Source of the DNA: Metabacillus sp. FJAT-52054
GTDB lineage: Bacteria; Bacillota; Bacilli; Bacillales; Bacillaceae
Assembly: GCF_037201815.1 (NCBI RefSeq)
Contig: NZ_CP147407.1
Coordinates: forward strand, 1,054,001 to 1,118,000
Reading direction: 5' to 3'
Length of the DNA stretch: 64,000 nt
A model generated the notes under the pieces. The model saw only the letters and a list, made by a program, of their open reading frames with translations. It did no database searches and was not told where the DNA came from. Positions 1 to 64,000 of the stretch are shown one piece after another. The position numbers and the translations under genes were made by a program. Numbering within the stretch: position 1 is the stretch's first letter; each line of letters starts with the position of its first letter.

Positions 1-1
1 G

Positions 2-1297
2 AGGGTTATTCAGTATTTAAATGGATTTCGTTTCTCAGAAAGTGACTTGGAGTTTTTAAGGGAACTTGGGTACCAGGGAGATTTTCTGGCTTACCTGAAA
101 GATATGCGATTCACCGGTTCCGTCCGTTCAATGGAAGAAGGAGAGCTTGTTTTCGGAGGCGAGCCGATGATTCGGGTTGAAGCTCCCCTTGCCGAAGCAC
201 AGATCGTTGAAACAGCTTTGCTGAATATCGTAAACTTCCAGACGCTGATTGCAACGAAGGCGTGCAGGATAAAGCAGGCTGTCGGTGATCAGACGGTGAT
301 GGAATTTGGTTCAAGACGGGCGCACGAATTGGACGCTGCTCTCTGGGGAACGCGGGCTGCCTTTATCGGCGGACTCGAAGCAACCTCCAACGTTCGGGCG
401 GCGAAGCTATTCGGAATTCCTGCGGCCGGAACCCATGCCCATGCGCTTGTTCAGGCATACCGTGACGAATATACAGCTTTCCATAAATACGCCCGCCGCC
501 ACAAGGACTGCGTCTTCTTAGTTGATACATACGATACGCTGAAGTCCGGTGTTCCCAATGCGATTAGAGTGGCACAGGAGCTTGGTGATAAAATTAATTT
601 TGTCGGAATTCGCCTCGATAGCGGGGATATGGCGTACCTGTCTAAAAAAGCGAGAAAGATGCTGGACGATGCAGGATTTACAGAAACTCATATTATCGCA
701 TCCAATGATTTGGATGAAGACACGATTATGAATTTAAAGTCGCAGGGAGCCCGGATTGATACATGGGGAATCGGCACGAAGCTTATCACAGCCTATGATC
801 AGCCGGCATTGGGTGCCGTATACAAGCTTGTCAGCATTGAAGGCAAAGATGGCGTTATGGAGGATACCATTAAAATCAGCGGGAATCCTGAAAAAGTCAC
901 AACGCCAGGCATGAAACGCCTCTACAGAATTATCAATACGAATAACCATAAATCAGAAGGCGATTATATTGCGCTTGAAGAAGAAAACCCGAACGAAGAA
1001 GAGCGACTGAAAATGTTCCATCCGGTTCATACGTACATCAGTAAATTCGTGACGGATTTTGAAGCGCGTGATCTCCATAAAGATATATTCAAAGACGGAA
1101 AACTTATCTATGATCTTCCATCAATTAAGGATATTCAAAGCAAGGTGAAAAGTAATCTTGAGGAGCTTTGGGATGAGTACAGAAGAAAGCTGAATCCTGA
1201 GGATTATCCGGTCGATCTCAGTGAAAAATGCTGGGAAAACAAAATGAGAAATATCCGCGAGGTTAAGGAGAAGGTTGAAAAAATAAGAAAAGGGTGA
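2..1297 (+). CDS. pncB: Nicotinate phosphoribosyltransferase, 5' end outside the window
   Basis: Converts nicotinate, PRPP and ATP to nicotinate mononucleotide, the first step of NAD salvage. The frame is already open at base 2 and reads VIQYLNGFRFSESDLEFL, typical of the N-terminal part of the family, so the true start lies upstream. A TTG at 47 is an internal codon. About 431 residues are visible against roughly 490 in Bacillus homologues. Family landmarks include EFGSRRAHELDAALWGTRAA, GTHAHALVQAY and the phosphate-binding IRLDSGDMAYL segment. The next gene, a NadD-like adenylyltransferase, starts 7 bp after the stop and nadE follows, so three consecutive steps from nicotinate to NAD are co-transcribed. 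Identification is by recognised family sequence; only the missing 5' end is uncertain. Confidence 0.93.
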   Translation, partial: RVIQYLNGFRFSESDLEFLRELGYQGDFLAYLKDMRFTGSVRSMEEGELVFGGEPMIRVEAPLAEAQIVETALLNIVNFQTLIATKACRIKQAVGDQTVMEFGSRRAHELDAALWGTRAAFIGGLEATSNVRAAKLFGIPAAGTHAHALVQAYRDEYTAFHKYARRHKDCVFLVDTYDTLKSGVPNAIRVAQELGDKINFVGIRLDSGDMAYLSKKARKMLDDAGFTETHIIASNDLDEDTIMNLKSQGARIDTWGIGTKLITAYDQPALGAVYKLVSIEGKDGVMEDTIKISGNPEKVTTPGMKRLYRIINTNNHKSEGDYIALEEENPNEEERLKMFHPVHTYISKFVTDFEARDLHKDIFKDGKLIYDLPSIKDIQSKVKSNLEELWDEYRRKLNPEDYPVDLSEKCWENKMRNIREVKEKVEKIRKG

Positions 1298-1304
1298 AAA
1301 GTGC

Positions 1305-1919
1305 ATGGCGAAAATCGGGATTTACGGCAGCTCGTTCGACCCGGTCACAAACGTTCATTTATGGACAGCAAGCACAGTAGCACATCGCTGCAAGCTGGAC
1401 CGGGTCATTTTTCTTCCCTGCTCCAGCAAAAGAAAGGATAAGAGTCTGAACACCACCGATGAACACCGGATTGCTATGCTTGAGATGGCCCTGAAAAACA
1501 ATGAAAAATTCATCCTGGATGACTATGAAATGAATCAGGATAGCTGGAATGTTTACACGTATCATACGATGCAGCATTTTCATTCCCTTTTCCCCGGTGA
1601 TGAAGTGTCATTCATCATGGGTGCCGACCTCCTGGAAGACATTGCGGAGGGGAAATGGAAGTATTCTGACGAACTGATTGCGAATAATAAGTTTATCGTC
1701 ATGGCCCGAAATGGTATAGATATGTTAAAGACGATTTCCCGTTCGCCCCTGCTTCGCAATTATGATGATGGAACGAGGTTTCATTTAATTGATAAGGGAC
1801 TTGCAATGGAAATCAGCAGCACATATATCCGGGAAGAGCTTGCAAAGGGCGGGGAGCCGCGCTACCTGCTTCCCGATGCGTGCTATGATTACGTGAAAAA
1901 TCATGGGTTATATCAATAG
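1305..1919 (+). CDS. nadD: NadD-like nicotinate-nucleotide adenylyltransferase (variant family)
   Basis: 204 residues. Expected to transfer AMP from ATP to nicotinate mononucleotide, giving deamido-NAD. The N-terminus [16 protein letters not shown] matches the nucleotidylyltransferase fold (usual form GGTFDPxHxGH), and the C-terminal [12 protein letters not shown] keeps the family ISSTxIR motif. The ATP-binding HxGH is changed here to TNVH, keeping only the second histidine. A GADLLEDI segment matches the central GxD region. It sits between pncB and nadE, which supports the substrate assignment. Bacillus genomes normally carry another nadD (yqeJ) elsewhere, so this may be a salvage-operon paralogue. 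The start ATG at 1305 follows an AAAAGGGTG site that overlaps the pncB stop. Confidence 0.8.
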
Positions 1920-1941
1920 CAATTTTAAGGAGGACTATAAC

Positions 1942-2760
1942 GTGAGCATGCAAAAGCAGATTATGAAAGAGTTAAATGTACAGCCTCAAATTGACTCGGC
2001 ACAGGAAATCCGAAAACGCGTCGACTTTTTGAAGGAATACGTGAAAAAGACGAACACAAAAGGATTTGTTCTTGGGATCAGTCTTGGGCAGGACTCAACG
2101 CTTGCAGGCAAACTGAATCAAATGGCAGTAGAAGAGCTTCGCGAGGAAGGCTATGATGCCTCGTTCCTTGCCGTACGGCTGCCGTATAAAGTTCAGCATG
2201 ACGAGCACGATGCCAAGCTTGTCTTTGAATTTATGAAGCCGGACAAAATTGTAACTTACAATATCGCAGCTGCGGTGGACGGGTTTACGGAAACATACAA
2301 CGAATCCGATGAGGTGAAGCTCGCGGATTACCATAAAGGAAATGTAAAAGCACGAATCCGGATGACCGCGCAATATGCATTTGGCGGACAGCACGGTTTG
2401 CTTGTAACGGGAACAGACCACGCCGCTGAAGCGGTAACAGGATTCTTTACAAAATACGGAGACGGCGGAGCGGATATCCTGCCACTTACCGGCTTAACAA
2501 AAAGACAGGGAAAAGCTCTTCTTAAAGAGCTTGGCTGTCCGGAAAGCCTGTACATGAAAGCTCCAACTGCCGATCTTCTCGATGATAAGCCTCAGCAGGC
2601 AGATGAAACCGAGCTTGGAATTACGTATGATGAGCTGGATGATTACCTGGAAGGCAAGGAAGTATCAAGTGAAGTGGCTGAAAAGATTGAAAAGCGCTAT
2701 ATGATTACAGAGCATAAGCGCCAGCTGCCGGCTACGATGTTTGATGGCTGGTGGAAATAA
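1942..2760 (+). CDS. nadE: NH3-dependent NAD+ synthetase
   Basis: Amidates deamido-NAD to NAD using ammonia and ATP. A GTG start at 1942, 7 bp after AAGGAGG, gives 272 residues, the length of B. subtilis NadE, and the expected [14 protein letters not shown]-terminus. A longer reading from 1903 lacks a ribosome site. The deamido-NAD and ATP binding regions are intact: [34 protein letters not shown] and [15 protein letters not shown]. The P-loop is odd: it reads GISLGQDST where the family has SGGxDS, so the first glycine of the loop is leucine. Third gene of the pncB-nadD-nadE operon; a strong terminator follows at once. Confidence 0.93.
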
Positions 2761-2768
2761 TCGAAGAG

Positions 2769-2803
2769 GACCGGGGTAATGAAGTGACCCCGGTCTATTT
2801 TTT
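2769..2803 (+). terminator. Terminator of the NAD operon
   Basis: The 9-bp perfect stem GACCGGGGT/ACCCCGGTC with a 9-base loop is followed by a T-rich tract. It lies just after the nadE stop. Confidence 0.88.
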
Positions 2804-2948
2804 ATGGGATTTTATTTTTTTGTCCGCATACCAGCGGCTAATCAATACACCGATAATAGATAAGCCGAGAATGCCAGCCATTATTGATAAACCACGCGCC
2901 GAAAAATAAGAACTCCATTACATCTTCAACGAACTCTTTCTCCATTCC

Positions 2949-3842
2949 TTACGCAGATTCACTAATCGAAACTGCCGCTTTCTTTTTCCGGGTCGCCAGA
3001 TAAACCCCCGCTAAAATAACCAATAGTCCCCATATGGCATGAGAGCTGATTTTTTCCTGCAGCAGAAAGGCTCCCCACAGCAGGGCGGTAACGGGAATAA
3101 GGAAGGTGACCGAAACGGCAATTTCCGGTCCGCCTTCTTTTGTAATGTAATAAAAAAGAAGCTGGGCAATTCCTGATCCAAAACACCCGAGGCCTATAAT
3201 GGCAAGGATAACTGGTCCATTGGCGAGAGCCGAAAGTTCAATGGGCTGTGAGAAAAGCATGCCAATCAGTCCAACCATTGCACCGACGATCAGTGAGACG
3301 GCAGTCGTAAATAGCACTCCGCTGTTGCCCAGGTATTTTCTCGTCAGCTGGGCTGAGGTTCCATAGCACAAAGTCGCAATCAGCATCGTGCCTACACCCG
3401 TGAAATTTTCCTGAGCAAGCTTTACAACGTCAAAGTCGATGAAAATCAGGATACCGATCAGTCCCATAAACAGCCCGATCCACTGTCTTGCAGCTAAAAC
3501 AGCCGAGAAAAACAGGAGTCCGATCAGACCCGTCCATAACGGAGTGGTGGCGTTCAGAATGGATGCGGAGCTGCTCGAAATGACCGTTTCACTGAGCGCG
3601 ATTAATCCCCATGGAAGACCAGTGTTAAGAACGCCAATGGTCAGAAGCGGAATCCACGGAATGCTGCGCGGAATCCTATCTCTTTTTGCAAGCAAAATCG
3701 GGAGCAGCAATAATGCTCCCGTTGCACATCGTAAAAAAACTGTTCCCCACATGCCGGCAGGTCCGACCAATTGTTTAATAAAAACAAAGGAGAGTCCCCA
3801 GATTAAACTGAGGCCTCCTAAAGCAGCGTATACACGAATCAT
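2949..3842 (-). CDS. EamA/DMT-family membrane transporter
   Basis: 297 residues, about ten hydrophobic helices, made of two EamA repeats of five helices each, as in the drug/metabolite transporter superfamily. The start region IRVYAALGGLSLIWGLSFVF carries the typical small-residue-rich first helix, and a basic tail (RKKK) ends the protein at the predicted cytoplasmic side. The substrate cannot be read from sequence; relatives export amino acids, purines or drugs. The ATG at 3842 has an AGAAGGTG site. It is transcribed alone, convergent with the NAD operon. Between the two, 2804-2948 holds only weak short frames on the minus strand. Confidence 0.85.
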   Translation of the reverse strand: MIRVYAALGGLSLIWGLSFVFIKQLVGPAGMWGTVFLRCATGALLLLPILLAKRDRIPRSIPWIPLLTIGVLNTGLPWGLIALSETVISSSSASILNATTPLWTGLIGLLFFSAVLAARQWIGLFMGLIGILIFIDFDVVKLAQENFTGVGTMLIATLCYGTSAQLTRKYLGNSGVLFTTAVSLIVGAMVGLIGMLFSQPIELSALANGPVILAIIGLGCFGSGIAQLLFYYITKEGGPEIAVSVTFLIPVTALLWGAFLLQEKISSHAIWGLLVILAGVYLATRKKKAAVSISESA

Positions 3843-4022
3843 TAAAGCACCTTCTGTCTGAATTTGGTTGGAGACATCACTTAAATGGAAGACATTTTAA
3901 AACCGATCAGCCTTTAGATATCTAAGGGTTCCTGAAAGGGACCGCTAAATTGATAAGGGAGGAAAATTTAGTATCGTTATTTTGCTGATGAGTGACATGA
4001 AATTTGCTTAGAACCTTTTCAA

Positions 4023-5273
4023 TTAAGCTACCCGGGGGATAAGAATAATAAATTCCGTCCCCTTATCCTTTTCACTGTTAACTTGTATTTTCCCTTGAAA
4101 AGAACGGACTATTTGAAAACTTACCATCATTCCTAATCCTGTTCCGCTTTCTTTTAAGGAATAAAACGGAGATCCGAGCCGCTCCATCTGGTTTTTTGTC
4201 ATACCAATTCCCTGGTCCTTAATGGTAATCATAATATTCCCGTCTTCAGTAGAAGCACATGTAATCCAGACAATCCCGCCACCCGGCATAGACTCTATCG
4301 CATTTTTGAAAATATTAATCAGTGATTGGTTCAATTTTTGAGGATTGGCATAAATCCAGCAGTTCTCCTGAATATTCGTTTTAAATTCAACATTATAGTT
4401 TAGGGAGTAGCTTTGCATGATGCTGACCGCCCTCTGCAGCTGATTACCTGCGTTGATTCTCTGGCTATGATTTACAGTTGGTTTACCGAAAGATAAAAAA
4501 TCATCAATAATTTCATTTGCACGATCTAATTCTTCAATAGAAATTTGAAGGTATTCCTTTTTTTTGTTTGGCATTTCAGGGTCGTTTAGCAGCTGAAGGA
4601 AGCCTCTGGTTACTTGCATCGGATTTCTGATTTCATGAGCAAATACACTAGCCAGCTCACCTATCACCCGGAATTTTTCTGAGTTTTGCATGTCTGACCG
4701 CAGCTTCTGTATTTCTCTAATAGATTCATTTAACATCGTAAAGAACCATGTGATGGCTAATACAAAGATTAGATGAATCATCTGTACTTTGAGATAGTCT
4801 ATGGAAAATCCCTTTAACAATCCGAAAATGGAAATCCCTGTGGAAATATAGAAAAAAGATAGCCCTACAGCCATTTTAACTCGTCCATCTTTATTCGAAC
4901 GTGCAAAGGACTTTTGAAAATATAGTAGAACAGGCAGTGATATGGATAAGACAATAACAGTCGTATAAAATCCTATACTAATTCCAAAATAAAGGCGATA
5001 CAGGATGATAAGGGCTGACAGAAAGACGCCTGGCCAAAACCCGCCGTATAATATTCCGAATAGCAGAGGGATAATCCTCAGATCCAAACGGGCATTTTGA
5101 CCAAAACTCACTGGGAAGGACATGCATAACAGTATTGAAATACCCCACAAAACAGCCATGATGACCTTTCTGTTTTTATGGCTCTGTACCTTCTCCGTGA
5201 CAAGAGTAAAATAAATGAAAATAGGTATGGAAATAAGTGTTAGCTGCAGCAAAAAATCCTTAATTATATTCAT
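4023..5273 (-). CDS. KinB-like sensor histidine kinase
   Basis: 416 residues. The N-terminal ~180 residues form about six membrane helices, including LDLRIIPLLFGILYGG, which resembles the 5TM-LYT sensor domain of KinB-type sporulation kinases. A short linker (about 185-205) leads to the H-box FAHEIRNPM with phospho-acceptor His213. Then come an N-box (NIFKNAIESM, ~320-329), G1 (DQGIGM, ~353-358) and a glycine lid ending GTGLGMM. There is no response regulator next to it, as expected for phosphorelay kinases that feed Spo0F; that role is inferred. It is transcribed divergently from the GerP-like spore cluster. The minus-strand leader contains TATAAT-like elements. Confidence 0.85.
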   Translation of the reverse strand: MNIIKDFLLQLTLISIPIFIYFTLVTEKVQSHKNRKVIMAVLWGISILLCMSFPVSFGQNARLDLRIIPLLFGILYGGFWPGVFLSALIILYRLYFGISIGFYTTVIVLSISLPVLLYFQKSFARSNKDGRVKMAVGLSFFYISTGISIFGLLKGFSIDYLKVQMIHLIFVLAITWFFTMLNESIREIQKLRSDMQNSEKFRVIGELASVFAHEIRNPMQVTRGFLQLLNDPEMPNKKKEYLQISIEELDRANEIIDDFLSFGKPTVNHSQRINAGNQLQRAVSIMQSYSLNYNVEFKTNIQENCWIYANPQKLNQSLINIFKNAIESMPGGGIVWITCASTEDGNIMITIKDQGIGMTKNQMERLGSPFYSLKESGTGLGMMVSFQIVRSFQGKIQVNSEKDKGTEFIILIPRVA

Positions 5274-5444
5274 CTTGGCTACCTTCCCTATTCAGTTCTT
5301 TAGCTGAATTCTTAAAATACATTCCATTCAGCCTGTTTTCTTATAGAGAAAAAAAGGATTATAGTAGTTATTATACTTTAAAGTTATCAGAATTTGTCGA
5401 CGATTAAATCTGACTTTCCATTTTCTTTTAATGCAAGTCCATTC

Positions 5445-5472
5445 ACACTACCCAGCATCCATACATATAGTA
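5445..5472 (+). promoter_or_regulatory. Candidate SigmaK promoter of the GerP-like operon
   Basis: The -10 element CATATAGTA (5464-5472) fits CATAnnnTA exactly. An AC dinucleotide at 5445-5446 lies 17 bp upstream, as expected for mother-cell SigmaK promoters. The first gene begins about 35 bp downstream. Confidence 0.55.
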
Positions 5473-5507
5473 AGGTAAATTGCAGGAGAGAAACGGAGGA
5501 TTGGATT

Positions 5508-5750
5508 GTGCCAGTTTCCGTCGTTTTTAATCAGATTAACGTAGTAAGCATGGCGGCAAATTCCATTATTTCTTCTGGACAGAATAGCCAGCCTGACTGG
5601 AATGCCCAGGGGAAATTTAATTCAGGGAACGGGAATTACGTGAATTCTTGCGCGATCGGGTGTACGAACATTATCAATGATCAGGATTTATTCGATATGG
5701 CGATTTCGCAGCCGGAAAATATTAATCCGCAGCCGACCGCTCAATTTTAA
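5508..5750 (+). CDS. GerP-like small spore protein 1
   Basis: 80 residues from a GTG start at 5508, 8 bp after GGAGG; the longer upstream reading has no ribosome site. It shares with its four neighbours the pattern: short beta strand (VVFNQINVVSM), small-residue turn, SGQNSQPDW, then FNSGN and IINDQDLFD. The last part resembles the FNTGD...DxDVxDQ ending of GerPA/GerPF spore-coat permeability proteins, so I place it as a divergent GerPA/PF-like protein. Unlike the others it lacks the GFG motif and has two cysteines (SCAIGC). A candidate SigmaK promoter stands upstream, and gene 2 follows after 8 bp. Function in coat passage of germinants is inferred by family resemblance only. Confidence 0.7.
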   Translation: MPVSVVFNQINVVSMAANSIISSGQNSQPDWNAQGKFNSGNGNYVNSCAIGCTNIINDQDLFDMAISQPENINPQPTAQF

Positions 5751-5758
5751 GAAATAGT

Positions 5759-6010
5759 ATGAAAAATTTAACCATTCAATTTACCAATATAAATATCTCT
5801 GCACTGTCCTCGAATTCGGGTGTTTTTACGGGAACCAATTCCCAATATGATTGGACCGTCAGTATGAAGAGCAATGCAGGATTCGGGAAAATCATTGGGG
5901 AAAATAACGTTTCAATCAACAACGTGAATATTGTGCATGATGACGATGTGATGGATTCCGATTTTACTCAAAACCAGGAATCGAATGATCAGCCTGTCTA
6001 TCAAAGTTAA
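5759..6010 (+). CDS. GerP-like small spore protein 2
   Basis: 83 residues. Aligns with proteins 1, 3, 4 and the tail of protein 5: LTIQFTNINISALSSNSG, FTGTNSQYDW, then NAGFGKIIGENN and NIVHDDDVMD. The N-x-Q-x-x-W and GFG...GNN core is the shared signature, and the acidic DDDVMD recalls the DxDVxDQ ending of GerPA/GerPF. Asparagine is strikingly abundant. It starts 8 bp after gene 1 with only a weak TAAGAAA ribosome site, so translational coupling is likely. A terminator closes this two-gene unit. Confidence 0.7.
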   Translation: MKNLTIQFTNINISALSSNSGVFTGTNSQYDWTVSMKSNAGFGKIIGENNVSINNVNIVHDDDVMDSDFTQNQESNDQPVYQS

Positions 6011-6013
6011 TCC

Positions 6014-6044
6014 GAAGACCATCTTTTCCGGATGGTTTTCTTTT
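6014..6044 (+). terminator. Terminator after the two-gene GerP-like unit
   Basis: GAAGACCATC pairs with GATGGTTTTC over 10 bp (one G-T pair) around a 7-base loop, followed by T residues. Confidence 0.75.
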
Positions 6045-6135
6045 GGATTGAGGTCATACTTTAGCGTTGCATCTTATATATATCTAATAAGTAGAGCAAT
6101 GGTCCGTGGACAAGCATAAGAAAGGGGCTCTTTCA

Positions 6136-6354
6136 ATGCCAAAGATAGATTTTCAATCAGTGACAGTCAAGCTGATTCAAAATAGCTCTGGTTTGTTTTA
6201 TGGCCAGAACCTCCAGTATAAATGGAAAAATAAATCGAGGGTTTATGAAGGGTTTGGAAGAGTGAGCGGAAATTCCAATAAAATATTTAATAATGTTACG
6301 TTGGATGAAACGCAGGAGAAGAAAGCAGAAGACTCTAATAAGAAACAGAACTAA
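6136..6354 (+). CDS. GerP-like small spore protein 3
   Basis: 72 residues from the ATG at 6136, 8 bp after AAAGGGG; an earlier GTG at 6106 has no site. The core reads PKIDFQSVTVKLIQ, GLFYGQNLQYKW, GFGRVSGNSNKIFNN, then a charged tail. It is closest to protein 4 on the opposite strand (GQNLQ/GRNLQ, GFGxxSGN, NEIF/NKIF), suggesting a recent inverted duplication. Its stop codon overlaps the stop of the convergent protein 4 gene (shared CTAA). A CATACTTTA sequence at 6055-6063 looks like a SigmaK -10, but no clear -35 accompanies it. Confidence 0.7.
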   Translation: MPKIDFQSVTVKLIQNSSGLFYGQNLQYKWKNKSRVYEGFGRVSGNSNKIFNNVTLDETQEKKAEDSNKKQN

Positions 6355-6614
6355 AGGGCCCGTTTTCCTTTGGTGACTTGCTGATACACCTTTTCTGGTG
6401 ATTTTTTCAAATGATCGTGAAGAACAAGGTGTGAATTATGAAAAATTTCATTGTCATTGCCAGATATGGTGCCGAAGCCGGAATGATGGCTGTCTAGCGA
6501 TGAAGTCCAATTAATCTGCAGGTTTCTTCCTATGAATATACCTGCATTATCTGCAATTTCATGCACATTCAAGTCTTTAAAATTGATTTCAGGGGAATGT
6601 AGGTTAATTCTCAT
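6351..6614 (-). CDS. GerP-like small spore protein 4
   Basis: 87 residues. The core PEINFKDLNVHEIADNAGIF, IGRNLQINW, GFGTISGNDNEIFHN aligns residue for residue with protein 3, followed by a His/Lys-rich tail instead of the acidic tail of proteins 1 and 2. The ATG at 6614 is preceded by GGGAGG. It reads on the minus strand, overlapping the end of gene 3 by the stop codons and diverging from gene 5. It has the best SigmaK promoter of the cluster, which makes late mother-cell expression and a coat location likely. Function otherwise unknown. Confidence 0.7.
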   Translation of the reverse strand: MRINLHSPEINFKDLNVHEIADNAGIFIGRNLQINWTSSLDSHHSGFGTISGNDNEIFHNSHLVLHDHLKKSPEKVYQQVTKGKRAL

Positions 6615-6657
6615 ATTTCCTCCCTCAATACAAAATGTCAGTCCGCCAGGCTCATTT

Positions 6658-6687
6658 TATAATATGACGCAGCTGGGCGGAACGTGC
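6658..6687 (-). promoter_or_regulatory. SigmaK-type promoter of GerP-like gene 4
   Basis: On the minus strand a -35 GCAC (6684-6687) is followed after exactly 17 bp by CATATTATA (6658-6666), a full match to CATAnnnTA. The gene starts about 44 bp downstream. Confidence 0.65.
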
Positions 6688-6704
6688 AAAAGGGATGAAA
6701 CGGA

Positions 6705-7352
6705 ATGGCATCGGATGAAAAGGCCTGGTTAGAACTTCTTCAGCGAATCGAGAAAAGATTGGAAGCGATAGAGAGAACGGTTAAAAATACTCAGAGCCGC
6801 GTGCACCAAACTTTTCATATTGAACACATTGAGTCAATGAACATTCAAGAATTAACCTACCATTTAGACAATGTAGATGTGAAGCAGCTGAGCGGGACGA
6901 TGAATATAGGAAATACGTTTCCTTACTCCGCAAATACTGCCCGGCATGTCAAACCCGAAAATCAGTCTAAAGAAGAGATATATATTCGAATCAATGGAAA
7001 GAACATACCCTATCAAATCGGTAAACCGCAGAAGGAACTTCAGGAAGATGATGGAAAACCGCTTTCTGCGAACTTCACCATCGGAGACATTCATATTGGA
7101 GCCGTAGAGGATGCGTCTGCCGTTAACTTCGGCAATAACTTTCCGACAGATTTTAAAAGCAGTAAAAAGCATAATCAGGGATTTGGCAACATCCTTGGCA
7201 ATGGAAATGATATTCATGATATCCTTTCCCATCAGGAGGAAAGGGATGTTACAGAGGTCTTCAGCGACAGTCCGGATCAGTTGCAGCCTGAATGGCTGAA
7301 ATGGCTGAAGGAGCAAAAGAATGACGGGGAGGAAGAAGGGGAACCGGAATGA
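6705..7352 (+). CDS. GerPC-like coiled-coil protein fused to a GerP-like small domain
   Basis: 215 residues. Residues ~5-30 form a coiled coil (WLELLQRIEKRLEAIERTV). Residues ~36-72 (IEHIES ... VDVKQLSGTMNIGN) resemble the GerPC signature that I recall as ending in a LDGTLNIG-like segment. A linker follows. Residues ~120-180 carry the same motif as the four small neighbours: LSANFTIGDIHIG, FGNNFPTDF, GFGNILGNGNDIH. The C-terminus is acidic. The protein therefore appears to join a GerPC-type assembly part to one copy of the small-protein domain, which would make it the scaffold for the cluster. Its ATG follows AAAGGGATGAAACGGA. It is divergent from gene 4 and ends at a strong terminator. Function is inferred. 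Confidence 0.7.
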   Translation: MASDEKAWLELLQRIEKRLEAIERTVKNTQSRVHQTFHIEHIESMNIQELTYHLDNVDVKQLSGTMNIGNTFPYSANTARHVKPENQSKEEIYIRINGKNIPYQIGKPQKELQEDDGKPLSANFTIGDIHIGAVEDASAVNFGNNFPTDFKSSKKHNQGFGNILGNGNDIHDILSHQEERDVTEVFSDSPDQLQPEWLKWLKEQKNDGEEEGEPE

Positions 7353-7355
7353 AAT

Positions 7356-7399
7356 AAGGAGCTGCTGCTGAAAAAGATATTTCAGCAGCAGCTCCTTTT
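7356..7399 (+). terminator. Terminator after the GerPC-like gene
   Basis: An 18-bp near-perfect stem beginning AAGGAGCTGCTGCTGAAA, with a 6-base loop and TTTT at the end. Confidence 0.85.
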
Positions 7400-7401
7400 G
7401 A

Positions 7402-7654
7402 GGTGCCAGTCCCGCACTCTATTACCGAAATAAAGCTCCGGCACGAGCTCTGCAAACCGTTGATGGGCAAGGGTTTGAGAGGAGATGTCTCTGTCCCGTT
7501 CTGCGGTGAAGCATCGCGTGACTGACCCGGTGCCAGTCCCGCACTCTATTACCGAAATAAAGCTCCGGCACGAACTCTGCAAACCGTTGATGGGCAAGGT
7601 TTGAGAGGAGATGTCTCTGTCCCGTTCTGCGGTGAAGCATCGCGTGACTGACCC
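7402..7654. repeat. Two tandem copies of a ~127-bp element
   Basis: Copy 1 (7402-7528) and copy 2 (7529-7654) are almost identical: they differ by one G in a GGG run and one G/A change. Each begins GGTGCCAGTCCCGCACTC and ends GCGTGACTGACCC. Such GGTGCCAGTC...GACTGACCC ends recall interspersed elements of Bacillus genomes. Short minus-strand frames through it have no ribosome site, shift frame between copies and are not genes. Confidence 0.85.
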
Positions 7655-7709
7655 CGCGGCTGCACATTTATCCACTCAAATTAAGTACAAACCAAGCCTT
7701 TGAGACATT

Positions 7710-8756
7710 TTACAAATCATCAAATCCATTATCCACATTATTTACTTTCGTATACTGCCGTGATTTCTGCTCAAAGAAATCGGATTTGCCGAGGTCGACT
7801 TCTTCGTATGCTTTGATCCACTTGAGCGGATTTGTCCTATATCCTTCAAACGGACGGTCATAGCCGAGCTGATTGGAGCGGACGTTGGCATAAAACTTAA
7901 TATAATCCTCGACGTCTTTCATGCTGATGCCTTCAATTTTATTACCTATTATATGGCGGCCCCATTCGATTTCAAGCTCGGCGGCTTCTACAATGGTCCT
8001 TTCCACGAACACTTTCAAATCCGGTGTATCATATTCCGGATATTGTACAAGCACCTCTCTGAAAATTTTCACGAATAAATCGACGTGAATTTGTTCATCG
8101 CGGTTGATGTAGTTAATCATCGTGCTCGTCGCGACCATTTTCTGATTGCGGGCGAGGTTATAAAAGAAGGCGAATCCTGAGTAGAAAAACAGGCCTTCGA
8201 GAATGACGTCATAAACAAGCGACTTAAGCAGGTTTTCAACATTTGCGTTTTCTGCAAAAGCCTTATAGCCGTTAGTGACAAAGTCATTCCGTTCTCTTAG
8301 TATTTCCTCGCTCCGCCAATACTCGAATACTTCCTCCTGCTTGTTTTTCGGAACGATGCTGGAGAGTACATATGAGTAGGAATGATTGTGAATGACCTCC
8401 TGCTGGGCAAGCATAATCATGAGCGCGTTAATGCTGGAGTCTGTGATGTAGTCAGCGACTTTTCCTGCATAATCGGTTTGAATGCTGTCGAGCAGGGCGA
8501 GAAGCCCAATGATTTTCAGGAAGGCGTCCTTTTCATACTCATCGAGGTCTTTAAATTGCTTAACATCCTGAGACATATTGATTTCAAACGGTGTCCAGAA
8601 GTTCGATAGCATTTTTTTATATTTGGAATACGCCCACGGATAGGCGACATCATCCCAGTTCAAAATGTTGGAGCTCCGGCCGTTGATCAGGGCAGTGGAA
8701 CGATTCGGCGCATCCGGATCCATAATGGTCCGCTGCGACAGGGCAATATCTGTCAT
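7710..8756 (-). CDS. nrdB: Class I ribonucleotide reductase, beta (radical) subunit
   Basis: 348 residues, the usual length for the small subunit that stores the tyrosyl radical at its di-metal centre. Ferritin-like metal ligands are visible: Asp in LLALLDSIQTDYA, Glu and His in AQQEVIHNHSY, Glu in VILEGLFFYSGF, and Glu/His in RDEQIHVDLF. The tyrosine two residues after that HNH (HSYSY) is the likely radical site. The C-terminal VNNVDNGFDDL is the tail that docks to the alpha subunit. It starts 12 bp after the nrdA stop with an AGGAGG site, so the two form one operon under the riboswitch upstream. Confidence 0.93.
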   Translation of the reverse strand: MTDIALSQRTIMDPDAPNRSTALINGRSSNILNWDDVAYPWAYSKYKKMLSNFWTPFEINMSQDVKQFKDLDEYEKDAFLKIIGLLALLDSIQTDYAGKVADYITDSSINALMIMLAQQEVIHNHSYSYVLSSIVPKNKQEEVFEYWRSEEILRERNDFVTNGYKAFAENANVENLLKSLVYDVILEGLFFYSGFAFFYNLARNQKMVATSTMINYINRDEQIHVDLFVKIFREVLVQYPEYDTPDLKVFVERTIVEAAELEIEWGRHIIGNKIEGISMKDVEDYIKFYANVRSNQLGYDRPFEGYRTNPLKWIKAYEEVDLGKSDFFEQKSRQYTKVNNVDNGFDDL

Positions 8757-8768
8757 CTGTTTTTCCTC

Positions 8769-11042
8769 CTAGCTCGCGCATGAATCGCAGTCTTCAATCA
8801 GGCTGGAAGTGGAGCGGACATAATACGTTGTTTTAAGTCCTGCATTCCAGGCACCCATGTGAAGAGCAAGCAATTCTTTTGCTTTGATCGTATTCAAAAC
8901 GTAAAAGTTAAATGAGATCGATTGATCGATATGGCGCTGTCTCGCCGCATTCTGTTCAATGCTCCAATGCTGATCCGTGAAATAGGCGGATTTATAATAC
9001 CAGGTCGTTTCCGGGCTCAAATCAGGGGCCGTCACCGGAATCTTGTAGTCTTTCTTTTCTTCCGAATAAACCTTTTGAAAAATCGGATCAATACTTGCTG
9101 TGCTGCCGGCAATGATGGAGGTGGATGCATTTGGTGCGACGGCCATCAGATAGCCGTTCCGCATGCCGTTTTCAGCGATTTGCTGCTGCAGTTCCTGCCA
9201 TTCTTCAGAACGGTAGCCTCGGTTCTCAAAATAAGTGCCTGTTTCCCAGCCGGACCCTTCAAATGCCGGATAAGATCCTTTTTCCTTCGCCAGCTCCGAG
9301 CTCGCCTGAATGGTCAAAAAGGAAATTTTCTCATATAGCTTATCGGCGTACTGTACCGCTTCCTCACTTTCCCACTTAATCCCTTCAAGAGCTAGAAGGT
9401 GATGCCAGCCAAAGGTTCCGAGTCCGATTGCGCGGTATTTCGAATTGGTGAGCTTCGCCTGCAGAACGGGTATTTCGTTTAAATCGATAACGTTATCAAG
9501 CATTCGAACCTGGATCGGGACAAGGCGTTCAAGCACATCCTCTCTAACTGCTTTAGCAAGGCTGATGGAAGAGAGATTGCAGACAACAAAATCCCCGGGT
9601 GTTTTCACCGTAATGATTTTTCCATCCTCTGTATATTGTTCATCCATCGTGGTAGCGCTTTGGTTTTGGGTGATTTCTGTACAAAGATTGGTACAATATA
9701 CCATTCCAGCATGTGCATTGGCATTCATCCGGTTCACTTCATCCCGGTAGAACATAAACGGTGTTCCGGATTCCAGCTGGCTGATCATAATGCGTTTCAT
9801 AATATCGATCGCCGGAATGATTTCCTTCGCCAAATCAGAGTGGCGGACACATTCCCAATATTTTTCCCGGAAGCTGCCGCTGCCTTTTTTCTCGTCAAAA
9901 AAATCCTCCAGGCTGTAGCCGAGTGTTTTTCTTACCTCATGCGGGTCGAATAAATACCAGTCACCGCGTTCCTCGACCTGTTCCATGAAAAGATCCGGCA
10001 GACAGACGCCCGTGAACAAGTCATGGGTGCGGAGACGCTCATCTCCATTGTTCAGTTTTGAATCAAGGAATGAGAAAATGTCCTTGTGCCATACATCCAG
10101 GTAAACCGCAATCGCGCCTTTTCTTTGGCCAAGCTGATCCACGCTGACCGCCGTATTGTTGAGCTGCTTCATCCACGGAAGCACACCGGAGGAAACGCCT
10201 TTGAATCCGCGGATATCACTGCCGCGGCTGCGGATTTTCCCAAGATAGACACCGATGCCGCCGCCGCTTTTCGAAAGATTCGCAATGTCTGTGTTGCTGT
10301 CAAAAATCCCCTGCAAACTGTCGTCAATTGTATCGATAAAGCAGCTGGACAGCTGACCGACGGATTTCCCTGCATTTGATAGAGTAGGAGTCGCAACCGT
10401 CATATAAAGATTGCTCAGCGCCCAGTATGCTTCTTTTACGAGGTGGATCCTGTGCTCCGCCGGCTCTTTTGCCATCAGGGTCATTGCAATGATCATAAAC
10501 CGTTCCTGAGGAAGCTCCATCACATTTTTGCTGTAGTCGCGGGCAATGTAGCGGTCAGCAAGTGTCCGGAGTCCAATATAGGTGAAGAGCAGATCGCGGT
10601 CCGGATCGATTATCTCGCCCAGCTCGCTGATTTCTTTTGGGCTATAGACTTGCGGAATCAGATCTCCGTAAATGCCGATGCTATGAAGCTTATCGACTAA
10701 TTCAAGAAATGATCCGTACTGCTCTCTTTTTTCATAGCCCCTGCTTTTGGCCGCTTCAGCATAGAGCTGATCCAAATACAGACGGGCACAGAAGTATGTC
10801 CAATCCGGCTCAAGCTCGGATATATTGGCCAAGCCTTCTAATATGCTTAGGTTTTTTATTTGTTTTTCTGTATATGTATCTCTGGATGCAATCAATTCTT
10901 TTAATCTCTCTGTAAAGTGATGCAAATCAAGGTGGGGGAAGTCCGTCCCGGCTTCCTGAATCCATTGAGTAAAGTCATGTTCGTCAAACGGCCCTTTTAT
11001 GCCTTTTTCATTGGTAATCATCGTCATCGTATCGGTTGTCAT
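8769..11042 (-). CDS. nrdA: Class I ribonucleotide reductase, alpha (catalytic) subunit
   Basis: Reduces ribonucleoside diphosphates to deoxyribonucleotides. Landmarks: the thiol pair and substrate loop in LSNAGKSVGQLSSCF, SGGGIGVYLGKIRSRGSDIR, the active-site NLCTEI (Asn, Cys, Glu), the PNASTSIIAGSTASIDP phosphate loop, and a C-terminal CDSC redox pair. A longer open frame to 11294 runs through the cobalamin riboswitch and its terminator and is not translated. The ATG at 11042 lies 6 bp after GGAGGAGG and gives 757 residues (MTTDTMTMIT...). An ATG two codons earlier is too close to the site. The operon is likely repressed by NrdR-dATP and shut off when cobalamin is plentiful. Confidence 0.94.
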   Translation of the reverse strand: MTTDTMTMITNEKGIKGPFDEHDFTQWIQEAGTDFPHLDLHHFTERLKELIASRDTYTEKQIKNLSILEGLANISELEPDWTYFCARLYLDQLYAEAAKSRGYEKREQYGSFLELVDKLHSIGIYGDLIPQVYSPKEISELGEIIDPDRDLLFTYIGLRTLADRYIARDYSKNVMELPQERFMIIAMTLMAKEPAEHRIHLVKEAYWALSNLYMTVATPTLSNAGKSVGQLSSCFIDTIDDSLQGIFDSNTDIANLSKSGGGIGVYLGKIRSRGSDIRGFKGVSSGVLPWMKQLNNTAVSVDQLGQRKGAIAVYLDVWHKDIFSFLDSKLNNGDERLRTHDLFTGVCLPDLFMEQVEERGDWYLFDPHEVRKTLGYSLEDFFDEKKGSGSFREKYWECVRHSDLAKEIIPAIDIMKRIMISQLESGTPFMFYRDEVNRMNANAHAGMVYCTNLCTEITQNQSATTMDEQYTEDGKIITVKTPGDFVVCNLSSISLAKAVREDVLERLVPIQVRMLDNVIDLNEIPVLQAKLTNSKYRAIGLGTFGWHHLLALEGIKWESEEAVQYADKLYEKISFLTIQASSELAKEKGSYPAFEGSGWETGTYFENRGYRSEEWQELQQQIAENGMRNGYLMAVAPNASTSIIAGSTASIDPIFQKVYSEEKKDYKIPVTAPDLSPETTWYYKSAYFTDQHWSIEQNAARQRHIDQSISFNFYVLNTIKAKELLALHMGAWNAGLKTTYYVRSTSSLIEDCDSCAS

Positions 11043-11063
11043 AGCCATCCTCCTCCAAGGGAA

Positions 11064-11096
11064 AATAAAAAATCCGCTCTTGGCAATTGAGCGGAT
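11064..11096 (-). terminator. Riboswitch-controlled terminator before nrdA
   Basis: On the minus strand ATCCGCTC pairs with GAGCGGAT around a 9-base loop, followed by a run of T. It lies between the cobalamin aptamer and the nrdA ribosome site, the place for an expression platform that stops transcription. Confidence 0.8.
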
Positions 11097-11176
11097 CAAA
11101 CGATAGAATAAAAGAGGATCTTTTATTTCCACCGTTTCATCTTCCCAATCCCCGGGAAAAGCGAAACATATCCAGC

Positions 11177-11330
11177 ATCGGCAGGTCTCCTGACTTGTGC
11201 TTCCTCCTACTTTGAGCCCTTCCCGTACGAAGCCGTACAGTGGTATGCCCATTTCGTCACACTTACAGTTGCGGGGACAGTTCCGGTATCTCACCGGATT
11301 CCCTTTTAAGCTAATCTTAGCACCGTTTGC
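11177..11330 (-). ncRNA. Cobalamin (B12) riboswitch
   Basis: The minus strand carries the hallmarks in order: AACGGTGCTAAGATTAGC start, AAAAGGGAATCCGGTGAGA, ACCGGAACTGTCCCCGCAAC (the B12-box type core), GTAAGTGTGACGAAATGGGC, then AGTCAGGAGACCTGCC. It precedes the aerobic ribonucleotide reductase genes. This arrangement is known in bacteria that also own a B12-dependent class II reductase: with enough cobalamin the class I operon is turned off. The class II gene would be elsewhere in the genome. Confidence 0.93.
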
Positions 11331-11343
11331 TGTGGAATATAAT

Positions 11344-11385
11344 CAATATATAGTAGTTTGTTTTTTGTTTGTATTCTATATCTTG
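11344..11385 (-). promoter_or_regulatory. Tandem NrdR boxes
   Basis: Two sites 32 bp apart (three helical turns). The minus-strand CTATATATTG at 11344-11353 matches the NrdR core CWATATATWG fully, and CAAGATATAG at 11376-11385 matches 9 of 10. They lie just upstream of the riboswitch, where the promoter should be. NrdR represses reductase genes when dATP is high. Confidence 0.7.
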
Positions 11386-11474
11386 TGTTTAGTATAGATA
11401 CATATTATAGGACAAGAATGCAGATTTCAACTATTTACCGTCAAAAATATTCTTTTTTATTTATTCGGATGTGC

Positions 11475-11504
11475 TTGACAACAGCGCGGCCCACCGTTTG
11501 TAAT
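11475..11504 (+). promoter_or_regulatory. SigmaA promoter of dat
   Basis: TTGACA (11475-11480) and TGTAAT (11499-11504) are separated by 18 bp, 35 bp before the dat start. Confidence 0.6.
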
Positions 11505-11538
11505 GATAAGAACAAATCCTAAACGTTAGAGGTGCACA

Positions 11539-12396
11539 ATGAAAATCCTGATGAATACGAAACTGATTGATAGAGGGCAGGCAAAAGTAGATATTGAAGA
11601 CAGAGGGTATCAGTTTGGAGACGGTGTATACGAAGTGATCCGCGTGTATGAGGGAGAAATTTTTACAATGGATGAACACCTTCAGAGACTCGAAAGAAGT
11701 GCAGGTGAAATCAAAATCTCTCTTCCTTACAGTTTGACGGAGCTTAAAGACAGAATAAGAGAATTGGTGTCAGTGAATCAGGTATGGGACGGCGGAATCT
11801 ATATGCAGGTGACAAGAGGGGTCAGCCCAAGAAATCATCTTTTTCCCGGATCAGATATTCCAGCTCAGCTGGTAGCCTATCCGATTCCATCGAAACGTCC
11901 GGAAGAGCTTCAAAAAACCGGCGTTGAGGTCATCACAGCGGAGGATATGCGCTGGAAACGATGCGACATTAAAAGCCTGAATCTTCTGTGGAATGTGATG
12001 GCGAAACAGGAAGCTGCGGACGCAGGAAAATTTGAAACCATTTTTGTGCGGGACGGTATTGTCACAGAAGGAAGCTCAACAAATTTTTATGCAGTTAAGG
12101 ATGGAACGGTTTATACGCATCCCTCCAATCACTTCATTTTGAACGGGATCACACGCCTTAAAATATTGGAAGCATGCAGAAATGCCGGGGTAAATACAGT
12201 GGAAAGAGAAATTCAGGCATCCGAACTCGATCAGTATGAGGAAGCCTTTATCTCCTCTACAACGATCGAAGTTATGCCGATTGTAAAAATTGACGGCAAA
12301 TCCTACAGCAAAGGAAAGCCGGGACCGGTCACCCTGTCGATTCAAAAAGCGTTCCGGGATTTGCTTCCCGACCGGAAAAAGGACGGCGTTTTATAA
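11539..12396 (+). CDS. dat: D-alanine aminotransferase
   Basis: Fold-type IV PLP enzyme of 285 residues that interconverts D-alanine and D-glutamate with their keto acids, supplying D-amino acids for cell wall and spore peptidoglycan. Start segment DRGYQFGDGVYEVIRVYEG and the lysine in CDIKSLNLLWNV (the PLP Schiff base) are typical. EGSSTNFYAV and ILNGITRLKILE supply the phosphate-binding turns. The ATG at 11539 follows AGAGGTG. It is monocistronic, with its own promoter and terminator. In B. subtilis dat also lies near nhaC, so the order is conserved. Confidence 0.94.
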   Translation: MKILMNTKLIDRGQAKVDIEDRGYQFGDGVYEVIRVYEGEIFTMDEHLQRLERSAGEIKISLPYSLTELKDRIRELVSVNQVWDGGIYMQVTRGVSPRNHLFPGSDIPAQLVAYPIPSKRPEELQKTGVEVITAEDMRWKRCDIKSLNLLWNVMAKQEAADAGKFETIFVRDGIVTEGSSTNFYAVKDGTVYTHPSNHFILNGITRLKILEACRNAGVNTVEREIQASELDQYEEAFISSTTIEVMPIVKIDGKSYSKGKPGPVTLSIQKAFRDLLPDRKKDGVL

Positions 12397-12412
12397 GCAG
12401 TAATACCATTTA

Positions 12413-12453
12413 AAACCCGGGAATGCTGTTCAATACGCATTCCCGGGTTTTAT
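12413..12453 (+). terminator. Terminator of dat
   Basis: AAACCCGGGAATGC pairs with GCATTCCCGGGTTT over 14 bp around a 10-base loop, followed by T residues. Confidence 0.88.
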
Positions 12454-12547
12454 TATGAGCAGCACATTGATGAAAGTGCAGTTGTAAGCTTTTCCAAAGA
12501 TTTAAGGTACAATAAAAGAATCTCACTGAAAGGTGCAAACCATTGAA

Positions 12548-13348
12548 ATGAAAAGTGTAAAACTGATAGCGGGAATTTCATTAGCCGCAAGCATATTGTG
12601 GATAGGCGGTTTAGGATACACGGTGAACAGCCAATTTTTTCAGCAGCCTGATCCTCCTGCAAAAATGATCACCAAAACATCTGATCCAAAGCCGGTCAAG
12701 CAGGATGGTGAGTATCTTGTCGTTGGGCTTGGCGATTCTCTTACAAGAGGGATTGGCGACGGAAGCGGGAAAGGATATGTCGGGTATTTAATGGATCATC
12801 TGCGAGGCAAGTCAGAGCAGAAGTTCCAGCTCTCTAATTTATCTATCAGCGGACAGACATCGTCCGGGCTGGACAAGCAGCTGAAGCAGGCAGAAATACA
12901 GCGCCAAATCAGTAAGGCCGATGCCATTGTAATGACCATCGGGGGAAATGATCTTTTTGCGGGCGGACAGGTGATGAACGACCTTTCGACCAAGACGGTT
13001 GAACAGACAAGAACGGCTTTCATCAAAAGACTTGGGGGAATTTTTAAGCAAATCCGTACCATCAATCCTGATGCGACGATCTTTTACATTGGGCTTTATA
13101 ACCCGTTTAATGATCTTTCCAATCGCTCAGTAACCTCCGGCATTGTCCGAGAGTGGAATTTTTATACCGCTAATGAAGCGGCAAAATATAAGAAAACCAT
13201 TTTGGTGCCAACCTTTGATTTGTTTGAACAGAACGTGAATGACTATCTGTACAGTGATAAATTTCATCCTAATGAAGAGGGGTATAAGCTAATAGGAGAG
13301 CGGCTGTCCTCGCTCATCATCTTCAGTGAGGAGGGGAAGAAAAAATGA
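12548..13348 (+). CDS. Exported SGNH/GDSL-family lipase or esterase (YpmR-like)
   Basis: 266 residues from ATG 12548. A GTG at 12533 overlaps the AAAGGTG ribosome site and is unlikely as start. Residues ~4-28 are an uncleaved signal anchor or signal peptide, so the catalytic domain is outside the membrane. SGNH blocks: GLGDSLTRG (nucleophile Ser), a glycine in SISGQTSSG, TIGGNDLF (Asn) and DKFHPNEEGY (Asp and His). The closest group I can name is B. subtilis YpmR-type lipases. Its stop overlaps the start of an ABC ATPase by 4 bp, so lipase, ATPase and permease are one operon. The natural substrate is unknown. Confidence 0.85.
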   Translation: MKSVKLIAGISLAASILWIGGLGYTVNSQFFQQPDPPAKMITKTSDPKPVKQDGEYLVVGLGDSLTRGIGDGSGKGYVGYLMDHLRGKSEQKFQLSNLSISGQTSSGLDKQLKQAEIQRQISKADAIVMTIGGNDLFAGGQVMNDLSTKTVEQTRTAFIKRLGGIFKQIRTINPDATIFYIGLYNPFNDLSNRSVTSGIVREWNFYTANEAAKYKKTILVPTFDLFEQNVNDYLYSDKFHPNEEGYKLIGERLSSLIIFSEEGKKK

Positions 13349-14259
13349 CAGAAAATGTGACGCTCTCTGTAACGGGTCTAAAGAAAAGGATCAAAAAAAA
13401 GGAAATTATTAAAGGGCTAAGTTTTGAGCTTCAAAAAGGGGAAGTATTCGGATTTTTAGGTCCGAACGGAGCTGGTAAAACGACGACTATCCGTATGCTG
13501 GTCGGGTTGATTAAACCGACATCAGGCAAGATCACCATATGCGGATATGACTTGGAAAAGCAGTATACAAAAGCCATCCGGAATATCGGCTGCATCGTTG
13601 AAAATCCGGAGCTTTATACGTATTTAAGCGGGCGGGAAAATCTTGAGTATTTCAAACGGATGATTCCGGGTTTGAAAAAGGAGCGGATTGATGAAGTTGT
13701 CCATCTTGTCCGGCTCGAGCACCGCATTGATGACCGGGTCAGTACGTATTCGCTCGGGATGAGGCAAAGACTTGGGATTGCCCAGGCGCTCCTTAGCCGT
13801 CCCAAAGTTCTCATCTTAGATGAACCGACAAACGGTCTAGATCCGATGGGAATTCGGGAAATGCGCGAATTTATCCGGTATCTTGCAGAGAAGGAGGGAT
13901 TAACCGTTCTTGTTTCTTCCCATCTGCTCAGTGAAATCCAATTAATGTGCGACCGGGTAGCCATTATGTCGAAAGGAAAGGTTCTCCGTGTTGACACCGT
14001 TACGGCCTTGCTGACAGAAAAAGAGCGAGTAATCTGGCATGCTGAGCCCCTTTCAAAAGCGAAGGAGCTGCTCGGACAGGAAACGGCGATTCTTGCAGAG
14101 AAGGACGGAACGCTTATAACTGCAAATGACGAAAGTCAGATCGCCGTTTGGAATCAAAAGCTCGTCAACGAAGGTGTAAGTGTAAAAGGAATCGAAATAA
14201 AGCTTCCAACACTGGAAGACCTCTTCATTGAACTGACAGAAGGTGAAACCATTGATTAA
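13345..14259 (+). CDS. ABC exporter ATP-binding protein (BcrA-like)
   Basis: 304 residues. Walker A GPNGAGKTTT (~40-49), Q-loop region near NIGCIVENPELYTYL, signature YSLGMRQRLGIAQAL, Walker B KVLILDEPTNGLD, and a switch histidine in VLVSSHLLSEI. After ~225 comes the extra C-terminal domain usual in bacitracin- and lantibiotic-type ABC-2 systems. It works with the next gene's permease. It overlaps the lipase gene by 4 bp (ATGA) and the permease by 8 bp. Substrate unknown; antibiotic resistance or lipid export are both possible. Confidence 0.88.
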   Translation: MTENVTLSVTGLKKRIKKKEIIKGLSFELQKGEVFGFLGPNGAGKTTTIRMLVGLIKPTSGKITICGYDLEKQYTKAIRNIGCIVENPELYTYLSGRENLEYFKRMIPGLKKERIDEVVHLVRLEHRIDDRVSTYSLGMRQRLGIAQALLSRPKVLILDEPTNGLDPMGIREMREFIRYLAEKEGLTVLVSSHLLSEIQLMCDRVAIMSKGKVLRVDTVTALLTEKERVIWHAEPLSKAKELLGQETAILAEKDGTLITANDESQIAVWNQKLVNEGVSVKGIEIKLPTLEDLFIELTEGETID

Positions 14260-15232
14260 TCTGGTCTACAACGAAATGATTAAGATTGTCCGCAAAAAGA
14301 GGCTGTTTATTATTATGGGCATCATTGCCGTACTGGCGGCGCTGTTTACATATGCCCAAGTAAAGAAACATGAAGAATCAGTCAAAGAAGCGGGAACTGA
14401 AGACTGGCGGACTCAGGTGCAGCAGGAGATTATTAATACGCAAAACAGGCTGAGCTCAGGCGGCATTTCGGGTGAGTGGAAAGAATTTATGCAAATCCGG
14501 GTCAATCAGCAGCAGTATTACCTGGACCATGATACCAATCCATCAGCCCCAGGTGCTCCGACCTTTATGAAAATATTCGCTGAAAATTCGATTGATTTGC
14601 TTTTGCCCCTGATGGTGATGGTCATTGCAAGTGACATCGTTTCATCGGAGCATACAAACGGAACAATCAAGCTGCTGCTGACTAGGCCGGTTAAAAGGTG
14701 GAAAATCCTTTTAAGCAAATATATTACGCTTCTTTTATCCATCTCGTTTATTGTCCTGTCTGTTGGATTCTTAACGTATCTCGTTTCAGGAGTCGCCTTA
14801 GGCTATACCGGGTGGAATTTACCTGTGTTAACCGGATTTACGGTAAACGGCGGCCAGCTTGATACGAGTCAGGTACAAATGATGAGCCTTTGGCAGTACC
14901 TCCTCATGGACTTCGGTCTTGTCTGGTTTGTTGCGGTGGTTGTCGGCACGCTCACCTTTGCCCTTTCCTCCGTGATGAAAAGTACCGCCTCCGTCATGGG
15001 TGTCATGCTCTCCCTTCTTATAGCGGGAGCCATCCTTGCTAATATGGTATCAGCATGGGATTCAGCCAAATACCTTTTTATGGTGAACTTAAGGCTGACC
15101 GATTATATTAGCGGCATGGCGCCGCCGATCAACGGTATGACGCTTGGATTTTCGATGACGGTACTGACAATTTGGGCCGCTGCGGCACTGGTCGTTTCCT
15201 TTTTCTTTTTTACGAGAAAGGATGTTTATTAA
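14252..15232 (+). CDS. ABC-2 type permease
   Basis: About 326 residues from a TTG start at 14252, 6-7 bp after AAGGTG; a GTG at 14243 sits inside that site. One N-terminal helix (RLFIIMGIIAVLAALFTYA) is followed by an extracytoplasmic segment of ~110 residues, then five helices, with TNGTIKLLLTRPVKRWKIL at the typical cytoplasmic coupling region. This matches the ABC2 membrane family in which the first helix is set apart. The TTG lies within the last codons of the ATPase gene, so translation is coupled. No terminator follows until 15378. Confidence 0.83.
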   Translation: MINLVYNEMIKIVRKKRLFIIMGIIAVLAALFTYAQVKKHEESVKEAGTEDWRTQVQQEIINTQNRLSSGGISGEWKEFMQIRVNQQQYYLDHDTNPSAPGAPTFMKIFAENSIDLLLPLMVMVIASDIVSSEHTNGTIKLLLTRPVKRWKILLSKYITLLLSISFIVLSVGFLTYLVSGVALGYTGWNLPVLTGFTVNGGQLDTSQVQMMSLWQYLLMDFGLVWFVAVVVGTLTFALSSVMKSTASVMGVMLSLLIAGAILANMVSAWDSAKYLFMVNLRLTDYISGMAPPINGMTLGFSMTVLTIWAAAALVVSFFFFTRKDVY

Positions 15233-15377
15233 AACTAAAAAAAGAGGCTGTCCAGCTGCTCTCAGCACAGAGTCTCGCACCTTCCACTCCGATCAGCCTT
15301 GAGTATACCTATTTAAAAAACGAAATCCCCGGAGTGCTCACACAGCGTCCGGGGGTGGTGTTCAAACATATCCTTTC

Positions 15378-15408
15378 AGGAGGCTTTTTTAAACAGCCTC
15401 CTTTTTTT
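15378..15408 (+). terminator. Terminator after the lipase-ABC operon
   Basis: AGGAGGCT/AGCCTCCT stem followed by seven T. An imperfect CCCCGGAGTG/CGTCCGGGGG hairpin precedes it. Bases ~15280-15310 also carry a decayed piece of the repeat family seen at 47056-47355. Confidence 0.8.
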
Positions 15409-15415
15409 GATCCTC

Positions 15416-16201
15416 CTAACTTTGAATCTCTTTTATATTCTTTCCTCCTAAGAATGCATGCCCCGTTTTCATTGCGGCAATGGTCTCAAAGCCATAGCGG
15501 CTATAAACATTTTCAACCCTTTCATTGATTGGAAGTACCCAAAGTTTATCGATATGTTTTCTCACAGCTTCTTCTTGAATAAAGGATAGTAAATCACCAA
15601 TCAATCCTTTTCCTCTGAATGACTGAAGCGTGGCGACACTTTCTACACGGGCCTGATTTTTTTCTTCAAACATACAGGCAGCCCCGCACGCTTTTCCATC
15701 ATAACGAAGAAGATAATGGGTAAAGGAGGGATGACTGAATTGTTTTTTGAATATCTTTTCAATGACTTCCTTCCCGCCGAATTCCTTTATGCTGCCCTGA
15801 ATTTGAAGGGCTTCGCTCAAATTGCCTTGATTTACTTTTTCAATCGTTACATGCCGTCCCTTCACTTTTTCAGTAACATGTCCCGTCCATAATTGAACAG
15901 GGCTGATCAACTCTTCATATTGAAACCCTTTTGCTTTCAGTTCCGTAATTAAAGATAGCTGGTTTTCAAGCTGATACAGATAAAATCTTGGGATGATGTT
16001 CCTGGATTGATAAAAGCGTATAACTTCATCTGCCAAAAGCGCCGGGTCCAGACACTCCTTGCTGATGTGTGCATGATTAGCATCATAATAGTTCGGCTCA
16101 TTTTCATTCAAAAACAGCGAGCCCCATGCAGTTTCTTTTCGTGTTGTGAACGTTTCTAAGTTAGCGAAATCAAGTTTTAATACTTCTTGCAGGTTAATCA
16201 C
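15416..16201 (-). CDS. GNAT-family N-acetyltransferase
   Basis: 261 residues. The C-terminal half carries the acetyl-CoA site VATLQSFRGKGLIGDLLSFI (motif A, QxxGxG/A type) and ENVYSRYGFETI (motif B). The N-terminal ~120 residues look like a degenerate partner GNAT domain, as in two-domain members of the family. The GTG at 16201 has an AGAGGTG site. The substrate is not predictable. It is transcribed alone on the minus strand, convergent with the ABC operon, whose terminator lies 8 bp beyond its stop. Confidence 0.82.
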   Translation of the reverse strand: MINLQEVLKLDFANLETFTTRKETAWGSLFLNENEPNYYDANHAHISKECLDPALLADEVIRFYQSRNIIPRFYLYQLENQLSLITELKAKGFQYEELISPVQLWTGHVTEKVKGRHVTIEKVNQGNLSEALQIQGSIKEFGGKEVIEKIFKKQFSHPSFTHYLLRYDGKACGAACMFEEKNQARVESVATLQSFRGKGLIGDLLSFIQEEAVRKHIDKLWVLPINERVENVYSRYGFETIAAMKTGHAFLGGKNIKEIQS

Positions 16202-16325
16202 ATAGCACCTCTGATTTTATTTTTCCATCCAAATTATTGTATAGCGTAATGTAAAAGGATGGAAAGTCTTGAAATTTGAAAAGTAAATAAAGGAGCCAGA
16301 CAACAGAGTAACAGACTGTCCATTT

Positions 16326-16358
16326 AAAAAGAAGCAGCCAAACGGCATGCTTCTTTTT
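16326..16358 (-). terminator. Terminator of nhaC
   Basis: AAAAAGAAGC/GCTTCTTTTT stem with a T/A-rich run on both sides, so it may act in both directions. It lies directly after the nhaC stop. Confidence 0.78.
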
Positions 16359-16361
16359 CGA

Positions 16362-17747
16362 TTAAGCGGCCAAATTGATCGAATCGGCTTTTTTATTTGG
16401 AAGAAACCCGTACAAAATTGAAAAAATAGGAGACAGGTACAAAAAGAATGCAAACGGAATGTAGTGAACCACATCAACACCTAGTGACTGTGCAAAGAAC
16501 GCTCCGCTGACACCCCAAGGGACAAGCGGGTTCACGAGTGTTCCTGCATCTTCCAGCGTTCTTGACAGGTACCTATTCGGTATCCCCAGTTTCCCGTACA
16601 TCGGTTTAAGTGATTGACCGGGAATCAGAATAGACATGTACTGCTCTCCTGTTGAAAAATTGACACTGATGGAGGACGCGGCGGTCGAAGCAATCAGCTG
16701 TCCGCGGGACTTCACTTTTTTAATTAGACCGTTCATTAAGGACTGGATCACACCGAGTTTTTCCATTAAACCGCCGAGAGCAAATGCAATCATGATGAGT
16801 GAGATGGACCACATCATGGATTGAAGTCCGCCGCGGTTTAAAATCGATGCTGCCTGTTCGTTCGCCACTTCGAATTTGGTTCCATTTTGAAGGATGCTCA
16901 TAAACTGGGCGAAGTCGCCATTGCCGGCTAAAATACCTGTAAAACCGGCTGTTGCCAGTCCGATAATCAGTGTTGGAATGATTGGTTTTTTGAGCATAGC
17001 CAGCGCAACGACGATAACAGGTGAAAGCAAGGTAAACCATCCTGTGCTGACTGCACCGGAAATAGCCTTCATAATTTCTTTCATTTCACCGGCTCCAGCA
17101 GGATCTATGGTGATCGACCGTCCCATTATGAAGAAAATAACGGCTGTCAGCAAAATAGCCGGTATAGTCGTTTTCATCATATGGCGGATATGCTCAATAA
17201 TCGAAATTTCAGCCACTCCAGCCGCAAAGTTTGTTGTATCAGACATAGGCGACATCTTATCCCCGAAACAGGCTCCGCAAATAACGGCGCCGGCAGCCCA
17301 CTCTAATGGAATCCCGGCAGCTGCCGCAATTCCCATCAGAGCAACTCCTACCGTACTGACCGTGGTAAAACTGCTTCCGACGAGCATGGAAACAATCATA
17401 CAGCTGATCAGGCCCGTAATTAGAAGGAACTGAGGCTGAATCACAGACAGAGAAAAGTGTATGACCGTTGGAATTGTTCCGCTGAACATCCAGGCAGCGA
17501 TCAGCATGCCGATTAAAGCCAAAATAATAATCGGTTGAATCCCGTACTGAATCCCGCTGACCATCCCTTTTTCAAGCGAGCTCCATTTTTGGCCCTTCGC
17601 TTTTCCAAATAGGGCAAGAAAAATCAGGCAAAGAATTAAAGGAAGGTGCGGCTCTGTTTTTATATAGAAGAGACACGTGAAAATCGTCCCCAGCATAGCG
17701 GCTAAAATTAATAATGAAGTTCTAAATCGAATAAAATCAAAATCCAT
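16362..17747 (-). CDS. nhaC: Na+/H+ antiporter NhaC
   Basis: 461 residues with 11-12 membrane helices. It exchanges cytoplasmic sodium for external protons and helps in pH and salt tolerance. The family signature CGACFGDKMSPMSDTTNFAA (~residues 160-180) is intact. The second half has the matched loop GEQYMSILIPGQSLKP and LEDAGTLVNPLVPWG. Position between dat and the universal-stress gene nhaX is the same as in B. subtilis (yheL). A clear SigmaA promoter lies 58 bp upstream. No operon partner: the tandem array separates it from nhaX. Confidence 0.93.
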   Translation of the reverse strand: MDFDFIRFRTSLLILAAMLGTIFTCLFYIKTEPHLPLILCLIFLALFGKAKGQKWSSLEKGMVSGIQYGIQPIIILALIGMLIAAWMFSGTIPTVIHFSLSVIQPQFLLITGLISCMIVSMLVGSSFTTVSTVGVALMGIAAAAGIPLEWAAGAVICGACFGDKMSPMSDTTNFAAGVAEISIIEHIRHMMKTTIPAILLTAVIFFIMGRSITIDPAGAGEMKEIMKAISGAVSTGWFTLLSPVIVVALAMLKKPIIPTLIIGLATAGFTGILAGNGDFAQFMSILQNGTKFEVANEQAASILNRGGLQSMMWSISLIMIAFALGGLMEKLGVIQSLMNGLIKKVKSRGQLIASTAASSISVNFSTGEQYMSILIPGQSLKPMYGKLGIPNRYLSRTLEDAGTLVNPLVPWGVSGAFFAQSLGVDVVHYIPFAFFLYLSPIFSILYGFLPNKKADSINLAA

Positions 17748-17804
17748 AATTGCTGCACTCCTTCTTTTTCACTTAAACGCTTCTACGCTTTTGTGTGTAA
17801 AAGT

Positions 17805-17832
17805 ATTATACCAAGCAATCAATATATGTCAA
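17805..17832 (-). promoter_or_regulatory. SigmaA promoter of nhaC
   Basis: Minus-strand TTGACA (17827-17832), 16-bp spacer, TATAAT (17805-17810). Confidence 0.75.
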
Positions 17833-17900
17833 TGGATAGGGAAATAGTATGAAAAATGAGAATTTGGTACGGATGGTTCCAGGTTTGAAGTAAGAGGGGA

Positions 17901-19011
17901 GCGGACGGTAACCGGGGTGATGGTCCGATAAATGAGCGAGTGGGCGATATCCGATGGGAAGTGTCCGATATCTGAACGTTAGCGTCCGATAACGAGCAGT
18001 GAGTGACCGATATGTGAGAGTGAAAGTCCGATAAATGAGCGAGTGGGCGATATCTAATGGGAAGTCTCCGATATCTGAACGTGATCGTCCGATGACGAGC
18101 AGCGAGTGACCGATATCTGAGAGTGAATGTCCGATAAATGAGCGAGTGGTCGATATTCAGCGGTAAGTGTCCGATAACTGAAACTGAGAGTCCGATAACG
18201 AGCAGTGAGTGACCAATATCTGTGAGTAAAAGTCCGATAAATGAGCGAGTGGGCGATAACTGATGGGAAGAGTCCGATATCTGAACGTGAGCGTCCGATA
18301 ACGAGCCGCGAGTGACCGATATCTGAGAATGAAAGTCCGATAAATGAGCGAGTGGTCGATATTCAGCGGTAAGTGTCCGATAACTGAACGTGAGCGTCCG
18401 ATAACGAGCAGCAAGCGTCCGATTTGTGAGAGTGAAAGTCCGATAAATGAGTGAGTGGGCGATATCCAGTGAGAAGTGACCGATATCTGAACCTGAGCGT
18501 CCGAAAACGAGCCGCGAGTGACCGATATCTGAGAGTGAAAGTCCGATAAATGAGTGAGTGGGCGATAACTGATGGGAAGAGTCCGATAACTGAACGTGAG
18601 CGTCCGATAACGAGCAGTGAGTGACCGATATCTGTGAGTGAAAGTCCGATAAATGAACGAGTGGGCGATAACTGCTGGGAAGAGTCCGATATCTGAACGC
18701 GAGAGTCCGATAACGAGCAGTGAGTGACCGATATCTGTGAGTAAAAGTCCGATAAATGAGCGTGTGGGCGATAACTGCTGGGAAGAGTCCGATATCTGAA
18801 CGTGAGCGTCCGATAACGAGCCGCGAGTGACCGATATCTGAGAGTGAATGTCCGATAAATGAGCGAGTGGGCGATATTCAGCGGTAAGTGTCCGATAACT
18901 GAACGTGAGCGTCCGATAACGAGCCGCGAGTGACCGATATGTGAGAGTGAAAGTCCGATAAATGAGCGAGTGGACGATATTCAGTGAGAAGTGTCCGTTA
19001 ACCGGAGGTGA
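17901..19011. repeat. Tandem array, exact 103-bp period, 21-bp subrepeats
   Basis: The word GTCCGATAAATGAG (with small changes) starts at 17923, 18026, 18129, 18232, 18335, 18438, 18541, 18644, 18747, 18850 and 18953: ten steps of exactly 103 bp. Each unit divides into five related pieces of 19+21+21+21+21 bp starting G[TAG]CCGATA or GGGCGATA. Both array ends carry a TAACCGGGGTGA-like word (17908-17920 and 18999-19011). A 289-codon minus frame crosses it, but because 103 is not a multiple of 3 the peptide theme changes frame at every unit (YRTLTF, then LSDIHSQIS, then IGLLLTDIG), so it is not a gene. Confidence 0.95.
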
Positions 19012-19061
19012 GCCCTCCCTATCCAAGACTCCCCATAGAGAGATTAATTTTAATACATAGA

Positions 19062-19090
19062 AAAAGCTGCCCCCTAAAAGAGCAGCTTTT
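19062..19090 (-). terminator. Terminator of nhaX
   Basis: AAAAGCTGC/GCAGCTTTT stem around an 11-base loop, just beyond the nhaX stop. Confidence 0.8.
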
Positions 19091-19099
19091 CACTACTAT

Positions 19100-19612
19100 T
19101 TACTTCGCAATCAAAACCGGGATGACCGATTCCTTTGTTACTTTTTCGCTTACACTGCTTGTAATCAATTTTTTGAAGCCTGAAATGTTGCGCTGTCCTA
19201 CGACAATCATGTCTGCACCAATTTCCTCTGCAAAAGAAAGGATCGTGTCGGATGGATTGCCGTCCATAACTTTGACTTCACCCGGAATATTATTTTGCTG
19301 AAGCATGGCTTGGGCTTCCGCTGTTACACGGTTCGTCCCGTCATTCATGTATTGATCTTCATGGTAGGCTTCATCCCGTGCATCGACTACTGGAGGCATT
19401 GGATAGTTCGTCATGCCATCACCGCTCATTCGGTTGGCGTAAAGCGGCTGAGTGGATGAGGCTGTGATGGCTGGCTTATTTTCATTTTCATATACATGGA
19501 GAACGGACAATTGAGCATTAAGCTGCTTGCTTAGGCTGATTCCGGTTGAGAGCGCTTCCTTGCTGTCTGCTGTTCCATTGAAAGCTACGAGCAGGTGACG
19601 AATTGTATTCAA
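19100..19612 (-). CDS. nhaX: Universal stress protein NhaX
   Basis: About 170 residues of UspA fold: IRHLLVAFNGTADSKEALS at the start and GADMIVVGQRNISGFKKL, then SSVSEKVTKESVIPVLI, which gives the G-x2-G-x9-G-S/T ATP-binding pattern in slightly altered form. A TTG at 19612, 10 bp after AAGGA, is chosen; a GTG at 19619-19621 is only one base from that site. An inserted stretch of ~40 residues between the first strand pair and the final nucleotide motif (about 55-95) is rich in Pro, Asn and Met. The place next to nhaC is conserved with B. subtilis. The role is probably stress-related nucleotide sensing. Confidence 0.82.
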   Translation of the reverse strand: MNTIRHLLVAFNGTADSKEALSTGISLSKQLNAQLSVLHVYENENKPAITASSTQPLYANRMSGDGMTNYPMPPVVDARDEAYHEDQYMNDGTNRVTAEAQAMLQQNNIPGEVKVMDGNPSDTILSFAEEIGADMIVVGQRNISGFKKLITSSVSEKVTKESVIPVLIAK

Positions 19613-19802
19613 CTTCCCCACATCCTTTTTATAAGTTTAAAGTATTTTACATTCAATACCCTTTTTGGTAAATATTAATCCTCATGACATCTACCCCTAT
19701 GAAATGGTCCTGCATATCGTATGATTTATCGTTATGTTTTTGTTAGGGTAATGTATAAAGGGAAGACAGCATGCCCAATTTCCATTAGATGGCGGGGATT
19801 TT

Positions 19803-21842
19803 ATGACGAAAAAATTTATATTTAAAATATCGATCATTGCCGTGCTGGCAGTAGTGTTGGCAGGTCTCATTCTCCATCAGGCTTTAATTGCCAAAGCGGA
19901 TGTGAGCAAGCTGGAAAAGTCAGTTACCCAGCCAACAGCAATATATGACCAGAATGGCAAGCTGGCAAGTAAACTTACATCCTCAAAGATTGAATGGATG
20001 GATTACGAGGAAATGCCGAAAAGCTTTGAGCACGCTCTCGTTGCGACCGAGGATCGTGACTATTATAAACACAGCGGCATTGATTATTTAGGAATTGTCA
20101 GAGCGGCCTTTAAAAATATTGCTGCAGGTGGCGTCGTGGAAGGCGGAAGCACGATTACCCAGCAGCTGGCTAAAAATACGTTCCTGACGCAGGATCAAAC
20201 CTTTACGAGAAAATTTGATGAATACTTTCTAGCCAAGAAAATTGAGCAGAAGTATTCGAAAGAAAACATCCTGGAGCTCTACGCCAATCAGGTTTATTTC
20301 GGCGAAGGGGCTTGGGGACTAAAAAGTGCTGCACAAACCTATTTTGGAAAAGAACCTAAAGATTTATCAAATAGTGAATCAGCTATTTTGGTGGGCTTAA
20401 TAAAAGCCCCGACAAATTATTCTCCAGTTAAAAACTATGACAAAGCTATTGAGCGGCGCAACGTAGTAATTGGCTTGATGGAGGATCAAAAGTTTCTCTC
20501 TAAGGCCGATGCAGATAAGGCGCGCAGTGAAGAGCTCGTTTTAAAGGAAAAGAAGACAGATCCACTTAAAGGGAAATATCCTTCCTACGTGGATCAAATT
20601 ATCGCAGAGGCAAGCCAGCGGTATGGAATTTCCCAGGAAAAACTCCTTGCGGGCGGTTACAAAATCCATACGGAATTGAACCAGGATATGCAGACAGGCC
20701 TTGAAGAAATCTTTAAGGATGACACTCTTTTTCCGAAGAGCAAAACGGATCAGCAAGTTCAGGCAGGATCGGTTCTGATTGATCCGAAAACTGGAGGGAT
20801 TCAGGCCTTAATCGGCGGCCGGGGAGAGCATTCATTCCGTCAGTTTAATCGTGCTACTCAGCTTAAAAGACAGCCGGGTTCGATTATGAAGCCGATTGCT
20901 GCTTACACGCCGGCGCTTGAAAAAGGTTATACACTGGATTCTCCGCTTAAGGATGAGGAAATGGACTTTGGCGGATATACACCGAAAAATATTGATGGAC
21001 AATACAGAGGAACCGTATCCTTATATGACGCCTTTATCAAGTCCTACAATGTTCCAGCTGTCTATACACTCAGTGAGGTGGGCATAGATGCAGGACTTGA
21101 TTCAGCAAAACGGTTCGGGATTCCTGTTACCGATAAGGACAGGCAGTATGGTCTCGCTCTTGGCGGCCTGAATGAAGGAGTATCTCCATTGCAGATGGCC
21201 GAAGCATTTTCCGCCTATCCGAACAAAGGAGTCCGTAACGAATCCCATGCGATAACAAAGATTGTAGATTCAGAAGGAAAAACAGCAGGTGAATGGGAAG
21301 GAGCCAAATCCAAAGCGACCACTCCTGAAGTTGCTGATAAAATTACTCAGCTAATGCTCGGAACCGTTAACGAAGGAACTGGGAAAAACGCGAAAATAGA
21401 AGGCTGGGAGCTGGCAGGAAAAACCGGTTCTACACAGGATCCAAATGGTGGAGATGGCACGAAGGATCAATGGTTTGCAGGCTTTACCCCTAATTTAGCG
21501 GGAGCCCTGTGGATCGGCTATGATAAAACGGACGCCGATAACATATTGGATACGACGAGCAGTAAAACAGCCGCTCCGCTATATAAGAAGATTATGGAAC
21601 GAGCTTTAAAAAATGAAGAGAAACAAAGCTTTAATTTGCCTCTTTATCAAAAACCGGTATCTGTTCCGCCGCCGGCAAGTGTGCCTAATGAGAAAGAAGA
21701 AAAAGGAAACAAAGATAAAAAAGGAGCACCTGGCGAGGAAAAGAATCCCGGTCATCAAAAAAATAAAGAAATAGAGAAGAAAATGAAAGAAAAATTTAAA
21801 GAAGAGAAGAAGAAGTGGGAAGAGCAATTTAAAAACAATTAA
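19803..21842 (+). CDS. Class A penicillin-binding protein (PBP1A/PbpF type)
   Basis: 679 residues, bifunctional peptidoglycan synthase. One N-terminal membrane anchor (~7-29). The glycosyltransferase GT51 domain has EDRDYYKHSGID (catalytic Glu) and GGSTITQQLAKN. The transpeptidase has SIMK with nucleophile Ser360, SYN at 414-416 and KTGS with Lys540. The C-terminal ~60 residues are Lys/Glu-rich and low in complexity, probably lying along the wall. The ATG at 19803 follows GGCGGGG. It stands alone between nhaX and the minus-strand HPr-like gene and ends with a terminator. It is smaller than PBP1, and PbpF is a likely equivalent, though that name is not certain. Confidence 0.92.
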   Translation: MTKKFIFKISIIAVLAVVLAGLILHQALIAKADVSKLEKSVTQPTAIYDQNGKLASKLTSSKIEWMDYEEMPKSFEHALVATEDRDYYKHSGIDYLGIVRAAFKNIAAGGVVEGGSTITQQLAKNTFLTQDQTFTRKFDEYFLAKKIEQKYSKENILELYANQVYFGEGAWGLKSAAQTYFGKEPKDLSNSESAILVGLIKAPTNYSPVKNYDKAIERRNVVIGLMEDQKFLSKADADKARSEELVLKEKKTDPLKGKYPSYVDQIIAEASQRYGISQEKLLAGGYKIHTELNQDMQTGLEEIFKDDTLFPKSKTDQQVQAGSVLIDPKTGGIQALIGGRGEHSFRQFNRATQLKRQPGSIMKPIAAYTPALEKGYTLDSPLKDEEMDFGGYTPKNIDGQYRGTVSLYDAFIKSYNVPAVYTLSEVGIDAGLDSAKRFGIPVTDKDRQYGLALGGLNEGVSPLQMAEAFSAYPNKGVRNESHAITKIVDSEGKTAGEWEGAKSKATTPEVADKITQLMLGTVNEGTGKNAKIEGWELAGKTGSTQDPNGGDGTKDQWFAGFTPNLAGALWIGYDKTDADNILDTTSSKTAAPLYKKIMERALKNEEKQSFNLPLYQKPVSVPPPASVPNEKEEKGNKDKKGAPGEEKNPGHQKNKEIEKKMKEKFKEEKKKWEEQFKNN

Positions 21843-21849
21843 TAATAGA

Positions 21850-21892
21850 AATGCCCTGCAGACAACCTGCAGGGCATTATTATATTTTTTTG
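21850..21892 (+). terminator. Terminator of the penicillin-binding protein gene
   Basis: AATGCCCTGCAG/CTGCAGGGCATT, a 12-bp perfect stem with a 5-base loop, then a T-rich tract. Confidence 0.85.
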
Positions 21893-21916
21893 CCGGTAAT
21901 AAGGTCAAAAACCAAA

Positions 21917-21941
21917 TAAAAAAAACCTGCTCGGCAGGTTC
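21917..21941 (-). terminator. Terminator after the 22-aa peptide gene
   Basis: On the minus strand AACCTGC TCG? GCAGGTT (7-bp stem, 3-base loop) is followed by a long T run. It begins directly after the small gene's stop. Confidence 0.8.
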
Positions 21942-21947
21942 TTGTTC

Positions 21948-22016
21948 TTACAGCATATTGATAATCCAAGCGATAACAACGATTGCTCCAATAACCATCA
22001 AAATTGTACGCAGCAT
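21948..22016 (-). CDS. 22-residue membrane peptide
   Basis: The peptide starts MLRTILMVIGAIVVIAW and ends IINML. It is a single hydrophobic helix with one arginine near the start. The ATG at 22016 is 7 bp after AAAGGAG; another ATG at 22022 is too close to that site. A terminator follows the stop at once, so the reading frame is framed by both a good ribosome site and a transcription end, unlike chance frames. It lies 59 bp after the HPr-like gene on the same strand and may be its operon partner. No function recognised. Confidence 0.6.
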   Translation of the reverse strand: MLRTILMVIGAIVVIAWIINML

Positions 22017-22075
22017 GTTCATTCTCCTTTGCACTTTATAATTTAATGTACCCATTGCTGAGTTGATTATGCTAA

Positions 22076-22360
22076 TTAATGAAGAGGTGATAAAAGTGCA
22101 GTATTTTCTTTCTCAAACAGCTCAGCAAGTTTTTCGCTTACTTGAGCATATTTATCCCGATCACAGATAATTTGAAGCTGTTTGTTATGTGAAGCTGTCA
22201 GCAAAAATGCGACAAGAGATGGGAGTTTGGATACATCGACTTTAGACCTTTCGTCTGCATTGATATATATGTCAGTATTAAGTGTTTTCGCAAGCTGGTT
22301 CAATTCAATTGCCTGTTCCATGTTCAATGAAGAACCAACAAAATATGTAGCTTTTTCCAT
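22076..22360 (-). CDS. HPr-like domain protein without the catalytic histidine
   Basis: 94 residues. The layout matches HPr of the sugar phosphotransferase system: a first strand, LNMEQAIELNQLAKTL where HPr has the GIHARPA helix, then TDIYINADERSKVDVSKL, LPSLVAFLL and a final helix VSEKLAELFEKE. The active-site His15 position is Asn or Met here, and the regulatory Ser46 region KSIMG is replaced by SKLPS. So it should neither take phosphate from enzyme I nor act as the usual CcpA co-effector. The ATG at 22360 has GGAGGGA upstream. Fold assignment is by eye; an unrelated small protein is possible. Confidence 0.6.
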   Translation of the reverse strand: MEKATYFVGSSLNMEQAIELNQLAKTLNTDIYINADERSKVDVSKLPSLVAFLLTASHNKQLQIICDRDKYAQVSEKLAELFEKENTALLSPLH

Positions 22361-22498
22361 TTCTAGTCCCTCCTGTTTTATGATTTCTTTTCTTTTTTTA
22401 ATGTTGTATTTCTATTACCTCTTTGATTAAGAAATGAAACAGAAAAAGGTGAAAATGGGTAAAAAGGCCTTGTTTGCACAGGAATACTCACCCCATCA

Positions 22499-22985
22499 TA
22501 AACCGCCTTCATTCCCTCAGTCGGAGGCCTGCAGGAGGCAGGTCAGTTCTGCGTTGCGACAGGACGTCGCGCTTTTAGCAGAACTTCCTTAAGTCAGCGC
22601 CCCTCGGTCGGGAGTTCCACCGTCTCTCAGGCCTAACCAAGCCTCCAAAACCCGTTAGCAGAAGAGGATTAGCGCTTGTACTCCGTCCAGCTCCTGGCTC
22701 TAGCCCCTCGAGGTCATAAGCCGCTCATCCTGCGAAAGGGAAAACTGCCTTTCTCCGGCTGATCGTCTTATGCTTGTCGGAGGCCTGCAGGAGGCAGGTC
22801 AGTTCTGCGTTGCGACAGGACGTCGCGCCTTTAGCAGAACTTCCTTTTATTAGTGTAGCGCGCGTACTCCGTCTAGCTCCGGCGGCTAGGCCTTCGGACG
22901 CTTCACTCCCTCGGTCGCGGCAAAAAGCGCCGCTCGGTCGGGAGTTCCACCGTCCTTCAGGCCTGAACAAGCCGCCTCCGCTTTT
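22499..22985. repeat. GC-rich interspersed repeat with internal duplications
   Basis: This 640-bp gap (22361-23002) has no gene. A ~71-bp block starting GTCGGAGGCCTGCAGG occurs at 22520-22590 and again at 22776-22846. A second block, CGGTCGGGAGTTCCACCGTC, occurs at ~22606 and ~22935. Between them are ACTCCGTC-AGCTCC-GGCT... segments typical of widespread Bacillus intergenic repeats. Overlapping frames on both strands read through these words and lack ribosome sites, so they are not genes. Confidence 0.85.
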
Positions 22986-23002
22986 GTTCTGAAAATTTAC
23001 AA

Positions 23003-23032
23003 TTGACAAAAAGCTGTCACAAATGATATCTT
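23003..23032 (+). promoter_or_regulatory. Promoter of the bmr leader and bmrCD
   Basis: TTGACA (23003-23008), 18-bp spacer, TATCTT (23027-23032), 42 bp before the leader peptide start. Confidence 0.6.
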
Positions 23033-23073
23033 TACAAAGACATTAAACAATAATTGGAAAGGAGGGACGCGTC

Positions 23074-23136
23074 ATGAAGGGAATTGATATGGTTAAGTTT
23101 GTTTCTGTTCGTCAATCAGGCGCGGTCCTCCTTTAA
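23074..23136 (+). CDS. BmrB-like leader peptide (20 residues)
   Basis: An ATG 8 bp after AAAGGAGG opens a 20-codon frame, MKGIDMVKFVSVRQSGAVLL, followed by two intrinsic terminators and then the bmrC-bmrD exporter genes. In B. subtilis the same position holds bmrB (yheJ), whose translation controls read-through into bmrCD by ribosome-mediated attenuation; translation-blocking antibiotics induce it. The peptide here is shorter than I recall BmrB to be. The last codons (23121-23134) can pair with the leader's own Shine-Dalgarno (23058-23071) over 13 of 14 positions, which could add translational feedback. Confidence 0.75.
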   Translation: MKGIDMVKFVSVRQSGAVLL

Positions 23137-23177
23137 CGTATATACAGCTTGATAACTCTTCAGCTGTTATTAGTTAG

Positions 23178-23215
23178 GGCATGGTCCGCGGTAAAACGCG
23201 GTTCCATGCCTTTTT
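23178..23215 (+). terminator. Attenuator terminator 1 upstream of bmrC
   Basis: GGCATGG-CCGCG pairs with CGCGG-CCATGCC around GTAAAA, followed by TTTTT. It is very stable and lies inside the bmr leader, so it must be bypassed for bmrCD expression. Confidence 0.85.
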
Positions 23216-23221
23216 ATTTGG

Positions 23222-23254
23222 AAAAGGCATATCCTCCATGGTGTGCCTTTTTTT
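23222..23254 (+). terminator. Attenuator terminator 2 upstream of bmrC
   Basis: AAAAGGCA pairs with TGCCTTTT, with a run of seven T. It follows the first terminator after 6 bp. Confidence 0.7.
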
Positions 23255-23315
23255 GCTTTTTTAGGCTGGAAACGGTCTTTTAAAGATAAATAAAACGAAT
23301 TTAGGAGGAAACACA

Positions 23316-23375
23316 ATGACCCGTAAAACTATTTCCAGACTGCTTTTAAATAAAGGAGATCCAGATAGCGGCTAG
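23316..23375 (+). CDS. Second small frame before bmrC (19 residues)
   Basis: ATG 23316 with a strong TAGGAGG site opens MTRKTISRLLLNKGDPDSG and stops 31 bp before bmrC. The basic start and lack of hydrophobic stretch do not suggest a membrane peptide. Its ribosome site is as good as that of bmrC, so it is probably translated, perhaps to keep ribosomes loading downstream of the attenuator. No homologue recognised. Confidence 0.5.
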   Translation: MTRKTISRLLLNKGDPDSG

Positions 23376-23406
23376 TTTTAAAAACAAAAGCAAGGGAGAT
23401 GAATAC

Positions 23407-25164
23407 ATGTTTTCGGTTTTAAGCAAATTAAAGTGGTTTTTTAAAAAGTATTGGCTTCGCTATACCATTGCGATTGTTCTGCTGCAGATGGTCAATATCC
23501 TCGAGGTTATTCCGCCAAAGCTGTTAGGAACAGTTATTGATGAAATTAAAGCGGGGAGTTTTTCCTCGGAGTCTCTTGTAAAATACGTCCTCTTATTTTT
23601 AGGTCTCGGTGCTGTGACTTATACCATGACGTACTTTTGGATGTACAATTTGTTCGGCGGAGCGCAATTAATTGAGAAAATTCTCCGTTCGAAGTTTATG
23701 GGACACTTGATTAAAATGACACCAAGATTCTATGAGAAAAACAGAACGGGCGACTTAATGGCCCGTGCTACCAATGATCTAAAGGCTGTGTCATTAACGA
23801 CCGGCTTCGGTATATTAACGCTCGTTGATTCCAGTTTATTTATGTTAACCATTCTTTTTTCGATGGCCATATTAATCAGCTGGAAGCTTACGATTGCAGC
23901 GGTTCTTCCACTCCCCCTTATGGCGATTGCGATGAACATCTATGGAAAGAAAATTCATGAACGCTTTATGCTGGCTCAGGATTCGTTCGGAGATTTGAAT
24001 GATAAAGTACTTGAGTCCGTTCAGGGAATCCGCGTATTAAGGGCTTTCGTTCAGGAAAAAGAAGATGTAAAACGCTTTAGTTCAATGACAGATGATGTGT
24101 ACCGGAAGAACGTGGCTGTAGCAAAAATTGATGCTCTTTTTGATCCGACTATAAAGCTTCTTGTTGGAATGAGCTATATGATTGGTCTTGGCTATGGTGC
24201 ATATCTTGTTTTTAATCAGGAGCTGACGCTTGGAGAATTGGTTTCCTTCAACGTTTATCTCGGTATGATGATCTGGCCGATGTTTGCCATTGGCGAGCTG
24301 ATCAATATCATGCAGCGGGGAAATGCTTCACTGGACCGTGTAAATGAAACATTGGCTTATGAAGCTGATGTGAAGAATCATGAGCATCCAATTCAAGTGG
24401 ATACACCGGATACAATCGAATTTCGAAACGTAGCATTTACTTATCCCTCGTCAGCGGTTACTAATTTAAAAGGAATGTCCTTCAAAGCCGGAAGAGGAGA
24501 AACCATTGGGATTGTCGGAAAAACAGGCAGCGGGAAGACAACCATTATCCGGCAGCTTCTCAGACAATACCCGCTTGGAAAAGGTGAAATTCTGATTAGC
24601 GGAGTTCCTATTCAGCGAATTCCAATGGAATCGCTGCAGAAATGGATCGGATATGTCCCTCAGGATCATATTCTTTTCTCAAGAAGCGTGCGTGAGAATA
24701 TTCTTTTCGGTAAGAAAGACGGCACCGAAGAAGATGTGGAGCACGCAATCGATTCAGCATTTTTCAGAAAAGACATTGAGATGCTGCCTGAAGGTCTGAA
24801 GACCCTTGTCGGGGAAAAAGGGGTCGCTTTATCAGGCGGGCAAAAGCAGCGGATTTCAATCGCACGGGCTTTGATCGCCAATCCTGAAATTTTGATATTG
24901 GATGATTCCTTATCTGCTGTTGATGCGAAAACCGAGACGGCTATTATTGAAAACATTCGCCGTGAACGGAAGGGAAAGACGACATTCATCACAACACACC
25001 GTCTTTCGGCTGTTGAACATGCTGACCGAATTCTCGTTCTTGAAGATGGAAGAATCATTGAAGAAGGAACGCACCAGCAGCTTATGAAAGAAGATGGATG
25101 GTATAAAACTCAATACGAGCGCCAGCAGGTCGAGGCGCAAAATGAAGGCGGGGTGGGCGCATGA
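23407..25164 (+). CDS. bmrC: Heterodimeric multidrug ABC exporter subunit BmrC
   Basis: 585 residues, the length of B. subtilis BmrC (YheI). Six helices in ~15-320, then the nucleotide-binding domain: Walker A GIVGKTGSGKTTI, signature LSGGQKQRISIARAL, Walker B ILILDDSLSAVD and switch His in TTHRLSAV. The catalytic glutamate after Walker B is aspartate (DD), the mark of the degenerate ATP site in this type of heterodimer. Its stop overlaps the bmrD start (ATGA). BmrCD exports antibiotics and other hydrophobic drugs, and is induced through the leader attenuator upstream. Confidence 0.93.
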   Translation: MFSVLSKLKWFFKKYWLRYTIAIVLLQMVNILEVIPPKLLGTVIDEIKAGSFSSESLVKYVLLFLGLGAVTYTMTYFWMYNLFGGAQLIEKILRSKFMGHLIKMTPRFYEKNRTGDLMARATNDLKAVSLTTGFGILTLVDSSLFMLTILFSMAILISWKLTIAAVLPLPLMAIAMNIYGKKIHERFMLAQDSFGDLNDKVLESVQGIRVLRAFVQEKEDVKRFSSMTDDVYRKNVAVAKIDALFDPTIKLLVGMSYMIGLGYGAYLVFNQELTLGELVSFNVYLGMMIWPMFAIGELINIMQRGNASLDRVNETLAYEADVKNHEHPIQVDTPDTIEFRNVAFTYPSSAVTNLKGMSFKAGRGETIGIVGKTGSGKTTIIRQLLRQYPLGKGEILISGVPIQRIPMESLQKWIGYVPQDHILFSRSVRENILFGKKDGTEEDVEHAIDSAFFRKDIEMLPEGLKTLVGEKGVALSGGQKQRISIARALIANPEILILDDSLSAVDAKTETAIIENIRRERKGKTTFITTHRLSAVEHADRILVLEDGRIIEEGTHQQLMKEDGWYKTQYERQQVEAQNEGGVGA

Positions 25165-27191
25165 AAACAGGAAATCGTTTAGTTCAATACGCCCTCAAGT
25201 ACAAAAAAACATTATTGGCTGCGCTGCTCATGCTGGCTGTTGCCGTTGGTGCCGAGCTGACAGGTCCGATTATTGCCAAGAAAATGATTGATGATCATAT
25301 TATCGGAATTGAAAAGCCCTGGTTTGAGACAGAGTCCCGGGGAAAGGATACAGTAGCCTATAAAGGAAAAACGTATAAACGGGGCGACCGGTTCACAGAA
25401 GGGGAGCAAAAGGGGAAACAGGTTCACGTCCTGCAAACCAAATTGAATTATTATTTTATTCCGGAGGCTGTTAAGGAAGACGGAGAACGAAGAGCAGCAA
25501 ACGGAGAGCTAATAATAAAAAACCGTGATGGAGAGACCTCTTATCCGGCAAGTAAACTGAGCAAGGATGAACTTTTAGCCTTTTACGAGCCAGAAGTCAG
25601 CGGTCTGATTTATCTGATGGGTCTTTATTTGGGCCTCCTTGTTCTTGCATCATTCTTTAACTATGGCCAGCGATTCTTTCTGCAGGTAACCTCAAACCGC
25701 ATCATTCAAAGAATGAGAGAGGATATTTTCGAACACATCCAGCGGCTTCCAATCAAATATTTTGATAACCTTCCTGCAGGGAAAGTGGTAGCAAGGGTGA
25801 CCAATGATACGGAAGCGATTAGAGAGCTGTATGTTGCGGTTCTGGCAACATTCTTTACAAGTGCTATCTACATTACCGGTATTTTTATTGCTTTATTCCT
25901 GCTGGAAGCAAAACTTGCACTGATTTGCATGGTCATTTTACCGATTCTGGTTTTATGGACGATTGCTTACCGGAAGTTTTCATCAAATTACAATGAGAAA
26001 ATCCGTACTCTTGTCAGTGATATCAATGCAATGGTGAACGAATCGATTCAAGGCATGACCATCATTCAGGCGTTTCGCCGCCAAAAGGAGACGACAGAAG
26101 AGTTTGAAAAGCTGAATGAAGAGCATTTCCATTATCAAAACAAACTCCTCAGCATCAATGCCCTTCTTTCTCACAACATGGTTGGATTTATCCGAAATGT
26201 GGCCTTTGTTGCGCTTATTTGGTACTTTGGGGGAGCATCCCTGAATCCAGGTTCCATGGTTTCGCTTGGAGTCCTTTATGCATTTGTTGATTACCTGAAC
26301 CGCTTGTTCCAGCCGATTTCGGGAATCGTCAACCAGTTTGCGCAGCTGGAACAGGCACGTGTCGCGTCAAACAGGGTTTTCAGTCTGCTTGATGAGAAAG
26401 GAATCGATGTAGAAGAAGCCAATAACAGGCGGTATAAAGGAAATGTAGTATTTGACCATGTCTCCTTTGGCTATACGGAGGATCATGATGTACTCAAGGA
26501 TATCCATTTTGAAGCGAAGCAGGGGGAAACCGTCGCACTAGTTGGCCACACGGGTTCCGGAAAAAGCTCAATTATGAACCTGCTGTTCCGTTTCTATGAT
26601 GTCAGGACGGGGAAAATTACGATTGATGGTGTAAACATTCAGGATCTTTCGAGACAGGAAGTTCGGAAGCATATGGGAATTGTTCTCCAGGATCCTTTTC
26701 TGTTTTCAGGGACCATCTCTTCGAACGTAAATCTTGAAAATGAGGAAATCACTCGAGAGCAAATTGAAAAGGCCCTAACCGATGTCGGTGCGGAAAATCT
26801 GCTGAAGAACCTGCCTAAAGGTTTTGATGAGCCGGTGATTGAAAAGGGCAGTACTTTATCTTCCGGTCAGCGCCAGCTCATTTCATTCGCGCGTGCTCTC
26901 GCGTTTGATCCGGCAATTTTGATTTTGGACGAAGCGACTGCAAGCATTGATACCGAAACGGAAGCAATTATTCAGGAGGCTATGGAAGTCCTGAAAAAAG
27001 GCCGTACGACATTTATCATAGCGCACAGGCTTTCAACGATAAAAAATGCAGATCAAATTCTCGTGTTGGATCACGGCCAAATCGTGGAAAAAGGAAATCA
27101 TGATGAGCTGATGAAGCTTGAAGGAAAATATTATCAAATGTATAAGCTGCAGCAAGGAAAACAAAATGCAGGCAGCAGCCTCGCAGGATAA
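25161..27191 (+). CDS. bmrD: Heterodimeric multidrug ABC exporter subunit BmrD
   Basis: 676 residues, close to B. subtilis BmrD (YheH). Between the first two helices lies a hydrophilic insert of ~100 residues (~45-145, starting near FETESRGKDTVAYKG), the extracellular domain known for BmrD. The nucleotide-binding domain has Walker A LVGHTGSGKSSI, signature LSSGQRQLISFARAL and Walker B ILILDEATASID with the proper catalytic Glu. The altered signature (SSGQ) faces BmrC's degenerate site, as expected for an asymmetric pair. Overlaps bmrC by 4 bp; a terminator follows. Confidence 0.93.
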   Translation: MKTGNRLVQYALKYKKTLLAALLMLAVAVGAELTGPIIAKKMIDDHIIGIEKPWFETESRGKDTVAYKGKTYKRGDRFTEGEQKGKQVHVLQTKLNYYFIPEAVKEDGERRAANGELIIKNRDGETSYPASKLSKDELLAFYEPEVSGLIYLMGLYLGLLVLASFFNYGQRFFLQVTSNRIIQRMREDIFEHIQRLPIKYFDNLPAGKVVARVTNDTEAIRELYVAVLATFFTSAIYITGIFIALFLLEAKLALICMVILPILVLWTIAYRKFSSNYNEKIRTLVSDINAMVNESIQGMTIIQAFRRQKETTEEFEKLNEEHFHYQNKLLSINALLSHNMVGFIRNVAFVALIWYFGGASLNPGSMVSLGVLYAFVDYLNRLFQPISGIVNQFAQLEQARVASNRVFSLLDEKGIDVEEANNRRYKGNVVFDHVSFGYTEDHDVLKDIHFEAKQGETVALVGHTGSGKSSIMNLLFRFYDVRTGKITIDGVNIQDLSRQEVRKHMGIVLQDPFLFSGTISSNVNLENEEITREQIEKALTDVGAENLLKNLPKGFDEPVIEKGSTLSSGQRQLISFARALAFDPAILILDEATASIDTETEAIIQEAMEVLKKGRTTFIIAHRLSTIKNADQILVLDHGQIVEKGNHDELMKLEGKYYQMYKLQQGKQNAGSSLAG

Positions 27192-27224
27192 AAAAAGCCC
27201 GCTCGTTTAGCAGCGGGCTTTTTT
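27191..27224 (+). terminator. Terminator of bmrCD
   Basis: AAAAAAGCCCGCT/AGCGGGCTTTTTT, 13-bp stem. It can also serve the convergent nitroreductase gene. Confidence 0.88.
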
Positions 27225-27233
27225 CTATGGATA

Positions 27234-27902
27234 TTAAACCCAGTTTACAAGGGTATCGAGAGACTGTCTCGTTTTAGCTCTTGGTTCATCGACGCGGTAA
27301 CCGAAAGCGGCCATGACAGACAATTCCAGGTTATCGCCAGTTAAAATTCCTTCCTCACGGAGCACTTGTTCCACTTTATCTTTATCAAATCCTTCAATCG
27401 GACAGGAATCGATCCCGATTTGGGCTGCAGATGTCATCATATTGGCGAGCGCAATATACGATTGCTTGGATGACCAGTCAAACATCGCGCGGCTCGATTC
27501 AAGGAGCTTAAAATCAGATTCCTGAAACGTTTTAAAAATACTTCGTCTGATTTTCTGGGATTCCTCGGGAAGTCCGTTTGCATCCATCATATGCTGGATA
27601 TATGGAGATTCGTGGTGCATGTCTTTCTCATTTCTTGAAAAGATCAGAATAAAATGGCTGGCAGTCTGCAGCTGGCCTTTTCCACCCCACGTACAAGGCA
27701 TTAGTTTTTCTCGGATCTCTTTATTTTGAACGACAAGTATTTTCCATGGTTCATACCCAAATGAAGACGGTGACAGTCTTGCGGTTTCCAGGATGAAATG
27801 GAAATCCTCTTGAGGGATTTTCTTATCTACCTGAAATGTTTTAGCTGCATGCCGGAACTGGAATGCCTTTAAGATTTCCTGTTTTTTATCTTGAATGTTC
27901 AT
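27234..27902 (-). CDS. NAD(P)H-flavin nitroreductase (YfkO/HypO-like)
   Basis: 222 residues from ATG 27902, 10 bp after AGGAGG; the longer reading to 27986 has no site. Nitroreductase fold binding FMN: FQFRHAAKTF at the start, ARLSPSSFGYEPWKILVV, then DSCPIEGFDKDKVEQVL and FGYRVDEPRAKTRQSLD. It follows B. subtilis YfkO (HypO) closely along its length as I recall it. HypO reduces quinones and nitro compounds and is induced by hypochlorite and thiol stress through HypR. A DUF24/HxlR regulator lies divergently next door, fitting the same circuit. Confidence 0.88.
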   Translation of the reverse strand: MNIQDKKQEILKAFQFRHAAKTFQVDKKIPQEDFHFILETARLSPSSFGYEPWKILVVQNKEIREKLMPCTWGGKGQLQTASHFILIFSRNEKDMHHESPYIQHMMDANGLPEESQKIRRSIFKTFQESDFKLLESSRAMFDWSSKQSYIALANMMTSAAQIGIDSCPIEGFDKDKVEQVLREEGILTGDNLELSVMAAFGYRVDEPRAKTRQSLDTLVNWV

Positions 27903-28034
27903 TTCAATGTATCCTCCTGTTGTTGTTGTTGAATTGCTGCTGGATTTAGTATAATAAATTGGAATGATAAATGTAAGTACGCACATGTATGTGGTATAGG
28001 AACAATTTTTATACTGTAAGATGGAGTGGGAAAA

Positions 28035-28385
28035 ATGACGGATTTTAAAGCATATGGGTATTCTTGTTCTGTCGCAGCGACGCTTGATATTATCGGAGGA
28101 AAATGGAAAGGGGTTATACTTTTCTATTTGCTCGACGGCAAAAAACGATTTAATGAACTTAAACGTCTGAATGGGGAAATCACACAGCGCATGCTAACCC
28201 TTCAGCTTAGAGAGCTGGAGAGAGATGGAATCGTTCACCGGGAAATCTATAAAGAAATTCCTCCAAAAGTCGAGTATTCTCTTACTGAATTCGGCCAATC
28301 TCTGAAACCGCTCATTTTGATGATGAGAGAATGGGGAGAGCATCATGTCGAGTATGTGATGGAAAAAAGGAAGAATGAGGCATAA
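28035..28385 (+). CDS. HxlR/DUF24-family redox regulator (HypR-like)
   Basis: 116 residues from ATG 28035, 8 bp after GGAG. Winged helix: CSVAATLDIIGGKWKGVILF, GKKRFNELKRLNGEITQRML, LRELERDGIVHREIY and VEYSLTEFGQSL. The single cysteine near the N-terminus (Cys9) is at the place of the redox-sensing Cys of HypR and YodB. No second cysteine is present, so an intersubunit disulfide to a different Cys, as in HypR, is not possible here. Divergent from the HypO-like nitroreductase with a 132-bp shared control region, where it probably acts. Confidence 0.85.
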   Translation: MTDFKAYGYSCSVAATLDIIGGKWKGVILFYLLDGKKRFNELKRLNGEITQRMLTLQLRELERDGIVHREIYKEIPPKVEYSLTEFGQSLKPLILMMREWGEHHVEYVMEKRKNEA

Positions 28386-28420
28386 GAAAAGCGCTGCATC
28401 GGGAGGATGCGGCGCTTTTC
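28386..28420. terminator. Bidirectional terminator
   Basis: GAAAAGCGC-TGCATC pairs with GATGCG-GCGCTTTTC with A and T tracts on the two sides. It lies between the converging regulator and yheG genes. Confidence 0.82.
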
Positions 28421-29037
28421 TAATAAGCAAGCCCAACACGTTTTTTGGTATGTTTCGGATTCTGCCATTCATGGAACACAAAATGAGCCGTGTCCTGTAC
28501 GGAAATGGATGTACCGCCATCAGGAAGCACATTTTCTTCAGAGCGGTAGATTCCCGTTAGCTTTCCATCCGGTAAGTAGGTAGGGCATGCGATTGTCCAG
28601 TTTAAATCCGATTCCCTCAGCATTTCATACACCTTCGCATGTTCTTCGGCGGCTCTCGTTGAACGCTGCTTCGATTCATTGGATTGAAACCGGTACAGGG
28701 ATGGATCATTTCTGGACTGAAGGATCCCTGCGGTTCCGACGGTAATCATTCTTTCAATGCCATGTTTTCTTGCAGCGTCCAGGATGATTTCCATGCTGAC
28801 GGATAACGTATCATTGCCATCTGTATTCAGACAGCTGATAATCGTTTTGCATCCTGCAATGGTTCTTTCCACGTCCTCTGCATTCCGAGCATTTCCTTCT
28901 ATGATTTCAGTGTTCCCAATAGCCTGAAGTTTTTCTGGAGACCGGACCAGTGCTTTGAAGGGCTGTCCGGCTTCAGTGAGGAAGGAGGCAAGTTCAAGGC
29001 CTACCCGGCCCGTACTTCCCAAAAATGCGATGGTCAT
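28420..29037 (-). CDS. yheG: NAD(P)-binding Rossmann protein YheG
   Basis: 205 residues from ATG 29037 with an AAAGGGGG site; the upstream extension is not coding. Rossmann start MTIAFLGSTGRVGLELASFL with GxxGxxG, followed by an NmrA/atypical short-chain dehydrogenase layout (IIEGNARNAEDVERTIAGCK, ITVGTAGIL, WTIACPTYL). Such proteins reduce or bind NADPH-linked substrates; the exact reaction is unknown. Its position between bmrCD and sspB matches B. subtilis yheG. The next 310 bp (29038-29346) hold only doubtful short frames. Confidence 0.83.
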   Translation of the reverse strand: MTIAFLGSTGRVGLELASFLTEAGQPFKALVRSPEKLQAIGNTEIIEGNARNAEDVERTIAGCKTIISCLNTDGNDTLSVSMEIILDAARKHGIERMITVGTAGILQSRNDPSLYRFQSNESKQRSTRAAEEHAKVYEMLRESDLNWTIACPTYLPDGKLTGIYRSEENVLPDGGTSISVQDTAHFVFHEWQNPKHTKKRVGLAY

Positions 29038-29291
29038 ATGGCCACCCCCTTTTTCCTCATCATACCTTACTTTGCGGATTTTTAAAAAGAAATAGCCGAA
29101 AAGGCAAATCAGTTTCCTGCAAAAAAAATAAAAGAATAAATCCAATTAAACCCCAATCCAGCTCGGCAGTCATTCTCCAAAGCTCCCTCCATCCCTTTTT
29201 TTCATTATATGGAGGTTTGACTCTGCGGGAACCGCCAAACAAAAGAGATATGCGGGATTTCCAGCCATGAATAGTCTGCCGCTATTCCACC

Positions 29292-29330
29292 AAAATAGAA
29301 GAAGGGAGATGCGCGAGGCAACTCCCTTCG
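29292..29330 (-). terminator. Terminator of the SASP gene
   Basis: Minus-strand GAAGGGAG/CTCCCTTC 8-bp stem, loop of 13, then TTCTATTTT. Confidence 0.7.
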
Positions 29331-29346
29331 AATCCAAGTTATTTAA

Positions 29347-29547
29347 TTAACGAGCTCCGCCAAAAGACTGTTGAGCCATTTGTACTAGACGTTTTGTGAT
29401 TTCTCCGCCTACAGAACCGTTAGCGCGTGCAGTTGTTTCTGCTCCTAGGTTTACTCCAAACTCAGTAGCGATCTCATATTTCATTTGATCGATAGCTTGT
29501 TGTGCACCAGGTACTACTAGTTGGTTTGAGCTGTTGCTGTTTGCCAT
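29347..29547 (-). CDS. sspB: Alpha/beta-type small acid-soluble spore protein
   Basis: 66 residues from ATG 29547, 9 bp after AGGAG; an upstream in-frame GTG has no site. Coats and protects spore DNA and is degraded at germination. The conserved helix [20 protein letters not shown] carries the region cut by the GPR protease (EIATEFG), and [20 protein letters not shown] is the DNA-binding signature. The location next to yheE/yheG is that of B. subtilis sspB (yheF). Late forespore (SigmaG) expression is expected; a CATAATA -10-like element lies about 120 bp upstream. Confidence 0.95.
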
Positions 29548-29576
29548 GTGTGTCAACTCCTATACATTAATTTTTT

Positions 29577-29650
29577 GGTTGGATCAGCTGGGCTTGCACC
29601 AGCCGGAGAATCAGCGAGTGAACCTCCTGCCTCTGTCGGCTTGATCCATT
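29577..29650 (-). other. Predicted structured leader upstream of the SASP gene
   Basis: On the minus strand GGATCA pairs with TGATCC across 67 bases. Inside are two hairpins: GGAG...CTCC and GCTGG-TGCAAGC-CCAGC. Together they make a three-way junction in the predicted 5' untranslated region. No known riboswitch class recognised. Confidence 0.4.
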
Positions 29651-29667
29651 GCGCTTGCTACAATACG

Positions 29668-29674
29668 TATTATG
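29668..29674 (-). promoter_or_regulatory. Possible SigmaG -10 element
   Basis: Minus-strand CATAATA. A GGATTA 17 bp upstream is a weak -35. Directly upstream lies an inverted repeat (29678-29711, CGGATT/AATCCG within CCAATT/AATTGG). Confidence 0.35.
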
Positions 29675-29801
29675 TTTCCAATTCGGATTTTTAATCCGGA
29701 TTTAAATTGGTAATTTATTCAACGTGAAAAAAAGAGGCACATATTTAATTGACAAGGGTGAAAAATACGAACAGAAGGAATGGTGAAGGAGTTGGATTCA
29801 G

Positions 29802-30044
29802 ATGGACATGTGCCCGCTTTGCAACGGGTTTGAGGAAAAAATGATTCTCTGTCCAAACTGCGGGACAATCATGGCGGACGATGGCAGGGCAACAGATTTT
29901 CTGGATGATTATAGTGCATATATGGATATTGATACAATGAAGCTGTATGACGGGGTTCTTCATTCCTTGGAACAGCATGAGTGTGTTCACCAATACAGCT
30001 GTGGCAATTGCTTGCATGAGGAAATTGCGGTTATAAAAGAGTGA
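29802..30044 (+). CDS. Small zinc-ribbon-like protein
   Basis: 80 residues, ATG 29802 10 bp after AAGGAG. Three Cys pairs: CPLC near the start, CPNCG at ~23, and CGNC near the end, plus a lone Cys/His in HECVHQYSC. This would fit one or two structural zinc sites. The middle (~30-60) is acidic: DFLDDYSAYMDID. Not recognised by name; similar short Cys-rich proteins in spore formers are annotated as hypothetical. Monocistronic, transcribed away from sspB. Function unknown. Confidence 0.65.
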   Translation: MDMCPLCNGFEEKMILCPNCGTIMADDGRATDFLDDYSAYMDIDTMKLYDGVLHSLEQHECVHQYSCGNCLHEEIAVIKE

Positions 30045-30138
30045 GACTCTCCAGAGGCTGCCTCAAACATTTTAGAAAAATCCCTGCTAACCCAATAATT
30101 TCTTTCACTTACTGTATCCCTCATATCATAAATATCTA

Positions 30139-30245
30139 AGAATAAAGCTCTTTTAATCTTGGCGGCTGATTGCAGCAAGCAGGCGTTCGCTTTCCGAACC
30201 AATCAAAAGGTGTTAAAAATCAACACCATGCTTTTACAAAGCCAA
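30139..30245. repeat. Short, internally deleted copy of an interspersed element
   Basis: Contains GCAGGCGTTCGCTTTCCG, then CAATCAAAAGGTGTTAAAAATCAAC, the two edge segments of the longer element at 47056-47252, with the GC-rich middle missing. The rest of the 30045-30283 gap shows nothing else. Confidence 0.75.
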
Positions 30246-30283
30246 TTAAAAAGTGAAGTTTTCACATTTAACACGGTCTGAAT

Positions 30284-30319
30284 AAAAAAAGAAGCTGCCG
30301 TGGGGGCAGCTTCTTTTTG
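30284..30319 (-). terminator. Terminator of msmX
   Basis: AAAAAGAAGCTGCC/GGCAGCTTCTTTTT 14-bp stem with T run on the minus strand. Confidence 0.87.
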
Positions 30320-30326
30320 ATTTAAA

Positions 30327-31454
30327 TTAAACCAATACAGCCTTCGCTTCACTTGCAGGACGGATTCTGGATTCGGAATCTTTGTCGAAGAAGTGAACTT
30401 TGTTCATATCAAATGCAAGTGGCAGAACCTGTCCCGGATCAATATCTGTACGGGAATCAACACGTGCGATAAATTCCTGTCCTGCTACTTGAGAGTAAAG
30501 CATGGTTTCTGCACCCATAAGCTCGGATACTTCAATTTTTGCATCGATTTTAGATCCGATGGAAGCGTCAACGAATACAGGCTCATCATGGATATCTTCA
30601 GGACGAATTCCCATGATAATTTCTTTGCCGACATAGCCTTGCTCGCGAAGGAATTTCATTTTACCTTCAGGAACGGTTACTTTTTCGCCGCTCATTTCAA
30701 AGAAGCCGTCTGAAAGTTTTCCTGTCAGGAAGTTCATTGCAGGAGATCCGATGAACCCGCCAACGAATACGTTTTCAGGCTTTTCGTACACTTCTTTTGG
30801 AGCTCCAACCTGCTGGATCAGACCGTCTTTCATAACAACAAGACGCGTTGCCATTGTCATAGCTTCCGTTTGGTCATGCGTTACATAGATAGTTGTTGTT
30901 TGAAGACGCTGATGCAGCTTGGAAATTTCTGCGCGCATTTGTACACGAAGCTTTGCATCAAGGTTGGAAAGCGGCTCATCCATAAGGAAAACCTTTGCGT
31001 CGCGCACGATTGCACGGCCAAGTGCAACACGCTGGCGCTGACCGCCGGAAAGAGCTTTTGGTTTACGGTCTAAGTACTGTTCAAGACCAAGGATTCTTGC
31101 TGCGTCTTTTACGCGGCGGTCAATTTCATCCTTAGGGAATTTACGAAGCTTTAAACCGAATGCCATGTTATCGTATACGTTCATATGAGGGTAAAGAGCG
31201 TAGTTTTGGAAAACCATCGCGATATCGCGGTCCTTCGGTGCTACATCATTCATGCGCTTGCCGTCAATCACAAAATCACCTTTGGAGATTTCTTCAAGAC
31301 CTGCAATCATACGAAGTGTCGTAGATTTACCGCAGCCTGACGGACCTACGAACACGATAAATTCTTTATCTTGAATATGAAGGTTAAAATCGCTAACCGC
31401 GGTTACTTTATTGTCGTAAATTTTATGGATGGAATTCAATACTAATTCTGCCAT
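30327..31454 (-). CDS. msmX: Multiple-sugar ABC importer ATPase
   Basis: 375 residues of the MalK/UgpC group. Walker A GPSGCGKSTTLRM, Q-loop VFQNYALYPHM, signature LSGGQRQRVALGRA, Walker B VFLMDEPLSNLD, switch His in YVTHDQTEAM, then the TOBE/OB regulatory domain (~235-375: GIRPEDI, SELMGAETML, ARVDSRTDI). In B. subtilis MsmX energises several sugar importers that have no ATPase of their own. Two such importers are in this window (43.8-47.0 kb and 49.4-52.4 kb). The gene is alone. A cre-like TGAAAGCGTTTTAT lies upstream. Confidence 0.92.
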   Translation of the reverse strand: MAELVLNSIHKIYDNKVTAVSDFNLHIQDKEFIVFVGPSGCGKSTTLRMIAGLEEISKGDFVIDGKRMNDVAPKDRDIAMVFQNYALYPHMNVYDNMAFGLKLRKFPKDEIDRRVKDAARILGLEQYLDRKPKALSGGQRQRVALGRAIVRDAKVFLMDEPLSNLDAKLRVQMRAEISKLHQRLQTTTIYVTHDQTEAMTMATRLVVMKDGLIQQVGAPKEVYEKPENVFVGGFIGSPAMNFLTGKLSDGFFEMSGEKVTVPEGKMKFLREQGYVGKEIIMGIRPEDIHDEPVFVDASIGSKIDAKIEVSELMGAETMLYSQVAGQEFIARVDSRTDIDPGQVLPLAFDMNKVHFFDKDSESRIRPASEAKAVLV

Positions 31455-31483
31455 GTCTCTTCCTCCTGTTATTGTGCAAGTTT

Positions 31484-31497
31484 TGAAAGCGTTTTAT
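31484..31497. promoter_or_regulatory. Possible CcpA cre site upstream of msmX
   Basis: TGAAAGCGTTTTAT matches 12 of 14 positions of TGWAANCGNTNWCA, 30 bp upstream of the msmX start. Confidence 0.4.
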
Positions 31498-31581
31498 CTA
31501 TGCTCTCATTCTAGGAAAAGGAGGTGAATGCGTAAATAGACAAGTTGCACAAAAAAATGAAAGGGCTTTCGTGCACTTTGC

Positions 31582-32487
31582 CTATTCCGGCGCTGGGAGG
31601 GCATTCTCCCTGTGAATGATCAGCAAATAAACGGCTAAAGCATTCGTGAAATATTTGATATCAATACCGGTTCTTTCAATGAAACGATCGATTCGATACT
31701 GCAGGCTGTTCCGATGCATATAAAGTGCTTTGGAGGCGGATGACACATTTAAATTGCACGTGAAGAATACTTTTAAGGTTGAAACCAGTTCTGCCTCATC
31801 CAATGTATCCAGCAGCCGGTCGGATATAGCATTCCGTAAACTAAGATAGCGCTGTCCGGTCATAAAAAGAGGACAGGCTTCGTAAAAGGTAATCACTTTC
31901 CCTTTAGGAAGCTTACCTGGAAATTCCCTGAACATGTCTTTTTCGGCTTGGAACTTTTCCCTGAGCCTGGAATTACTCTCGTGAATTTGCCCGATAAAAA
32001 ACGCAGGTTCAATAAAGAAGTCGCTTAATAGGGAGGAGGAGAGGGCTGTAATGGATTCCATATCAAGCAAACCCGAAGGAGCCTTCTCAATGATGACTCC
32101 TGATTGATCAGAAAGCCAAATGACCAGGGCTTCTTCCATAAACCCTGCCACTGCTTCTAACAAAGCAGGCTTATCCTCAATCCTCTCACTGAACTCTGCA
32201 TGGATAAAGCGGACTGGAAAATCATCTGGCGGAGAGTCTTCTTTGCCGGTTAAATAATAAAACCAGCTCTTTTCCTTGTGGCTGATCCCCGATAAATAAG
32301 TACTATCCGGAGAAACAGCTGCGGCAAACAGGGCTTGAAGCAGCTCTGTTTCATTGGGTGCCAGCCTTGATTTTCGTATCCCGAAGCTTTCTCCATCCGC
32401 CGTTTCAAACCATTTATATTCATCCAGCAGCCTTGGAGGCCCTGATAAAAAATCATTGTCGAAGTAAAGCATCAATTGCTGAAGCAT
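31582..32487 (-). CDS. PucR/CdaR-type transcriptional regulator
   Basis: 301 residues. The last ~65 residues hold the PucR helix-turn-helix: LVSTLKVFFTCNLNVSSASK, LYMHRNSLQYRIDRFIERTG, and a closing helix. The N-terminal ~220 residues match no sensor domain I know (PurC, GGDEF or GAF not evident). Such proteins sense small metabolites such as purine breakdown products or sugar acids. It lies upstream of msmX on the same strand with a 127-bp gap, so it may control msmX, but a separate transcript is as likely. Good AAAGGAG site at ATG 32487. Confidence 0.8.
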   Translation of the reverse strand: MLQQLMLYFDNDFLSGPPRLLDEYKWFETADGESFGIRKSRLAPNETELLQALFAAAVSPDSTYLSGISHKEKSWFYYLTGKEDSPPDDFPVRFIHAEFSERIEDKPALLEAVAGFMEEALVIWLSDQSGVIIEKAPSGLLDMESITALSSSLLSDFFIEPAFFIGQIHESNSRLREKFQAEKDMFREFPGKLPKGKVITFYEACPLFMTGQRYLSLRNAISDRLLDTLDEAELVSTLKVFFTCNLNVSSASKALYMHRNSLQYRIDRFIERTGIDIKYFTNALAVYLLIIHRENALPAPE

Positions 32488-32557
32488 AGTCAGACTCCTT
32501 TACCTGGTACTCCTTTTATTATAACAGGTAGCGGGACAGGATGAATATTGGAAGCGC

Positions 32558-32596
32558 AGCTAAAAAAGAACGGAGGAGGGTCCGTTCTTTTTAGCT
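32558..32596. terminator. Terminator after yheE
   Basis: AGCTAAAAAAGAACGGA/TCCGTTCTTTTTAGCT stem of 16 bp; works on both strands. Confidence 0.85.
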
Positions 32597-32805
32597 TATT
32601 CATAAACGTGGAAAAGCATCAGTTCATGGATCTGGGAGATTAGATGCTCCTCCTCATCCCCGGGAGGAATGGCTGTTCCCCACTCCACCTGCCCGTTCTT
32701 ATGGTAGATGCCGTCGTAATGAGTTCCTTTAAAATAAAAAGAAATCCGCCATCCAGGCAAATTTGCCTGCTTGAAAAGAGGTTTCCATTGAAAATGCTGA
32801 ACCAT
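32596..32805 (-). CDS. yheE: YheE-family protein
   Basis: 69 residues, rich in aromatic residues: QHFQWKPLFKQANLPGWRIS, FYFKGTHYDGIYHKNGQVEW, and a C-terminal helix ending MLFHVYE. The length and sequence fit the YheE family of Bacillus, which has no known function. ATG 32805 follows AAGGAG. In B. subtilis yheE stands between sspB and yheD; here msmX and a PucR-type gene have come between sspB and yheE. It is separated from the YheC/D genes by their terminator. Confidence 0.82.
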   Translation of the reverse strand: MVQHFQWKPLFKQANLPGWRISFYFKGTHYDGIYHKNGQVEWGTAIPPGDEEEHLISQIHELMLFHVYE

Positions 32806-32934
32806 CTGTAATCACTCCTTGATTCCATATCGGTAATAAAATTTATACGGCTTGAACGATCTGCCACTTCGATTCATCCCACACTTAGTCAGATTGAAGT
32901 AGGAGTCTTCTCGCTGTATAAATACGGCATAAAT

Positions 32935-32971
32935 GAAAAAAATCCTTTTGCCAATAACTGGTCAAAAGGAT
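32935..32971 (-). terminator. Terminator of the YheC/YheD operon
   Basis: ATCCTTTTG/CAAAAGGAT 9-bp stem, then seven T on the minus strand. The 5' arm of the stem contains the last codons and stop of the final gene. Confidence 0.82.
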
Positions 32972-33990
32972 CTGTTCTCCGCTAATTGCATAAACAAACG
33001 GCTGAGTTTAGAAATTCTTGCGCCTTCAATTTCAGGTTCATCAAATTTCATGGGTTTAGAGTTAATTTCATAAATATAGAGGTTTCCGTTTTGATCAACA
33101 CCTGCATCAATCGAAAATTCTCCGATAAGTCCGTAGCGATCTGACAGTGCTTTGCCAGCGGTTTCCGTGATGAAATGGAGCTGATCCATATCTATCCTAT
33201 TCTCAACAAATCGGAAAGGAACGATTTGCCCTCCAGCAGGTACATGAGTAGTCAGATTCTGCTTTTTGGATGCACGCACTCCGGTTCCAACGAGAACGTG
33301 GGTCGTTCCATTCAAAATTCCGAGCAGCCGCAGGTCATATTTTTGTCCGTTTAGTAAATCAGAATCAATCGACTGCTGAACGATGACAGGAATATCAGAA
33401 ATTTGCTCCCACACTTCCCTAATCGTAGATTGATGGGGGGGAACCTCGATGGACTCCGATATCACATTCTGACCGCCCAAAGCGGTTACTTTCATGATTC
33501 CTTTTCCTTTGCATTGGTTCACCGGTTTGATGTAAATCTGACCAAGCCGTGCTGTCCATTCCCGAAGTTCCTCTTCACTTTCAATTAGAGAGGTGATTGG
33601 AAGGAAGGGGCGGAGAAGGGGGATATCAGACAGCGTATTCCAGATTTCCCATTTGTTAAAAAATGAAGGATTAAAGATTGGAATTTTTTTTTCCTTTAGC
33701 TTCTTTAGGCAATCTTCAGCTTTTATTTCTGCGATTCTGGAGGGAATGCGATTATAGATTACGTCAGGGAGAGGAGCTTTCATCAATTGCCACTGGTGCT
33801 TTTCTGCAAAAAAACTGAAGCCCTCCGCGTATTTTTCCTTTATCCCCTCTGGAGTGACTACATAGCAGAGGCCACCAAGCCTTGAAACCTCTCCGATTAG
33901 TTTCTTAAAATAAAACTCACTTCCAAAAAAGGTTCGATTTTTTTTCCCTGGAGCTGTTAAAATGGCAATTCGCGGCTGTCCACTCGTCAT
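32962..33990 (-). CDS. YheC/YheD-family ATP-grasp protein, fourth gene
   Basis: 342 residues. Short N-terminal region, then ATP-grasp: YNRIPSRIAEIKA, FNPSFFNKWEIWNTL, IYIKPVNQCKGKGIMKV (ATP phosphates), VVQQSIDSDLLNGQKYDLRL, and GEFSIDAGVDQNGNLYIYEI (metal-binding Glu/Asp and Asn in EINSKP). The family is glutathione-synthetase-like and in B. subtilis is linked to the spore coat. The substrate is not known; ATP-grasp enzymes join a carboxylate to an amine or thiol. Overlaps the preceding gene by 4 bp (ATGA) and ends the operon. It is the shortest of the four copies. Confidence 0.85.
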   Translation of the reverse strand: MTSGQPRIAILTAPGKKNRTFFGSEFYFKKLIGEVSRLGGLCYVVTPEGIKEKYAEGFSFFAEKHQWQLMKAPLPDVIYNRIPSRIAEIKAEDCLKKLKEKKIPIFNPSFFNKWEIWNTLSDIPLLRPFLPITSLIESEEELREWTARLGQIYIKPVNQCKGKGIMKVTALGGQNVISESIEVPPHQSTIREVWEQISDIPVIVQQSIDSDLLNGQKYDLRLLGILNGTTHVLVGTGVRASKKQNLTTHVPAGGQIVPFRFVENRIDMDQLHFITETAGKALSDRYGLIGEFSIDAGVDQNGNLYIYEINSKPMKFDEPEIEGARISKLSRLFMQLAENRSF

Positions 33991-35357
33991 TGAACAATAT
34001 CCTCAGGGGATTCAATCGACTTTTTCATCAGGAACATCGCATAATCTAAAAATTGTCTTCTGGAAAGCAAATCTCCGTCCTTTAGCTTTGGGTGGGAGAA
34101 GATGGATCGTCCTGGTTTGGAATTGGCTTCAAACAGCCAAATCTTCCCTGTCTGGTCCAGACCAAGGTCAAAGCCGATTTCCCCAATAAAGCCAGGAATA
34201 TTTTCATCAATGTGCTCACTAAGCAAAATGGAGGACTCCGTTAAATTATGAAGTACGCGAATCCGTTCCTGCGGATCCTCAATCAGCTCTTCAAGAGTTT
34301 TAACAATCCCTCCGCTGTTTAAGTGGGTGGTCACGCTTCCCTTCCCGGCAATCTTAGCTGCGATCGCAGTGACACTCCATTCGCCCTTCGAATCTTTATT
34401 CGTATGAATGCGGAAATCAACTGCCTGATTATTCTGCCGGAAAAGCTCGATGCCCTGCTGCGCCAAGTATGAATCAAGTACTCTTCCGTTGAAGGAATGC
34501 TTGAAAAAGTGTTCAAGTGAAGGATATTTCCGCAGTTTATTTTGAAAGGCTTCATCTCTGTATTTACAGTAATAGCATTCCTCCTTACGGCTGTACATGA
34601 GCTGAAATACGCCAAGACCGAGACTGCCGTTAGCGGGTTTTAAGTAAACACTTTTGTACGAGCTCAGCATTTGTTCGATCTGCTCAAGAGTCGGTCCAAG
34701 GATGGTTTCTGGTAAAAACTCTTTCGCATCTGGAATACGAGAAAGGGTTTGATGAATATCCCATTTATTAAAGAATCCCGGATTAAACCATGGAATGCCG
34801 TATTCTTCGATTAAGCGCCGCTTAACAAGCTTTAAAGCGTGATGATTTTCAGATTTACGGTTCGGAAGGCGGTCATAAACAACATTCGGGATGGGAACCT
34901 CAAGCTCACTCCAGCCTTTTTGGCCGTATGTATAGCCCATCACGGTCCCATTTTCCCAGTTAATGTGATGTGCTCCAAACACGACTGTGTACATGCCGGC
35001 TGTCTGATCCATGCTCATCAATCTTGCGAAAAATAGGGACCGCTCGCCGACCGGCCTGAGGAGAGAATCGGTGAAGCCTGCTGTGAAAATTCCGATTAGC
35101 GGCCCTAAATAAAGAATTCCATCATGGATGAGCACCCGGGTTTTTCCTGGAAAGGGAAGCTTGAGTTTTTCAGCCATTGCTGGATGAACTCCAATTTCCC
35201 AGCCATTTTTCCCTGTTGCCTGTGAAGTGCATGGAAGGCAGAACGTTCCAAAGGCAGCGTGGCTTACTTCTTCAAATACATCATGTCTGGACGGAAACAC
35301 AAATTCCGGTCCGTTGTCTTCTTCATTCAATAAATATAGCGTGTAGATATCGGACAT
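33987..35357 (-). CDS. yheD: YheD-type ATP-grasp spore protein, third gene
   Basis: 456 residues: an N-terminal domain of ~190 residues absent from the short copies (LNEEDNGPEFVFPS, MAEKLKLPFPGKTRVLIHDG, YLGPLIGIFTAG) and a C-terminal ATP-grasp domain (VVYDRLPNRKSE, FNPGFFNKWDIHQTL, VYLKPANGSLGLGVFQL, VDFRIHTNKDSKGEWSV, GEIGFDLGLDQTGKIWLFEA with NSKPGR). The length matches B. subtilis YheD (about 453). It follows the second gene after 24 bp. A coat-related peptide-bond or crosslink reaction is possible but unproven. Confidence 0.85.
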   Translation of the reverse strand: MSDIYTLYLLNEEDNGPEFVFPSRHDVFEEVSHAAFGTFCLPCTSQATGKNGWEIGVHPAMAEKLKLPFPGKTRVLIHDGILYLGPLIGIFTAGFTDSLLRPVGERSLFFARLMSMDQTAGMYTVVFGAHHINWENGTVMGYTYGQKGWSELEVPIPNVVYDRLPNRKSENHHALKLVKRRLIEEYGIPWFNPGFFNKWDIHQTLSRIPDAKEFLPETILGPTLEQIEQMLSSYKSVYLKPANGSLGLGVFQLMYSRKEECYYCKYRDEAFQNKLRKYPSLEHFFKHSFNGRVLDSYLAQQGIELFRQNNQAVDFRIHTNKDSKGEWSVTAIAAKIAGKGSVTTHLNSGGIVKTLEELIEDPQERIRVLHNLTESSILLSEHIDENIPGFIGEIGFDLGLDQTGKIWLFEANSKPGRSIFSHPKLKDGDLLSRRQFLDYAMFLMKKSIESPEDIVQ

Positions 35358-35381
35358 AACGGCATTCAGGCTCCTTTCAAT

Positions 35382-36479
35382 CTATTGCTCTTGATCGGCA
35401 TTGGCGGTTTTAGCCAGCAGGTGCTTGCAGTATGCCAGCGGCGCTTCGTATAAGTTGTTCTTTTGGTCTGGCTGGGTTTGCATAATCAGCTGGCGTCCCG
35501 GCTTTGAATTCACATCCAGAATCCAAATAGACCCGTCTCTTGAATATCCAATATCTATACCAAGCTCAAATAACGAAGAGAAGGACTGTTCAAGAACGAT
35601 CGGCAATTTTGAGAGAATCGTGCTGAGGTCGTCATGGAATAAATAAGCCTGGCGGCGCGATAGTCTTTGAAACCAATCTTCATAGGATAGTGCCTCACCT
35701 CCGCTTCCAAGGTTGGAAATAAACGATCCCTGATAGCCGCGCCTGATCCCGCGGCCGCGTTCAGCCCAATTTCCGCTCCCATCCTTTTGCATCAAAATAC
35801 GGATATCAAATGGATACCGGCTCCGGTCTGTGAGCTGAAGCAGCGGCTGAATGAGATAGGGAGATGTGGATTGTTTTAGAAACAGGTTCATCCAGATTTC
35901 GAATTCCTCAATGGAAGAGAATCCCTTTGTTTTCTTATTTGCACCGTTATGATAAACCGCTTCAATGGTTTTCCCGCTCAAAGACAGGGCGATTATTCCC
36001 CGTCCCTGCGCCCCTTTTACAGGCTTCAGCATGCATTGCCGTTCCCTGAAAAGAAGGGGAAGTATGTCCTTAGCTGTATCAATCTGTGCGGTATCCGGTA
36101 AATAGAAGGAGAGGGTAGAATCTTTCATAATCGCCTGATGCACTGTCCATTTATCTGGCAAGCCTTTACCCAGAAATACGGTATCCGGTCTGTTTTTCAG
36201 CCAGTCAGCGATTGGCCGGGATTTAGCCGAACGGTCGCCTTTGCTATAAAAGCAGCGATCATAAATAAAGGCTGGCAGCGGCTGAAGAGAAGGCTTCCAT
36301 TCATCCTGTTCATATAAAAATCCCTTTAATAGAGCAGTGCCGGGCTGAATGTCAGCAGGACAAAACCTGAACACAGTCAGTCCAAACGACCCGGCTCTTT
36401 TGGCAATTTCAGTGGAATACGATTTTTCTGCTTCCTGATGAAGCGTCATAAACCCAAGCACAGACTTCATTCTCTTCAC
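35382..36479 (-). CDS. yheC: YheC-type ATP-grasp spore protein, second gene
   Basis: 365 residues, close in length to B. subtilis YheC (about 363). N-terminal ~100 residues: LGFMTLHQEAEKSYSTEIAK and FIYDRCFYSKGDRS. ATP-grasp: CMLKPVKGAQGRGIIAL, PFDIRILMQKDGSGNWAERG, GEALSYEDW and ELGIDIGYSRDGSIWILDVN with SKPGRQ. The last metal ligand region has DVNSKP for EINSKP. It overlaps the first gene by 4 bp, so the two are translationally coupled. Confidence 0.84.
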   Translation of the reverse strand: MKRMKSVLGFMTLHQEAEKSYSTEIAKRAGSFGLTVFRFCPADIQPGTALLKGFLYEQDEWKPSLQPLPAFIYDRCFYSKGDRSAKSRPIADWLKNRPDTVFLGKGLPDKWTVHQAIMKDSTLSFYLPDTAQIDTAKDILPLLFRERQCMLKPVKGAQGRGIIALSLSGKTIEAVYHNGANKKTKGFSSIEEFEIWMNLFLKQSTSPYLIQPLLQLTDRSRYPFDIRILMQKDGSGNWAERGRGIRRGYQGSFISNLGSGGEALSYEDWFQRLSRRQAYLFHDDLSTILSKLPIVLEQSFSSLFELGIDIGYSRDGSIWILDVNSKPGRQLIMQTQPDQKNNLYEAPLAYCKHLLAKTANADQEQ

Positions 36480-37837
36480 ACCCCATTCAGCTTACTTAAA
36501 TAAATTCCATAGTCCACTACAGCCTTTGCAGACGGTCTAACCCTCATCTGTCCGGGAATATATTCACTGCTTTTGGAGGGCTTTGAATTAATTTCAATGA
36601 GCCAAAGCCGTTCATCCTGATCAAGGGTTAAATCAATTCCAAGCTCGCCATAGCAGCCATTTGAGTTCCTTTCAACCGCGAAGCAGATTTCCCGGGAAAG
36701 CTCAGCAAGCAAATTCCGGATGTTCCGCCCCTTTTTTACCCCATAGAGCTCTTCGAGGATTTTTTTTACAGGAAATGCCGCACCGCCTTGATAGAGATTT
36801 GAAACGAACGTATTCTCGGATGACACCCTTGCTGTCATAGAAGTGACCGCCCAGTCGAGATCATTCTTTTTATGGCAGAGGATGCGGAAATCCATTGGCT
36901 TACTATGATACGTAATGATTCGGATCGTCTCCTGCAGCATATAAGGTTCCTTTGTAAGGCGGGGATACATGTGCCTGAACATTTCATCCGTATTTTTGAA
37001 AGAAGCAGCCGGGTCAATTGAAGAGGTATCATCAAGTAAATAGCCCTCATCCGTTTCCCTGATCCGGAAGATCTTTTTCCCCTGGCTGCCATAGATCGGC
37101 TTTACAAAAAAGTCAGTGTAGGAAGCAGTATACAATTCGTAATCCCGTTTAGAAGCAAGCTTTCTTGAAACCGGAACATAGGGGAGTAAAACGGGATCAG
37201 CCTCCAGCCATTGATGGACTTCCCATTTGTTCAAAAAACGCTGATTAAAATAGGGAATATTGTGCTGCTGAAGTCCATCTGTGAATGCCGCAAACCGAAC
37301 ATCGAGCTCCGTTCTCCTTTGGTGCAGACGGTTATGCACAGCATTAGGAAAGGGCAAAAACGTCCTGATCCATTGCTCCTTATGCCGGACCCATCCGCTC
37401 ACATGCTTATCCTTCCAGTCCTTCAATGAAAAAAGATAAAAGAGATAGCCTTTTTCCTCGCAATAAGACGCGAGCTCTACACAATAATCCTCCATATTTC
37501 CAAGTGCAATGCTTTCTTTAGCAGACCGGATATCTGTAAGCAGGGCAAATATGGGGCCAATCCTAATTCCTTCTGCTGCCATACAAACTGACCAGCTCTG
37601 TCCTCCCACTAGCCATTCCGGAACAAAAGCGGCCTCAAGAGCCGTTTTTGAAATGGAAAGGAAAAAACTCTTATCATCTATAATTACGAGGCGGACTTTG
37701 ACTCTATTCCTTCCAATCGAAAGGAAGCTCCATCTGGGAGGTGAGAACTGGCCAAATCGATTAAGCAGTCCGCTGCTGATTCTTACGGAAGGTTCCGAAT
37801 CCTCGTGAAAAAAAATATCGGTTTTCATCCATTTCAT
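36476..37837 (-). CDS. YheD-type ATP-grasp spore protein, first gene
   Basis: 453 residues: N-terminal domain (~1-190; [40 protein letters not shown]) and ATP-grasp domain ([87 protein letters not shown] with NSKPSK). The domain plan is the same as in the third gene; the two are diverged paralogues. First gene of the operon, divergent from yheB with a 115-bp control region. No clear sporulation promoter could be fixed there. Confidence 0.85.
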
Positions 37838-37850
37838 CGCAATCCCTCAT

Positions 37851-37879
37851 TTGCCGAATGGCGTAACTAGACTTATAAT
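37851..37879 (+). promoter_or_regulatory. SigmaA promoter of yheB
   Basis: TTGCCG (37851-37856), 17-bp spacer, TATAAT (37874-37879). Confidence 0.6.
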
Positions 37880-37952
37880 TTGTTCTAGGCAGATGTCCTT
37901 ATCAGCAGTTTATGGAGAAGACGAAAAGTATGTGAAGATATGGAGTGTTAGA

Positions 37953-39089
37953 ATGAGCGTGCTATGGACTTTTATTTTTATGATCGGTATTGGAGCCGCA
38001 ATTGGCGGAATTACGAACCACCTTGCGATTCAAATGCTTTTCAGACCGTATAATCCGGTCTATGTATTCGGAAAAAGACTTCCTTTTACACCAGGCCTCA
38101 TACCGAAAAGAAGAGACCAGATGGCTGAGCAGATGGGGAAAATGGTGATTGAACACCTTCTCACTGCAGAAAGCCTTAAAAAGAAAATCATTGATTCCTC
38201 CTTCGGACAAGCGCTGGAAAACTGGGCAGAAAAAATGGTGTTTGAATGGATGAATCAAAATCAGACAATCCTGGGGGTTTTAGAAAAAGCCGGAGTTGAA
38301 AAGGCAGATGAAAAAACGGAAAAGCTGATTGTTTCAATGATTGAAAGCAAGTGGAGAGAATTTGAAGCGGAAAGCCGGGAAAAAACGCTATCGCAAATGA
38401 TGCCTCCAGCACTTGAAGCGAAGCTCGACGGAAAAGCAAAAGAGGTTGCCCATTATATCGTTCTATCAGGCATCCAGTATTTTGAAAGCTTCGAGGGAAG
38501 AAATCGCATTAAAAACATGATCGATGATTTTCTTGCAGAACGCGGCCGCCTCGGCAGCATGATTCAAATGTTTACAGGCAATATGAATCTCTCTGAACTT
38601 GTACAGCCTGAACTGATAAAGTTTTTGAAAAATGGGGAAACAGAAGCATTCATCTCCGACCTGATTACAAATGAATGGGAGAAAGCGAAGCAAATGAAAT
38701 TCGGGGAAGTTCAAGAGAAGCTGAAAATGGATGAAGCTGCAACTGAGCTGAAAAACCGTGCTATTCGCTCTCTTGGAATAAAAGACTGGTATGGAAAAAC
38801 TGTATTTGATATGACAGCGCCATACCATCATTCCATTCGCGAAACCTTTATCCCGAACATGGTTTCCATGGCAATCAGCGGTTTAACAAACAACATGGAA
38901 ACTCTGATGAATCAACTCAACATCGAGCAGATCGTTAAAGAGCAGGTAGATACATTTTCCACTCAAAGACTCGAGCAAATGGTGTTATCAATAACAAGCA
39001 GCGAGCTGAAAATGATTACCTATTTAGGTGCGCTGCTCGGCGGTTTAATAGGGATTTTTCAGGCTTTGATTGCGGTATTCCAAGGTTAA
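37953..39089 (+). CDS. yheB: DUF445 membrane protein YheB
   Basis: 378 residues from ATG 37953 (GGAG 8 bp upstream), one off the 377 of B. subtilis YheB; the reading from 37851 overlaps the promoter. One helix at each end: [20 protein letters not shown] with [10 protein letters not shown] at the start, and [20 protein letters not shown] at the end. Between them is a long amphipathic, Lys/Glu-rich helical part that probably lies outside the membrane core. [20 protein letters not shown] is the conserved DUF445 segment. Function unknown. It is followed by yheA after 87 bp. Confidence 0.88.
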
Positions 39090-39176
39090 ATCGTTCCATC
39101 CATGAAAATCAGATCGATTTCTGTTATAGTGGGTAGGGGTCCGAATCGAGGACCGAAATTAAAGGAGGGCGATCAC

Positions 39177-39527
39177 ATGTCAGAGAACCTTTACACAGAA
39201 GCCGGCAACCTGGAAAAAGCACTGCGCGAAAGCACAGAATACAAGCAGCTTAGAGCGCTTTATGATCAAGTGAACGCAGATGAAGCAGCAAAAAATATGT
39301 TTGATAACTTCCGTGACATCCAGCTGAAACTTCAGCAAAAGCAAATGTCCGGACAGGAAATCTCACAAGAAGAAGTGGACCAGGCGCAAAAATCGGTTGC
39401 ACTTGTCCAGCAGCACCAAACCATCGCCCAGCTGATGGAAGCCGAACAGCGCATGAGCATGGTCATCGCCGAACTCAACAAAATCATTATGAAGCCGCTT
39501 GAAGACCTTTATGGTGCGGTGGAATAA
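39177..39527 (+). CDS. yheA: YlbF/YmcA-family protein YheA
   Basis: 116 residues from ATG 39177, 8 bp after AAAGGAGG; the upstream extension is non-coding. All-helical protein: LEKALRESTEYKQLRALYDQ, NMFDNFRDIQLKLQQKQMSG and a final helix MSMVIAELNKIIMKPLEDLY. Belongs to the YlbF/YmcA (Com_YlbF) family, whose studied members form the RicAFT complex. YheA itself has no fixed role. Downstream of yheB as in B. subtilis; a terminator follows. Confidence 0.9.
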   Translation: MSENLYTEAGNLEKALRESTEYKQLRALYDQVNADEAAKNMFDNFRDIQLKLQQKQMSGQEISQEEVDQAQKSVALVQQHQTIAQLMEAEQRMSMVIAELNKIIMKPLEDLYGAVE

Positions 39528-39542
39528 TCAATATAAGAAAAT

Positions 39543-39570
39543 CGCCTTCCTTGGAGGGCGTTTTTTTTTT
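39543..39570 (+). terminator. Terminator of yheA
   Basis: CGCCTTCC/GGAGGGCG stem (one G-T pair), 2-base loop, ten T. Confidence 0.85.
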
Positions 39571-39618
39571 GAATGGGTGCTTGGTGATTCTTGTACTAAG
39601 CCCTGCTGGAAGGGCTTA

Positions 39619-39703
39619 GTCAGCAAATAATGGTAAAAAGTCAGCAATTATCAGGAAAAGTCAGCAAATAACGGTAAAAGTCAGCAATTACGATTATCAG
39701 CAA
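39619..39703. repeat. Short intergenic array, ~20-21 bp period
   Basis: GTCAGCAA[AT][AT]A starts at 39619, 39640, 39660 and 39680, with a last variant ATCAGCAA at 39696. The units alternate CAAATAA and CAATTA. No frame or hairpin is evident. Confidence 0.85.
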
Positions 39704-39749
39704 AAAATCCGATCCACCCGTAATTTCCATCCTATTTTATTAAAAACCT

Positions 39750-40715
39750 CTATATCTCCCCAAAAAGTTCATCCTTCACATACTCCAGCATCCGCCGCTG
39801 CACGTGCTCGGTCATTTCGTGAGCGGTGAAAGGATGAACCGCAAGCTTTTTACGGGATGAGATCCTATTGTAAACAGCAAGAATGCTTTCTGGAACACAG
39901 ACCGGATCCTTTAATCCTACTTGTATGTGTACGGGAACCGTAATAGCATGAGCGTGATTCAGCACATCGAACATGCTCAGCGTATAGAGGATCTGACTGA
40001 GATGTTCAGGGTGTTTTTGGACAAAAGCAGCGGCTTCGCTAAGTGACCCGGAAGATTTCATGATCCCTAGATCCATGTGACACATCCCGGGAAGAGCAGC
40101 AGATGCAAATTTTAATTTATCGCCGCTTAATGCAGCCGTCATCAGCGCAAGTCCGCCGCCCTGGCTGAGACCGGCAGTGAACAATCTGCCTCCGTCTACT
40201 CTGGGGTGGGAGGCAGCTGCATCCACCGCTCTTACTGCATCGATGACAATCGCATGATAGTAGGAAGTCTCAGGATCCAAAATTCCTTGTGTAATCCAGC
40301 CGGACGTCATTCCGTATGAACTGGTCAAATGGTTTCCGGTTTTGCCTCCTTGCCCTCTTACATCCACTGCAAATACGGCGACCCCCAATAAAAGAAGAGC
40401 CGCGTGTTTTTCAGGCATGCCTTTGCTGTCCCCATATCCGTGAAAGACAATCGCGCAAGGCAGCTGCTCATCCTTTGCAAAACGGGGGATAAGGAGCTGG
40501 GCGTTCAGCGGCGTATCATCAAAGCCGTAAAAAACAGCAGTATAAATATCAACCGAAGGAAATAGATCAGCAGTCTGTGAAAAGCGTGCATCAACGGGCG
40601 TTTCCTTAAACTTTTCCAGATTCCTTTTCCAAAAAGCAGATAGGTTTTCCAGCGAAATTGTAGGCGCAGCTGAATAAGCCAAAAGCTGCTCGATCTGTTT
40701 TTCCAAAGCGTTCAT
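39750..40715 (-). CDS. Acetyl xylan esterase / cephalosporin-C deacetylase
   Basis: 321 residues, carbohydrate esterase family 7. Removes acetyl groups from xylo-oligosaccharides and similar substrates in the cytoplasm (no signal peptide). Landmarks: CAIVFHGYGDSKG (oxyanion), DVRGQGG, GLSQGGGLAL (nucleophile Ser), GLKDPVCVP (Asp) and the final His in TAHEMTEH. Close to B. subtilis Cah in length (about 318). No xylan genes lie next to it, so a different acetylated substrate is possible. Monocistronic. Confidence 0.9.
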   Translation of the reverse strand: MNALEKQIEQLLAYSAAPTISLENLSAFWKRNLEKFKETPVDARFSQTADLFPSVDIYTAVFYGFDDTPLNAQLLIPRFAKDEQLPCAIVFHGYGDSKGMPEKHAALLLLGVAVFAVDVRGQGGKTGNHLTSSYGMTSGWITQGILDPETSYYHAIVIDAVRAVDAAASHPRVDGGRLFTAGLSQGGGLALMTAALSGDKLKFASAALPGMCHMDLGIMKSSGSLSEAAAFVQKHPEHLSQILYTLSMFDVLNHAHAITVPVHIQVGLKDPVCVPESILAVYNRISSRKKLAVHPFTAHEMTEHVQRRMLEYVKDELFGEI

Positions 40716-40784
40716 TGTTTACCACCTTCCTATCACCATGTTTCTCGCTGAAAACTGAATTTCCTGCTTTTTCAGATTGTTTAC

Positions 40785-40887
40785 TTGACGTATCGGAATT
40801 ATCAACTTTACAATAGTTCTATAGAATAAAAGGTTAATGAGAGAACTGAAAACCCCCGCCTTCACACATTTATAAGCAGGGGTTTTT
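40785..40887 (+). ncRNA. Orphan promoter-terminator unit: small RNA or leader
   Basis: TTGACG (40785-40790), 18-bp spacer, TACAAT (40809-40814), then only ~65 transcribed bases before a terminator: AAAACCCC-GC pairs with GC-GGGGTTTT and five T follow (40849-40887). No peptide frame lies between. The transcript could be a small RNA or an attenuated leader of ssuD, which begins 87 bp later. Confidence 0.4.
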
Positions 40888-40973
40888 GCATTGCAGGGTC
40901 ATGTCCTTGCGGTAAAAATCATATTTTTATAGAGAAACAGGCAGTTCTCATCAGTGAGAGAAAGGGGTACATC

Positions 40974-42029
40974 ATGAATTTATTCTGGTTTTTTCCAACA
41001 GCTGGAGACGGCCATTATTTAGGAACACGTGCGGGAGAAAGAAAACCTGAGATTACCTACTTAAAGCAAATTGCAAGTGCATTGGACAACCTTGGATATG
41101 ATGGTGCTTTATTACCGACAGGGGCAAATTGTGAGGATTCGTGGGTAACCGCTTCCTACCTCGCCTCTGTCACAAATAAATTAAAATTTCTGATTGCCCT
41201 CAGGCCTGGTCTCATGTCTCCAACCCTGTCTGCAAGAATGTCTGCAACCTTCGACCATTTTTCAGACGGCCGCCTTCTTTTGAATGTTGTGACAGGCGGT
41301 GACCCTGCAGAGCAGGCAGGGTTTGGCAGCTACCATAGCCACGATGAACGATATGAAGTAACGGATGAGTATTTGGATATTTGGAGAAGAGTAATGGAAG
41401 GCAATCAAGTAGATTACAAAGGGAAACATCTGGAGGTAACGGGTGCTCATATACCGGAGCTGCCTGTACAGAAGCCGTATCCACCGCTATATTTCGGCGG
41501 ATCATCTCCAGCAGGGAAAGCGGTTGGAGCGAAACATGCGGATGTTTACCTGTTATGGGGTCAGCCGCCGAATCAAATTAAAGCAAAAATTCAAGAGATG
41601 AAGAAGTTGGCTGCTGCTGAAGGACGAACACTAACCTTTGGTATTCGGCTGCATGCAATTGTCAGAGAAACGGAACAGGAAGCATGGGATGCTGCTGAAC
41701 GGCTGATCAGTCATGTAGATGATGCAACCATCCGGGCTTTCGAGGAGCGTCATGCTTCCTTCGATTCAGTTGCTCAGCGAACGCAATCTTCTCTGCACGG
41801 CGGCTCCAAACTGCGGGACAATCTCGAAATTTCTCCTAATCTATGGGCTGGAATTGGGCTCGCACGCGAAGGAGCGGGAACAGCAATCGTCGGCGACCCT
41901 GACATTGCAGCAGAACGGATGAGAGAATACGAGGAGGCTGGTGTGGATACATTCATACTATCCGGTTATCCTCATCTGGAAGAAGCCTATCGATTCGCAG
42001 AGCTTGTGTTTCCGAAACTTAATAAATAG
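40974..42029 (+). CDS. ssuD: FMNH2-dependent alkanesulfonate monooxygenase
   Basis: 351 residues, bacterial luciferase-like barrel. Frees sulfite from alkanesulfonates with FMNH2 and oxygen, supplying sulfur when sulfate is short. Landmarks: FWFFPTAGDGHYLGT at the start, LLPTGANCEDSW, NVVTGGDPAEQAGFG, DERYEVTDEYLDIWRRVM, YFGGSSPAG and FILSGYPHLEEA. The usual partners (ssuABC importer, ssuE reductase) are absent here; the gene is alone. An AAAGGGG site precedes ATG 40974 and a terminator follows. Confidence 0.92.
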   Translation: MNLFWFFPTAGDGHYLGTRAGERKPEITYLKQIASALDNLGYDGALLPTGANCEDSWVTASYLASVTNKLKFLIALRPGLMSPTLSARMSATFDHFSDGRLLLNVVTGGDPAEQAGFGSYHSHDERYEVTDEYLDIWRRVMEGNQVDYKGKHLEVTGAHIPELPVQKPYPPLYFGGSSPAGKAVGAKHADVYLLWGQPPNQIKAKIQEMKKLAAAEGRTLTFGIRLHAIVRETEQEAWDAAERLISHVDDATIRAFEERHASFDSVAQRTQSSLHGGSKLRDNLEISPNLWAGIGLAREGAGTAIVGDPDIAAERMREYEEAGVDTFILSGYPHLEEAYRFAELVFPKLNK

Positions 42030-42040
42030 CGTTATTGCTA

Positions 42041-42066
42041 AAAAACCCGCAGCACTGCGGGTTTTT
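42041..42066 (+). terminator. Terminator of ssuD
   Basis: AAAAACCCGCAG/TGCGGGTTTTT stem with a 3-4 base loop. Confidence 0.86.
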
Positions 42067-42140
42067 CTTTAGTCTGAGTTAAAAGATGGCAGCGCTACAG
42101 AAAGCCTCTTGTCAAAATCAGGAACGCTTGCGATAATAAA

Positions 42141-42154
42141 TGTAAGTGCTTACA
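42141..42154. promoter_or_regulatory. cre site upstream of the first ROK gene
   Basis: TGTAAGTGCTTACA matches 13 of 14 positions of the CcpA consensus TGWAANCGNTNWCA. It is within the 42067-42449 gene-free stretch, which otherwise holds an AT-rich palindrome (42171-42185) and no convincing frame. Confidence 0.55.
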
Positions 42155-42170
42155 TAACTACCTTGGAAAA

Positions 42171-42185
42171 TTAACTTAATTAACG
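42171..42185. promoter_or_regulatory. Candidate ROK operator, first module
   Basis: TTAACTTAATTAACG. The same CTTAATTAA core recurs before both binding-protein genes (43743-43756, 49318-49333, as TTAATTAAGTAAC). Confidence 0.4.
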
Positions 42186-42449
42186 AAGGGAGATCGGCGG
42201 AACATTAAATCGATATGATTGGCAAAAGACATTTCATTTTTTAATGGCCAATTTTTATTTTGACTAGGTTAAGCTTGCTGCAAAATCAACAGCCAAAGTT
42301 AACAGTGCCTTATTCTATAAACACCTGGTATACCTTTAAAAGACAAGAGGTTTGCGGGTTTTCCACAAGTTTACTGGACACTGCTGTGCTGAGAGTCTTC
42401 ATGATATAAAAAAGTCGTAAATGGCTATATTTAAAGAGGGGGAAAACGG

Positions 42450-43685
42450 TTGGCTAATCATGTAATCGGGAGTTTTCAATTAATGAAATCCCTGAACCGG
42501 TCCCTGATTCTGAATATTATTCGTTCTTCAGGGATGATATCCAGGGCAGAAATTGCGAAGAAAACGAGGCTTACTCCGCCTACCGTTACAAACATCGTTC
42601 ATGAACTTTTGAACGAGGAATTAGTTATAGAAGGCCAGACCGGACCTTCAAGCGGAGGACGAAAGCCTATCATGCTGAGAATCAACTCACGGAATTTTTA
42701 TATCATAGGGGTGGATGTCGGGGTTAAAAAAGTCCGCTTTGCCGTCACAGATTTAAATGCGGAGATTCTTATGAAAAGCATCGTATCCATCAGCGAAAGA
42801 ATGACAGAAGAAGAGCTTGTCAAATTGATAATTAAGCAGATTTATACCCTTATTGATAAGGCGGATATTCCAAGGACGAAGATAATGGGAATTGGAATTG
42901 GCATGCATGGAATCGTTGATGCTGAACGCGGGATTTCCATATTTGCCCCAAATCTTAATATGAAAAACATCCCGCTGAAAAGCATGCTGGAGGCAGAATT
43001 TATGATCCCGGTAAAGGTTGAAAATGATGTGAGGGCTATGGCGCTGGGCGAGGCATGGTTCGGCAGCGGCATTGGCTTTGAGGATCTCATCTGCATCAAT
43101 GTTGGATATGGGATCGGTGCAGGTATTATTATGAACAACAAGCTGTTTAGGGGACGGCATGGCCTGGCGGGTGAAATCGGCCATACGGTCGTTGATTTAA
43201 ACGGACCAAGGTGTACGTGCGGAAGCTATGGATGTCTCCAAACTCTTACGGCCCACGACGGGTTAAAAAGTGCAGCTATGAAGGAAATCATTCTTGGCAG
43301 GAGGACCCTTATCTCTGAGCTGACTGAAGGAGACGTTGACAAAATCAGCGGGAAAATTATCCATCAGGCTGCAAAATCAGGGGATGATCTGGCGATTGAA
43401 ATATTACAAACGACCGGTAAATACCTCGGGGCAGCCATTTCTAATCTTGTTCACGTCTTAAATCCGCCAAAAATCATTATTGGAGGCGGCATATCAAAAG
43501 CAGGACCATTTCTATTGGATCCTCTTAAGGAAGTCGTTCTAAAACGGGCGTTGAGTGAAGAGGCAAGGGAAACGATCATCGTCGAATCAGGTCTTGGGGA
43601 CCGTGCAGGACTCGTCGGCGCTGTTACATTAATCCTGGAGGATATGTTTTCATTAAACTATGAAAATAGGAGACAAACAGTATAA
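42450..43685 (+). CDS. ROK-family sugar-responsive repressor 1
   Basis: 411 residues. N-terminal winged helix: ISRAEIAKKTRLTPPTVTNI (recognition helix ~40-50). Then the ROK sugar-kinase-like domain: IGVDVGVKKVRFAVTDL (phosphate loop), FAPNLNMKNIPL, GYGIGAGIIMN, the zinc motif CTCGSYGCLQT and IIIGGGISKAGPFLL. A TTG start at 42450, 7 bp after GAGGGGG, is supported by the aligned ATG start of the paralogue at 48062 (ANHVIGSFQ/ASHLVGSFQ). XylR-like proteins of this type lose DNA binding when a sugar binds. It heads the first galactoside-type import module. Confidence 0.88.
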   Translation: MANHVIGSFQLMKSLNRSLILNIIRSSGMISRAEIAKKTRLTPPTVTNIVHELLNEELVIEGQTGPSSGGRKPIMLRINSRNFYIIGVDVGVKKVRFAVTDLNAEILMKSIVSISERMTEEELVKLIIKQIYTLIDKADIPRTKIMGIGIGMHGIVDAERGISIFAPNLNMKNIPLKSMLEAEFMIPVKVENDVRAMALGEAWFGSGIGFEDLICINVGYGIGAGIIMNNKLFRGRHGLAGEIGHTVVDLNGPRCTCGSYGCLQTLTAHDGLKSAAMKEIILGRRTLISELTEGDVDKISGKIIHQAAKSGDDLAIEILQTTGKYLGAAISNLVHVLNPPKIIIGGGISKAGPFLLDPLKEVVLKRALSEEARETIIVESGLGDRAGLVGAVTLILEDMFSLNYENRRQTV

Positions 43686-43742
43686 GAAAGCCCTTACATT
43701 TTGAAAAAAAGTGTGCTATTTTAATAGTAGTTCGTTATATTA

Positions 43743-43756
43743 TTTAATTAAGTAAC
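43743..43756. promoter_or_regulatory. Candidate ROK operator before binding-protein gene 1
   Basis: TTTAATTAAGTAAC, almost the same as TTAATTAAGTAAC in front of the second module's binding-protein gene. Confidence 0.45.
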
Positions 43757-43776
43757 ACGTTTCACTTTGGGAGAAA

Positions 43777-43790
43777 TGAAAGCGGATACA
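43777..43790. promoter_or_regulatory. cre site before binding-protein gene 1
   Basis: TGAAAGCGGATACA matches 13 of 14 positions of the CcpA consensus, 16 bp before the start codon. Confidence 0.5.
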
Positions 43791-43806
43791 AAAAAGGGGG
43801 ATTTAT

Positions 43807-45114
43807 ATGAAGAAGGTATGGTCATTATTGATGGCTGCAGTCATGACAGTGGGGATGCTGTCTGCATGCAGTTCACAGGGATCAGGCGGTTCCGCTGGGG
43901 ATGGCGGAAAGCCTAAAGGAGAAATTACCGTTTGGGGATGGAATGTTGCAGCGAGCTCAATGGAATTGGCTGTAGAAAATTTCAAGAAAAAATACCCGGA
44001 TGTGGAAGTGAAAGTCCAGGATATAGGGCGCTTGGATCTATACGATAAGCTCACAGTCGGGCTTGCTGCCAACGGTGCCGGACTTCCGGATGTCCTGATG
44101 GTAGAAAGCGACCGTTTGGATAACTATAAAAAGCAGTTCCCGAAAGGATTCATGGATCTTTCTGAAAAAGGGTTCGATAAATATGAAGATAAATTCGGGA
44201 AATCAAAAATAGCTACAGCTAAAAACGAAGATGGAAAGTTCGTAGCCATGCCATGGGATATCGGGCCGACAGGCGTTTTTTACAGAACTGATATTTTTGA
44301 AAAAGCGGGTGTAGATCCGAAATCGATTGAAACGTGGGATGATTTCATCGAAGCGGGGAAAGTGATTAAAGAGAAAACAGGTTCTGCCATGGTACCAGTG
44401 GATATTGCGAAGGATGATGCACTGTACCGGATGATGCTGAATCAGCAAGGTGCTTTCTATTTTGATGATAAAGGCAACATTGACTTCCAGTCTGATGAAT
44501 CCGTAAAAGCGATGTCCATGATTCAAAAGCTGCAGGAAAACAAGCTGGTGGCTAATGTGGACGGATGGGATGGAACTGTAACGGCGACTGTCAACGGAAC
44601 TGTGGCAACTGTGCCTTTCGGCGTCTGGTATACCGGAACCATTATGGAACAGGCAAAGGAGCTTGATGGGAAATGGGATGTAATGAAGCTTCCCGCATTT
44701 GAAGCCGGCGGAAACCGGGATGCCAATCTTGGGGGATCGGATATCGTCATTCCGGCTGCCTCCAAAAATAAAGACGCAGCTTACGCATTTGCTGAATTCT
44801 TCACGACAGATAAAGATACGCAAGTGAACGTTCTTAAAAAATACGGAATCTTCCCATCGCTGCTTGAAACATACGAAGACAAATACTTTGATGAGCCGGT
44901 TGCTTTCTTTAACAATCAGCCGATCTTCCGTATGTTTGCAGACGAAGTGAAAAATATTCCTCCGGCCAATTATACGAATGATTACCCTCGCGGACTGAAA
45001 TATGCAGCAGATGCTCAGGCTGCAGCTCTTCTTGATAAGAAGGACCCGGCTGAGGCACTGAAAGCAGCTGCTGATCAGCTGGCAAATGAATCGAAACGCG
45101 AAATCAATAAGTAA
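43807..45114 (+). CDS. Sugar ABC importer, solute-binding lipoprotein 1
   Basis: 435 residues. Lipoprotein signal peptide with lipobox LSAC (acylated Cys21) and a Ser/Gly-rich linker. MalE-type (family 1) fold: EITVWGWNVAASSMELAVEN, LPDVLMVESDRLDNY, MPWDIGPTGVFYRTDIFEKA, and ETWDDFIEAGKVIKEKTG. It captures sugar outside the membrane for the next two permeases. It aligns closely with the binding protein of the second module. The ligand is probably an oligosaccharide, with galactosides favoured by the neighbours. Confidence 0.9.
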   Translation: MKKVWSLLMAAVMTVGMLSACSSQGSGGSAGDGGKPKGEITVWGWNVAASSMELAVENFKKKYPDVEVKVQDIGRLDLYDKLTVGLAANGAGLPDVLMVESDRLDNYKKQFPKGFMDLSEKGFDKYEDKFGKSKIATAKNEDGKFVAMPWDIGPTGVFYRTDIFEKAGVDPKSIETWDDFIEAGKVIKEKTGSAMVPVDIAKDDALYRMMLNQQGAFYFDDKGNIDFQSDESVKAMSMIQKLQENKLVANVDGWDGTVTATVNGTVATVPFGVWYTGTIMEQAKELDGKWDVMKLPAFEAGGNRDANLGGSDIVIPAASKNKDAAYAFAEFFTTDKDTQVNVLKKYGIFPSLLETYEDKYFDEPVAFFNNQPIFRMFADEVKNIPPANYTNDYPRGLKYAADAQAAALLDKKDPAEALKAAADQLANESKREINK

Positions 45115-45224
45115 GATATAGAAGGGAGGGCTGCTTGTTCAAGGGCAGCCTTCTTCTTTACCCCGTTTCTAAATTTAATGAACAAACGCGTTTCATTCAG
45201 ATGTCCCGAGAGGAGGATTTCAAT

Positions 45225-46148
45225 ATGGCAGAGCTTCAAAAAGAGACCGCTGTCAAGCAGGTCTATGAACCAAAGGCGTATAAGAAAAATTGGATTACAC
45301 CGAAAAACTTCCCGTATATTCTCATTGCACCTACCGTGATCCTCTTCTGTTTATTCACGGTATATCCGGTTATTTCATCGTTCATTATGAGCTTTCAAAA
45401 AAGTGACGGGGCCGGGATGGCATTTGTCGGCTTAGAAAATTATGTAAGGCTATTTAAGGATCCACTTTTTTTAACAGCCTTGAAAAATACGTTTTTCATC
45501 TTAATTATTCAGGTTCCGATTCAGCTGTTCCTGGCCCTGATTCTTGCCGCAGCCCTGAATTCAAAGCTTGTCAAAATGAAGGCTTTTTTCCGGATTTCCT
45601 ACTTTATGCCGGCCATCACAGCACTCGTTGCTTATTCCATTGTTTTCATGATCATGCTGGATGAAAATTATGGAATCATCAACTACTTTCTTTCCTTGCT
45701 GGGAATGGAAAAGGTCGGCTGGCTGACGAGTACTACATGGTCCAAAGTTGCCTTAATGATAGCCATCACATGGAGGTGGACAGGCTACAATATGGTGATT
45801 TACCTCGCCGGTCTTCAAAATGTATCTGAATCCTTATATGAAGCGGCAAGCATTGACGGCGCTGGCAGGGTCCGGCAGTTCTTTTATATTACAATCCCGC
45901 AGCTGCGTCCGATTATTTTGTTTACTTTCGTACTCTCCACGATCGGAACTCTGCAGTTATTTGATGAACCGTTTATCCTGACTGAAGGCGGACCGAATAA
46001 CTCCACGTTAACGATTTCTCTGTACTTGTACCAAAACGGTTTTAAATACTTCGATTTCGGCTACGCATCGGCTATAGCTTATGTGCTTGTGATTATGATT
46101 GCGATCCTCTCCTGGATTCAGATGAAAGTCGCAGGTGATCAGGACTGA
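45225..46148 (+). CDS. Sugar ABC importer permease 1a (MalF/LacF-like)
   Basis: 307 residues from ATG 45225, 9 bp after GAGGAGG; the reading from 45135 has no site. Six helices, FPYILIAPTVILFCLFTVYP first. The EAA coupling loop is EAASIDGAGRVRQFFYITIP. It pairs with the permease that overlaps its stop by one base (TGATG). A short N-terminal cytoplasmic tail of ~35 residues precedes helix 1. Confidence 0.9.
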   Translation: MAELQKETAVKQVYEPKAYKKNWITPKNFPYILIAPTVILFCLFTVYPVISSFIMSFQKSDGAGMAFVGLENYVRLFKDPLFLTALKNTFFILIIQVPIQLFLALILAAALNSKLVKMKAFFRISYFMPAITALVAYSIVFMIMLDENYGIINYFLSLLGMEKVGWLTSTTWSKVALMIAITWRWTGYNMVIYLAGLQNVSESLYEAASIDGAGRVRQFFYITIPQLRPIILFTFVLSTIGTLQLFDEPFILTEGGPNNSTLTISLYLYQNGFKYFDFGYASAIAYVLVIMIAILSWIQMKVAGDQD

Positions 46149-46975
46149 TGAAAACACAAAAGAACATCTCGAAAATATTGCTGTATGCCCTACTAATTGC
46201 TGGTGTCATTTGTTCCATCGGTCCGTTTTATTGGATGGTGATCGGAGCTTCCCATACGAGCGGCGAGATTTTCAAAGTTCCGCCGAATTTCCTTCCTGGC
46301 AGCGAGCTATGGACGAACCTTAAAAACCTGGATGAATCCATTGGTATCCTAAAGGTTCTGGGGAATTCATTAACGATAACACTCATTTATACAGCATTGG
46401 CCCTGATGATCTGTTCTGCTTCAGGCTATGCTTTTGCCAAGTTCAAATTTAAAGGAAGAGATGCCATCTTCTTTGTTCTGTTATTGGCCATTATGATTCC
46501 GTATCATGTGACGCTGATTCCGCTGTTTAAAATGATGGCTGCTCTCGGGTGGATCAATACCTATCAGGCTGTTATTCTTCCGAATCTGGCCTATCCTTTT
46601 GCCATTTTCCTCATGAGGCAAAATATGAAGGCGCTGCCTGACTCATTGCTGGAAGCAGCTAGAGTGGATGGCGCAGGGGAATTTAAAATCTTCTTTACGA
46701 TTGTTTTGCCGACAATGAAGCCGTCTCTTGCAGCGGTCGCCATCTTCCTGTTTATGTTTCAATGGAACAATTTTCTTTGGCCGCTTGTTATCCTTAACGA
46801 GCAGGATATGTACACATTGCCTGTCGCATTATCAAGTCTGATTGGACTGTCTAAGGTTGATTATGGACAGCTGATGATGGGAACTGCCATCTCAACTCTG
46901 CCGATTATGATTTTCTTCCTGCTGCTGCAGCGCCAGTTTATATCCGGCATGCTTGGGAGCTCTGTTAAAGAATAG
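46148..46975 (+). CDS. Sugar ABC importer permease 1b (MalG/LacG-like)
   Basis: 275 residues, six helices. Start region SKILLYALLIAGVICSIGPF, EAA loop EAARVDGAGEFKIFFTIVLP, and the ending SGMLGSSVKE, all typical of MalG-type subunits. No ATPase gene follows, so MsmX from 30.3 kb is the likely motor. The first module ends here: the next 430 bp hold repeat copies and a converging HIT gene. Confidence 0.9.
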   Translation: MKTQKNISKILLYALLIAGVICSIGPFYWMVIGASHTSGEIFKVPPNFLPGSELWTNLKNLDESIGILKVLGNSLTITLIYTALALMICSASGYAFAKFKFKGRDAIFFVLLLAIMIPYHVTLIPLFKMMAALGWINTYQAVILPNLAYPFAIFLMRQNMKALPDSLLEAARVDGAGEFKIFFTIVLPTMKPSLAAVAIFLFMFQWNNFLWPLVILNEQDMYTLPVALSSLIGLSKVDYGQLMMGTAISTLPIMIFFLLLQRQFISGMLGSSVKE

Positions 46976-47055
46976 ATCGGAATATCTATATCTATAGATC
47001 AGAAAGCAATTTTTACTTTTTGAAATTTGTGTATGGGCTGGAGCTCCAATCAATC

Positions 47056-47355
47056 TTTCTTTAAAGCTCTGTTATACTTGGCTGTTGATTTCCGTTGCAG
47101 GCGCTCGCTTTCCGCGGGGCGGGCGGTGAGCCTCCTCGCCGCTTTGCGCCTGCGGGGTCTCACCTGTCCCGCTGCTCCCGCAGGAGTCTCGCGCCTTCCA
47201 CTCCAATCAACAGGTGTTAAAAATCAATATCAGGCTTTAACAGAGCATTCTTTTAAAAATAGCTCAGTTAAACCTAAAGGTTCATTGCAGCTATCAGGCG
47301 CTCGCTTTCCGCTCCAATCAACAGGTGTCAAAAAATCAACACTACACTTTACCAT
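47056..47355. repeat. Interspersed element: one full and one internally deleted copy
   Basis: The full copy (~47056-47252) is bounded by the inverted repeat AAAGCTCTGTTA ... TTAACAGAGC. Inside are GCAGGCGCTCGCTTTCCGC, a GC-rich middle, CGCGCCTTCCACTCCAATCA and ACAGGTGTTAAAAATCAA. A second copy (~47262-47355) keeps only the edges (CAGGCGCTCGCTTTCCG joined to CTCCAATCAACAGGTGTC). A third deleted copy lies at 30139-30245. A 111-codon frame across it is a by-product. Confidence 0.85.
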
Positions 47356-47360
47356 AGCCT

Positions 47361-47396
47361 AAACCCGGAAATACAGCTTTGAGCGTTTCCGGGTTT
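47361..47396. terminator. Terminator near the HIT gene
   Basis: AAACCCGGAAA/TTTCCGGGTTT 11-bp stem. Confidence 0.8.
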
Positions 47397-47408
47397 TCAT
47401 ATTCGTAT

Positions 47409-47864
47409 TTACCTTGCAGTAATTAGCCGCTCTATTTCCGCTCTTAATCTATCTCTCAATTTTTCCAATTCATCTTCTGCAGGCTTTACTTCCTCAGCAA
47501 ACATGTCTTCCCGGTCTACCCACCATACGGGTCCTTTTATAGGGGCATCGTTTTCCTTCCTGGGAAATAAATGCCAATGCATATGAGAATCCCCGTTTCC
47601 AAGCAGTTCATAATTCATCTTTTCAGCTCCAAATGCTTTTTGAACCGCTTCTGCAACCAAGCTCATTTCCATTAAAAATGTTCTTTTAAATGTTGGATGA
47701 AGCATATGCAGTTCGCTTTTATGCTCTTTGCAGAGGAATAGGCTGTAGCCTTTGAAATATTGATGGTCTCCGATTACTACATAACCGGTATCGAGTTCGG
47801 CAACGAAATAAGGATTTTTCTCTTTTTCTATCCATTGGATTCTCTCGCAGATTAAACAGGACAT
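47409..47864 (-). CDS. HIT-family nucleotide hydrolase or transferase
   Basis: 151 residues. The histidine triad is clear: DSHMHWHLFPRK (HxHxH). The N-terminal CLICER pair of cysteines could hold zinc as in many HIT proteins, though the matching His/Cys pair is not certain. Such enzymes split nucleoside phosphoramidates or dinucleoside polyphosphates. The C-terminus is a charged helix (EDELEKLRDRLRAEIERLI). Lone gene inserted between the two sugar modules, on the opposite strand; no functional link to them is evident. Confidence 0.85.
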   Translation of the reverse strand: MSCLICERIQWIEKEKNPYFVAELDTGYVVIGDHQYFKGYSLFLCKEHKSELHMLHPTFKRTFLMEMSLVAEAVQKAFGAEKMNYELLGNGDSHMHWHLFPRKENDAPIKGPVWWVDREDMFAEEVKPAEDELEKLRDRLRAEIERLITAR

Positions 47865-47949
47865 ATATTCATTCTCCCATCAAAATAAAATGCTAATATT
47901 TACCTTAATCCAATTGTAATATGAATATCTGATTTAGTCTTGCAAAATA

Positions 47950-47985
47950 TGAAAACGCTTGCCATAATACATGTAAGTGCTTTCG
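47950..47985. promoter_or_regulatory. Two cre-like sites upstream of the second ROK gene
   Basis: TGAAAACGCTTGCC (47950-47963) and TGTAAGTGCTTTCG (47972-47985) each match 12 of 14 positions. The arrangement copies the region at 42118-42154. An AATTAAATTAATTAATTT tract follows (47994-48012). Confidence 0.45.
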
Positions 47986-48061
47986 CAAAAACATAATTAA
48001 ATTAATTAATTTTCTGTAAGAGGAATTAATTGATTGTATATGCAGCAGGGAGGATGAATGG

Positions 48062-49297
48062 ATGGCGAGCCATCTTGTCGGAAGCTTTCAATTAATGAAA
48101 TCGCTTAACCGGTCTTTGATATTAAATATTATTCGGTCAACGGGAGGGATTTCACGAGCGGAAATCGCCAAAAAAACGAAGCTGACTCCTCCTACCGTTA
48201 CGAATATCGCCAGTGAACTGCTGAACGATGGACTGGTAGTTGAAGGTCAGCAGGGCCCTTCCAGCGGAGGGAGAAAGCCGATTATCCTAAGAATTAATTC
48301 CAGGAACTTTTTCGTTGCAGGAATTGATGTAGGAGTAAGTAAAATCCGCTTTGCCCTAACGGATCTGGAAGCGCAAATTGTGCTTCAGAATACGATTCCG
48401 ATTGATGATTCGATGACGGAGGAGGACTTTGTTCAGATTATTATCCGTGAGATTCTTCGGCTTGTAGAGACAGCAGCCATCCCGAAGGATAAGCTGATCG
48501 GCATCGGAATTGGCATGCATGGAATAGTGAACTCTTCTAAGGGGGTAGCCTTGTTTGCACCTAACCTTAACTTAAAGAACATCCCTCTGAAGGAGAGGCT
48601 TGAAGAGGAATTGCTTGTCCCGGTACGGGTGGAAAATGACGCAAGGGCAATGGCTCTGGGTGAATCCTGGTTTGGCAATGGTGTTGGAGCAGAGGATCTG
48701 ATTTGCATCAATGTCGGCTATGGAATTGGGGCAGGAATCCTGATGAACAATGAATTATTCAGAGGCCGCCATGGACTGGCAGGGGAAATTGGGCACACGG
48801 TCGCAGATTTAAACGGCACGAAATGCACTTGCGGCAATTATGGATGCCTTCAGACGGTCGCAGGACATGATGGACTGAAGCGGGCAGCCATGAGGGAAAT
48901 TTCCTTCGGCAGAAAAACGTTAATTACGGACCTGATCAATGGAGACGAGAACAAAATCAGCGGTGAATTGCTGCACAAAGCTGCACTTCAAGGGGATGAG
49001 CTAGCGATTGAAATATTCCGTGATGCAGGGAGATACATCGGTACAGCTGTAACAAATCTGATCCATATTATGAATCCTTCGAAAATTATTATCGGCGGGG
49101 GAATTTCAAAAGCTGGTCCCTTTTTGCTTGATCCTATTAGGGAAGTCGTAAAACAGAGGGCATTGGATGAGGAAGCTAAGGAAACAGTGATTGTTCAGTC
49201 CGGCCTTGGAGATGAGGCGGCTTTGATTGGAGCAGCAACGCTCGTGCTTGCAGAAATGTTTGCTGTGCAATACCAAAACCAAAAAGAGATCTTATAA
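48062..49297 (+). CDS. ROK-family sugar-responsive repressor 2
   Basis: 411 residues, the same length as repressor 1 and similar along the whole sequence. Winged helix ISRAEIAKKTKLTPPTVTNI is nearly identical to that of repressor 1, so both should see the same or overlapping operators. ROK domain: IDVGVSKIRFALTDL, FAPNLNLKNIPL, GYGIGAGILMN, zinc motif CTCGNYGCLQT, IIIGGGISKAGPFLL. The recognition helix is conserved, while the sugar-binding part differs more. Starts the second module, which continues to the galactosidases. Confidence 0.9.
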   Translation: MASHLVGSFQLMKSLNRSLILNIIRSTGGISRAEIAKKTKLTPPTVTNIASELLNDGLVVEGQQGPSSGGRKPIILRINSRNFFVAGIDVGVSKIRFALTDLEAQIVLQNTIPIDDSMTEEDFVQIIIREILRLVETAAIPKDKLIGIGIGMHGIVNSSKGVALFAPNLNLKNIPLKERLEEELLVPVRVENDARAMALGESWFGNGVGAEDLICINVGYGIGAGILMNNELFRGRHGLAGEIGHTVADLNGTKCTCGNYGCLQTVAGHDGLKRAAMREISFGRKTLITDLINGDENKISGELLHKAALQGDELAIEIFRDAGRYIGTAVTNLIHIMNPSKIIIGGGISKAGPFLLDPIREVVKQRALDEEAKETVIVQSGLGDEAALIGAATLVLAEMFAVQYQNQKEIL

Positions 49298-49317
49298 ATC
49301 TAAATAGTTTGTTTCAT

Positions 49318-49333
49318 AAATTAATTAAGTAAC
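49318..49333. promoter_or_regulatory. Candidate ROK operator before binding-protein gene 2
   Basis: AAATTAATTAAGTAAC; its last 13 bases equal the core at 43743-43756 except for one position. Confidence 0.45.
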
Positions 49334-49362
49334 TATATAGCCAGAATCATAGGAGGGAAATT

Positions 49363-50625
49363 ATGGAAAAAAAATGGAGCGTATTTCTGTGTCTCATAAT
49401 GGGGATTGGACTTCTGGCAGGATGTTCTGGCAAGGCTGATAACCCAAATAAATTAACAGCCTGGGTCTGGAACGTTAACGTACCGGTTTTGGAAGCTGCT
49501 GAGAAGCGATATCAGAAAAATCATCCAGAGTTTGATCTTGAGATTGTTGAAATGGGTACAAGCGATGTTTATCAAAAACTGACCACTGGGCTGCTTGCAG
49601 GCGGACAGGGCCTTCCGGATATTGTTCTGGTGGAGGATGACCGCATTCAAGGCTACATTGATTCCTTTCCGGATGCCTTCCTGAACTTGTCAAAACAAGG
49701 ATTTGATAAAAAGAAAGAATCCATGTTCCCGCAATTTAAAAGAGACTTAGTTTCAAAGGACGGAGATATGTATGCGTTTCCTTTCGATGCGGGTCCCACA
49801 GGGGTCTTTTACCGCAAGGATATATTTGAAAAAGCCGGCGTAAATGCGGAAGATATGAAAACATGGGACGATTTTATCGAAGCTGGAAAAACGATTAAAG
49901 AAAAAACCGGCAAGGATATGATCGGGCTTGATTTAAACGGGGATGACGGTCTCTACCGAATGATGCTGAATCAGCAAGGGACCTTTTATTTTGATGAAAA
50001 TGAGAAACCGAATCTGACTTCAAAAGAGTCAGTTAAAGCCATGGAGGTCCATAAGCAGCTGAAAGAAGCGGATCTTGTGAAAAATACAGTTGGCTGGGAT
50101 GCATGGATCAGCTCCATGGTTCAGGGGGACGTCGCGACAGCTCCATCGGGTGCATGGCTTGCAGGCTCAATTACCCAGCAGGGAAAAGATTCTGCCGGCA
50201 ACTGGGGAGTCATTCCTTTACCGGCATTTGAGGAGGGTGGAAACCGTGCCTCAAATCTTGGCGGAAGCAACTATACGATCATGAAGTCATCTGAAAATGC
50301 GGAAATGGCCTATGATTTCCTGGAGTATTTTTCAACGGATGAACAAACTCAGATTGAAGCAATGAATGGCGGGCTCTTCCCTTCCTTAACCACTATTTAT
50401 GATGAAGAAGTGTTTACAAACGGAGTGGACTTTTTTGGCGGACAGGCTGTATGGAAAACACTGGCCGATCAGATGACAGATATTCCATCCGTTAATTATA
50501 CAGGGGATTTCCCATACGCCAAGGATGAAGCGGTAAAGGCGCAGTCCCAGGCAACGGGAGGAAAGCTTTCAATCCAAGAAGCATTTAAAGCAGCTCAAAA
50601 GCGTTTGAAGAACAGGATGCTGTAA
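49363..50625 (+). CDS. Sugar ABC importer, solute-binding lipoprotein 2
   Basis: 420 residues with lipobox LAGC (Cys21). MalE-type: KLTAWVWNVNVPVLEAAEKR, LPDIVLVEDDRIQGYIDSFP, FPFDAGPTGVFYRKDIFEKA, TWDDFIEAGKTIKEKTGKDM. Paralogue of protein 1 with several identical stretches (GPTGVFYR.DIFEKAGV, DDFIEAGK.IKEKTG, LYRMMLNQQG.FYFD). Linked to alpha- and beta-galactosidase genes, so a galacto-oligosaccharide such as raffinose, melibiose or lactose-like sugar is the likely ligand. Confidence 0.9.
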   Translation: MEKKWSVFLCLIMGIGLLAGCSGKADNPNKLTAWVWNVNVPVLEAAEKRYQKNHPEFDLEIVEMGTSDVYQKLTTGLLAGGQGLPDIVLVEDDRIQGYIDSFPDAFLNLSKQGFDKKKESMFPQFKRDLVSKDGDMYAFPFDAGPTGVFYRKDIFEKAGVNAEDMKTWDDFIEAGKTIKEKTGKDMIGLDLNGDDGLYRMMLNQQGTFYFDENEKPNLTSKESVKAMEVHKQLKEADLVKNTVGWDAWISSMVQGDVATAPSGAWLAGSITQQGKDSAGNWGVIPLPAFEEGGNRASNLGGSNYTIMKSSENAEMAYDFLEYFSTDEQTQIEAMNGGLFPSLTTIYDEEVFTNGVDFFGGQAVWKTLADQMTDIPSVNYTGDFPYAKDEAVKAQSQATGGKLSIQEAFKAAQKRLKNRML

Positions 50626-50685
50626 AGTGAAAATTCTGGAAGGAGCTAATGCAGTTAGCTCTTTCTACAAAAGGCGGGATTGCAA

Positions 50686-51537
50686 ATGAGTCGTTCACGA
50701 TTGTTTCCTTATTGGTTTTTAGCTCCGGCACTGGTTTTGTTTCTCATTTTTACTGTGTATCCGGTCGTTGCTTCCTCTATCTTAAGCTTTCAGAAGTTTG
50801 AGGCAGGAGCTTATACCTTTAACGGATTAAACAACTATATTCGTCTCTTTAATGACGAGATTTTTTGGACAGCGCTAAAGAACACGTTTATCATTTTCAT
50901 TTTTCAGGTGCCGCTCATGCTGCTGCTCGCAATCGTATTGGCAGGGGCATTGAACAGCCAGCTTTTAAAGCTGAAAGGATTTTTCAGGGTTTCCTTCTTC
51001 CTTCCAGCTGTAACGTCTCTTGTAGCCTATTCCATCCTTTTCTCGATCATGCTGCAGGAGGAAGGGATTATCAACAACGCGTTGAGCTACCTTGGGATTG
51101 CAGCCGTGCCCTGGCTGTCTGATGGGTTTTGGGCAAAAGCATCGATTATTCTTGCGATGACGTGGAGATGGACAGGCTACAATATGGTCATTTTCCTTGC
51201 TGCGCTTCAAAATATCCCAGAGGAAATTTATGAGGCAGCCTCATTGGATGGTGCAGGAAAGATCCGTCAATTCTTTCATATCACCATCCCTCAATTAAAG
51301 CCCGTCATCCTGTTTGCCGGTACATTGAGCACGATTGGAACACTGCAATTGTTCGATGAGCCATTTAACCTGACTAAAGGAGGACCGGCAGATTCAACGA
51401 TGACGCTGGGACTTTACATTTATCAGAACGGTTTTGAATATTTCCAGTTTGGCTATGCTTCCGCCATTGCTTATGTGGTAGTTGTTCTAGTAGCAATCTT
51501 GACCTTCATCCAATTCAAAGTGGCAGGTGATCGATAA
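50686..51537 (+). CDS. Sugar ABC importer permease 2a (MalF/LacF-like)
   Basis: 283 residues from ATG 50686, 7 bp after AAGGCGGG; a TTG at 50680 is too close to the site. Six helices; starts SRSRLFPYWFLAPALVLFLI. EAA loop EAASLDGAGKIRQFFHITIP. Shorter than permease 1a because it lacks the N-terminal tail. Its stop overlaps the next start (TAATG). Confidence 0.9.
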   Translation: MSRSRLFPYWFLAPALVLFLIFTVYPVVASSILSFQKFEAGAYTFNGLNNYIRLFNDEIFWTALKNTFIIFIFQVPLMLLLAIVLAGALNSQLLKLKGFFRVSFFLPAVTSLVAYSILFSIMLQEEGIINNALSYLGIAAVPWLSDGFWAKASIILAMTWRWTGYNMVIFLAALQNIPEEIYEAASLDGAGKIRQFFHITIPQLKPVILFAGTLSTIGTLQLFDEPFNLTKGGPADSTMTLGLYIYQNGFEYFQFGYASAIAYVVVVLVAILTFIQFKVAGDR

Positions 51538-52397
51538 TGGAAGCCGTAAAAAGTGTACCTATAACACAGGAAAAAAAGAATAGGAAGCTTCCGCAAAAAA
51601 TAGGCATGTATGCATTGCTGGGGGTCTTTCTGGTCATCTCTATTTTTCCTTTCTACTGGATGTTCATCGGGTCTACAAATGAATCCGGGAAAATGTTCTC
51701 GAATCCGCCGACGCTTCTTCCCGGAACGAAGCTCGTGGAAAACTATCAGAACCTGAATTCTGCTATTGATATATCAAGAGTGCTATTTAACTCATTGTTT
51801 GTTTCCCTGCTGTATGTGGTTTCAGCATTGATTGTATGTTCTCTCGCCGCTTATGCACTGGCGAAGCTGGATTTTAAAGGGAAAAATCTGATCTTTACAG
51901 CTTTCCTGCTTTCCATGATGATTCCTTATCAGGCAACCTTAATCCCGCTCTTTCAAATGATGTCTTCTGCTGGATGGCTGAATACGTATTTTGCGGTCAT
52001 TGCTCCGCAAATCTGTTATCCGTTTGCCATTTTCCTGCTGCGGCAGAATTTCCTCGCATTCCCGACAGAGCTGATCGAGGCTGCACGGCTTGATGGGGCG
52101 AGTGAACTGAAGATTTTTGCGAAGGTTGTCATGCCGGCAATGAGGCCGTCACTTGCAGCTGCATCGATTTTCTTATTCATGACTCAATGGAACAACTTCC
52201 TATGGCCGCTCGTTGTATTGAATGATTCATCCATGCACACGTTCCCTGTAGCTCTTTCCAGTTTAATGGGATTGTCGTACATTGATTATGGACAAGTCAT
52301 GATGGGGGTTTCCATAGCGACGATTCCAATCATTATCTTCTTCCTCGTTCTGCAGAAGCAATTTATTTCAGGAATGCTTGGAAGTGCCGTTAAATAA
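51537..52397 (+). CDS. Sugar ABC importer permease 2b (MalG/LacG-like)
   Basis: 286 residues, six helices, with a basic N-terminal cytoplasmic stretch (QEKKNRKLPQK). EAA loop EAARLDGASELKIFAKVVMP and the C-terminal SGMLGSAVK agree with permease 1b. The beta-galactosidase gene follows after 11 bp with its own AAGGAGG site. Confidence 0.9.
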   Translation: MEAVKSVPITQEKKNRKLPQKIGMYALLGVFLVISIFPFYWMFIGSTNESGKMFSNPPTLLPGTKLVENYQNLNSAIDISRVLFNSLFVSLLYVVSALIVCSLAAYALAKLDFKGKNLIFTAFLLSMMIPYQATLIPLFQMMSSAGWLNTYFAVIAPQICYPFAIFLLRQNFLAFPTELIEAARLDGASELKIFAKVVMPAMRPSLAAASIFLFMTQWNNFLWPLVVLNDSSMHTFPVALSSLMGLSYIDYGQVMMGVSIATIPIIIFFLVLQKQFISGMLGSAVK

Positions 52398-52408
52398 GGA
52401 GGGTTTCT

Positions 52409-54130
52409 ATGCTGACAGCAAAGGACGGACAATTTTTTCTGAACGAAGAACCTTTTCAAATCCTATCAGGAAGCATTCACTATTTTCGAGTGGTGCCGGA
52501 ATACTGGGAAGACCGATTGCAAAAATTGAAGATGCTCGGTCTGAATACGGTAGAAACGTATATTCCTTGGAACGTGCACGAGCCTAAAAAAGGAGAATTT
52601 CAGTTTGAAGGAATGGCAGACTTGGAAGGATTTATTCAGACAGCGGATAAATTGGGTCTGCATGTCATCCTTCGGCCCGCTCCCTATATTTGTGCAGAAT
52701 GGGAATTCGGCGGTCTGCCTGCCTGGCTGCTGAAGGGACAGGATATGGAGCTTCGAAGCTCCGATCCCGTGTTTTTAAATCATTTGACCGAATATTTTCA
52801 CGTTCTCCTGCCGAAGCTGGTGCCTTATTTATCTGGAAATGGCGGACCGGTCATCGCGGTGCAAATTGAAAATGAATATGGAGCCTATGGAAATGATCAG
52901 CAATATTTGAAGTATTTAAGGAAGCTTTATCAGCAGGAGGGAATAGATGTCCTGCTCTTTACTTCTGATGGTCCCGAGTTTATCCAGCATGGTTCGCTGG
53001 AGGACGCGGTAACTACGCTGAACTTTGGCTCCAGGCCGGAGGAAGCGTTCAGCGAGCTGGAAAGGTTCAAACCAGGCTCGCCTCTAATGTGTGCAGAGTT
53101 TTGGATCGGCTGGTTTGATCACTGGGGCGGTGAGCACCACAGAAGGGACGCAGCGGAAATGACGGCCGTATATGAAACCATGCTTTCCAAAGGGGCATCC
53201 GTCAACTTTTATATGTTCCATGGAGGAACGAACTTCGGCTTTATGAATGGAGCCAACCATTACGAAACGTATACTCCGACGATCACAAGCTATGATTATG
53301 ATGCTTTGCTGACAGAATGGGGAGATCCCTCGGATAAATATTTTGCAGTGAAAGAGATATTGGCCAGGTATAAGGAGGTTCCTGAAGAGGATCCGGAACC
53401 CGGTGAGAAAAAAACATACGGCAAAGTGGCATTATCGAAAAGCTCCAGCCTGTTTGATGCCATTCAGGATCTCTCCTCTATCAAAGCCATTGCACCGAGA
53501 TCGATGGAAGAGTTTGATCAAAGCTATGGAATGATTCTTTACCGGACTAAGGTAGAGAAGCAGGGAGAGCTCGAGATGGATATTTCGCCAATAAGGGACA
53601 GGGCGTTTATCTATATCAATGGAACGCATGTGAAGACCATCTATCGGAATGATGCGGAGAAAACGATTACGCTGTCCTTTGATCAGGCCATAAATGTGCT
53701 GGAAATTCTAGTGGAAAATATGGGCCGTGTGAATTACGGGAAGCATTTGAAGGACCGAAAAGGAATCATTCAAAACCTTTGGATCGGCCAGCAATATTGG
53801 TTTGATTGGGAAGTGATCCCGATCGAATTGAATCATGAAGAGATAACCTTGATTCAAGGAAAAGATACAAGATTTCCAATATTTTACAATGGCAGCTTTT
53901 CTGCAGAAACCTGTGCGGATACGTTCATTGATTTGACCGGGTGGACAAAAGGGTATGTCTGGGTGAATGGCTTCAACCTGGGCCGTTATTGGCAGTCAGA
54001 GGGACCTCAACTAAGTCTTTACATCCCAGGGCCGCTGGTAAAAGAGGGAGAAAATGAAATCCTTGTACTGGAACTTGAAGGGACATCATCAAATACCGTT
54101 GAATTGTCAGATCAGCCCGATCTCGGATAA
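52409..54130 (+). CDS. GH35 beta-galactosidase, cytoplasmic
   Basis: 573 residues, no signal peptide, so it acts on imported sugar. TIM barrel of family GH35: ILSGSIHYFRVVPEYW, ETYIPWNVHEPKKGEF, LRPAPYICAEWEFGGLPAWL, acid/base Glu156 in QIENEYGAYG and nucleophile Glu230 in CAEFWIGWFDHWG. MFHGGTNFGFMNGA closes the barrel, and a C-terminal jelly roll follows (~390-570; WVNGFNLGRYWQSEGPQ). Releases terminal beta-galactose. It follows the permease by 11 bp and precedes the alpha-galactosidase by 14 bp. Confidence 0.94.
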   Translation: MLTAKDGQFFLNEEPFQILSGSIHYFRVVPEYWEDRLQKLKMLGLNTVETYIPWNVHEPKKGEFQFEGMADLEGFIQTADKLGLHVILRPAPYICAEWEFGGLPAWLLKGQDMELRSSDPVFLNHLTEYFHVLLPKLVPYLSGNGGPVIAVQIENEYGAYGNDQQYLKYLRKLYQQEGIDVLLFTSDGPEFIQHGSLEDAVTTLNFGSRPEEAFSELERFKPGSPLMCAEFWIGWFDHWGGEHHRRDAAEMTAVYETMLSKGASVNFYMFHGGTNFGFMNGANHYETYTPTITSYDYDALLTEWGDPSDKYFAVKEILARYKEVPEEDPEPGEKKTYGKVALSKSSSLFDAIQDLSSIKAIAPRSMEEFDQSYGMILYRTKVEKQGELEMDISPIRDRAFIYINGTHVKTIYRNDAEKTITLSFDQAINVLEILVENMGRVNYGKHLKDRKGIIQNLWIGQQYWFDWEVIPIELNHEEITLIQGKDTRFPIFYNGSFSAETCADTFIDLTGWTKGYVWVNGFNLGRYWQSEGPQLSLYIPGPLVKEGENEILVLELEGTSSNTVELSDQPDLG

Positions 54131-54144
54131 GAGGAGGAACCGCT

Positions 54145-56370
54145 ATGCCTATTCATATCAACGAATCTTCTAAACAATTTCATTTAACAAACGGACAGAT
54201 CAGCTATATTTTTCATGTGATGAAAAACGGGGAGCTTGGCCACCTTTACTATGGAAAAGCTTTGAACCATCAGGAGGATTTTTCACATTTTCAAAACTCA
54301 GCTGTTCCGACAGCGGCAAGCTGCCATGTTGAAAAAGATGATCCTGCCTTTTCACTGGAAACAGTAAGACAGGAATACCCTGGCTACGGGACTACAGACT
54401 TCAGGGAACCTGCGCTTTCAATCAGAAGAGAAAGCGGCAGCGCGATCCACCGTTTTGAATACGCAGACTATGCTATTACAGATGGAAAGGAACGGATTCC
54501 AGGCATGCCGGCAACATTTGCGGAGCAAGGGGAAGCGGAGAATCTTGCCATTACGCTGCTCGACCGGACAGCCGGACTGAAGCTGACTTTGAACTACACC
54601 CTATTTGAGCATCTTCCTGTTATGGCAAGAAGGACGACCATAGAAAACATCGGCACGGAAAACGTTCAGCTTGAACGGGTAATGAGCTTGTCCCTTGATT
54701 TAAATGACCGTGACTATAAGATGATGCATCTTTCCGGTACGTGGTCAAGGGAGCGCCACTTGAAGGAGCGTGTGCTTGAGACAGGCATTCAGTCCATTTC
54801 AAGTGCAAGAGGAGCAAGCTCTCATCATCATAATCCATTTTTAGCACTTCGTCGGCCAGAAACAACCGAGACGCTTGGAGAAGCGATCGGCGTTCATTTC
54901 ATTTACAGCGGAAATTTTCTTGCCCAGGCAGAGGTGGACCATTACGATACGACGAGAATCACGATGGGTATTCATCCATTCCAATTTAATTGGAACCTGA
55001 AACCCGGCACGGCCTTCCACACTCCTGAGGCTGTCCTGACCTATTCGGATCAGGGCCTGAACGGATTAACAAAAGGTGTGCATGATCTATTCCGGAATCA
55101 TTTAATATCGCCAAACTGGCGCAATAAAGAAAGACCGGTTCTCATCAATAACTGGGAAGCTACGTATTTTGACTTTAATGCAGAGAAAATCACGCAAATT
55201 GCCAGACAGGCTAAAGAGCTTGGGATCGAGCTTTTCGTTCTTGATGACGGGTGGTTCGGAAAAAGAAATGATGACACCTCTTCCCTTGGGGACTGGTTTG
55301 TAGATGAAGCCAAGCTCCCTGCAGGAATAGAAGCTCTTTCTGAATCGATTCGGGGGGAAGGTCTGCAGTTCGGTTTATGGTTTGAGCCGGAGATGGTGAA
55401 TGAGGAAAGTGAACTGTTTAAAAAGCATCCTGACTGGGTGGTTCATGATCCGGAGCGTCCTAAATCCTACGGCCGTAATCAATGGGTGCTGGATTATACC
55501 CGCAGGGAAGTCGTTGACTATCTGTATGAAAGAATGTCGTTCTTTATCCGCTCTGCCAAACTCAGCTACATTAAATGGGATATGAACCGCAATATTACTG
55601 AAGCCTATTCAGCTGCCTTGGGAAATGATCAGCAGGGTGAGTTTTTCCACCGCTATATTTTGGGAGTGTATGATCTGTACGAACGGCTCACCGCTGAATT
55701 TCCGGACGTCCTCTTTGAATCGTGTGCGGGAGGCGGAGGCCGCTTTGACGCGGGTATGCTTTATTACGCGCCTCAGGCATGGACGAGCGATGATACGGAT
55801 GCAGCTGAAAGAATGAAGATTCAATACGGTTCTTCTTTTGTGTATCCCATCTACAGCATGGGCTCTCACGTATCGGATATTCCCAATCATCAGACCATGA
55901 GAAAGACATCGCTTAAAACACGGGGAGATGTCGCGTATTTTGGAACCTTCGGCTATGAACTGGATCCCAATCGCATGACAGAGGAAGAGAAGGAAGAAGT
56001 GAAAGGGCAGATTGCGCAATACAAGCAGCTTCGCACCCTGATCAGGGACGGCGATTTTTACAGACTGATCAGTCCGTTCACATCGAACGAATTGCTTTGG
56101 ATGGTTGTGGCGAAGGATCAGTCTGCAGCCATCGCCGGCTGGTATAAAACACTGGCTGTTCCGAATCCGAAAAAAGAGCAGGTCATCAAGCTTACAGGGC
56201 TGGATCCCGATGCAGCCTATTCAGTAGAAGGCCGTTCCAGGATCTATCGGGGAGATGAACTGATGAGGAGAGGTCTTAATTTATCAATGGAATTCAACGG
56301 GGTCAATGCCAAGTATGCAGAAAGAGGAGGAGACTTTCAATCCGAAGTCTTTCTTTTGAAAAAAGTCTGA
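54145..56370 (+). CDS. GH36 alpha-galactosidase, cytoplasmic
   Basis: 741 residues, the size of the tetrameric Bacillus AgaA-type enzymes. N-terminal beta domain (to ~330), barrel with FVLDDGWFGKRNDD, GLWFEPEMVN, nucleophile Asp479 in IKWDMNR, FESCAGGGGRFDAG, and acid/base Asp549 in WTSDDTDAAERM. A C-terminal beta domain ends the protein. Removes alpha-1,6-galactose from raffinose, melibiose and galactomannan pieces. Last gene of the second sugar module; an AGGAGG site precedes ATG 54145. Confidence 0.95.
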   Translation: MPIHINESSKQFHLTNGQISYIFHVMKNGELGHLYYGKALNHQEDFSHFQNSAVPTAASCHVEKDDPAFSLETVRQEYPGYGTTDFREPALSIRRESGSAIHRFEYADYAITDGKERIPGMPATFAEQGEAENLAITLLDRTAGLKLTLNYTLFEHLPVMARRTTIENIGTENVQLERVMSLSLDLNDRDYKMMHLSGTWSRERHLKERVLETGIQSISSARGASSHHHNPFLALRRPETTETLGEAIGVHFIYSGNFLAQAEVDHYDTTRITMGIHPFQFNWNLKPGTAFHTPEAVLTYSDQGLNGLTKGVHDLFRNHLISPNWRNKERPVLINNWEATYFDFNAEKITQIARQAKELGIELFVLDDGWFGKRNDDTSSLGDWFVDEAKLPAGIEALSESIRGEGLQFGLWFEPEMVNEESELFKKHPDWVVHDPERPKSYGRNQWVLDYTRREVVDYLYERMSFFIRSAKLSYIKWDMNRNITEAYSAALGNDQQGEFFHRYILGVYDLYERLTAEFPDVLFESCAGGGGRFDAGMLYYAPQAWTSDDTDAAERMKIQYGSSFVYPIYSMGSHVSDIPNHQTMRKTSLKTRGDVAYFGTFGYELDPNRMTEEEKEEVKGQIAQYKQLRTLIRDGDFYRLISPFTSNELLWMVVAKDQSAAIAGWYKTLAVPNPKKEQVIKLTGLDPDAAYSVEGRSRIYRGDELMRRGLNLSMEFNGVNAKYAERGGDFQSEVFLLKKV

Positions 56371-56459
56371 CGCGGGCAAGCCGTCTTGTTCTACCCTCAT
56401 AATCCTCTTCATACGCTGATAAGGGAACAACTTCAGACATCAAGAGAGGGGGAGCCTGC

Positions 56460-57326
56460 GTGGTTTACCGCATGCTTGCATTGAACATAGACGGAACGCT
56501 GCTTCGCTCAAATGGACGCCTTAACCAGGTGACAAGAGAAGCTATTGAATTTGTACAGAAAAAAGGTGTGTATGTCTCGCTTGTGACAAACCGCCATTTC
56601 CAGTCTGCCAGAAAGCTTGCGAGAGCCTTAAAACTGGAAACGTTTTTGGTTACTCACAGCGGCGCCTTTATCGCAGAAAAAATAGATGAGCCGCTTTTTG
56701 AAAGAAGACTGGGAGAAACGTTGACGTACAGCCTCGTTCAGGTGCTCGAAAACTATGAATGCCATATCCGGATTATTCATGAGCGCTATAGCATCGGCAA
56801 CCGGGTGAAGGTTACGCCTCACATGACCGGAAGTGCGGTCATCCAGTCCTCTGAACCTCTTTTCTATCCAAATCAATATGTAGAATCACTTGGAGATGCA
56901 CTTAGAGATGAACCGATTGATGCTCCTAAGCTGGAGGTGCTGTTTCAAAGCAAAAGGGAGAAGCAAGCGGCGGCTGTTTTTTTGAAAGAAACTTTTAATG
57001 AGGTCACCATTTCAGACAGGAACGCACTCCGCTTCGATCTAACGGCCAAAGGAGTGACCAAAGCAACCGGACTGGAGCTTCTTTGCAGCCATCTTCAAAT
57101 ACCAATGAGCGAGGTTGTCGCGATTGGAGACAGCTCGGATGACCGGGATATGATCGCAAATGCCGGACTCGGTGTCGCTATGGGGCAGGCGCCGTTTGAA
57201 GTAAAACAGGCTGCTGACTGGATCACACGCTCCAATGAGGATTCAGGAGTTGCCTACATGATTAAAGAGCATTTTAGAAAACAGTACCGCCTTGGATACT
57301 TAGATAAAATTAAGCTGGACCGGTAA
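56460..57326 (+). CDS. yhaX: HAD-superfamily (Cof type) protein YhaX
   Basis: 288 residues from a GTG start, 6-8 bp after GAGGGGG. Cof-type HAD with IIB cap: motif I ALNIDGTLLRSNG, motif II SLVTNRH, motif III Lys in TAKGVTKATGLELL, and motif IV AIGDSSDDRDMIANAG. In motif I the nucleophilic first Asp of DxDGT is Asn9, so phosphatase activity is doubtful. I recall B. subtilis YhaX as similar and located beside hemZ, which lies 2.6 kb away here. It follows the alpha-galactosidase by 89 bp and may partly share its transcript. Confidence 0.83.
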   Translation: MVYRMLALNIDGTLLRSNGRLNQVTREAIEFVQKKGVYVSLVTNRHFQSARKLARALKLETFLVTHSGAFIAEKIDEPLFERRLGETLTYSLVQVLENYECHIRIIHERYSIGNRVKVTPHMTGSAVIQSSEPLFYPNQYVESLGDALRDEPIDAPKLEVLFQSKREKQAAAVFLKETFNEVTISDRNALRFDLTAKGVTKATGLELLCSHLQIPMSEVVAIGDSSDDRDMIANAGLGVAMGQAPFEVKQAADWITRSNEDSGVAYMIKEHFRKQYRLGYLDKIKLDR

Positions 57327-57328
57327 GT

Positions 57329-57361
57329 AAAGGCTGACCCTGAGGGGTTGGCCTTTTTTTG
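57329..57361 (+). terminator. Terminator of yhaX
   Basis: AAGGCTGACCC/GGGTTGGCCTT stem with a 4-base loop, then seven T. Confidence 0.85.
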
Positions 57362-57410
57362 ATGAAAAGAGGAGGGTAATAACACAGGCGAGTGAGTATG
57401 TGAAAGCAGC

Positions 57411-58337
57411 TTACGAAGGACGAACGCCCGGCTCAAGAATGGTGAATGTATTATTCACTGTATTTAAATTTGCTCGGGCACCGATTGGAATGGCTGCTTT
57501 GTAATACCCGTGTGCCGTCGTAACGTTTGTCATCAGCGGTTTACCAAGCGGAATAAAGAAATCCTGAATTAAATCCTCAAAGGTTTTGCTGTATGCCTCC
57601 CCGCATTCGGTACATTCTCCAAGAACAATCCCGGCACAATCCTCAAATTTTCCTGCAAGTTTTAGGTGGTTTGCATAACGGTACACTTTATTAATCGGCT
57701 CGTGTGTTTCTTCAAGGATAATGATTTTTCCGTTTGTATCGATGTCATAAATGGTTCCGATCGTATCATCAAAAGAGGTTAGATTTCCCCCGACCGTTTC
57801 TCCGGTTGCATTTCCCGGTACTCTGCTGACCTGTAGAATGCCAGGAGGATTCACAATTTGACGCGGTGATTGGAGGGTAGCCGTGGCCGCAAAAAACTGC
57901 TGAAAATTATAGGCGGGGGTTTCCGGCACAAAATCAAGCAGGAGCAGACTCTGAAAGGTAATTAAATCTGCATATTGAAATAAAACATTTTGCAGAACCG
58001 TAATATCGCTGTAGCCGCTGAAGATTTTTGGGTTTTTGCGGATAATTGAATAATCAAGATAAGGAAGAATACCAGCAACTCCGACTCCGCCCCTTGTCGG
58101 CAGGATCATTTTCACTGCCGGGTTGGAAAACATATTCATTAAATCCGCTGCTCTCTGTTCATCAGTTCCGCCCAGAAACCCGTTAGCCGCATAAACATAG
58201 TCACCAAGTACAATCTTAAATCCCATACCTCTTAACGTTGCGATCCCCTGATTTATTTTTTCCTCATCAAGCGGACTGCCGAGCGTAACGATGCCAATGG
58301 TATCTCCCTGCTGTAAAATAGGCGGTCTCTGAGCCAA
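57411..58337 (-). CDS. LD-carboxypeptidase, S66 family
   Basis: About 308 residues from a TTG start at 58337, 8 bp after AAGGGG, giving MAQRPPILQQGDTIGIV, the normal beginning of this family; an ATG at 58364 has no site. Landmarks: PTRGGVGVAGILPYLDY, nucleophile Ser in FSGYSDITVL, Glu in ILEETHEP and His in TTAHGYYKAAIPIG. Cuts the L,D bond before the terminal D-alanine of cell-wall tetrapeptides in recycling, or inactivates microcin-like peptides (MccF group). Cytoplasmic. Lone gene, convergent with yhaX. Confidence 0.87.
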   Translation of the reverse strand: MAQRPPILQQGDTIGIVTLGSPLDEEKINQGIATLRGMGFKIVLGDYVYAANGFLGGTDEQRAADLMNMFSNPAVKMILPTRGGVGVAGILPYLDYSIIRKNPKIFSGYSDITVLQNVLFQYADLITFQSLLLLDFVPETPAYNFQQFFAATATLQSPRQIVNPPGILQVSRVPGNATGETVGGNLTSFDDTIGTIYDIDTNGKIIILEETHEPINKVYRYANHLKLAGKFEDCAGIVLGECTECGEAYSKTFEDLIQDFFIPLGKPLMTNVTTAHGYYKAAIPIGARANLNTVNNTFTILEPGVRPS

Positions 58338-58499
58338 TCCCTTCACCCCTTCTATCCAAATCATGCTGTAACATGTATATGTGGAAGTGATGCGAAAAAG
58401 AAGAACCTATAATCTGAAGTGAAATGAGTATGCTTTTCATTGACCGACAGTTCAATCATAAGATAGGATGGACATGTCAGATAAATTAGGAGGGCTTAC

Positions 58500-59264
58500 A
58501 TGGATTTGCATGCCGAAGTTCAAGGCAGCGGCCGCCCCGTTATTCTCATTCACGGGCCCGGAACGGATTTGCGTGAATGGGTTTTCATCATCCCTTATCT
58601 ACTTAAAACGTGCCAAGTGATTGCTTATGACGTCAGAGGGTCAGGAAAGTCGCCGTCTCCGGTTGAACCGATGAACTTCGTCGACGATTTAAGAATGCTT
58701 ATGGACGGTCTCCACATTGAAAAAGCAACACTAGTCGGTCATTCAAGAGGTGGACAGGTAGCTGCAGATTTTGCATTAACTGATCCTTCCCGCATCGAAA
58801 AGCTCATATTAATTTCTCCCTCATTAACCGGATACGAATATTCACAAGAGTATAATTTTTGGCTGCATAAAATAAATTCAGCACCTCGCGATATCAATGG
58901 CATTGCTGAACTTGTTATGAACGGACCCCATCACTCAATCATTAAAGCATCCGAGCATTTTGCTCTTTTCGGGGAAATGATGAGGACTTATGTAAGAAAG
59001 GCTCTTACAGAATGGAAAAATTATGAAATCATTTGGCCGGAGCCCCCGGCTATTCAAAGACTCAAAGAAATGCAAGCAGCTACTCTTTTTATTCAGGGAA
59101 CAAAGGAATTTGAAGATATGTATCAAATTAGAGAACATTATGACAAGATCCCGTCCATTGAATTTGTCATTATTCCTCGCGCCGATCATATGTCGACCTT
59201 GACGCATCCTGAAGAAATTGCCGAAAATATTTTGGAGTTTATAAAGGAGGAAGCTAAACACTAA
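58500..59264 (+). CDS. Alpha/beta hydrolase
   Basis: 254 residues. HGPGTDLREW (oxyanion region), YDVRGSGKSPSP, nucleophile elbow GHSRGGQ, Asp/Glu in FIQGTKEFED, and catalytic His in RADHMSTLTHPEE. The likely class is a carboxylesterase or lactone hydrolase; the substrate is unknown. Its stop overlaps the start of a TetR regulator by 1 base (TAATG), so the regulator likely controls this pair in response to a compound the hydrolase acts on. ATG 58500 has a TAGGAGGG site. Confidence 0.85.
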   Translation: MDLHAEVQGSGRPVILIHGPGTDLREWVFIIPYLLKTCQVIAYDVRGSGKSPSPVEPMNFVDDLRMLMDGLHIEKATLVGHSRGGQVAADFALTDPSRIEKLILISPSLTGYEYSQEYNFWLHKINSAPRDINGIAELVMNGPHHSIIKASEHFALFGEMMRTYVRKALTEWKNYEIIWPEPPAIQRLKEMQAATLFIQGTKEFEDMYQIREHYDKIPSIEFVIIPRADHMSTLTHPEEIAENILEFIKEEAKH

Positions 59265-59848
59265 TGCCGCGCACCCCTGAAGCTTATGAGAAGATAAGAA
59301 AGCAAAGCAGCGAGAGAATATTATCTGCTGCTTTAGACCTCTTCATAAAAAAGGGATACCACTCCACCTCAATCGAAGAAGTAACGAAACTTGCCCAAGT
59401 CTCAAAAGGGCTGCTTTATCATTATTATCAAGGAAAGGAAGGCCTCCTTGAAGCAATAATCCAGATGAGGATTGAAAACCTGCAAGCAGTGATGGAGGGC
59501 GCCCTGACAAAAAGGACACCTAAAGAAAAACTTTGCCATATAGCAGAAGGAACGCTGGAAAACGTGTTTCAGAATCCTGAGCTGTACCGATTTTATATGA
59601 ATCTTCAAACCCAGCCCCATCAGGATTTGGTACTCGCAAAATATGCGGATATCCTAAAGAAGGAGTTTGAAAGAAATTTTGAAATTCAGAGCCGGATTTT
59701 TGAAATGCTCGGTGACCAAGAGGCGAGGAAGCGCTCCCTGCTTTTTTCCTCCACGCTTAATGGCATTATGCTGATGATTTGCAGCTATCCTGATCATTTT
59801 CCCATTGAAGAAATGAAGTCCCAGGTGATAGAGGAGTTTTGCAGTTAA
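59264..59848 (+). CDS. TetR-family regulator
   Basis: 194 residues. N-terminal helix-turn-helix: RILSAALDLFIKKGYHSTSI and KLAQVSKGLLYHYYQGKEGL (~20-60). The C-terminal ligand domain (60-194) is all-helical and not assignable. Translationally coupled to the hydrolase upstream. Autoregulation of the pair is usual in this arrangement. Confidence 0.87.
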   Translation: MPRTPEAYEKIRKQSSERILSAALDLFIKKGYHSTSIEEVTKLAQVSKGLLYHYYQGKEGLLEAIIQMRIENLQAVMEGALTKRTPKEKLCHIAEGTLENVFQNPELYRFYMNLQTQPHQDLVLAKYADILKKEFERNFEIQSRIFEMLGDQEARKRSLLFSSTLNGIMLMICSYPDHFPIEEMKSQVIEEFCS

Positions 59849-59918
59849 CCCTTATTGTGTTCGCACCATCCATCATGTACACTAAGATCAGTTTTTAAAT
59901 TTTTCCTAAAAGGTGATT

Positions 59919-61427
59919 ATGTTGCGTATTTATATAAAAGGAAATCAGGATGAACGGTTTCATCGGCCGCTTAGACTGATTTCCAATTTGTTTTTTGAAG
60001 AGACAGAACTTTTGTTTGAAGAAGATGAAGCAGATTTAACGGCTTCCTTTGTAATCGAAGACCGCGGACCATCTGTTCTCATTTCCGGAATCGCGGAAGC
60101 AGGCTCCCGCACCTATACGGCAAGCCACGAAAAGGATCTGACTGCTTTCTCTATAGAAAAGGAACGGTTTAAACAGATTAAAAACACATTGGCCCGCGTA
60201 TACCTCATGCTGCTTCAAGAGCATACCGGCATTATTCAGCAGTGGGGCATCCTGACAGGAATGCGCCCGGTCAAACTGCTTCACAAAATGCTGCAGGACG
60301 GCATGACGAAAGAAGCAGCCCACCATAAGCTGCGGGAAGAATATTTAATTACCGAACAAAAAATACAGCTCATGCAAAGCATTGTGGACCGTCAATTAAA
60401 GGTGATTCCCGATCTCTATGACCTCGGCAGGGAAATCAGCATTTACATCGGAATTCCATTTTGCCCGACTAAATGCGCTTACTGCACATTCCCTGCGTTC
60501 GCTATGAATGGAAAACAAGGCAGAGTCGATTCGTTCCTTGGAGGTCTCCACTACGAAATGGAAGAGATCGGAAAGTACCTGAAGGAAAGCGGCATCAAAA
60601 TTACGACTGTCTATTACGGCGGAGGAACGCCAACAAGTATTTCTGCAGAGGAAATGGACATGCTGTACGAACGCATGATGGAAGTCTTCCCCGATGTGAA
60701 GAACATCCGGGAAGTGACCGTTGAAGCAGGACGCCCTGATACGATCACACCTGAAAAGCTGGATGTCCTGAAGAAATACAGCATTGACCGCATCAGCATC
60801 AATCCGCAGTCCTATACACAGGAAACACTAAAGGCAATCGGCCGCCACCATACTGTAGAGGAAACGATAGAAAAGTTCCATTTAGCCCGCAAACACGGCA
60901 TGAACAATATCAACATGGATCTCATCATCGGACTGCCGAATGAAGGGGTAGAGGAAATGGCGCATTCCCTTGCTGAAACGGAAAAGCTTATGCCTGAATC
61001 ACTCACCGTTCATACTTTGTCATTTAAACGTGCTTCCGAAATGACCCAGAACAAGAAGCGCTATAAAGTGGCAAGCCGTGAGGAAACAAGCGACATGATG
61101 GGACTAGCCGTTGACTGGACTGCAATAAACGGATATGAGCCGTATTACCTTTACCGTCAAAAGAATATCCTAGGCAATCTCGAGAACGTAGGATATGCGC
61201 TTGAAGGACAGGACTCCCTTTACAACATCATGATTATGGAAGAACAGCAGACCATACTCGGACTTGGCTGCGGAGCCGCCAGTAAATTCCGCGATCCGGA
61301 AACAGGAAAAATCTCACACTTCAACAACCCGAAGGATCCAAAATCGTATAATGATGGATATAAGCATTATACAGAAGAGAAAATCCGTATCATGAACGAA
61401 CTGTTTGGTGTGAAGGAAGATGTATAA
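59919..61427 (+). CDS. hemZ: HemZ, radical SAM coproporphyrinogen dehydrogenase-like protein
   Basis: 502 residues from ATG 59919; a GTG at 59913 lies within the AAAGGTG site. The radical SAM cluster CPTKCAYC (~188-195) sits in IYIGIPFCPTKCAYCTFPAF. GGGTPTSISAEEMD and VEAGRPDTI bind SAM, and the C-terminal HemN-like part contains LYRQKNILGNLENVGYA. The first ~170 residues are a HemZ-specific domain. It is related to anaerobic coproporphyrinogen III oxidases; B. subtilis HemZ has a debated role in heme synthesis. It follows the yhaX neighbourhood as in B. subtilis. Confidence 0.92.
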   Translation: MLRIYIKGNQDERFHRPLRLISNLFFEETELLFEEDEADLTASFVIEDRGPSVLISGIAEAGSRTYTASHEKDLTAFSIEKERFKQIKNTLARVYLMLLQEHTGIIQQWGILTGMRPVKLLHKMLQDGMTKEAAHHKLREEYLITEQKIQLMQSIVDRQLKVIPDLYDLGREISIYIGIPFCPTKCAYCTFPAFAMNGKQGRVDSFLGGLHYEMEEIGKYLKESGIKITTVYYGGGTPTSISAEEMDMLYERMMEVFPDVKNIREVTVEAGRPDTITPEKLDVLKKYSIDRISINPQSYTQETLKAIGRHHTVEETIEKFHLARKHGMNNINMDLIIGLPNEGVEEMAHSLAETEKLMPESLTVHTLSFKRASEMTQNKKRYKVASREETSDMMGLAVDWTAINGYEPYYLYRQKNILGNLENVGYALEGQDSLYNIMIMEEQQTILGLGCGAASKFRDPETGKISHFNNPKDPKSYNDGYKHYTEEKIRIMNELFGVKEDV

Positions 61428-61436
61428 GGTTTTTGG

Positions 61437-61466
61437 AAAGCCCGGCCGGAGAGCCGGGCTTTTTTC
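61437..61466 (+). terminator. Terminator of hemZ
   Basis: AAAGCCCGGC/GCCGGGCTTT 10-bp stem, 6-base loop, T run. Confidence 0.87.
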
Positions 61467-61748
61467 AGTTGTGCAGGATTGATGGTAGTGGGGGAGATCT
61501 GTTTAGGGAGGTAAAAAAAGGATGAGGCTTTGAAAAGATAATAGTGAATCAGATTGGGTAAGCGGGCGTTAGAATGATTGTCGGCGGGGCAAAAACCTGT
61601 GTGGAGTGAGGCTGTATCGTTTAAGTTTGCTACTGAATCGGAATCCGGCAGGTCGAAACGTCCCGAATCGAAGTTTTCGATCATAAAGGACGCGATGCCA
61701 GGCAAGAATGCCAGGCAATGCGGACCGGACCCAGGTACTGATTGGGTT

Positions 61749-61859
61749 TATGATGAAAAATTTCCGGTTTATGATGAATTTTTAGGGTTTATGATGAAAT
61801 TCCTCCAGGTTATGATGAATTTTTCCAGATTATGATGAAATTCTGAAATATATGATGAA
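61749..61859. repeat. Short intergenic array of TATGATGAA, ~20-21 bp period
   Basis: TATGATGAA starts at 61749, 61770, 61790, 61811, 61831 and 61851 (steps 21, 20, 21, 20, 20). The spacer words vary. The gene-free stretch 61467-62026 otherwise holds only short frames without ribosome sites and a small direct repeat ATGCCAGGCAA (61696-61719). Confidence 0.88.
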
Positions 61860-62026
61860 AGCTGAAAACTCTTTCCCCAAGGCATCATGCAGTAAGTAGT
61901 CCAAATACTCCTGAACAGCCTCCACCAATCCCTTCATTTCTCACAATCTGTAACTTTACATCCTCCAATCCGTCTTTTAAAATAGAATTTCCTTAAGTTT
62001 TTGCTTTAGGACAGGAGGATCTTATT

Positions 62027-62464
62027 ATGTTTGAGATAAAACCAATTCAATCAATGGAAGCGATTCCGCTTCGCCAGATGGTGATTTCACCGGACTCGCC
62101 ACTGGAAGAGAGCAAGTATATCGGAGATGAAAACGAAGATACCATACATATTGGAGCGTTTGCGAAGGATCAGCTTGTCGGGGCAGCCTCTTTTTATAAG
62201 GAGCAGCATGACAAATTAAGCGGCAAAAGCATGTACCGCCTTAAAGGGCTTGCAATTGATCCGGGTCACCGCAATGAGTTAAGGGGGCAGACGCTCATTT
62301 TGTTCGGTGAGAACCTTTTAGCACAAAACAAAATTGAGGTGCTGTGGTGCACGACAAAAGTGTCAAATCTGCCTTACTATCAGCATCTTGGATTTCATGA
62401 GACAGAGCATACCTACAATGATGGAGAAAAGGGTCTTCAAGTTTTGATGGTTAAGCATATATGA
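62027..62464 (+). CDS. GNAT-family N-acetyltransferase
   Basis: 145 residues, single domain. HIGAFAKDQLVGAASFY (strands 2-3), RLKGLAIDPGHRNELRGQTL (acetyl-CoA motif A in altered form) and LWCTTKVSNLPYYQHLGFHE (motif B; YYQHLGF). The substrate is unknown. ATG 62027 follows AGGAGGATC. Lone gene with its own terminator. Confidence 0.85.
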   Translation: MFEIKPIQSMEAIPLRQMVISPDSPLEESKYIGDENEDTIHIGAFAKDQLVGAASFYKEQHDKLSGKSMYRLKGLAIDPGHRNELRGQTLILFGENLLAQNKIEVLWCTTKVSNLPYYQHLGFHETEHTYNDGEKGLQVLMVKHI

Positions 62465-62475
62465 TTATTTCAGCA

Positions 62476-62508
62476 GAGCGGGCAAGATTGAATGCCCGCT
62501 CATTTTTT
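62476..62508 (+). terminator. Terminator after the GNAT gene
   Basis: GAGCGGGCA/TGCCCGCTC 9-bp stem, 8-base loop, then ATTTTTT. Confidence 0.86.
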
Positions 62509-62578
62509 ATGGCGCAAAAGCAGGATTTTAGCAGAATGATAGGAAAGTATATAGAGAGATTCTATTTTTGCAAGAAAA

Positions 62579-62592
62579 TGAAAGCGATTCCA
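62579..62592. promoter_or_regulatory. cre site before the acyl-CoA ligase
   Basis: TGAAAGCGATTCCA matches 13 of 14 positions of the CcpA consensus, just upstream of the ribosome site. Carbon catabolite control of fatty-acid use fits. Confidence 0.5.
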
Positions 62593-62609
62593 ATTTTGGA
62601 GGGGATTCG

Positions 62610-64000
62610 ATGTATTCATCAATCGGGAAGCTTTTTGATCTAGCGGCGGAAAAGGGCAGGGATAAAGAGGCGCTTGCTGATGTGTCTCGCGGTATAAGAA
62701 GGACTTTCAGCGAGTGGAAAACAGATGTGAATCAATGTGCAAATGCTTTGCATGAAGCAGGGGTGAAAAAGGGAGACCGTGTTTCCACGTTCCTTTTTAA
62801 CTGTGCCGAGCTTGCAACGGTGTTCTTTGCCTGCTCAAAGATTGGTGCAGTGCTGAACCCGATTAATTTCCGCTTAAAATCACAGGAAGTCGCATTTATA
62901 TTAACGGATTGTTCTCCGAAGCTCGTCCTGTTTGAGAAAGCTCTCACACCGGAAATTGATGCGCTGCATGAGCAATTCCCCTATACGCTTTTCTGGTCCA
63001 TCGATTCTGCTCCTCCGTCCTATGCGGACTATTATCATGAAAAGGTCAAAACCGCTCCCGCTCATGATGTGCAGACGGAGGTTACGGAGGATGATTTATA
63101 CGCCATTATGTATACGAGCGGGACAACAGGCCGTCCAAAAGGCGTGCTCCACAGGCACCGAGACATGATTGACCAGGCAATGGTTTGCACTATGGCGCTC
63201 CGTCTCACTCCAAATGACTGCGGGCTGACAGCCGCTCCGATGTTCCACTGTGCCGAGCTTCATTGCTGCTTCCTTCCGAGAGTCCTGATTGGTGCTAAAA
63301 ATGTGATTCTGCACCATTTTGATCCGAAGCAGGTCCTGGATGTCATAAAAAAAGATCAGATCACCATTATGTTCGGAGCCCCGACGATGTGGAATATGCT
63401 TTTACAGGAAGACTTGGAGTCAGCTGACTTCAGCAGTATGAGGGTCGGTCTTTATGGTGCTGCTCCAATGGCACCTGCTTTAGTAAAAGCCCTGAAAGAG
63501 GCGGCTGGTATCGACTTGGTTCAGGCATACGGCATGACTGAAATGGGTCCGGCTGTGACCTTCCTTACTGAAGATGAACAGCTGACTAAGGCCGGTTCTG
63601 CAGGAAGAGTATGCTTTGGACATGAACTGATTATCGTACGCCCGAATGAAGATGGACCGGCTGAACCGGATGACCGGCTCAAGCCATATGAGGTGGGGGA
63701 AATTCTCGTTAAGGGCCCATCCGTTATGGCCGGCTATCATCAGAGACCCGAGGCAAGTGAGAAAGCATTGTATAAAGGCTGGTATCACTCCGGAGACCTC
63801 GGTTATTTGGATAAAGACGGCTATTTGTTCGTTGCAGACCGTGTGGATGACATGATGATCAGCGGCGGAGAAAACGTATACCCGCGCGAGGTGGAAGATG
63901 CCCTGCATGAGCATGATGGGGTCCTTGACGCAGCCGTTCTCGGAGAGCCGGATGAAAAATGGGGCGAAATCGTAGTAGCGTATATTGTAAAGAAAAACCC
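62610..64000 (+). CDS. Fatty-acyl-CoA ligase, 3' end outside the window
   Basis: ATG 62610, 7 bp after GGAGGGG; the frame stays open to the last base (463 codons seen of an expected ~510-530). Activates a carboxylic acid with ATP and CoA. Adenylation signatures: IMYTSGTTGRPKGVLH (P-loop), MFGAPTMWNML, VQAYGMTEMGP (A5), the GWYHSGDLGYLDKDGYLFVA stretch (A7) and ISGGENVYPREVED (A8 hinge). The order agrees with medium- or long-chain fatty acid ligases rather than acetyl-CoA synthetase. A cre site lies in front. It resembles B. subtilis YhfL/YhfT-type ligases; which one cannot be said. Confidence 0.9.
   Translation, partial: MYSSIGKLFDLAAEKGRDKEALADVSRGIRRTFSEWKTDVNQCANALHEAGVKKGDRVSTFLFNCAELATVFFACSKIGAVLNPINFRLKSQEVAFILTDCSPKLVLFEKALTPEIDALHEQFPYTLFWSIDSAPPSYADYYHEKVKTAPAHDVQTEVTEDDLYAIMYTSGTTGRPKGVLHRHRDMIDQAMVCTMALRLTPNDCGLTAAPMFHCAELHCCFLPRVLIGAKNVILHHFDPKQVLDVIKKDQITIMFGAPTMWNMLLQEDLESADFSSMRVGLYGAAPMAPALVKALKEAAGIDLVQAYGMTEMGPAVTFLTEDEQLTKAGSAGRVCFGHELIIVRPNEDGPAEPDDRLKPYEVGEILVKGPSVMAGYHQRPEASEKALYKGWYHSGDLGYLDKDGYLFVADRVDDMMISGGENVYPREVEDALHEHDGVLDAAVLGEPDEKWGEIVVAYIVKKN

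Follow-up and report, generated by a model that had tools for sequence, protein, structure and literature searches.

Five adjacent small genes of Metabacillus sp. FJAT-52054, found within a 64,000-nucleotide stretch of its genome (the window), encode members of the GerP superfamily, and the set is real, conserved and probably sporulation-specific. In our main reading, to which we give a probability of about 0.6, this GerP-superfamily set is predicted to be driven late by sigma-K and likely builds a coat sub-assembly that adjusts both the coat structure and the passage of small molecules. Homology, linkage and promoter motifs are observed directly in the sequences. From them we infer a coat location, complex formation and a permeability role.

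The passage of germinants through the spore coat is still not well understood; the chief system on record for it is gerP. The GerP proteins reportedly reside in the inner coat and depend there on SafA and GerPA. A second set with a GerPC-like part of its own means that the GerP building block is used beyond the operon.

The original prediction placed four proteins of 72–87 residues and a fifth at 5508–7352, and the open reading frames are found there, the fifth with 215 residues (Table 1). The genes p1 and p2 probably share one transcript. For p3 the ATG was chosen over a GTG at 6106 because ATG is the start in most relatives, and the tail-to-tail overlap of p3 and p4 is 4 nt.

Table 1. Genes, putative promoter elements and possible terminators of the five-gene set, in window positions.
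Feature	Position	Strand	Remarks
Sigma-K-type motif of p1-p2	5444..5472	+	CAC at 5444-5446, 17 nt, CATATAGTA at 5464-5472
p1	5508..5750	+	80 aa, GerPA/PF-like, GTG start
p2	5759..6010	+	83 aa, GerPA/PF-like, starts 8 nt 3′ of p1
Terminator-like hairpin after p2	6014..6040	+	weak: 3 such sites in the region against 2.3 expected in shuffles
Possible sigma-K -10 element upstream of p3	6055..6063	+	CATACTTTA, no good -35
p3	6136..6354	+	72 aa, GerPA/PF-like
p4	6351..6614	-	87 aa, GerPA/PF-like, convergent with p3
Sigma-K-type motif of p4	6658..6686	-	-35 CAC at 6684-6686 (GTG on +), -10 CATATTATA at 6658-6666
p5	6705..7352	+	215 aa, GerPC-like half joined to GerPA-like domain
Perfect 18-bp inverted repeat directly 3′ of p5	7356..7397		likely terminator

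Two features flank the set. Directly after it, a unit of about 127 nt with the 5′ end GGTGCCAGTCCC stands in two tandem copies (7402–7654); its two parts are 97% and 100% identical between the copies, and a search of the window that allowed up to 3 mismatches returned no further match to its first 45 nt. On the other side, an apparent membrane sensor histidine kinase gene (4023–5273, minus strand) is divergent from p1, and related kinases occur near 15 loci, possibly by chance. The histidine-kinase similarity group beside 15 loci and an ABC-transporter-type group beside 10 loci were both rejected as partners, as each was judged a common family.

The five proteins had been said to share one pattern and to resemble GerPA and GerPF, and both statements agree with the profile searches. 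With single sequences in phmmer, p1 found p2 (5e-11), p3 found p4 (3e-11), and p4 found p3 (1e-11) and p2 (4e-10), while p5 reached genes of the p3 and p4 types in relatives, with E of 6.5e-6 to 2e-4. A profile seeded with the five GerPA-like segments converged on 357 domain hits, 287 of them distinct, from related loci; the window proteins score in it with E of 7e-16 to 1e-21, partly by construction.

The Pfam gerPA model gives E of 0.24 for p1, 0.63 for p2 and 0.029 for the C-terminal half of p5, and the Pfam search returned no match for p3 or p4. All window proteins miss the curated PF10676 cut-off of 27.3 bits, with 10.8–15 bits or nothing. The relatives secure the connection: PF10676 at E<=1e-3 was matched by 11 of 25 cluster proteins, with no other family matched. 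By hhalign, these 25 align with five GerPA/PF-type proteins of the same genome (two from the standard operon and three from a second locus; all five pass the PF10676 cut-off) at a probability of 95.7 and E of 1e-8. The window proteins are thus homologous to GerPA/PF, yet below the curated family cut-offs, and homology by profile methods places them in the GerPA/GerPF superfamily. NCBIfam held no relevant family for the five or for three non-HSP20 relatives.

Some relatives are proteins of about 165–190 aa with two tandem GerPA-like domains, in Neobacillus and its kin, Ammoniphilus and Clostridia (L064, L066, L068, L072-L074, L076-L081, L083, L086-L089, L092-L094). Four of 20 such tandem proteins match PF10676 at E<=1e-3, and the one of L081 passes the cut-off with 30.2 bits. 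The AlphaFold2 model of a tandem relative (35 sequences; pLDDT 41.6, pTM 0.30) was too poor for use.

The GerPC-like N-terminal half proposed for p5 is recognisable, below the family cut-off. It covers about residues 1–112, with a predicted helix at 3–30, likely a coiled coil, followed by LTYHLDNVDVKQLSGTMNIG; the GerPA-like domain spans about 124–181. Pfam GerPC (PF10737) matches p5 at E of 8e-4 and 19.9 bits, short of the 22.4-bit cut-off, over model positions 3–80 of 174. Matches at E<=1e-3 occur in 4 of 22 p5-type proteins, and one of the 22 matches EncFtn-like instead or as well.

Among 20 unfused relatives of the GerPC-like half, 8 match GerPC at E<=0.01, with 26.3 bits as the top score; seven unrelated families are each matched by one or two of the 20. 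The motif type common to the GerPC-like parts is LxFxLDxLDIxELSGxLNIG. Thus the GerPC homology of p5 and its relatives is partial and N-terminal only. AlphaFold2 with 22 sequences gave p5 a mean pLDDT of 53.4 and a pTM of 0.22, with high confidence only in the N-terminal helix, and a PDB sequence search with the p5 alignment returned nothing relevant (best E 0.2).

The two halves of p5 occur elsewhere as separate genes. They are adjacent in L021, L022, L059, L061, L062, L063 and L065, and separate with other members between them in Neobacillus. Since neighbours are fused in p5, their products may well touch each other. The window form is likely the derived one, with the parts fused and no HSP20 in the cluster. 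The fusion, the HSP20 genes and the reach beyond Bacillus had escaped the original prediction because other genomes were needed to see them.

A standard gerP operon with full-length GerPC lies elsewhere in the same genome (C1:1189885-1191871), so the five-gene cluster is a separate set, as had been supposed from the window. Another GerP-like locus (C1:3284763-3285554) has one GerPA-type and two GerPF-like genes, then an HSP20 gene and then a gene for a 160-aa protein, which matches the GerPC-like profile built here and has no Pfam GerPC match. Over the wider interval C1:3284763-3286600 (L004, L169), the GerPA-type gene is on the minus strand and the HSP20 protein has 158 aa. A GerPA-like gene of 79 aa at C1:2009910-2010119 (L006) is also near an HSP20-like gene of 134 aa.

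The claim that the cluster has its own promoters is in line with the sigma-K-type motifs preceding p1 and p4; none was assigned to p5. Related loci, among them L043, L045, L050 and L054, have counterparts of the p1-p2 motif ahead of their p1. We searched with a strict pattern, [AC]AC-N15-18-CATANNNT, in letters that we take to be the sigma-K consensus (a CAC-type -35 and the -10 element). The element lengths and spacing, and the membership of gerPA and cotM in the B. subtilis sigma-K regulon, come from an excerpt of PMC517825.

Within 100 bp upstream, the strict pattern precedes 59 of 241 members and, in the same loci, 11 of 499 control ORFs, with a Fisher value of 6e-21 that is overstated because related species are not independent. 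Within 120 bp, 64 of 175 first genes have it and none of 64 followers does (controls, 18/499 within 150 bp), and with about one locus per genus it precedes 18 of 58 first genes. These strict-pattern counts leave out L001-L042, and a required minimum of 100 bp upstream kept 175 of 177 first genes. The pattern is present in 38 of 53 loci and absent from 111/175 first genes and 15/53 loci; in the seven named clostridial loci it precedes 2 of 20 first genes.

Three of four leading genes at the genome's remaining GerP-like loci carry the strict pattern, standard gerPA included. Over 28 loci, most of them distant from the window lineage, it was found at 15/63 first genes, 0/55 followers and 7/118 controls, and a looser AC-N15-18-CATA at 30/63, 0/55 and 12/118, respectively. 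This count takes HSP20 genes as members and includes at least one genome twice (L085 and G357 (L095) are the same contig). Among HSP20-like genes, 5 of 69 have the strict pattern. A sigma-E pattern was rejected, with 1/241 members and 0/63 first genes of the 28-locus set. The sigma-K-type motifs support a predicted expression late in sporulation.

By pattern, 53 loci were found among 84,980 species genomes; they include those of Metabacillus, Priestia, Peribacillus, Rossellomorea, Neobacillus, Paenibacillus, Alicyclobacillus and clostridial genomes. The gene order and strands of the window are kept in 15 of the 16 fused-type loci L043-L058, L058 being the exception; the count sets aside L042, from the same species, and L060, a fragmentary locus in which the p5 relative lies in two overlapping frames and the other genes of the set are missing.

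All five genes are under purifying selection. Of 20 comparisons with four relatives, 18 returned a dN/dS value; these are 0.02–0.30, imprecise where dS is near or above 1, as many are. The ranges are 0.02–0.11 for p1 (3 comparisons), 0.03–0.07 for p2, 0.11–0.26 for p3, 0.06–0.22 for p4 and 0.15–0.30 for p5 (3 comparisons). The most constrained is p1, with 95% identity to its L043 counterpart versus 63% for p5. In one congener (G073), the set is apparently broken: at C1:1015805-1016082 only the C-terminal part of p5 is matched, in two pieces of different frames, and no cluster-profile member is found there at E<=1e-8.

In a midpoint-rooted FastTree phylogeny of 182 domains, a p5-type clade mixes clostridial and bacillar proteins (35 members, support 0.92), and a clade of p1-type and tandem second domains likewise mixes the classes (27 members, support 0.90). 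The paralogues are therefore either old or have moved between the classes by horizontal transfer. Within the family, the window-type set is patchy, with 37 of 80 genomes having it, but GerPC is in all 80, so the set is accessory where gerP exists.

Across 398 sampled genomes of the phylum, 27 have cluster-profile matches (E<=1e-3), 13 have proteins over the PF10676 cut-off and 9 over the GerPC cut-off. Twenty of the 23 strong-cluster genomes (best hit below 1e-10, out of the 27 with any hit) are outside the family. Among these 20, only G153 has GerPC over the cut-off, located at its own cluster, and G137 has two PF10676 genes far from its clusters. SpoIVA is found in 25 of the 27 cluster-match genomes, the two without it being 72% and 75% complete; this association is weak because 336 of the 398 have SpoIVA anyway.

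Ten named genomes were tested for GerPC or PF10676 besides the set. In the seven clostridial ones (L070, L074, L081, L085, L090, L091, L092), no GerPC is over the cut-off, all PF10676 matches at E<=1e-3 are on the contig of the cluster and no GerPA/PF match lies outside the set; such absence is no proof, because most are metagenome assemblies of unstated completeness. Alicyclobacillus fastidiosus (L061) has neither GerPC nor PF10676 over the cut-offs. Ammoniphilus (L064) and Terrihalobacillus (L059) have standard GerPC in addition to the set.

When recurring neighbours were sought, many unfused clusters proved to contain or adjoin a gene of the HSP20/alpha-crystallin type. With Pfam PF00011, two of three examples were over the cut-off and one just short, and five such proteins reached only general small-heat-shock models of NCBIfam, below cut-off. 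The 23 strong-cluster genomes have 74 HSP20 matches, and 18 of the 23 have one no more than 2 kb from the cluster, where random HSP20 placement predicts 0.13, one of the two clusters of G137 being used.

The five without a nearby match are G000 (the window genome), G049 (fused type), G196, G357 and G251, the last having a nearby HSP20 only by the profile built here (L097). Near the named loci, HSP20 is found at 10 of 53, all unfused (L059, L061-L065, L074, L081, L090, L092). None was found in the flanks examined, some of them short, of the fused L042-L058 and the Neobacillus loci, nor anywhere in the 64-kb window. Hence one part of the family shows a strong HSP20 link and the remainder none.

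Mechanistically, there is a genetic tie between several GerPA-like proteins and one GerPC-like part, a helix with an ELSGxLNIG-type motif, which the window lineage has joined to one of those proteins. By the logic of the fusion, the GerPC-like part and the GerPA-like domain would touch in the assembled complex. The promoter motifs suggest that the mother cell makes the proteins late, during coat formation, and the GerPC-like helix may be the scaffold on which the GerPA-like proteins come together as a mixed layer or pore of the coat. From its linkage, HSP20 could be a coat component or an assembly helper in many other species, the cluster of the window lineage having none. By analogy with gerP, such a layer would ease germinant access to the inner membrane.

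The same sequences could instead encode purely structural proteins of the coat or an outer layer, with no role in germinant passage and with the GerP resemblance reflecting a shared building block. Such a role would suit the varied settings of GerPA-type genes, some of which lie near HSP20 genes in this genome, and also the patchy distribution, as expected of accessory surface proteins. The GerPC-like partner is kept in most mapped loci, however, as in the gerP operon, and we hold a purely structural role to be rather unlikely.

It is improbable that the genes are spare copies backing up standard GerPA and GerPF in the manner of gerPF2 and gerPF3 of B. anthracis, where, by a partial view of PMC2817736, the phenotype needed the joint removal of three gerPF-family genes. 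The set has diverged deeply and has a GerPC-like part to itself, its p1-type and p5-type lines span Bacilli and Clostridia, and it occurs without a GerPC match outside the cluster in the 20 sampled and the seven named clostridial genomes. Less credible still is a role outside sporulation or a state of relics: the seemingly broken copy of the congener would fit it, but the dN/dS range and the sigma-K-type motifs argue against it, as does, weakly, the SpoIVA association. The coat sub-assembly affecting permeability is the reading we retain.

More tentatively, the window may hold the lineage form of an old and widespread GerP-HSP20 coat module, made under sigma-K across Bacilli and Clostridia and consisting of a GerPC-like scaffold, two to five GerPA-like proteins and often HSP20, with the gerP operon as a later Bacillales offshoot. 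We doubt this broader version more than we trust it. If it is true, spore formers believed to lack a coat-permeability system would have theirs in this module. To our knowledge, gerP is held absent from Clostridia. Candidatus Arthromitus is described as lacking gerP in an excerpt of PMC3533761.

The clostridial copies extend the question of germinant access to genomes without detected standard GerPC. The HSP20 link is a testable lead on the assembly of such coat proteins, and the p5 relatives present in Priestia megaterium bring a laboratory test within reach. In the open-access literature, with most subscription journals outside it, titles and abstract starts gave nothing on the five-gene set or a GerP-HSP20 cluster, and 'GerPC' and 'Hsp20' came together only in a genome description.

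Among known systems, CotM and CotP of B. subtilis are HSP20/alpha-crystallin coat proteins. They are comparable in that cotM belongs to the sigma-K regulon, as the same excerpt of PMC517825 has it, and HSP20 genes accompany many cluster relatives, whereas the window has no HSP20-like gene. B. anthracis has two extra gerPF genes of overlapping function, gerPF2 and gerPF3, according to part of PMC2817736; like the window genes they are of GerP type and outside the operon, but they are described there as gerPF orthologues, and the window has a five-gene set below the Pfam cut-off with a GerPC-like part.

GerP proteins are inner-coat proteins thought to ease germinant access, according to part of PMC11841064. 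With gerPABCDEF of B. subtilis, B. cereus and B. anthracis, the set shares small GerPA/PF-type proteins, a GerPC-like part and a sigma-K-type motif. The difference in make-up that had been pointed out is confirmed: unlike the six genes of that single operon, the five are on both strands, with no GerPB-, PD- or PE-type gene recognised among them, and a short GerPC-like part is fused to a GerPA-like domain in one of them.
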